Source: a virus. Taken from it: 20,965 bases of DNA. The translations under genes were made by a program, and so were the position numbers. Shown piece by piece: positions 1 to 20,965 of the stretch. Positions within the stretch are counted from its first letter, which is position 1. Every line of letters begins with the position of its first letter. The DNA is taken from positions 1 to 20,965 of IMG/VR virus record IMGVR_UViG_3300035661_000367; one strand, written 5' to 3'. Below the pieces are notes generated by a model. That model ran no database searches. It was not told the origin of the DNA and saw only the letters and a list, made by a program, of their open reading frames with translations.

Positions 1-1153
1 ATTCATGCATACCTATCTGTGGATATAGTACATAAGCACCTTGAATGGAACCATCTGGTTTTTCCCACCAATCAGGTACCTTAACATCAAGTTCATAATG
101 ACAATAATTGATAATAGCTAAGTCCGTTAATTGTAGTGTACCAAACACATGTTTGAATTGTGCTGTTGACGTGTGACACATCACGTTTGCTAATGCCACA
201 TATCCTAACTTGTCTTCAAACCCTCGCAAAATTTCAGTATCTCGGATGTTATATCGTAAGAAATGGTTGAAATTGTTTACATACAAATCTGCTAACGATC
301 CTTCGTATTCTAACTTAGGAAGATGTGGTAGGAATTCGTCTGCAATTGCTTCCAATTTATATGATGCTCGCTGAGACATTTCGTATTTTTTAAATAGCTG
401 CATATAGTCCAGTGATACACGTCCAGATATTTCCAACAACGTTTGCGGATTACCAAAAACTTCAACATCACGGTACTTCGGCATTTCTGCTCCATCAAAC
501 GACATTTTTCGCAAATACGATTTTCCTAGTTTCATTTCGATACGTTTAGCAATGTACGGTATATCGAAAAAATCACTGTTCCAACCACTTAATACGTCAG
601 AATCTTCAAACTCGTCCAATATATGTAACAATAATTCTTTTTCTGTTTTACAAAACACGATTTCTGATAGGTCCAATAATGATTTGTTTAACTCACTTAT
701 ATTCCAACCTGGTGGCGGTACTGCATATACTACTGATCTATTACACCATTGATGATGAATAGCTATTGCGTTGATTGGTGCATATGGATTTGAGATGGAT
801 GAGAATCCAATTTCCGGATTGTAGTCTACCTCAATATCAAGAAATGATATATTGAGTTTAGGTATTTCTGCATTATAATAATGTTGAGATAGGATTTTTA
901 CTTCTGCTGGAATATCCGATTCGAACATCTTGACACGGTTATTAGTCATGGTTCGTTTCATCGTATACATATCATCAAATGTATCAAACTCAACTTTTGT
1001 TAATTTATCACCAAAAATACTATTATATGTACCATCGGTATCAGCGATATAAAAATAAAATGGTGCAGGATATTTGACAACTTTCCGCTTTCCATCTACT
1101 CTTTCCCATACAACCACCTCATTTTTTTGTCTAATTGCTGAAATGTAACTCAT
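1..1153 (-). CDS. 43: DNA polymerase, family B, N-terminal exonuclease half (partial, T4 gp43-like)
   Basis: Translating the minus strand from ATG at 1153 gives an open frame of 384 codons that runs off the left edge. It carries the three 3'-5' exonuclease motifs of family B polymerases: Exo I FLDIEVDYNP (D106, E108), Exo II GWNSDFFDIPY (D197) and Exo III YNIRDTEIL (D305). Their order and spacing match T4 gp43. The visible end, GAYVLYPQIGMHE, lies just before where polymerase motif A should begin, so the polymerase and thumb domains are outside the window. The role is replicative synthesis with proofreading of the phage genome. An AAAGGA ribosome site lies about 8 nt before the ATG. A TATAAT box (1189-1194) lies upstream, but its -35 region is poor. 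All three exonuclease acids are present, so proofreading should be intact. The family call is secure. Confidence 0.95.
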   Translation of the reverse strand, partial: MSYISAIRQKNEVVVWERVDGKRKVVKYPAPFYFYIADTDGTYNSIFGDKLTKVEFDTFDDMYTMKRTMTNNRVKMFESDIPAEVKILSQHYYNAEIPKLNISFLDIEVDYNPEIGFSSISNPYAPINAIAIHHQWCNRSVVYAVPPPGWNISELNKSLLDLSEIVFCKTEKELLLHILDEFEDSDVLSGWNSDFFDIPYIAKRIEMKLGKSYLRKMSFDGAEMPKYRDVEVFGNPQTLLEISGRVSLDYMQLFKKYEMSQRASYKLEAIADEFLPHLPKLEYEGSLADLYVNNFNHFLRYNIRDTEILRGFEDKLGYVALANVMCHTSTAQFKHVFGTLQLTDLAIINYCHYELDVKVPDWWEKPDGSIQGAYVLYPQIGMHE

Positions 1154-1188
1154 GTGAATTATCCTTTATTAATATGTTATATTTTTAT

Positions 1189-1217
1189 ATTATACTATGC
1201 TACCATTAGTTGGTAGT
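1189..1217 (-). promoter_or_regulatory. Weak sigma70-like promoter before DNA polymerase, with a small hairpin at its -35
   Basis: On the minus strand a perfect TATAAT (1189-1194) sits 17 bp from CTACCA (1212-1217), which matches TTGACA poorly. The same bases form a 6-bp stem with a 5-nt loop (CTACCA/TGGTAG, 1200-1216). This may be a promoter needing an activator, or just a small hairpin between genes. Confidence 0.35.
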
Positions 1218-1231
1218 AATCCTTTATTGTG

Positions 1232-1984
1232 CTAGATGGATGCAATTCGTTGCGGTTCACCACCTTTATTTCGGGTATTCCGTGCCAAATACTTCTGATT
1301 GAAACGTTTCACATTATACTTAATATGGTCTTGAACTCCTTCAACATAGAAGAAAGTTGATGGATTTGCTAGTTGTTTTGCCCCAGCAGGACCACGGTTA
1401 TACATAGCAATAGCCTCGGCTGTATTCGCAGCTTGTTTTTGGTATTTGCTAAAATACAAAGAAGCCATTCTAATAGCAAACTCATCATTAGACATCAATT
1501 TGTTAATAATTTCTTCTTCTGCGATCTGTGGCAACCTGCGATTACCGAAATATTTTTTAATATATATTGGATAAGTTTTCAAGGCATCTTCGACAGCTGA
1601 AATCTTCATCTGTGTTACACCATAATAGCGTTTCCCTACAGCAAGACCTTCTGATACACCGCCAATTCTATTACCAAATCGTCCAGCAATAGTCTCTTGT
1701 AATAAAATACCCTGCATAACTTCAGCAATACCATATTCCGATCCGACATTATATGCAATTTTCATCAATTTGACCTGATTTGCATCATATCCAGATACTT
1801 GCAAATCTGGGTGTTTTAAAGTTTCAGCTTGATATTGTTGCACATTAATGCGAGCAATGGCTACTTGGTGTTGATGCTCTAGGTAGGCATCATGTTCACG
1901 GTCAAAATGCTTGTTGATTGCTAATACCAACAAAAAAGTTGTTATAATATTACTAATTATGAGTAATGACATAGCTTTATGCAT
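1232..1984 (-). CDS. Membrane-anchored lytic transglycosylase-like protein
   Basis: This 250-residue protein has an N-terminal hydrophobic segment (about residues 5-22) after a short basic start, like a signal anchor. An SLT/lysozyme-like fold follows. GILLQETIAG supplies the likely catalytic glutamate (E97), YYGVTQMKIS (about 120-129) corresponds to the family's GLMQI motif, and AIAMYNRGP (191-199) corresponds to AYNAGP. The expected reaction is cleavage of the MurNAc-GlcNAc bond of peptidoglycan from the periplasmic face of the inner membrane. GAGGAG lies 6 nt before the ATG, a strong ribosome site. It follows dsbA on the same strand and may be read through from the dsbA promoter past the hairpin at 2003-2027. 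It could be a lysis enzyme with a releasable anchor or a virion-associated lytic enzyme; the sequence does not decide. No holin or spanin pair is recognisable beside it. Confidence 0.75.
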   Translation of the reverse strand: MHKAMSLLIISNIITTFLLVLAINKHFDREHDAYLEHQHQVAIARINVQQYQAETLKHPDLQVSGYDANQVKLMKIAYNVGSEYGIAEVMQGILLQETIAGRFGNRIGGVSEGLAVGKRYYGVTQMKISAVEDALKTYPIYIKKYFGNRRLPQIAEEEIINKLMSNDEFAIRMASLYFSKYQKQAANTAEAIAMYNRGPAGAKQLANPSTFFYVEGVQDHIKYNVKRFNQKYLARNTRNKGGEPQRIASI

Positions 1985-2002
1985 AATATACTCCTCGATA
2001 TG

Positions 2003-2027
2003 AATAGGCCAGAAGATCTGGCCTATT
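2003..2027 (-). terminator. Perfect 11-bp hairpin between dsbA and the transglycosylase gene
   Basis: Positions 2003-2013 and 2017-2027 are exact reverse complements around a 3-nt loop. The hairpin begins 12 bp past the dsbA stop. On the minus strand the downstream tract (CATATC) is not U-rich, so termination is probably partial. It could instead stabilise or process the mRNA. It ends about 8 bp before the next gene's ribosome site. Confidence 0.45.
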
Positions 2028-2038
2028 ATTCTGATGTG

Positions 2039-2332
2039 TTACTCGGAATGACTTGTTGTTACGATTTGTTCATAAAGGGTTTGAAATTCGGAATGTTGGG
2101 CTTGAATTTCATCAAAGTTGTGTTTGTACATTGCAGTCGCCAAAGCAGTTGCATATTTTGGAGAAATTGAAAAATCCAACTTAATCTTATCAGCAATATC
2201 CTTAATTGCCGATTTTTCATCATCTCTACGACGCATTGCATGCGTCATTTCTTCTAGCATAATTCGTAAACGCATACGCTCAGCAGGGGCACTAGGGATA
2301 ATACATTCATTATTTTCTTGTTTTGATGCCAT
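2039..2332 (-). CDS. dsbA: DsbA-like double-stranded DNA-binding protein
   Basis: A 97-residue protein whose second half (IKDIADKIKLDFSISPKYA onward, then MYKHNFDEIQ and a C-terminal LYEQI) matches the pattern of T4 DsbA (89 residues), including the hydrophobic spacing and an acidic C-terminal end. T4 DsbA is a small dsDNA-binding protein that acts near late promoters. The first 35 residues are basic and variable (RMRLRIMLEEMTHAMRRRDDE) and could add DNA contacts. AAGGAG lies 8 nt before the ATG. A near-consensus sigma70 promoter lies just upstream, implying early expression. The assignment rests on remembered family pattern rather than an alignment, so it is moderately sure. Confidence 0.65.
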   Translation of the reverse strand: MASKQENNECIIPSAPAERMRLRIMLEEMTHAMRRRDDEKSAIKDIADKIKLDFSISPKYATALATAMYKHNFDEIQAQHSEFQTLYEQIVTTSHSE

Positions 2333-2364
2333 ATGTTATTCTCCTTATTGTTGTACATATTGTC

Positions 2365-2393
2365 ACTATACAACAAGGATAATAAATTGTCAA
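2365..2393 (-). promoter_or_regulatory. Early sigma70-type promoter of dsbA
   Basis: On the minus strand, TTGACA (2388-2393) is followed by exactly 17 bp and TATAGT (2365-2370). It lies in the 64-bp gap between the stop of the hub gene and dsbA, so dsbA can be expressed early and independently of the late operon upstream. Confidence 0.85.
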
Positions 2394-2396
2394 CGA

Positions 2397-4778
2397 TCAA
2401 ACATGAGTATATTTACCCCCATTTGCCTCATATATTTCATGCATATTTGGTAAACATACATATCCCTGGCCGTATCGGCCTGGTGGGAAGGAAGCCCATT
2501 CAAAACTACACTTGTCTATAGCAGAATCCAGATTGCCATTAATCACATCATTGTATGCATTGCGGCGCTTTATCAGATATACAGCAGCACGATCTTGTGA
2601 TTCGGGAGTAAAATCTGTCAAATCCTTATGAGCTTTTTGCAAATCTGACCATGTATCAGATTTGAATTGATACGCTCCGGCTGCCGTAGATCGTAGACTA
2701 CCGCCCGTATGCACTATTCTTGGGTGTGCAGCATAACTATCAAATAACCCATTACCAAAGAAAGTGCGATACCCATTCGGACCACCAGTTCCTTCAGCTA
2801 CTCGTATCATCTTCAGGAAAGCAGCGATATTAGTATTGCCTGTACCACCATCAGTTCCTGTACTCACGAGTATGCCTTTAACGGTTCTACAATTACCAGA
2901 CCCAGGATTAGCTGGTCTTACTATGTTTGATGTTGCAGCATCTTTTGCTTTAACTTTGTCTTTTGAAGTTACAGAGCTAGGTTGATTCGGAGCGACCTCA
3001 GTAGTAGTGTCTGGTAGTGCATCTTGTGTAACAAGCGCAATTAGTGATAATTCTTGTGTAAAACTACCATGGTCAAACTTATGAACTATTTGATTTATTT
3101 GAAATAAACCATCTGCCCAGAATGGTGATCTGAATGTAGCATCAGCAGTGTTTAGTGTTGTGGGATCTGGTTGGCCGGTTAGTGGGTCAACAAATGGCAT
3201 GAACACATTAATCTTTATGGTTGGGGTTGGCGGGATTTCTTCATTGCTTCCGGGAAGTGATACGCCACCTAGATATATAGGATTTCCCAAAATTTCAAGA
3301 ACAGCAGCTGTCGTAGTTGTAGTAGCAAAACGATTTAGTGTATGTCTATATGCTATATGTTGGTCTGGGTATTTTGAAATACCTTGAGTATTTGTAGGTA
3401 AAGTCCCACTATTCTCATTACAACTGCCATTATTTGCTTGAAGAACAATAGAGGTATTTGTATCAGGAGCAACTTTAGTAGTTTGATTCACCTGAGATGT
3501 TGGTGATACTTCTTCAAAACCCATCAAAAATTTGTTGAATGCAGATGATAACCGCATATCAAATGATATAATGTCAGTATTTTTGCCAGAAAAAATATAA
3601 TCATATTGCATTAATAAATTATTTTTAATGAGGGTATCTGTAAGTGTTTTAATAGCACCAGTACGTTGTAGTTCGGTGTCTTCTGCAGAAGGACAATTCT
3701 TTTTAACCAAAGGAGGGACCGTGTACATTATTTTTGGACTTACCTTGTAAGTTATTATTCTGGCGCTGTCCCGAACTTCATATTGTGATGTTATTATAGG
3801 TATGGTAATTCGACCTTGATTGTCCGGCTTCATTGATGTGATCGTATGTGATGATAGCTGTACAATACCATCCAACATAGAAGTAATAGACGATTCTTGT
3901 CCAGTGGCTAAAATTATATTACCATCATGATCAACATTAGATGTTTTGATATTATCTATCGGCATATTACGATAAAAATCATCTACAATAATGTGGTATG
4001 TGTCTGGCTTTAGTGGTGGTTTTGCAGCCTGAGCTGTTGCTGCGACGGATGTATTTATTTTGTTTTCGAATTCTTTAGTGACCGCGCCAATAGTAGGAAA
4101 TGATGATACAGATATCCCCCCCACAGTGGATAATGAGGGAGAATTTGCTGTTCCGCTTACCATATAGACAAAGTCAATAGCATAAGAAGCTCCTGCAAAA
4201 TTGAAGGTAGCATCAATGGTAAGTAATGTTATTCCGATTGGGGCTATGTAACCAAACTGCTCCGTAGTTCCATCTGCTAAATATCCAATAAAAAATATTT
4301 TAACATAAAAACACATATTTATTGGTTGTACATTTAACTGTTGTGCAGCGCTCGATAACGTTTCTAAGAAATTAGCACTATATGGCTCATCAATAACCAT
4401 ACTGCCTGTAGTATGTTCTGCAGTGGGTGATATATTTTGCGGATTGTTACTACCGGCATCTGACATCAACACGTTATTAATAGTGAATGTTTTAAGACTA
4501 TACTGAGTGTCAGTTAAGCTATTCAATAATACAATATACGGGATGTTGGAAGTTGTGCGTTGAGGAGTAAATCTTGCTCCAGTTCCCTTGATATCAGGAT
4601 GATCATATAAAGTAGTACCGGTATTTTTCACCAAATCAGTGTATATATCAGTTGTATTTGACGCAATTATCACATGATGATATGATGTAGAACGATACCG
4701 TTTAATAGGGTTACACCTAGTGGGGTCAGGATTCCCTCGCTCATCAACATCGCACCAACTAGCAGGAATATTTGCCAT
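2397..4778 (-). CDS. Baseplate hub protein with C-terminal GH104 (lambda R-type) muramidase domain
   Basis: A 793-residue protein. The first ~620 residues are beta/Thr/Ser-rich and end with SPFWADGLFQINQIVHKFDH (about 551-570) and SFTQELSLIAL, a pattern typical of gp27-type hub domains. A low-complexity linker (about 590-640) leads to a C-terminal lytic domain: FLKMIRVAEGTGG (E662 is the predicted catalytic acid), HPRIVH, TAAGAYQFKSDTW, and SFEWASFPPG. These are the hallmarks of the lambda endolysin/GH104 lytic transglycosylase family. The protein should sit at the tail tip and open peptidoglycan during infection, the job done in T4 by gp5 and gp27 together. It starts 2 nt after the stop of gp53, suggesting translational coupling, and is the last gene of the late operon starting at 6428. 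I see no obvious OB-fold or needle repeat as in T4 gp5. The muramidase call is strong; the hub call is inferred from context and the domain end. Confidence 0.8.
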   Translation of the reverse strand: MANIPASWCDVDERGNPDPTRCNPIKRYRSTSYHHVIIASNTTDIYTDLVKNTGTTLYDHPDIKGTGARFTPQRTTSNIPYIVLLNSLTDTQYSLKTFTINNVLMSDAGSNNPQNISPTAEHTTGSMVIDEPYSANFLETLSSAAQQLNVQPINMCFYVKIFFIGYLADGTTEQFGYIAPIGITLLTIDATFNFAGASYAIDFVYMVSGTANSPSLSTVGGISVSSFPTIGAVTKEFENKINTSVAATAQAAKPPLKPDTYHIIVDDFYRNMPIDNIKTSNVDHDGNIILATGQESSITSMLDGIVQLSSHTITSMKPDNQGRITIPIITSQYEVRDSARIITYKVSPKIMYTVPPLVKKNCPSAEDTELQRTGAIKTLTDTLIKNNLLMQYDYIFSGKNTDIISFDMRLSSAFNKFLMGFEEVSPTSQVNQTTKVAPDTNTSIVLQANNGSCNENSGTLPTNTQGISKYPDQHIAYRHTLNRFATTTTTAAVLEILGNPIYLGGVSLPGSNEEIPPTPTIKINVFMPFVDPLTGQPDPTTLNTADATFRSPFWADGLFQINQIVHKFDHGSFTQELSLIALVTQDALPDTTTEVAPNQPSSVTSKDKVKAKDAATSNIVRPANPGSGNCRTVKGILVSTGTDGGTGNTNIAAFLKMIRVAEGTGGPNGYRTFFGNGLFDSYAAHPRIVHTGGSLRSTAAGAYQFKSDTWSDLQKAHKDLTDFTPESQDRAAVYLIKRRNAYNDVINGNLDSAIDKCSFEWASFPPGRYGQGYVCLPNMHEIYEANGGKYTHV

Positions 4779-4780
4779 GA

Positions 4781-5092
4781 TTATGAAAACTCAAATAAGA
4801 CACGGCGTGCCGATGGTATTGTGTATTTGGCACCTTCAACAAACTCAGTGTTAATATCCAGTATTGAGTTGTATTGTAGTACCAACCATGTAAATTTTGA
4901 GGTGCCGTATGCTTTATATGATAGTAAGTCAGGGCGTCCTGCAAAATCTGCAGTAATTATCCCGGTGATATCATCACGTTCAGGGAGAAAAATAGTACGT
5001 TCCCACCAACCCAAACGGCCGGATAGTAATTGTTCTGTAGTTCCACCTGATGAATATCGGGTAGTTCTAATATCTGTCGATTTTTTGCTCAT
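4781..5092 (-). CDS. 53: Baseplate wedge protein gp53-like
   Basis: A 103-residue protein whose core (RPDLLSYKAYGTSKFTWLVL, then QYNSILDINTEFVEGAKYTI and P) matches the gp53 pattern: a partner-presenting Y.YG....W.. segment followed by a LysM-like turn ending in an xIP strand. In T4, gp53 is a baseplate wedge component that joins the wedges around the hub. AAGG lies a few bases before the ATG. The upstream stop of the tube-cap gene is 8 nt away and the hub gene follows after 2 nt, so the four genes look like one translation-coupled unit. It is shorter than T4 gp53 (about 196 residues), as in other T4 relatives. Confidence 0.75.
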   Translation of the reverse strand: MSKKSTDIRTTRYSSGGTTEQLLSGRLGWWERTIFLPERDDITGIITADFAGRPDLLSYKAYGTSKFTWLVLQYNSILDINTEFVEGAKYTIPSARRVLFEFS

Positions 5093-5100
5093 ATTGTGCC

Positions 5101-5778
5101 TTAAAAAGAATCTAGATTACCTGCTTGGTATTTAGCTAAGCTAAACTTAGAGTATTCATAAGGAGAATGGGTTTCTACTAATTGAATATCTATCACCATG
5201 ATAGATGGAAATGGGACTCCCCCTAATGTATCATCATTACCTCTAGATTGGGTTGGTATATAATCCGTTTCACTAGAATATGGTATAGTTAGTGATGTTA
5301 TAACGACTGGTACGCGATTGACATTACCTGTAAATGCACTATCAGTAGAACCAATTGAATTAGAATAAGCAGATAGTAATAATACCTCTGGAGGAGCTCC
5401 TAGCCGTTTGTTCAAAGTCTCTTGTGTTGTGCGAAATGGGTCATATATATTTGATGCTGCAGTAGTACCAAAATATGGCATTGTCCATGCCTTCAATATG
5501 TTAAGACTCTGTAAATTATCTCTAGCTTCTTTCCTAGTTCGAGATACTAGTTTCACATTTGATAGTGAATATGTTCTGGATTGAGTATTTGTGTACATAA
5601 AAAACTGACCTGGAGCATGAATTGGAGACACTGGGGTGTAATTCACCGACCTGGACTCTGTTAGATCAGGAGTAACTTGAAATGTTACAGATTTCTTCAG
5701 AGTTGCTGCTATAGATGTGTCCGCCGCATCTGCAGCTGATCTTAATGTTACTTTGTAATTATCCGATTTTGGTTGCAT
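5101..5778 (-). CDS. Baseplate tail-tube cap/initiator (gp48/gp54-like)
   Basis: A 225-residue protein with features of the gp48/gp54 family that starts tail-tube assembly on the baseplate hub. It has a middle block, VKLVSRTRKEARDNLQSLNI, followed by LKAWTMPYFG, then GAPPEVLLLSAYS, VPVVITSLTIPYSSETDYIP, and a C-terminal PFPSIMVIDIQLVETHSPYE. The last blocks resemble the tail-tube fold reused by tube initiators. Position between the nucleotidyltransferase gene and gene 53 fits a baseplate role. Its ATG directly abuts the TAA of the upstream gene (TAAATG), so it is probably translated by reinitiation. Whether it is the gp48 or the gp54 counterpart cannot be decided from one window; no second paralogue is visible. 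Confidence 0.6.
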   Translation of the reverse strand: MQPKSDNYKVTLRSAADAADTSIAATLKKSVTFQVTPDLTESRSVNYTPVSPIHAPGQFFMYTNTQSRTYSLSNVKLVSRTRKEARDNLQSLNILKAWTMPYFGTTAASNIYDPFRTTQETLNKRLGAPPEVLLLSAYSNSIGSTDSAFTGNVNRVPVVITSLTIPYSSETDYIPTQSRGNDDTLGGVPFPSIMVIDIQLVETHSPYEYSKFSLAKYQAGNLDSF

Positions 5779-6405
5779 TTATTGTAACCCCATTCCTATA
5801 GTAACTTCCTTCATTAATTGTTCAGCTGTTGCATATGGTAACCCCGTTAATTCCATAAAAGACCGCATGTCATTATTTGTTATAGCAGTTCTCATCTTGG
5901 ATGAACTAGCGCCCATCACACCCTTCATATCTTCATCACGCAAAATAGGATTTGTTATATATTGTTCCTCTTCTGCTACTGGATTACCAAAAATACGGGC
6001 GATGTCCTTGCGATAAGATCTATCATCACCAGTAACTTCCCCAACAGGCAATAATTTATGGTCTATTAATGACATTATGGCGTCATACGCATTACTAGCT
6101 ATTTCATATGAAACATTCGGAAATAATTGTCGCAAATAATGTATTCGCCTATTTCCGTCAAGTGGGCTATTTGGTGAACGTTTTTCTGTATCTATAACAA
6201 ACACAATTGCTTTGGCATTCAACCGTGATGATAATGATATCAACTGTTGTATAACCTGGTGATGACCAACATGAGGTGGGTTAAATTTACCTATGGCAAA
6301 TACAACTGGATCGAAACCATATTGTATATAATCACCAATAGTCCACGTTTTTGAGTGAGATATCACTGTGTTATGTTCTGTTATAAATTGGTTAAAACTA
6401 ATCAT
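5779..6405 (-). CDS. HxGH nucleotidyltransferase (NMN adenylyltransferase-like) with capsid-targeting-type leader
   Basis: A 208-residue protein of the nucleotidylyltransferase superfamily. It has GKFNPPHVGHH (39-49) with the HxGH pair H45/H48, TGDDRSYRKDI (125-135), and a C-terminal GASSSKMR (165-172) that corresponds to the ISxTxxR nucleotide-binding motif. Relatives transfer AMP or CMP to a phosphate acceptor such as nicotinamide mononucleotide; the substrate here is unknown. The first ten residues, MISFNQFITE, strongly resemble the leader of T4 internal proteins (MKTYQEFIAE) and end in an IxE motif like those cut by prohead protease gp21. Expression is late: TATAAATA (6428-6435) lies just upstream, and GGGAG lies 8 nt before the ATG. 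It is the first gene of the operon that continues into the tube cap, gp53 and hub genes. The family is clear; packaging into the virion is inferred. Confidence 0.85.
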   Translation of the reverse strand: MISFNQFITEHNTVISHSKTWTIGDYIQYGFDPVVFAIGKFNPPHVGHHQVIQQLISLSSRLNAKAIVFVIDTEKRSPNSPLDGNRRIHYLRQLFPNVSYEIASNAYDAIMSLIDHKLLPVGEVTGDDRSYRKDIARIFGNPVAEEEQYITNPILRDEDMKGVMGASSSKMRTAITNNDMRSFMELTGLPYATAEQLMKEVTIGMGLQ

Positions 6406-6427
6406 TGCACAAACTCCCTATTGCAAC

Positions 6428-6435
6428 TATTTATA
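6428..6435 (-). promoter_or_regulatory. Late promoter (TATAAATA) of the baseplate operon
   Basis: An exact match on the minus strand to the T4 late consensus TATAAATA. The predicted start, about 6 bp downstream, leaves a short leader with GGGAG before the ATG at 6405. The -35 of the divergent gp55 promoter begins only 4 bp away, at 6439. Confidence 0.85.
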
Positions 6436-6438
6436 TAG

Positions 6439-6467
6439 TTGACATAATTGAAAAAATCCTGTATATA
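6439..6467 (+). promoter_or_regulatory. Early sigma70-type promoter of gene 55
   Basis: A perfect TTGACA (6439-6444), a 17-bp spacer and TATATA (6462-6467), followed by gene 55 at 6504. It is divergent from the late promoter at 6428-6435 and nearly touches it. Confidence 0.75.
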
Positions 6468-6503
6468 TACATTACTACAACAATAATAAAAAGGCTACAT
6501 AAT

Positions 6504-7019
6504 ATGATTAAACCTCAACAGACATCAATCGAAAATACGGTAATTCCAAAGAAAAAAAACTATTTAAACAATAAAGATTTATTGGCTGAAGTTGTTAAAA
6601 GTAAAGCACAACAGCAAATGAGTGATAAGTTAGCTTTGATGTTAACAATGTTATGTAAAAAATATGCAAAACGGGGTAATTTTGCCAATTATTCATATAA
6701 TGATGATATGCAGGGGTATGCTATGTTAATGCTGGTTAAAACATGGAATTCGTTCGACCCAGCAAAAAGCAATAATCCATTTGCATTCTTCACACAGTGT
6801 ATAAAGAACAGCTTCATACAATATCTCAATCACGAAAAAACGCAACGGGATATTAAAAATGAAACATTAATTGCGGCTGGAATGAATCCATCGTATGGGT
6901 ATTCATCAACACTCGAGGAACGACATGATTTACTATCTAGTGATGATGTAATAGCACCTACCATCTCCGAAACGATAATATCATCGACCGTTATCGATAC
7001 AGAAATTAGTCCAGTATAA
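6504..7019 (+). CDS. 55: Late-transcription sigma factor gp55-like
   Basis: A 171-residue protein close in length and pattern to T4 gp55 (185). It has NYLNNKDLLAEVVKSK near the N-terminus (T4: YVNNKELL), KKYAKRGNFANYSYNDDMQG then YAMLMLVKTWNSFDPAKSNN with PFAFFTQCIKNSFIQYLNHE (T4: [20 protein letters not shown]). This is a minimal sigma region 2 that directs host RNA polymerase to TATAAATA-type late promoters with the sliding clamp. I chose ATG 6504 because homology starts soon after it and AAGG lies 11 nt upstream; an in-frame ATG at 6405 would place the start upstream of the gene's own promoter. The presence of this sigma and of eight-base late elements across the window is mutually consistent. 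T4 also keeps 55, 47 and 46 near each other. Confidence 0.9.
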   Translation: MIKPQQTSIENTVIPKKKNYLNNKDLLAEVVKSKAQQQMSDKLALMLTMLCKKYAKRGNFANYSYNDDMQGYAMLMLVKTWNSFDPAKSNNPFAFFTQCIKNSFIQYLNHEKTQRDIKNETLIAAGMNPSYGYSSTLEERHDLLSSDDVIAPTISETIISSTVIDTEISPV

Positions 7020-7025
7020 CAACAC

Positions 7026-7045
7026 ACCATTCTAGTAATGGTTTT
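7026..7045 (+). terminator. Weak hairpin with short T-run after gene 55
   Basis: A 6-bp stem ACCATT/AATGGT with a 5-nt loop begins 7 bp past the stop of gene 55 and is followed by TTT. It is a poor terminator at best. Confidence 0.25.
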
Positions 7046-7093
7046 GGAGGCTACATTTGTAGGAGGAAAGTGTGATATGAATGTCATATCGCT

Positions 7094-7424
7094 TCAGTAC
7101 TGGGTTACTGGTTTGCACGTTTCTCCGCCTTTTTGTCCACCTCTGCTGATATTTAACAATGTACCTTGTGTTATCTATCGTGTGACCAATTAGTTGTATC
7201 ATTTCACGTTCTTTGTTTAGAGCCTGTGTTTCTGTTAACCTATCAAAAGGTTTTTGATACACATGAGTTTATGGTGGGGGTTAATGTGGAGTCAATCCCC
7301 GTTTTTTGTTTTTGATAGAGCACTATACCAATGTTTTCATTCGATTGCTGTTGCCTTTATCGACATAAAATAGTATCATATATCTTGGATCTATGAGAAT
7401 GTACACATAATAATTCTGTCTCAT
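7094..7424 (-). pseudogene. Decayed GIY-YIG homing endonuclease
   Basis: Reading the minus strand from ATG 7424 gives MRQNYYVYILIDPR, then FYVDKGNSNRM, where GIY-YIG enzymes have a VYxLIDPR strand and FYVGKGKGNRM. Next comes CSIKNKKRGLTPH and, in the same frame, VYQKPFDRLTETQALNKERE and MIQLIG, the typical glutamate-containing helix ending in LIGR. Three in-frame stops interrupt it (after KTLV, after LTPH, after PPP). About 20 residues appear to be missing between LTPH and VYQK. After LIGHTIDNT a one-base insertion near 7165-7168 shifts the frame; the other frame continues GTLLNISRGGQKGGE, the usual NLTxGGEG tail, and stops at 7094. The GKGKG loop has become DKGNS. A homing endonuclease gene therefore once sat between genes 55 and 47, opposite to them, and is now inactive. 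T4 carries free-standing GIY-YIG genes (seg family) in comparable places. Confidence 0.8.
7351..7379 (+). promoter_or_regulatory. Possible early promoter of genes 47-46
   Basis: TTGCCT (7351-7356), a 17-bp spacer and TATCAT (7374-7379). The hexamers are imperfect, but the 17-bp spacing equals that of the other early promoters here. It lies inside the endonuclease relic. Two overlapping AATAAATA octamers (7445-7456) closer to gene 47 could add weak late transcription. Confidence 0.4.
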
Positions 7425-7502
7425 AATATTCCCATAATAAAAATAATAAATAAATACAGCCATGGTTTTTACCTAAGTGTATTTGTAAGGGAGCCCCAAA
7501 AA

Positions 7503-8561
7503 TTGGCTAAAAACAATAAAAGCCTGCACAAAGCGGCGTGTATGACTGACATACACTTTGGAAAGAAATCTAACTCAGAACAACATAATCAAGATTGTAT
7601 CGATTTTATTAATTGGTTTTGTGACCACGTCAAACAAGATCCTACTATAGACCATATCGTGTTTCTGGGTGATTGGCACGAAAATAGAAGCTCATTAAAC
7701 ATTTCTACACTAACATATTCTTATAATGGCGCCAAATTGTTGAATGAGTTAGGATTGCCAATATTCTTTATACTGGGTAACCACGATCTATATCATAGGC
7801 ACTCACGTGAGGTGCACTCTTTAGTACACTTTGATGAGTTTGACAACTTCATACTCATTGATGAACCTGTTGTACGGAAAGACATCGGAAATGGTGTTCT
7901 TTTTTCACCATATCTATTCCATCACGAATATCCAAATCTAGCGGAATATCTCAAAATTCCAGTTTGGTTTGGTCATTTTGAATTTAAAGGCTTTGTTATT
8001 ACTGGATATAATTTAACAATGCCGACTGGCCCAGATCCACATGACTATCAAGGCCCAAAACATATTATATCTGGTCATTTTCATAAGCGACAAGCATTTG
8101 GTAATGTCGTATATATGGGTAACACATTCCCTATGGATTTTTCTGATGCCGGTGATAATGAACGTGGGATGATGATATATGATCACGACACCGATATTAT
8201 GGAGTTTGAAAATTGGGAAGATTGCCCAAAATATATAAAGACCAGCTTATCTGCATTGGTAGATAAAAAGGTTGCAATGTTTTCAGGTGCTAGAGTCAAA
8301 TGTACCGCTGATATTAATATAAACTACGATGAAAGTAACATACTACGTCAAGAATTTATAGACCATTACAAACTACGCGAGTTTGTAATGGAAGAGTCCA
8401 TAGAAATCAAAAACATAATATCAGGTACAACCACTCAAGTAGATGTGGATAGTAGCGAGTTAGCTAATATAAACGATGTGGTTATTCAAATGATACAAGA
8501 AATAGATTCTGACCACATCGATAATGCATTATTGATTGATATTTATACTACAATAAAATAA
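7503..8561 (+). CDS. 47: Recombination endonuclease subunit gp47-like (Mre11/SbcD family)
   Basis: A 352-residue metallophosphoesterase with the Mre11/SbcD motifs in order: TDIHFG (D16, H18), FLGDWHENR (D57, H59), LGNHDLY (N93, H94, D95) and SGHFHKR (H192, H194). T4 gp47 is 339 residues. With gp46 it forms the nuclease-ATPase that resects DNA ends for recombination-dependent replication and degrades host DNA. The frame starts with TTG at 7503 preceded by an AAGGGAG site about 10 nt upstream; the next in-frame ATG (7542) lies only two codons before the metal ligand D16 and has no ribosome site, so TTG is preferred. Gene 46 follows after 19 bp with its own ribosome site, a two-gene operon as in T4. 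Confidence 0.93.
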   Translation: MAKNNKSLHKAACMTDIHFGKKSNSEQHNQDCIDFINWFCDHVKQDPTIDHIVFLGDWHENRSSLNISTLTYSYNGAKLLNELGLPIFFILGNHDLYHRHSREVHSLVHFDEFDNFILIDEPVVRKDIGNGVLFSPYLFHHEYPNLAEYLKIPVWFGHFEFKGFVITGYNLTMPTGPDPHDYQGPKHIISGHFHKRQAFGNVVYMGNTFPMDFSDAGDNERGMMIYDHDTDIMEFENWEDCPKYIKTSLSALVDKKVAMFSGARVKCTADININYDESNILRQEFIDHYKLREFVMEESIEIKNIISGTTTQVDVDSSELANINDVVIQMIQEIDSDHIDNALLIDIYTTIK

Positions 8562-8580
8562 AAAGCAACTAGGGAACTGT

Positions 8581-10377
8581 ATGATCAATTTTATATCACT
8601 ATCATTAAGAAATTTTATGAGTTATGGAAACAATACAACAATTGTAGATTTCAATAATACTGGGACTACATTAATCATTGGTGAAGATTTAGATAATACA
8701 ACTAATGGTCAAGGAGGAAATGGAGTGGGTAAAACAAGCATTATGAATGCTTTAACTTTTGCGGTATACGATAGACCCATTTCAAAAATCAAAGCAGATG
8801 AATTAGTTAATAACATTAACAAAAAACACATGGAAGTATCAGTCACATTTAAAAAAGGCGATTGGTTTTACAAAATTGTTAGAGCTCGTAAAATGAAAGC
8901 TGGTGCTGCTGGAAATTATGTAAAGTTATATGAGCGGTATGGAGATGCAGATTTTGATAATTCAGATGAGAAGACTCTTGATAGTATAATTAATACTGAC
9001 AAGCGGATAGAAGATATCATGGGTATGACATACGATATGTTTGTTCGTATTGTTGTTATATCAGCAAATCATACACCATTTTTAGATTTGCCGGTGAGTC
9101 ACCCAACACAAGCAAATCAAACTGATTTCGTAGAGCGGCTGTTCGATTTAGTAATATTGTCAGAAAAAGCTGCAGTATTAAAGGATTCTATCAAGGCCAC
9201 AGAAGAAACCTTAAAGATCAGCAAATTGAAAATGGAACATTTGGGTAAAGAGTCACAACGGTTGGCAGAGCAGATTAAATCTGCTAAAACTCGTGTTATT
9301 AATTGGGAACGTAATAATGAAGATACAATTGCATCACTAGAGATGAAACTAGCCGCTATTGCTGGTGTAGATTTTGATAATGAGCGTAGGTTGCATGATG
9401 AGTTGGAATTACTAGATGCAGAAGTAACTTCAATAATAAATAAGCAACACGATCTAGAAAAAAGCATCAAACAATATTCCAAAATCAAACAAGATATGGA
9501 ACGCGATTTACTACATCTAAACGACGATAGATGTCCATACTGTTTACAGCAATACCAACATGCTGAGAGTAAAATTTCCGAATGTGAATCTAGTTTATTA
9601 ATAGCTCAGACTAAATTAAATTCATATACAGCAGAATTAGTTAATATCGATGCGATTGCTGTGACAAAAATAGAGGATAAATTACGTATCAAAAAACAAA
9701 TAACTGTTACTAATCTGGAAGAGTTAGTTGACATACGCAATCAGAGTAATGTAATACGAGAGAAAATTGAAGATCTTAAAAATGCTACTAACCCATTTAT
9801 AGAACCATTAGAAGAATTAGAGGGAATAGTTATTGAGGAAGTTAATTACGACGAAATAAATCGATTGGTTAAATACATTGACCATCAACAATTTTTAGTA
9901 AAATTGTTGACTAAAAAAGATAGTTTTGTACGGAAAGCATTTTTGAATAAGAATCTACCATTTCTAAATAATAGATTACAGTTGTATTTGTCTCAATTAG
10001 GATTAACCCATAAAGTCGAATTCAATCATGAGATGACGGCAGAAATTACACAATTTGGACGCTCATTAGGGTTTGGAAATTTATCAAACGGTCAACGAGC
10101 CCGAGTTAACATTGCGCTGTCTATGGCATTTCGGGATGTGTTACAGAAATTACACACACCAATCAATATATGTTTACTCGATGAAGTGTTGGATGTGGGT
10201 TTGGATCCTGTCGGAGTTCAATCTGCAGCTAGAATGCTCAAACGAAAGGCCCGTGATGAACAACTGTGTATGTTTATTGTATCACACAGGGATGAAGTAG
10301 AATCATCTTTTGATAGGACGATGGTTGTACAGATGATCAAAGGATTCTCATACATCAAGGATGCTATTATGGAATAA
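8581..10377 (+). CDS. 46: Recombination endonuclease ATPase subunit gp46-like (Rad50/SbcC family)
   Basis: A 598-residue SMC-like ATPase (T4 gp46 is 560). Walker A GGNGVGKTS covers residues 45-53. Coiled-coil arms rich in E, K and L flank a zinc hook, CPYC, at 318-321. The ABC signature LSNGQ is at 501-505, Walker B ICLLDE ends at D534/E535, and the H-loop VSHRDE follows near 560. The protein pairs with gp47 and controls its access to DNA ends by ATP-driven opening. TAGGGAA precedes the ATG. All catalytic motifs look intact. The stop codon forms the base of the large hairpin that precedes the next gene, so early transcripts of 47-46 run into that structure. Confidence 0.95.
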   Translation: MINFISLSLRNFMSYGNNTTIVDFNNTGTTLIIGEDLDNTTNGQGGNGVGKTSIMNALTFAVYDRPISKIKADELVNNINKKHMEVSVTFKKGDWFYKIVRARKMKAGAAGNYVKLYERYGDADFDNSDEKTLDSIINTDKRIEDIMGMTYDMFVRIVVISANHTPFLDLPVSHPTQANQTDFVERLFDLVILSEKAAVLKDSIKATEETLKISKLKMEHLGKESQRLAEQIKSAKTRVINWERNNEDTIASLEMKLAAIAGVDFDNERRLHDELELLDAEVTSIINKQHDLEKSIKQYSKIKQDMERDLLHLNDDRCPYCLQQYQHAESKISECESSLLIAQTKLNSYTAELVNIDAIAVTKIEDKLRIKKQITVTNLEELVDIRNQSNVIREKIEDLKNATNPFIEPLEELEGIVIEEVNYDEINRLVKYIDHQQFLVKLLTKKDSFVRKAFLNKNLPFLNNRLQLYLSQLGLTHKVEFNHEMTAEITQFGRSLGFGNLSNGQRARVNIALSMAFRDVLQKLHTPINICLLDEVLDVGLDPVGVQSAARMLKRKARDEQLCMFIVSHRDEVESSFDRTMVVQMIKGFSYIKDAIME

Positions 10378-10433
10378 TTAAATCCCCTTCAATTTTCAGC
10401 CCATAAATATCTGAAAATTGAAGGGGATTTAAT
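10377..10433 (+). promoter_or_regulatory. 23-bp perfect hairpin sequestering the resolvase ribosome site and start codon
   Basis: Bases 10377-10399 are the exact reverse complement of 10411-10433, around an 11-nt loop (10400-10410). The 3' arm contains the only Shine-Dalgarno sequence of the next gene (GAAGGGG, 10420-10426) and the first two bases of its ATG (10432). In a transcript coming from gene 46 the site would be buried. The loop holds the late element CATAAATA (10402-10409); a transcript begun there would start in the 3' arm and lack the 5' arm, freeing the site. T4 genes e, soc and 49 are controlled in this way. A T5 run at 10438-10442 might also let the hairpin act as a partial terminator. 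Confidence 0.85.
10402..10409 (+). promoter_or_regulatory. Late promoter element (CATAAATA) in the hairpin loop
   Basis: One mismatch from TATAAATA. The same octamer precedes two other plus-strand genes in this window (10906 and 18755), supporting its use as a late promoter in this phage. The expected start is near 10415, giving a leader of about 17 nt that still contains GAAGGGG. Confidence 0.7.
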
Positions 10434-10914
10434 GAAATTTTTGGGGATAGACCAATCTTATAGTGGCACAGGCGTAGTAATAATTGAAGGTGATACGGTT
10501 ATCAGTTTTGATAAATTCACTAGTGATAAATCGAAGGATATATTCGAAAGGTGTTGGGATGTAGTATCCCAAATTAGACAATATATCAAAGACCACAATC
10601 CAAATTATGTGGCAATAGAGGGATTAGCATTTGGAATGACAGGCAATGCTACGAGAGATTTGGCAGGGTTACAGTTTTCTATAATAACTACAGCTAAATA
10701 TATAGATGGTGTGGATATTGATATTATAACGCCATTATCATTAAAAAAATTCGCGACAGGAAATGGAAAAGCTAAAAAGGACGATATGATGGCAGCTATA
10801 CCAGCCAATGTATTAGATATGTTCAAAGCTCGTGGATACAAAAAAACAACTGGGTTAGCTGATTTGACAGATGCTTATTTTCTTGCCAAATTTATTCAAC
10901 ATAACCATAAATAA
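10432..10914 (+). CDS. RuvC-like Holliday junction resolvase
   Basis: A 160-residue protein of the RNase H-like RuvC superfamily. GIDQSYSGTG puts the first metal ligand at D7, VAIEGLAFG at E63, and the C-terminal GLADLTDAYFLA supplies D144/D147. ITPLSLKKFATGNGKAKKDD resembles the TP...VKK...G.G.A.K segment of RuvC. It would cut four-way junctions and branched DNA during recombination and before packaging. In T4 this work is done by gp49 (endonuclease VII), which has a different fold, so this looks like a non-homologous replacement. It follows gene 46 and is preceded by the hairpin/late promoter device at 10377-10433. The start ATG 10432 is fixed by the motif at residue 7 and by GAAGGGG at 5 nt spacing. 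Confidence 0.88.
   Translation: MKFLGIDQSYSGTGVVIIEGDTVISFDKFTSDKSKDIFERCWDVVSQIRQYIKDHNPNYVAIEGLAFGMTGNATRDLAGLQFSIITTAKYIDGVDIDIITPLSLKKFATGNGKAKKDDMMAAIPANVLDMFKARGYKKTTGLADLTDAYFLAKFIQHNHK
10906..10913 (+). promoter_or_regulatory. Late promoter element (CATAAATA) of the acidic protein gene
   Basis: CATAAATA overlaps the last codons of the resolvase gene (His, Lys, stop). About 24 bp downstream lie AGGAG and the ATG at 10938, so the gene can be read late on its own. Confidence 0.7.
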
Positions 10915-10937
10915 AATACAATTATAGGAGATTTACA

Positions 10938-11420
10938 ATGTCACTACTTAAAGAATTAGTTAAAAACCTGGCCGAAGCTGAAGATGAGTTTAATTTTGGT
11001 GGAGGATCTATGGATACAGATCAATCTAGTGGATCACAAGGACAATTCCCACAAACGAAACAAGGTAGTGTGAATTCAGACCGATCATCTGAAGATGATA
11101 TGGATTCAGAAGATAATATGGATTCAGAAGATGATATGGGTAGTCAAAATCCTGAAGATTCTATAACTATGGATGTACCATTACTTATTCGTATCATGGA
11201 ATGGGCGCACGAAGAAGCTAAATCTGACATGGAATTGCATAAGGTAGCAGAAAATTTGGTAGCTATGTCAATGGATGGACAAACATTATCCATGGATAAT
11301 TATGACGACGCGTTGAATGGAATTGGAGAATTTGCGGATGATGCAGAGCCTGATGATGCGACTGATGATGTCGATTCGGGATACGGAGATAATGGAAGCA
11401 TGCCAATGAATGGTTCTTGA
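10938..11420 (+). CDS. Acidic phage protein with a possible capsid-targeting leader
   Basis: I do not recognise this 160-residue protein as an enzyme. It begins MSLLKELVKNLAEAEDE, an amphipathic helix ending in LAE-AE, which fits the (I/L)xE cleavage sites of T4 prohead protease (compare FLTE-AE in gp23). Next is a low-complexity acidic region (about 17-75) containing DDMDSEDNMDSEDDMGS, encoded by an imperfect 18-nt tandem repeat (about 11096-11136). A helical domain follows (about 79-128, VPLLIRIMEWAHEEAKSDME, then a VAENLVAMS segment) and an acidic tail. No transmembrane segment or metal motif is seen. AGGAG lies 8 nt before the ATG, and a late element precedes it. Late expression, acidity and leader suggest a prohead core or internal protein; this is inference. 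Confidence 0.7.
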   Translation: MSLLKELVKNLAEAEDEFNFGGGSMDTDQSSGSQGQFPQTKQGSVNSDRSSEDDMDSEDNMDSEDDMGSQNPEDSITMDVPLLIRIMEWAHEEAKSDMELHKVAENLVAMSMDGQTLSMDNYDDALNGIGEFADDAEPDDATDDVDSGYGDNGSMPMNGS

Positions 11421-11466
11421 ATATGATTATAAAAACAGCAAGTCACGATAATATCGTATGAATTAA

Positions 11467-11501
11467 GAAAAGATCAACTTGAAGTTGATCTTTTTCTTTT
11501 T
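11467..11501 (+). terminator. Strong factor-independent terminator
   Basis: A 12-bp perfect stem (11468-11479 with 11483-11494, loop TGA) is followed by TCTTTTT. It ends the 47-46-resolvase-acidic protein transcription unit. The 3' arm also contains the TTGATC that serves as the -35 of the next promoter. Confidence 0.9.
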
Positions 11502-11513
11502 ATGGGTTATAAT
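11485..11513 (+). promoter_or_regulatory. Sigma70-type promoter of the membrane protein gene
   Basis: TTGATC (11485-11490), a 17-bp spacer and TATAAT (11508-11513) precede the ATG at 11545. The -35 lies within the stem of the preceding terminator. Confidence 0.65.
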
Positions 11514-11544
11514 GTAATCATATTAATCCAACACGGAGAACGAA

Positions 11545-12027
11545 ATGTTAAAATGGTACGCTAATTATTGTAATAGCAACCTCTGGTTTTTTAAAATCGG
11601 TAATATACTATTTAATGATACCAGGCAGTGGAAAGGAGTGCGGGAGGAAGATGAATCAAAACCGGATCTCGTTCCAGAAAATCGTGGCCATGAAGTTTGG
11701 GCTTATGTACTAGGATCGGGTGCTATAAGTGCCTGGGCTTCTAATGTCGGAGAAAAACATAGTAATATTATACAAGACACTGCACAAAGAGTAGTTAATA
11801 ATATCGCGTTGCTATTGCTTTTTTGGGTATTAGCTGGATTATTGGACATAATTCTCAGATTGCCATATTTTATAATAGTTTATCCACGAGAATCAATAGG
11901 TACATTAGGTATCAGTTTCAGACATTTGTTTTTAATCAAATGGGGAGATGTTAATCCAGTATTCTTTATCATATATTGGATTTTAATGCCTGCACTAGTG
12001 TTGAGTATGTTTGGGGTATTTGATTAA
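11545..12027 (+). CDS. Unknown phage membrane protein
   Basis: A 160-residue protein that I do not recognise. The first ~80 residues are soluble-looking and aromatic-rich (MLKWYANYCNSNLWFFKIGN), with two cysteine-free charged stretches. Two hydrophobic segments follow: NNIALLLLFWVLAGLLDIIL (about 85-104) and PVFFIIYWILMPALVLSMF (about 138-156), joined by a short loop containing YPRES and IKWGD. This suggests two transmembrane helices with a cytoplasmic N-terminal region. CGGAGAACGAA gives a ribosome site before the ATG. The promoter is of the early type and isolated by a terminator upstream, so it is a single-gene early unit. Possible roles include superinfection exclusion or membrane takeover, but nothing in the sequence shows which. 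A holin is less likely, given the early promoter. Confidence 0.7.
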   Translation: MLKWYANYCNSNLWFFKIGNILFNDTRQWKGVREEDESKPDLVPENRGHEVWAYVLGSGAISAWASNVGEKHSNIIQDTAQRVVNNIALLLLFWVLAGLLDIILRLPYFIIVYPRESIGTLGISFRHLFLIKWGDVNPVFFIIYWILMPALVLSMFGVFD

Positions 12028-12091
12028 CTCGGTGTGCGACCACAGCCACGTTGGTGCGGGCTTGTCATTTTGTTCATTATAAAAATCAACC

Positions 12092-12847
12092 TCAGTCTAA
12101 TGATAAATCATCATCGCTGATAGAACGTCGATAATCTATCAGCTTTTTAATGTAACCATTATTCCGTAATGTTTTAAAAGTGATGTTCTCAACAGAAAAC
12201 TCGCCAGTAGATGCTAATCCAGCTTTTCGCATATTCCAGATGCGATCCGTAAGTTTCTGCACAGATGTCTTACTATCAACTTTGTTGTCTATAATGTTAT
12301 CTATAAGAGACATCATCTCTGCTGCTTTAAGTTTTACTGCATATTTGTCAACACTTGCAGCATCTTTATCAACTTTGGGTTTTGTAATCCATTTGTTATC
12401 TTGAACGCTATATATACCAGTTGCTACTAGATTTTCATCAGCCAATTGCACATACAATTCTACTGGGTATCCATAAATTGTTATGTCATGCTGTTCGTTC
12501 CATAGAGTTTTTTTAGCAGAAAAAAATTCTGCTAGATCAAACTTGCAGGGTTTACCGGATTTTGATGTTGCATTAGCTACAATATGCAAATCTATGTCAG
12601 ACTGTGGGGTATAATTATAATTTGCTAAACTACCGGTTAAAATTATATCCTTAATAACCATTTCTGGTGTGGCAAGAAACTCTACAAATTCTTTAGCAAT
12701 TTTTAGTAATGCCTTTCTCACCGGCTTATCTAACTCATCATCCTTTGTCCATATATCAGGATTGAGTTCGTCGTGATACCGAACTTTAACATCAACTACA
12801 TTAGGGGAAACTTCGTTTATTAAGTATTGTTTAAAGCTGACTGCCAT
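12092..12847 (-). CDS. NTase-fold (pol beta-like) nucleotidyltransferase with capsid-targeting-type leader
   Basis: A 251-residue protein. The pol beta-type nucleotidyltransferase signature is LTGSLANYNYTPQSDIDLHI: G72-S73 followed by D84 and D86. A third acid is E130 in YPVELYVQ. A helical C-terminal region (160-240) ends GEFSVENITFKTLRNNGYI, a pattern seen in phage members of this family. These enzymes transfer a nucleotide to RNA, protein or a small molecule; the target is unknown. I chose ATG 12847 because GGAG lies 6 nt upstream, whereas ATG 12859 would be at the predicted 5' end of the late mRNA. The chosen start gives MAVSFKQYLINE, which resembles T4 internal-protein leaders and ends in IxE. 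TATAAATA at 12866-12873 gives late expression. It converges on the membrane protein gene; the 64-bp gap holds no clear terminator. Confidence 0.85.
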   Translation of the reverse strand: MAVSFKQYLINEVSPNVVDVKVRYHDELNPDIWTKDDELDKPVRKALLKIAKEFVEFLATPEMVIKDIILTGSLANYNYTPQSDIDLHIVANATSKSGKPCKFDLAEFFSAKKTLWNEQHDITIYGYPVELYVQLADENLVATGIYSVQDNKWITKPKVDKDAASVDKYAVKLKAAEMMSLIDNIIDNKVDSKTSVQKLTDRIWNMRKAGLASTGEFSVENITFKTLRNNGYIKKLIDYRRSISDDDLSLD

Positions 12848-12865
12848 GATTATCTCCATTTTTAG

Positions 12866-12873
12866 TATTTATA
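12866..12873 (-). promoter_or_regulatory. Late promoter (TATAAATA) of the NTase gene
   Basis: An exact late consensus on the minus strand. The predicted start is near 12860, followed by GGAG and ATG 12847. The divergent helicase promoter begins 7 bp away. Confidence 0.85.
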
Positions 12874-12879
12874 ATATCG

Positions 12880-12908
12880 TTGAATTAATATACCAGATAT
12901 AGTATAGT
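12880..12908 (+). promoter_or_regulatory. Early sigma70-type promoter of the helicase gene
   Basis: TTGAAT (12880-12885), a 17-bp spacer and TATAGT (12903-12908), 25 bp before the ATG at 12933. Confidence 0.65.
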
Positions 12909-12932
12909 TATAAGAAACTAATTGAGGATATT

Positions 12933-14525
12933 ATGTCGAGTGAAATTTTAAAATACTGGCCCATTGAAAGTCCGCCACGAGAAAATCAGATAAAGGCGTT
13001 GCAATGGTTAGAAAAACAAACCGCAAAATATGTTATCTGCCAGGCCCCGGTTGGAGTTGGTAAGTCATTAATAGGGATAACATTTTCTCGTTATGTTGAC
13101 AGGGGTAGAGGGGATTCTTTTGTATTAACACCGCAAATTGTATTACAACACCAATACGAACAATCATTTGATAGTAATGTTGTGTCATCATTGTACGGAA
13201 AGGGAAATTATAAGTGCGAAAAACGTAATACTACATGTGACGTTGGTAGTTTAGTCAAACCAAAATGTGATAGCTGTCCGGCTGTTGCTGCCCGAAATAG
13301 AGCTAAAAACTCACCAAACGTAGTGATGAATTATAAGCTAGCTATGCTCAATTTCGTATTCACTCAAACATTCAGAAAGCGCAAATTATTAATTATGGAT
13401 GAGTGTCATAATACAGAAAACGAGTTGACTGAGTTTGATGCTGTTCAAATTTTTGCAAAGAAGTGTGAACGTGAAAATATTCCTTGGAAGTCCCATGCAG
13501 ATATAATTAGTGCTATAGATTGGGTTAAATCAAAATACCTACCTGTAATGGATAAGAAATTACAGGAGTTGATGAATGAATGTGAGGACCTTATTGATAA
13601 GGGTACCAACTATGATAGGCATGTGCTACCTACCGAAATAACCAAATTACGCGAAATGAAAGCATTGATAAGTCATATAGATGGGTTGAATGATATAATT
13701 GAGGAAGGTGATGCCGAAATAATAAAAAATTGGTGTTTGGTATCTGATAAACAAACCATACGGTTTAAACGACTGTTTGGTGCTCATAGTTTTAAATATA
13801 TCATAGAGCCAATGGCAGAGCGGTTTTTGTTCATGTCTGCAACCATAGTAAACCCAGATAGTTTTTGTAGAGATTTGGGTATAAATCCAAATGATGCGGC
13901 CTTTTATTCACTAGATTCGGATTTTCCAGCAGAAAACCGTCCTGTAATATACATGCCACAAATGAAAATGAATGTAAATTGGAACAGCGACGAAAATTAC
14001 ACCAATCGTAAAGATATGATTAACTCTATTAAAAAGTTGATGGGAGTACATAAAGACCAATCTGGTATTATACACACAGGTAATTTCGCAATAGCAAAAT
14101 GGTTAATAGAAGAATTAGAAGATAAAATTCCACATGAAATTTATCACCACAATCCAGATAGTGGTGATAACAGGAACCAAATCATTCAAGTCTTTCAATC
14201 AACAAAAAAACCTGCAGTATTGATATCGCCTAGTATAACAGAAGGATTGGATTTAATAGATGATTTGGCACGATTTGCTATTATAGTTAAAACCCCTTAT
14301 AAAAATATTGGGGATCAATGGGTTAAAGCACGCATGGAATTATCATCTGAGTGGTACCAAAGACAGGCTATAATTGATGTTATCCAAGGTTGTGGGCGAA
14401 TTGTGCGATCAAAAGATGATTGGGGTAATGTTTACATATTGGATCAATCCTGGGGATATCTATATGAAAAGACAAAGGGTATGATACCTCAGTGGTGGAA
14501 GGATGCATATCACGTTATTAATTAA
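12933..14525 (+). CDS. DinG/XPD-like superfamily 2 helicase with Fe-S cysteines
   Basis: A 530-residue SF2 helicase. Walker A QAPVGVGKS is at 37-45, a DECH box at 156-159, motif III-like FMSATI near 298-303, a SPSITEGLDL motif near 430, and motif VI QGCGRIVRS followed by DWGNVYILDQSW near the C-terminus. Between motifs I and II four cysteines (C95, C102, C112, C115) are spaced like the 4Fe-4S ligands of XPD, DinG and Rad3. Such enzymes unwind DNA 5' to 3' and can remove R-loops or D-loops. T4's own helicases (gp41, Dda, UvsW) lack this cluster. GAGG precedes the ATG. The gene is early-type and ends in a strong bidirectional terminator. At 530 residues it is shorter than E. coli DinG (716), consistent with a compact phage form. 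The exact substrate is unknown. Confidence 0.9.
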   Translation: MSSEILKYWPIESPPRENQIKALQWLEKQTAKYVICQAPVGVGKSLIGITFSRYVDRGRGDSFVLTPQIVLQHQYEQSFDSNVVSSLYGKGNYKCEKRNTTCDVGSLVKPKCDSCPAVAARNRAKNSPNVVMNYKLAMLNFVFTQTFRKRKLLIMDECHNTENELTEFDAVQIFAKKCERENIPWKSHADIISAIDWVKSKYLPVMDKKLQELMNECEDLIDKGTNYDRHVLPTEITKLREMKALISHIDGLNDIIEEGDAEIIKNWCLVSDKQTIRFKRLFGAHSFKYIIEPMAERFLFMSATIVNPDSFCRDLGINPNDAAFYSLDSDFPAENRPVIYMPQMKMNVNWNSDENYTNRKDMINSIKKLMGVHKDQSGIIHTGNFAIAKWLIEELEDKIPHEIYHHNPDSGDNRNQIIQVFQSTKKPAVLISPSITEGLDLIDDLARFAIIVKTPYKNIGDQWVKARMELSSEWYQRQAIIDVIQGCGRIVRSKDDWGNVYILDQSWGYLYEKTKGMIPQWWKDAYHVIN

Positions 14526-14554
14526 AAATGGCCCAGGGACTGGGCCATTTTTAA
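14522..14554. terminator. Bidirectional terminator between convergent genes
   Basis: A 15-bp perfect stem (14522-14536 with 14540-14554, loop GGA) with a GC-rich core and A5/T5 flanks gives a U-run in both directions. The helicase stop codon and the stop codon of the frameshift extension of the gp26-like gene both lie within it. Confidence 0.92.
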
Positions 14555-14781
14555 TATACTGGATGAGGATTTTTTGATTCTATTTTGAACCGTTCATCTA
14601 AAAAATCTGATATTAATTGTCGCTCTGCATACGACATGTTCATCACTTCAGTGTACGACATAGATCCTCGCATAAAATAAGTTAATGATATAACAGATTT
14701 TAGTACAGCTTCTGCTTCGACATTCAGCTGTTTAAACAGTGATCGTATGGCTACGTTGTCCCCACTACGGAGGACTGAGTA
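14551..14781 (-). CDS. -1 frame extension of the gp26-like protein (gp51-like?), reached by frameshift
   Basis: In the -1 frame relative to the gp26-like gene, 76 codons run from 14781 to a TAA at 14551. The product reads YSVLRSGDNVAIRSLFKQLN, then an EAEAVLKSVISLTYFMRGSM helix, SYAERQLISDFLDERFKIES and a PHPVY end. It looks like a real helical domain, and the YFMRG...ER..I..F...R...E.K...PVY pattern recalls small baseplate-hub assembly proteins of T4 relatives. There is no ATG, GTG or TTG in this frame before the methionine in YFMRG, so independent initiation would lose the first half. The slippery heptamer at 14781-14787 would join it to residues 1-266 of the upstream frame. Expected fusion: 342 residues. 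An A/T-run sequencing error would produce the same picture and must be excluded. Confidence 0.6.
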   Translation of the reverse strand, partial: YSVLRSGDNVAIRSLFKQLNVEAEAVLKSVISLTYFMRGSMSYTEVMNMSYAERQLISDFLDERFKIESKNPHPVY

Positions 14782-15578
14782 AAAAAAGTTAGAGGATTAA
14801 GTGATACGCTTATCACAATCTCTTCCCCGCAATCTTTACATACGTCTTTAAATTCTGTTGTTGGACCCCAATCACTACTTTTATCTACACTACTGGCAAT
14901 TTTAGAAAACCAAGTAGTTGGGATTGTTTTAGCCCAATCCATAATAAGGTCTTTATCCTCGATACCATCAACAGATGATATTATACTAACTACAGCTGCA
15001 AACATATCATTTTGGATCTGTTCGACAGTTGCACTATCAACTTTCATACTACTCGCCTGCATCATCTTCATGATGTCTTTAAACCGGACTGGATGCATTT
15101 TGACTACCTGACCACTATCTACTGTGACTGAATACATGCTATTGATGGTAGTTGGATCTATCTGTTTAGCTTCATTTATAAACTTGGATAGTGTTGTTGT
15201 ATATGTATGTGATTTGGATGTTTCGGAACAGTCGTGATTAAAATTAACGTCAACAACATCACCATATGTAACCTTTCTAAGACATAACATCAAATAATCT
15301 ACATCTTTAGCAAAGATGTCACTAGCATTAATAATTTGAGGCATGCACTTCATCAGTACATCGGTAATACCAGTTCCATTAATGAGATTGTTTGGACTTT
15401 TCATAATGATCTCATCTAGTGCTGTCATGGGGTTTACTTGTATTTCACCATTCACAACTGTGTCGTCTACCTCTCCGTGGGTATAAAAGATGCCGCCCGA
15501 AGGCAATCTAAATGTTTCTCCTGGAATAACAATACGTTCCAGTAAAGGATTTTTTCTATTAACAGTTATCTCATCCAT
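14751..15578 (-). CDS. 26: Baseplate hub assembly protein, gp26-like (zero-frame product)
   Basis: A 275-residue zero-frame product. TFRLPSGGIFYTHGEVDD near the N-terminus, IQVNPMTALDEIIMKSPNNL, IFAKDVDYLMLCLRKVTYGD and a CKDCGEEI pair near residue 245 match the T4 gp26-type baseplate hub family seen in T4 relatives. In T4, gp26 helps build the central hub. I chose ATG 15578 because GGGAG lies 5 nt upstream; two earlier in-frame ATGs (15596, 15590) have no ribosome site. TATAAATA lies at 15611-15618. The frame ends NPLTFF then nine unrelated-looking residues (TQSSVVGTT), whereas the -1 frame continues with a plausible domain. The tape-measure gene diverges from the same intergenic region. Confidence 0.7.
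   Translation of the reverse strand: MDEITVNRKNPLLERIVIPGETFRLPSGGIFYTHGEVDDTVVNGEIQVNPMTALDEIIMKSPNNLINGTGITDVLMKCMPQIINASDIFAKDVDYLMLCLRKVTYGDVVDVNFNHDCSETSKSHTYTTTLSKFINEAKQIDPTTINSMYSVTVDSGQVVKMHPVRFKDIMKMMQASSMKVDSATVEQIQNDMFAAVVSIISSVDGIEDKDLIMDWAKTIPTTWFSKIASSVDKSSDWGPTTEFKDVCKDCGEEIVISVSLNPLTFFTQSSVVGTT
14758..14787 (-). promoter_or_regulatory. Candidate -1 programmed frameshift signal
   Basis: On the minus strand U UUU UUU (14787-14781) is in the correct phase of the gp26-like frame (ACT TTT TTT). A 5-nt spacer (ACTCA) follows, then a 6-bp stem GTCCTC/GGGGAC with a 6-nt loop (14775-14758), GC-rich in an AT-rich genome. The zero-frame stop lies 4 nt after the stem. Confidence 0.6.
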
Positions 15579-15610
15579 TTGATCTCCCATTTGCATAATA
15601 ATCGATGAGA

Positions 15611-15618
15611 TATTTATA
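15611..15618 (-). promoter_or_regulatory. Late promoter (TATAAATA) of the gp26-like gene
   Basis: An exact late consensus on the minus strand, with the start codon 33 bp downstream and GGGAG between. No equally good element faces the tape-measure gene; GGTAAATA near 15667 is the nearest weak candidate. Confidence 0.85.
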
Positions 15619-15710
15619 TAATTTTAAACTGTGGTTTACTACTACATCATAAGTTACTAAATAAGGTAAATAACATATGTATGTATGACTTTTTATAATA
15701 GGATATGACG

Positions 15711-18476
15711 ATGGCAGATTTAACTCAGCAAATGCTCCATTCAATGATGGATAGCTTAATTAAGAACGGTGGTAGGTTAAGTAAATCGTACGCAGATACC
15801 GCAGCAGTTGTGGATGCAAAAAATGCTACAGAAAAAGCAGATCGTGTACTTACTGAAAAAATTATAAGCACCAATAAAACACATGATCAAAAATTAAATA
15901 CACTCAACAATACATTATCAGCTGCCAATAAACAAACTTCATTATTGGCAGCATCATTACGTCTAGCTGATTCCAGTCTGGACGAATTAGTATCATCTAG
16001 TAATACAACAGCAGAATACTTATCTAAGGAATTCCCCGATAAGGTTGCTGCTGGTTTGAATGCATTTACGTCAAAAACAGGCGCTGTCATTAAAGATTTT
16101 AAAGACGTTTTACAACTTCAGGAGTTGGGGGCTGCTACAAAGAATATGGCAGATACACTAGCTCAAGGTACAAGAGGGCAAAGTGCAAATGTTCTTGCGT
16201 ATCTGAAAGATATTCAGAAGTCGGGATCATCGTTTGCAAAAATGGCCGGTATGTCTGATGCTGCTGCTGCTAAATTAGATGCTCTGCAGAAAGTAGTAGA
16301 TTCGGATACCGCAACAACTAGACAGAAACACGAATTATCAAAATTAGTTGCAGCTAGTATGCCTGGTATGGTTAAGTCGACAACTGAAGTACAGAAGGCA
16401 ATGGATGCGTTAGTAAAGACTGAGTTAAAAGCTGCCAATGAGATGGGTGACTATTGGGATGGTGTGGCAAGTCAGGGTAAGTTGGGAAAAATATTTGCTG
16501 AACATGCTAGACCTGGTGGAAGTGGTAGTATGTCAGCGGCATTTGGGGATTTGGCTAAAGCTGCTAGGGTTGCTGGCGTTGAGTTGATGGTAAATCTTGG
16601 AAAAAAAGCTATAACCGAAGTGATGGATATGGCTAGAGAGGGGATGCAAAAAGGCGTTGAACCTTTTCCTGTCATAGCTAAAGGGTTGTATTTATCTGGT
16701 AAGCAATATCAGGAAGTAATGTCTGCAAATATACAGGCTGTACATGCATCAGCTGGTGGTTATAGAGAGTTTAATAAACTCATGACAGATCATAATAATG
16801 ATTTTTTAAAAACTGCTGGAATGGATCCTGTACTAGCAGCTAAAAATGAAGCTAGTTCAATTACGATGATCAAATCTTTCAATAAAGTTGGTAAGACAGC
16901 AAGTGCTGTATCAACAGAGATGACAGATTTATCTAAAGACGGAACCCGATACAGAGATGTCGTAGGCGGCACGATGGAACAATTCGTCGCATTGAACCAA
17001 CGAATTGTGGATAGCACTGCGGTACAGGATTCAATGATATCAGCTACTGATGATGAACGTAAAGCTATACGTAAGAGCATTGTAGGACGGGTAGAAGAAT
17101 ATCAAAATATGGGGTTGGCGGCTGATAAAGCGGAGGAGTTAGCTAAATGGATGCAGGCTTCTAGCGGGATGAAGAGTCCCGCTGAAATAGTGAAAGAAGC
17201 ATCTATGGTACAGTTGACTGCTTCGCGTTTGGGTATGGACGCGGATAAAGCTGCTAGACTTAAAGATTATCAGGAGAAAAGAGAGGCTGGTATAACATTA
17301 ACTGAGAATGAAAGTAAAGATCAGGATAAGTTGTTGCAAGAGATGGCCAAAAAATATGATGAACGGCTGGGTCAAGCAAATAAAGCGGGTATAGCTCAGG
17401 CGTTTGGTATACGACAAGAGTTGATAAGCACTCTTGGACAAACCGGTACAGATTTTCAGAAGCATTTTGGTGAAGTTGTTGAAGGTACGCGAAACGATCC
17501 GGGTATGGGCAATAAAGGCAAAGCTAATGGACCAGGCGATAGTGCTGTTATGACCATAGGTGGGGCTGCATTAGAAGTAGTAGCTGCAATCGACACATTA
17601 AAAAATAATGTTATTGGGTCCTGGAGGTTTTGGGGAGCTGCTATTGTAGCAGCAATAGTGCTTTCTAATAGCAAGAGCATGAAAAATATAGTGGATAATA
17701 GTAAGATGTTATGGGATAAAACCAAAGGTGGAGCGGGAAAGGCTCTAGAAGCTGCAAAACAAGGAGCACCAAAACTAGCTGAAAAGGCTGGAGCGGTAAA
17801 GGATGGAGCACTTCAATTATGGGATAAAACAAAAGGTGGAGCAGGAAAGGCTATGGAAACTGCAAAATCAGCAGGACCAAAGGCTGTAGAGTTGGCAAAG
17901 AGTGCTAAGACTTTAGAGGTAGCTGGAAATTTGTTAAAAGTGGCAAAAGTTGCATCATTAGCAGGGATAGGTCTTGTAGTTGCTCAACATGTTGCTGGCG
18001 ACAAATCTAAGGTAGGTAAAGTATTAAATTCTAATACCGTTAACGATGCTTCTATGGGTGCAGGTATCGGTGCAGTCGCTGGGTCTATTGTTCCCGTTGT
18101 TGGTACCGCCATTGGTGCAGGAGTTGGTGGGGCAATTGGAGGTTTGTATGGTGCATATAAAGATTTTACAGCTCCAGCAGATCCAGCAGCTAATCCAAAA
18201 AATCCAGGTGCACCTGCAGCTACACCAACAGAGCAGGCAGCAATTGAGAAAAAACGGATTGCAGATGAAGCTAAAGCAAAGGCTTCTCACGCTGCAGCCA
18301 ATTCACCTACTAGTTCAGTAGATCCACAGCAATTAATCTTGGTGCAACTACAACAGGTTGGACAAAAATTATCTGAAATGATTAAATTAGCGAACGAGAG
18401 TAATGAGTTATATACCATGACGGAAGAAGAGAAGAAGAAAGCTCGTAAACGGCCTATTGCCAATATGGCTGCATAG
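15711..18476 (+). CDS. Tail tape-measure protein (role of T4 gp29)
   Basis: A 921-residue, largely alpha-helical, Ala/Lys-rich protein. A heptad-like N-terminal half (residues 1-300) is followed by a helical middle. One hydrophobic segment, WRFWGAAIVAAIVL, lies near 637-650. Two near-copies of LWDKTKGGAGKA (starting at residues 667 and 703) lie in an amphipathic stretch. A glycine-zipper region, GAGIGAVAGSIVPVVGTAIG and on to GGLYGAY, spans about 783-816, followed by an Ala/Pro/Lys-rich tail. This profile is typical of tape measures, which set tail length and help form the DNA channel in the host membrane. T4 gp29 has 590 residues; at the rule of about 1.5 angstrom per residue, the tail here would be about 138 nm, longer than T4's. 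ATG 15711 is preferred over 15705 because AGGA is 7 nt from it. Assignment is from composition, length and neighbours. Confidence 0.8.
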   Translation: MADLTQQMLHSMMDSLIKNGGRLSKSYADTAAVVDAKNATEKADRVLTEKIISTNKTHDQKLNTLNNTLSAANKQTSLLAASLRLADSSLDELVSSSNTTAEYLSKEFPDKVAAGLNAFTSKTGAVIKDFKDVLQLQELGAATKNMADTLAQGTRGQSANVLAYLKDIQKSGSSFAKMAGMSDAAAAKLDALQKVVDSDTATTRQKHELSKLVAASMPGMVKSTTEVQKAMDALVKTELKAANEMGDYWDGVASQGKLGKIFAEHARPGGSGSMSAAFGDLAKAARVAGVELMVNLGKKAITEVMDMAREGMQKGVEPFPVIAKGLYLSGKQYQEVMSANIQAVHASAGGYREFNKLMTDHNNDFLKTAGMDPVLAAKNEASSITMIKSFNKVGKTASAVSTEMTDLSKDGTRYRDVVGGTMEQFVALNQRIVDSTAVQDSMISATDDERKAIRKSIVGRVEEYQNMGLAADKAEELAKWMQASSGMKSPAEIVKEASMVQLTASRLGMDADKAARLKDYQEKREAGITLTENESKDQDKLLQEMAKKYDERLGQANKAGIAQAFGIRQELISTLGQTGTDFQKHFGEVVEGTRNDPGMGNKGKANGPGDSAVMTIGGAALEVVAAIDTLKNNVIGSWRFWGAAIVAAIVLSNSKSMKNIVDNSKMLWDKTKGGAGKALEAAKQGAPKLAEKAGAVKDGALQLWDKTKGGAGKAMETAKSAGPKAVELAKSAKTLEVAGNLLKVAKVASLAGIGLVVAQHVAGDKSKVGKVLNSNTVNDASMGAGIGAVAGSIVPVVGTAIGAGVGGAIGGLYGAYKDFTAPADPAANPKNPGAPAATPTEQAAIEKKRIADEAKAKASHAAANSPTSSVDPQQLILVQLQQVGQKLSEMIKLANESNELYTMTEEEKKKARKRPIANMAA
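17709..17880 (+). repeat. Imperfect direct repeat inside the tape-measure gene
   Basis: Two copies of about 60 bp begin at 17709 and 17817, each starting TTATGGGATAAAAC and encoding LWDKTKGGAGKA(L/M)E(A/T)AK. The offset is 108 bp (36 residues), which suggests a tandem duplication of a helical module. Confidence 0.7.
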
Positions 18477-18817
18477 TATTTGGGTATGTAATTTTTATAT
18501 ACAAACGAACGATACAATACTAAACTTAGTGATATTTAATTTATTTGTTGCGTTTTGTGCTATTAACCAACTCAGATCAGCCAAACGTTGCAAACTCTGC
18601 TGGGATATGTGGCGGCACATGTAGTGTTATTAAGGTGGTTGTTGGAATGCGTGTGATACTATTATGAATTTGTATATAGGAGAGGTTGCTGCTATTCGTG
18701 CATGACTTCTGTATACCTCTATTAATTGTTGTTGGGTTATCATAATTATAATTCCATAAATAAAATATATTATTGGTTACGAATACTTGTAACATCTACA
18801 CAAGAAAGATTTACTCC
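18477..18817. other. 341-bp intergenic region between tape-measure and portal genes
   Basis: No convincing gene is visible. On the minus strand, a 37-codon frame from ATG 18743 to 18630 reads MITQQQLIEVYRSHARIAAT then SPIYKFIIVSHAFQQPP. After it, a second frame continues TTTLITLHVPPHIPAEFATF (ending at 18577). Together these look like one small gene broken by a frameshift, but I recognise no family. The ribosome site is weak. On the plus strand only the late element at 18755 and the portal leader are seen. Confidence 0.4.
18755..18762 (+). promoter_or_regulatory. Late promoter element (CATAAATA) of the portal gene
   Basis: CATAAATA, 55 bp before the portal ATG at 18818. The same variant is used before the resolvase and acidic protein genes. 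Confidence 0.7.
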
Positions 18818-20488
18818 ATGGCAAAAATTATAGATTATTTTCGTATAGCGACACCGAAACCTGAATCCACAGCAATACAGGACAGTCAAGGCATCGATGG
18901 CCAAGGAGCATCCTATGGTAATTATACCTGGTATCAAAGATTAGTGCAAGGTTCAGCAACACGACTTACTCGGTATCGTGAGTACGATATAATGGACCAA
19001 GACATTGAAGTTACCAGGGCGCTGGATACTATAGCTGAAGAAATGACAGGTCGAAATACAAAAACAAATCTACCTATGGATATCGACATTCAATCGGAGG
19101 ATGGACAAGATATCCCCGATAATATTGTGTTAACTATTAGAGCAGCACTGAGACATTGGGGTAGTGTGCACGATTTTCATAATAAATTATTTAATATTTC
19201 TAGAAATACCATCAAGTATGGTGATTGTTTTTTCAGGAAAGAAAATAACCACAAGAAATGGGAATGGATTCCTCCGAGTAATGTATTAGCAGCAGTTGTT
19301 GATGCGGAGGATGTTACTAAAGTCGTGGGTTATCAAGTTCGTACTGATACGAAAATGCCTAAAACGGGGGGTAGTCCTGGTATATCTACGAGTCAGGATT
19401 ACCATGCAGAATATATACCTGCAGAACAAGTAGTGCGATTTACATTGAACGATGATATGTCAACATCTGCACCATTTGGAGATTCTGTATTACGTAGTGT
19501 ATATAGAACTCACAAACAAAAACAGTTACTTGAAGATGCTATTATTATATACCGTATACAACGAGCTCCAGAGCGACGTGTATTTTACATTGATGTTGGT
19601 AAGATGCCGCCACAACGCGTTAAAACGTATCTAGAGACGATTAAGAACGAAATTCGCCAGAAAAAGATTCCAACAATGCAAGGCGGACAAAACTCTATAG
19701 ACTCTTCATACAATCCACAGTCCATGACAGAAGATTTTTTCTTTGCTTCAAGACCTGATGGCCGTGGATCAAAAGTAGAGACATTGCCAGGTGGCCAAGG
19801 ATTAGGGGAATTGTCTGATTTGGATTATTTCGCTGATAAGGTATTGCGTGGATTACGAGTACCCATATCTTGGATGAAACCAGGTAGTGAAGGTGCCATT
19901 TTCAACGATGGCAAACTGGGTGCTTCTTATATAGAAGAACAGCAATTTGCCAAATTCGTAAAACGATTGCAGAGTTACATAGAAACTACCATCGATAAAG
20001 AGTTTAAGAGCTACTTACGCACTTGCAACATCAATATCGATGAAAGTTTTTACAAATTAAAGTTTCCAGAACCTAATAACTACGAAAAATACCGCCAAGC
20101 TGATATGGATAATACTTTGTTATCATCATATGGTAGTGCAGATGGTGTGCAATATCTATCGAAGCGATTTATATTATCTAGATATCTACAGCTGTCCGAA
20201 GATGAAATCATCACAAATGAAATGTTATTACGTCAAGAAAAAGGCCTGAATATAAATGGTGGCGATAGTGATTTACCAACAATATACGGTGCTGGTGGTG
20301 AAGATGCTGGTTTAGGCATTGGTGGAGGTATGGGTGGTATGGGTGGTGGGTTGCCCCCGATGTCGGGTAGCCCAACAAGCGAACTAGATATGGGAGGAGA
20401 GCCAGGTACAGGATCCGAATTGCCTTCTGGTGGACCCAATACTAGTGCAAATGGGTCGCCACCAAATGGAGACGTTAACTCAGTATAA
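18818..20488 (+). CDS. 20: Portal protein gp20-like
   Basis: A 556-residue protein beginning MAKIIDYFRIATPKPES. It has the T4 gp20 pattern: an N-terminal RYREYDIMDQDIEVTRALDT block with IAEEMT, NISRNTIKYGDCFFRK, IYRIQRAPERRVFYIDVGKM then PPQRVKTYLE, DFFFASRPDGRGSKVETLPG with GQGLGELSDLDYF, LRVPISWM, and a long C-terminal helix. T4 gp20 is 524 residues. The dodecamer forms the DNA gate at the capsid vertex, starts prohead assembly and docks the packaging motor. ATG 18818 is chosen over TTG 18773, which would sit at the predicted transcription start. The ribosome site is weak (AAGAAAGA). The last ~70 residues are Gly/Pro/Ser-rich (GGGMGGMGGG), probably disordered. The order 20, 67, then probable 21 is that of the T4 head operon. 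Confidence 0.95.
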   Translation: MAKIIDYFRIATPKPESTAIQDSQGIDGQGASYGNYTWYQRLVQGSATRLTRYREYDIMDQDIEVTRALDTIAEEMTGRNTKTNLPMDIDIQSEDGQDIPDNIVLTIRAALRHWGSVHDFHNKLFNISRNTIKYGDCFFRKENNHKKWEWIPPSNVLAAVVDAEDVTKVVGYQVRTDTKMPKTGGSPGISTSQDYHAEYIPAEQVVRFTLNDDMSTSAPFGDSVLRSVYRTHKQKQLLEDAIIIYRIQRAPERRVFYIDVGKMPPQRVKTYLETIKNEIRQKKIPTMQGGQNSIDSSYNPQSMTEDFFFASRPDGRGSKVETLPGGQGLGELSDLDYFADKVLRGLRVPISWMKPGSEGAIFNDGKLGASYIEEQQFAKFVKRLQSYIETTIDKEFKSYLRTCNINIDESFYKLKFPEPNNYEKYRQADMDNTLLSSYGSADGVQYLSKRFILSRYLQLSEDEIITNEMLLRQEKGLNINGGDSDLPTIYGAGGEDAGLGIGGGMGGMGGGLPPMSGSPTSELDMGGEPGTGSELPSGGPNTSANGSPPNGDVNSV

Positions 20489-20536
20489 TAAAATGTTTAA
20501 ATTTTTACAATATTATATCCTGTAAAAACAATACGT

Positions 20537-20577
20537 TAAATAATCTATTGTAAAATCAATGGATTATTTAATAAATA
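20537..20577 (+). promoter_or_regulatory. 14-bp hairpin abutting a weak late element before gene 67
   Basis: Positions 20537-20550 pair with 20557-20570 (one G-U, 6-nt loop). AATAAATA (20570-20577) begins at the last base of the stem. The hairpin could slow read-through from the portal gene or stabilise the mRNA, while the octamer could restart transcription for genes 67 and onward. Confidence 0.4.
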
Positions 20578-20613
20578 TAACTATCAATCTATGTATCCAA
20601 AAGGAGATTTACC

Positions 20614-20919
20614 ATGAAAGAACAATTACGTAGTATGCTTAATGCAATTATTAACGGCAATGCGGAACAAGCACAAGTGGATTTTCACGAGTATGTCACT
20701 CTGAAAACGCGTGCTATCATCAATGAAGACGAAGATGAAGATGAAGATGAAGATGAAGATAAGAAAAAATCCAAGAAAATCATGAAACGCGAAGATGAAG
20801 ATGAAGATGAATTGGAAGATGAAGATGATGAAGATGAAGATGAAGATGAAGATGAAGATGAAGATGAAGATGAAGATGATAAGAAAAAATCCAAGAAATA
20901 CGATGATGAAGACAAATAA
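20614..20919 (+). CDS. 67: Prohead core protein gp67-like, extremely acidic
   Basis: A 101-residue protein. Residues 1-37 form a helix, MKEQLRSMLNAIINGNAEQA then QVDFHEYVTLKTRAII, matching the small N-terminal domain of prohead core proteins of the gp67 type. The rest is a run of Glu-Asp repeats broken by two copies of KKKSKK, one internal and one near the C-terminus. In T4, gp67 (about 80 residues, acidic) is a scaffold component that is cut into small peptides by gp21 and partly stays in the head. AAGGAG lies before the ATG. Position directly after gene 20 supports the call. The charge pattern could mimic or neutralise DNA inside the prohead. Confidence 0.8.
   Translation: MKEQLRSMLNAIINGNAEQAQVDFHEYVTLKTRAIINEDEDEDEDEDEDKKKSKKIMKREDEDEDELEDEDDEDEDEDEDEDEDEDEDDKKKSKKYDDEDK
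20728..20880 (+). repeat. Hexanucleotide (GAAGAT)n tracts in gene 67
   Basis: Two runs of GAAGAT-type hexamers (about 20728-20760 and 20791-20880) encode alternating Glu-Asp and are separated by a KKKSKK-encoding block that recurs at about 20881. Such tracts readily change length by slippage. Confidence 0.85.
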
Positions 20920-20943
20920 CCAATCACGTATAGGAGAATTATA

Positions 20944-20965
20944 ATGGGTCCAGAATTACTAATCG
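20944..20965 (+). CDS. Start of a gene, probably the prohead protease gp21-like (partial)
   Basis: Only seven codons are visible: MGPELLI. TAGGAG lies before the ATG with good spacing. T4 gp21 starts MNEPQLLIETWG and lies shortly after gene 67, so this is plausibly the protease that matures the prohead and cuts leaders at (I/L)xE sites. Seven residues cannot prove it. Confidence 0.5.

Follow-up and report, generated by a model that had tools for sequence, protein, structure and literature searches.

What is a long perfect hairpin doing over the start of a viral recombination gene, with a candidate late promoter in its loop? The question is raised by a 20,965-base IMG/VR virus fragment (the whole of which we call the window), where a ruvC-like gene follows genes 47 and 46. 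A sequence-only reading of this DNA had proposed that the hairpin silences the resolvase gene on early transcripts and that late transcripts escape the block. Our analysis leads us to a similar view: the hairpin is very probably a timing switch, with ruvC masked on early read-through RNA and switched on by a late promoter in the loop.

The hairpin and the start of ruvC

The genes concerned are the following.

6405 to 7019, plus strand: late sigma factor, gp55-like (phrog_234, 4e-29; phrog_12791, 6e-23)
7503 to 8561, plus strand: gene 47-like (SbcD-like) nuclease subunit, early operon (phrog_100, 1e-54; PF00149)
8581 to 10377, plus strand: gene 46-like (SbcC-like) nuclease subunit (phrog_77, 6e-95)
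10432 to 10914, plus strand: ruvC-like Holliday-junction resolvase of 160 aa (PF02075, 4e-9, over cut-off; phrog_159, 2e-33)

The order 47-46-ruvC on one strand, with a gap of 54 nt before ruvC, places the resolvase gene downstream of early genes. Its product belongs to the RuvC family both by family match and by its four acidic catalytic residues, D7, E63, D144 and D147, which are invariant in 12 aligned sequences (alignment A3). PF02075 is its sole match, and the endonuclease VII (gp49) family domain PF02945 is not found in it. Judged by its portal and further structural genes, the virus is a T4-like myovirus remote from all named phages, with portal identities of 50% to XacN1 and 46% to Stenotrophomonas CM1/RAS14; in the annotation of XacN1 and RAS14, the nearest named phages by portal, there is no ruvC after gene 46.

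Sequence inspection, folding and an inverted-repeat search define the parts of the hairpin.

10377 to 10399, plus strand: 5' arm, ATTAAATCCCCTTCAATTTTCAG
10400 to 10410, plus strand: 11-nt loop, CCCATAAATAT
10402 to 10409, plus strand: late-promoter octamer CATAAATA in the loop (motif search, placement statistics, late orthologs of three relatives)
10411 to 10433, plus strand: 3' arm, with the Shine-Dalgarno AAGGGG (10421-10426) and the AT of the ATG at 10432-10434
10415, plus strand: predicted late transcription start (octamer end + 6), within the first bases of the 3' arm

The arms are complementary at 23 of 23 positions and lie 11 nt apart, and the earlier description of a 23-bp perfect stem, with the Shine-Dalgarno and the AT of the start codon in its 3' arm and the octamer in an 11-nt loop, is confirmed in its coordinates. 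The first base of the 5' arm is the last base of the gene 46 TAA stop. This is the longest perfect inverted repeat of the window and the only such structure there. As RNA (10350-10480) the region has a minimum free energy of -44.2 kcal/mol (z -5.4), and none of 200 dinucleotide shuffles folds as well; the ribosome-binding site and start codon of ruvC lie in one strand of a stable helix. A search against Rfam gave nothing over the gathering score, only sub-threshold matches to generic hairpins. Elsewhere in the window, a perfect 16-bp inverted repeat with a 3-nt loop lies between convergent genes at the helicase stop (14521-14555) and is probably a two-way terminator.

Masking was expressed as the cost of opening the region from -15 to +2 in RNA carrying 60 nt upstream of the predicted +1, compared with RNA starting at +1, folding being calculated at 37 C for RNA by itself, with no ribosomes present. 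For the window ruvC, opening costs 25.0 kcal/mol in the long RNA versus 2.5 in RNA from the predicted late start, a difference (ddG) of 22.5 that was reached by none of 1000 shuffles of the upstream part. The remaining octamers of the window, which serve as internal controls, show no hairpin effect (ddG -0.4 to 2.4). Put through the same test, the positive controls I-TevII and T4 gene 49 give 12.6 and 12.7. Gene 49, put forward earlier as the precedent, scores in the same way as the window ruvC. The two octamers of T4 soc give 4.0 and 6.1.

That the hairpin is a chance or otherwise non-regulatory repeat, such as an insertion footprint or a repeat element, we consider scarcely credible. Octamer counts per se are at chance level in the window, as that explanation would have it, and are uninformative by themselves. 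Against it stand the occurrence of the hairpin sequence as a single copy in the 20,965-base contig, the outcome of the 1000 shuffles, and the recurrence of the arrangement, with unrelated arms, in many relatives (see below).

The octamer as a candidate late promoter

Placement of the octamer is informative. Of the seven YATAAATA sites, five precede a correctly oriented start codon by 13-60 nt, versus 12 of 140 for permuted octamers (P ~8e-5), and a sixth precedes the portal start by 63 nt. Three octamers without a hairpin, listed here, are the internal controls.

6428 to 6435, minus strand: TATAAATA, before the minus-strand late cluster starting at 6405
10906 to 10913, plus strand: a further CATAAATA, candidate late promoter for the gene that follows (ATG 10938)
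18755 to 18762, plus strand: CATAAATA, before the portal gene gp20 (likely ATG 18818)

In three large relatives, TAAATA is enriched on the sense strand upstream of genes (e.g. 60 versus 11 and 46 versus 12). In the same three, nnTAAATA is mostly found just upstream of the orthologs of gp20, gp26, gp53 and gp25 and is not close upstream of gene 46 or the helicase; gene 47 has a late octamer upstream in one of these genomes (G008) and none in the other two. With its presence at late genes and its absence from most of the early ones (46, 47 and the helicase), nnTAAATA has the distribution expected of a late promoter in these phages. The virus also encodes a candidate reader, since the gp55-like sigma factor, whose true start is probably ATG 6504, would read the octamer. 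The T4 late octamer occupies -13 to -6 (PMC2988020), from which our predicted +1, octamer end + 6, is taken. Late RNA beginning at 10415 would lack the entire 5' arm: the octamer is so placed that initiation from it would remove one strand of the helix. Near the end of the window, ORF 20614 carries a long acidic Asp-Glu repeat at its 3' end (20685-20919), with AATAAATA ahead of it.

Assembled in this way, the elements would act as follows. Early or middle RNA reading through from 47 and 46 would carry both arms and fold, and the folded RNA would hide the ribosome-binding site and start codon of ruvC. After replication begins, RNA polymerase together with the gp55-like late sigma factor and the sliding clamp would start at the loop octamer, and the transcript from about 10415, having no 5' arm, would not fold and would be translated from the AAGGGG site. 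RuvC would then appear only late in infection, at the stage when replicating DNA is branched and has to be cut before it can be packaged; a junction nuclease made too early would be expected to harm replication. It is well established for T4 that resolvases act on DNA that is branched and still replicating, ahead of its packaging. In this scheme read-through from gene 46 into ruvC is assumed, and we infer late initiation at 10415, the translational silence of the early RNA and the benefit to the phage.

Recurrence and loss of the layout in relatives

A DNA-level search among named phages returned no relatives, nor did a scan of viral contigs with the single RuvC protein. Relatives were therefore gathered via profiles, from a two-sequence alignment (A1) and then from A3, giving 68 ruvC loci, 66 of them viral from the profile scans and two from genome bins. 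RuvC matches in Vequintavirinae (Escherichia A5-4 and Serratia ChuuTotoro) were set aside because their neighbouring genes differ. In the T4-like loci, ruvC usually lies directly after gene 46 or behind a few small genes that follow it. As a side observation, gene 46 is apparently split by an intein-like insert in its ATPase region in L004 (4771-7614) and L005 (at the 3' end), and L005 has a further insert in its gp55-like ORF.

The sequence-only reading had held that loss of both stem and octamer in close relatives would count against it; over the 68 loci the layout instead recurs, with unrelated sequences. Sequestration of the ribosome-binding site is reached by a fraction of at most 0.01 of shuffles in 17 of 32 octamer-bearing, leader-type ruvC loci, although near-duplicates among the 32 (e.g. 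L047/L049 and L021/L024/L034) reduce the independent hairpin lineages to roughly a dozen. The median ddG is 9.9 in 31 leader-type loci versus 2.2 in 191 octamer-start pairs from three genomes (P 8e-11). In loci of the hairpin class, a label assigned after inspection of the data, the predicted +1 is found in the stretch separating the two arms or at an arm's edge. The octamer is in the loop in the window, L019, L027, L051, L057, L065 and L073, and is in or abuts the 5' arm in L024, L046, L047, L052, L075 and T4 gene 49. The nearest RuvC relative, L019, shares 52% identity, sits beside the window in the RuvC tree and has the hairpin; no closer relative (>55%) was found among the ruvC loci.

The arms are unrelated between most loci (ATTAAATCCCCTTCAATTTTCAG in the window, GCATCCTATATAAA in L024, ACCTCC in L046 and TACCCCC in L075), and those of L019 and L051 are different again. 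In MAFFT alignments of the few junctions that could be aligned, arms were either nearly identical or not alignable; covariation was therefore dropped in favour of shuffle tests on each locus. Since the geometry is constant although almost every lineage has arms of its own, the comparison is strong evidence for function. The layout before ruvC is almost certainly, to judge from its sequence and its conservation, a real regulatory device, and its interpretation as a late switch is well supported by the comparison.

A natural control is offered by L025 and L038, where ruvC follows a divergently transcribed gene, so that there is no read-through. The octamer is kept in both (TATAAATA and CATAAATA), and a hairpin effect is absent from both (z -0.5 and 0.0); the two are sisters and represent a single evolutionary event. 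The layout also varies among other loci. Of those linked to gene 46, L056, L063 and L066 lack a clear hairpin or octamer, and in L045 an octamer is present with masking that is not significant. In L022, within the 700 bases before ruvC, a GIY-YIG-like ORF directly abuts the start of ruvC, and the octamer/hairpin layout is lost.

One cultured phage has the same layout. Alishewanella phage Slicko01 (OQ508956) shows the synteny 47-46-ruvC-..-portal, and its sequence GGTAAATATCTTCAAAGAGAGGATATTATG combines an octamer, a stem masking GAGG and a predicted +1 in the loop. Its hairpin, AATATCTTC-AAAGA-GAGGATATT-ATG, is shorter than that of the window, and with a ddG of 7.4 and a shuffle fraction of 0.056 it makes a weaker case. 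Being cultured, with the same synteny, Slicko01 makes the questions of the hairpin and of leaderless mRNA (below) testable.

In Slicko01 a second, distinct hairpin that resembles a terminator stands between 46 and the octamer, which bears on another explanation: that the hairpin is mainly a terminator of gene 46 or a stabiliser of its mRNA 3' end, behind which the late promoter restarts transcription, masking being a by-product. This would likewise leave ruvC off early and on late, and in L046, L071 and L073 a T run directly follows the hairpin, as in intrinsic terminators. The window stem, however, is followed by GAAATTTTT, with no direct T run, and across loci the 3' arm tracks the Shine-Dalgarno and start codon and not a T run. 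A terminator scan reported none between 46 and ruvC, its 8-nt loop limit excluding this hairpin from consideration. We therefore think a main role in termination improbable; the T runs of L046, L071 and L073 suggest that termination has been added there.

Two further explanations are weighed by the same comparison. The 23-bp palindrome could act as DNA, extruding a cruciform recognised by RuvC or by the 46/47 (SbcCD-like) nuclease in an autoregulatory loop, and a perfect palindrome does sit between the gene of a palindrome nuclease and that of a junction resolvase. Yet in many relatives the stems are short or imperfect while the ribosome-binding site is masked and +1 lies between the arms, and the same device is found on homing endonucleases and T4 gene 49, where no cruciform is needed; we regard this possibility as very unlikely. 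Alternatively, the hairpin could be the operator of an RNA-binding repressor, RegA-like or gp43-like, instead of a passive mask, for which there is a precedent in T4 gp43, whose operator is a hairpin close to the start of its own gene (PMC3014915). A sequence-specific RNA binder would hardly tolerate arms and loops that, apart from the octamer, are unrelated from one locus to the next, and the role of the octamer on the DNA strand accounts for the sole shared letters, so that we give a repressor very little credence.

A possible leaderless second form

At 13 ruvC loci the predicted +1 falls within -3 to +1 of the ATG (in nine of them exactly at its A), and the octamer stands exactly, or nearly, 5 nt before the ATG. 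Genes with an octamer in that position would, if the predicted start is right, make leaderless late mRNA. The spacing is a sharp genome-wide spike: spacing 0 is found for 13 genes in G003 and 12 in G014, and neighbouring spacings for 0-3 (the two records comprise pieces L087-L105 and L118-L132). Several of these spacing-0 genes are homing endonucleases. Anti-Shine-Dalgarno pairing of positions -20 to -4 has a median of +0.5 kcal/mol in the leaderless class versus -6.6 in the hairpin class, the absence of a Shine-Dalgarno in the former being partly forced because the octamer occupies its place. The opening-energy test is unsuited to this class, where little RNA remains to mask.

The two predicted forms occur within the same families. 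A GIY-YIG family has the hairpin in G003 and the leaderless form in G014 (33% identity), an HNH family does likewise (39% identity), and phrog_11975 has the hairpin in G008 and is leaderless in G003 and G014. On the ruvC tree, the hairpin and leaderless labels need at least five changes. We see an even chance that, in a large and partly jumbo T4-like group, genes that have to stay silent on early read-through RNA use two interchangeable late-promoter switches. In one, a hairpin would mask a strong Shine-Dalgarno and be opened by initiation inside it; in the other there would be no Shine-Dalgarno, the octamer would stand 5 nt before the ATG, and only the leaderless late transcript would be translatable. 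On this reading ruvC, GIY-YIG and HNH homing endonucleases and phrog_11975 would each have the hairpin in some phages and be leaderless in others. Leaderless late mRNA, which seems to have taken the place of the hairpin, would then be a second and simpler way of tying translation to promoter choice.

Other genes with a hairpin at a late promoter include HNH/GIY-YIG endonuclease genes of G003 (L087:5214-5642, L090:11644-12264 and L088:1514-2149). A gene of unknown family on the minus strand (L125:4292-5137) has a long stem around TTGTTGTCC / GGACAACAA and, with a ddG of 17.4, exceeds every other hairpin switch in its genome.

Comparison with known systems

As far as we have checked, the mechanism is of a known kind, and what is new is the gene, the recurrence and the leaderless alternative; a literature search found neither a leaderless T4-like late mRNA nor a hairpin-controlled phage ruvC, which is not proof of absence. 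That ruvC is silent early, that its late mRNA has the predicted 5' end and that this mRNA is translated late are things that we infer, as did the sequence-only reading.

For T4 e and soc, early read-through RNA masks the ribosome-binding site, and late promoters at the structure yield translated mRNA; such a structure cuts T4 lysozyme synthesis about 100-fold (PMC3014915). These genes differ from the window in their products, for lysis (e, lysozyme) and the capsid (soc), and the e promoters, unlike that of the window, sit within the DNA that specifies the 5' half of the helix. I-TevI, I-TevII, I-TevIII, segB and Aeh1 mobE are late genes inside early or middle transcripts, with a hairpin over the ribosome-binding site and a late promoter there (PMC2988022). 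Homing endonucleases are mobile genes, whereas the window ruvC is a housekeeping gene of recombination whose position behind 46 is conserved. Late promoters of Aeromonas phage Aeh1 read a/gCTAAATA, the first two octamer letters varying (PMC2988020) as they do in nnTAAATA here; unlike the present octamers, they have no link to ruvC.

A parallel in function is T4 gene 49 (endonuclease VII), for which inhibitory structure in the initiation region has been cited (PMC3014915). Like the window gene it encodes a junction resolvase. Its Shine-Dalgarno and ATG belong to the 3' arm or directly adjoin it, its octamer (AATAAATA) lies within the 5' arm or beside it, and the predicted +1 is near the loop. 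It differs in its neighbouring genes, its shorter stem, an additional internal start and the unrelated fold of its product. Among the relatives, PF02945 exceeds its cut-off in two of 17 viral records with ruvC, many of which are fragments, and diverged endoVII-like HNH proteins are present in G003, G008 and G014. The earlier proposal that the same control sits on an unrelated resolvase fold holds, with a RuvC domain (PF02075) in the window and Endonuclease_7 in T4. If the switch works as proposed, late-only control would be tied to the job and not to the enzyme, RuvC and T4 endonuclease VII being resolvases of unrelated folds under the same switch.

Follow-up and report, generated by a model that had tools for sequence, protein, structure and literature searches.

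Probable programmed -1 ribosomal frameshifting in a gp26-like tail assembly chaperone gene of a divergent jumbo-phage-like virus

We analysed a stretch of 20,965 nucleotides, positions 1 to 20,965 of the IMG/VR virus record IMGVR_UViG_3300035661_000367 (hereafter the window). The features at the locus are listed in Table 1. The gene of interest lies on the minus strand. Its zero-frame ORF was read from ATG 15578, which is the start preceded by GGGAG; an in-frame ATG further upstream (15596) would lengthen the product to 281 aa. The zero-frame 3' end reads CTA ACT TTT TTT ACT CAG TCC TCC GTA GTG GGG ACA ACG TAG. The -1 frame is open over 14796-14551 and extends 65 codons past the zero-frame stop, and the predicted products are of 275 aa (short form) and 266 + 76 = 342 aa (long form). 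The earliest ATG, GTG or TTG of the -1 frame in the window is found 38 codons after the slip site. The initial annotation had described forms of 275 and 342 residues, an in-phase U UUU UUU heptamer with a zero-frame stop soon after it, and a -1 frame lacking a usable start before its core. We obtained the same two lengths from ATG 15578 and the -1 stop, the heptamer and the TAG that follows it are both present, and the first candidate start is the one 38 codons in.

Table 1. Features of the gp26-like gene and its surroundings (positions in the window).
Feature	Position	Strand	Remarks
Zero-frame ORF, short form (TAC-N), 275 aa	14751..15578	-	Start ATG 15578, stop TAG 14753-14751
Shine-Dalgarno-like GGGAG	15584..15588	-	5 nt before ATG 15578
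-1 frame tail (TAC-C)	14551..14787	-	78 codons from slip site plus TAA 14553-14551; would give the 342-aa long form
Slippery heptamer U_UUU_UUU	14781..14787	-	P- and A-site codons UUU UUU; in phase, zero frame ACT TTT TTT ACT; site shared in 121 non-redundant genes
Hairpin GTCCTC/GGGGAC, 6 bp, 6-nt loop CGTAGT	14758..14775	-	Possible stimulator; MFE structure
TATAAATA, T4-type late promoter consensus	15611..15618	-	About 33 nt upstream of ATG 15578; putative late promoter
Strong stem-loop between A/T runs	14521..14555	-	Bidirectional terminator-like; -22.2 kcal/mol, z -5.9
Divergent neighbour, 923 aa, without cysteine	15705..18476	+	Probable tape measure protein, judged from relatives

The -1 stop codon sits at the foot of the terminator-like stem. 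Thus, the tail occupies exactly the interval from the zero-frame stop to the point where transcription probably ends. The sequence TATAAATA occurs four times in the window, where 4.0 copies are expected by chance. Three copies lie just upstream of minus-strand genes, at 6428-6435, at 12866-12873 and upstream of the present gene, all on the minus strand; this placement of three out of four is suggestive, though the count itself is at chance level. On the other side of the promoter-like sequence, the divergent neighbour is probably the tape measure protein. A similarly large cysteine-free neighbour recurs in jumbo relatives, and the one at the same place in locus L036 matches the tape measure family phrog_794 (E 6e-8). 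A tblastn search of the 923-aa neighbour against phage records gave no match, and its role as a tape measure therefore rests on distant relatives. On the plus strand, a 101-aa ORF at 20614-20919 consists mostly of Asp/Glu repeats (DEDEDE...) and is of low complexity.

The zero-frame ORF matches PF12322 (E 2.8e-10, 40.7 bits against a curated cut-off of 24.5) and phrog_150, 'baseplate hub' (E 4.6e-17). The AlphaFold2 model of the zero-frame protein has a mean pLDDT of 89, with the lowest values past the slip site. The zero-frame residues beyond FF are poorly conserved and modelled with low confidence, which is expected because they form only a short run to the stop. The best PDB matches of the model were HK97 gp13 (Z 6.2), YqbN (6.0), RBSTP2171 (5.8) and 5ir0 (5.6), and the next match had a Z of 2.8. 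HK97 gp13, YqbN and RBSTP2171 are known tail assembly chaperones (TACs; PMC9603447). The matches of the predicted model cover residues 10-120 and 148-243, that is, both halves of the protein, which suggests that it is composed of two TAC-like domains. All of these Z values are below 8, therefore a common arrangement could explain the matches, and we regard the predicted TAC fold as moderate support for the function and not as proof. A Foldseek search of the PDB with the model returned nothing significant.

The gene order of relatives bears on the same question. In immuto, the sheath and tail tube genes are followed by the PF12322 gene, a small ORF and the annotated tape measure gene, which is the classical place of a TAC. 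The PF12322 gene directly follows the tail tube gene in Mel-JY01 and SP-15, and its position in BRock is similar. A short and a long form with a common N-terminal part, as in a TAC pair, can be read from the window sequence. The product had been described earlier as a baseplate hub assembly protein. Its gp26-like character holds, as given by PF12322, and the function is better named from predicted fold and gene order: a putative TAC pair, rather than a baseplate hub part, is the best reading of the product.

The heptamer has the X_XXY_YYZ form of a programmed -1 frameshift site when read in the zero frame, with which the -1 ORF overlaps at this point before running well past the zero-frame stop. 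Taken alone, the T run is unremarkable, for the AT-rich window holds 10 T7 runs against 13.4 expected. Counting against the frameshift, U_UUU_UUU is less shifty in E. coli than A_AAA_AAG (PMC5009743).

We investigated the -1 tail as a protein. The tails of XacN1 and RAS14 are 36-37% identical to that of the window, which makes them as similar as the bodies of these proteins (30-36%). The nearest metagenomic tail is 42% identical. A search of the window's own tail against Pfam and PHROGs gave no match, and a profile comparison with the T4 gp51 C-terminus was weak (33 columns, E 3e-4 for a single comparison, probability 38%). AlphaFold2 gave a confident helical model of the tail (pLDDT 87), in agreement with the folded domain that had been thought plausible in the -1 frame.

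Here, the conservation of the slip site was explored among relatives. Viral-contig relatives were recovered with alignments as the query. The window protein is 36% identical to XacN1 and 36-43% identical to its closest metagenomic relatives. In a set of 121 non-redundant genes (window included), for which having the heptamer was the condition of entry, 113 carry TTTTTTC and 8 carry TTTTTTT at the identical place, followed by a homologous -1 tail; of the loci fetched, L038 and the distant L053-L058 depart from this slip site. These genes fall in 26 clusters at <=50% identity, window included. In all 121, the codon preceding the heptamer ends in T and the first of the two Phe codons reads TTT, against 63% and 72%, respectively, over the remainder of these genes. 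The product of the gene-specific codon frequencies, with one gene taken per cluster (26), was about 10^-15.7. The site is thus conserved across divergent homologues with constraint on its silent positions, and by these codon statistics the position, phase and conservation of the heptamer over distant relatives are far beyond chance. Each of twelve jumbo phage records (36 to 21% identical) shows T_TTT_TTC or T_TTT_TTT at these two Phe codons, which lie close to the end of the PF12322 ORF, and has a -1 ORF of 72 to 86 codons. The slip-site layout is likewise present in KVP40, P-SSM2, S-PM2, HTVC008M, Cr30 and RaK2, and nearly all of the metagenomic relatives fetched share it. In L038, the T run is broken and a canonical slip heptamer, C_CCU_UUA, is found 12 nt upstream (L038 3775-3801). 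It directly follows the stop that closes the -1 frame of this locus, so that it makes up the first -1 codons. The slip site of L038 has apparently been relocated from the T run to C_CCU_UUA.

The RNA downstream of the heptamer shows no comparable conservation. A spacer and a 6-bp hairpin had been pointed out in the initial annotation, and both are present: the spacer is ACTCA (14780-14776, 5 nt), the arms lie at 14775-14770 and 14763-14758, and the hairpin is the minimum-energy fold. However, the hairpin is unexceptional (z -0.9 to -1.4) and is unconserved in close relatives. Averaged over the clusters, RNA folding strength is maximal directly after the heptamer (z -1.52, against about -0.3). 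A consensus RNA structure was not found in an ungapped alignment of the cyanophage group, and we therefore do not regard a conserved stimulator as general to these genes. The conserved element is the heptamer and not the hairpin.

The same heptamer and -1 tail in 26 clusters agree with the initial proposal that a -1 frameshift yields gp26-like forms of 275 and 342 residues, and we consider it very probable that the window gene makes its two TAC forms in this way. Other explanations have to be weighed. Homopolymers are error-prone and the window is an IMG/VR virus record, so the T7 run could be a miscounted T8, which would turn the locus into one simple fused ORF. An alignment of homologues had been proposed at the outset to tell a fused gene from a frameshifted one, and it placed the relatives on the frameshifted side, at a slippery run and at the same residue. 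Because these relatives were sequenced independently, and the isolates XacN1, RAS14, PA5oct, RaK2, CBB, Atu_ph07, P-SSM2 and KVP40 all keep the two-frame layout there, the artefact is refuted as far as this is possible without reads. Moreover, most relatives carry the mixed heptamer TTTTTTC, and the constraint on the third base and on the Phe codon would be unexplained if the gene were fused. Of the alternatives considered, we hold the miscount to be the least probable.

It is also hardly probable that the tail is a separate protein, made from its own start or by termination-reinitiation. Many records annotate it in this way: most relatives are given a small separate ORF, and the zero-frame stop is close to that ORF or overlaps it. 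However, homology of the tail begins at the FF of the slip site, preceding any start codon; the first candidate of the window comes well inside the tail, and the tail of PA5oct has no ATG, GTG or TTG at all. A separate gene would also leave the conservation of the heptamer without a reason, and in T4 gp51 and in the long gene of the contig with locus L055 the tail shares one reading frame with a complete PF12322 domain. Transcriptional slippage at the T7 run would be expected to yield the identical product, and a homopolymer run is indeed there. This is the least improbable of the alternatives, though still a very unlikely one. Six T followed by C is short for transcriptional slippage, and this is the run that most relatives have. 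In L038, the site is a canonical tandem-slip heptamer with no homopolymer.

Under ribosomal frameshifting, the majority of ribosomes would stay in one frame and make the 275-aa chaperone (TAC-N). At U_UUU_UUU, right before the stop, a minority would shift by -1, the two Phe-tRNAs each pairing again with UUU. The slipped ribosomes would add the 76-aa helical tail (TAC-C) and give the 342-aa form. If the pair acts as lambda gpG/gpGT does, the part shared by both forms would be expected to cover the tape measure protein, and the rare tail to bring in tail-tube subunits. We infer these binding roles, together with a useful shift rate and a low ratio of long to short form.

The relation to T4 was also investigated. 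T4 gp26 (208 aa) and gp51 (249 aa) both score on PF12322; gp26 stops at the equivalent of the slip site, whereas gp51 continues with an extra tail. Judged by these matches, the two proteins are paralogues. As both are PF12322 proteins and gp51 alone is tailed, T4 makes the short and the long form from two genes, whereas its relatives would make them from one. The T4 gp51 tail is about 32% identical to the cyanophage -1 tails. In addition, phrog_634, 'baseplate hub assembly catalyst', matches the C-terminal part of T4 gp51 (1e-23) and also the cyanophage -1 tails (1e-31). In the literature, gp26 and gp51 of T4 are counted among the hub assembly chaperones, and gp51 is required for T4 assembly and absent from the particle (PMC3004832). 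The annotated 'gp51' of P-SSM2 (L162 818-991) is a short ORF within the -1 frame. It is only part of the tail of gp26, and therefore the annotation of cyanophage 'gp51' as a separate gene is probably wrong. This would account for the tiny cyanophage 'gp51' compared with full-length T4 gp51, the cyanophage one being the frameshift tail only. The suggestion that the longer form of the window might cover gp51 fits with these relations, with T4 gp51 being a paralogue of gp26 plus a tail and cyanophage 'gp51' being a -1 tail.

Vladimirov, Gautam and Davidson reportedly described in 2022 the TAC genes of T4-like phages, genes 26 and 51, with frameshifting in several T4-like groups. With frameshifted TAC genes known there, the kind is a known one, and the window holds a new, divergent, jumbo-phage-like member of it. 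The likeness to the T4-like TACs lies in the logic of a short and a long form and in the PF12322 genes. In contrast to the two-gene arrangement of T4, the window would make both forms from one gene by a -1 shift, and it belongs to a very divergent jumbo-type branch. A passage of PMC10885494 that cites Vladimirov, Gautam and Davidson (2022, Virology 566:9-15) states that, in some T4-like phages, the short form has a gene of its own and the long form is encoded by a second, fused gene, in place of frameshifting.

In lambda, a -1 shift near the 3' end of the chaperone gene gives gpG and the C-terminally extended gpGT (PMC5009743). The window resembles lambda in its predicted short and extended forms by a -1 shift and, through the match to HK97 gp13, in a TAC-like fold. 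However, the lambda slip site is G_GGA_AAG and that of the window U_UUU_UUU. In the window protein, moreover, the TAC-fold matches fall on both halves and cysteine pairs are present, and its gene points away from the probable tape measure gene instead of lying just upstream of it. The 'gp26' and 'gp51' of P-SSM2, S-PM2 and HTVC008M are similar to the window gene in that a PF12322 ORF ends in FF at T_TTT_TTC or T_TTT_TTT and is followed by a -1 tail. They differ in a tail of about 60 aa, in a zero-frame stop <=1 codon after the slip site and, in some, in a strong downstream stem-loop.

These results extend the rule of the frameshifted tail chaperone to a divergent jumbo-type phage branch. The joined gene is annotated in none of the twelve jumbo records (0/12). 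They give the tail as an unrelated hypothetical ORF, and the long form is thus missing from their gene lists.

Other arrangements were observed among PF12322 genes. A +1 (or -2) tail occurs in Mel-JY01, immuto, SP-15, BRock, GXN1, an unannotated 484-kb phage and L053/L054 (L053 2330-2534; L054 3740-3973; L163, L164, L166, L167 and L168 around the PF12322 stop), and several of these members carry TTT TTT TGG CC. On balance, we lean slightly towards the view that PF12322 chaperones have repeatedly switched the route to the long form: a -1 shift at U_UUU_UUY in jumbo phages, cyanophages and pelagiphages, with the window as a -1 member; C_CCU_UUA in L038; the +1/-2 frame in Mel-JY01, immuto, SP-15 and L053/L054; and two genes in T4 and also in the L055 contig, where this seems to have arisen independently. 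In that contig (L055/L157, contig G001 103680-105049), two PF12322 genes overlap in tandem, the short one followed by a long one with an in-frame tail.
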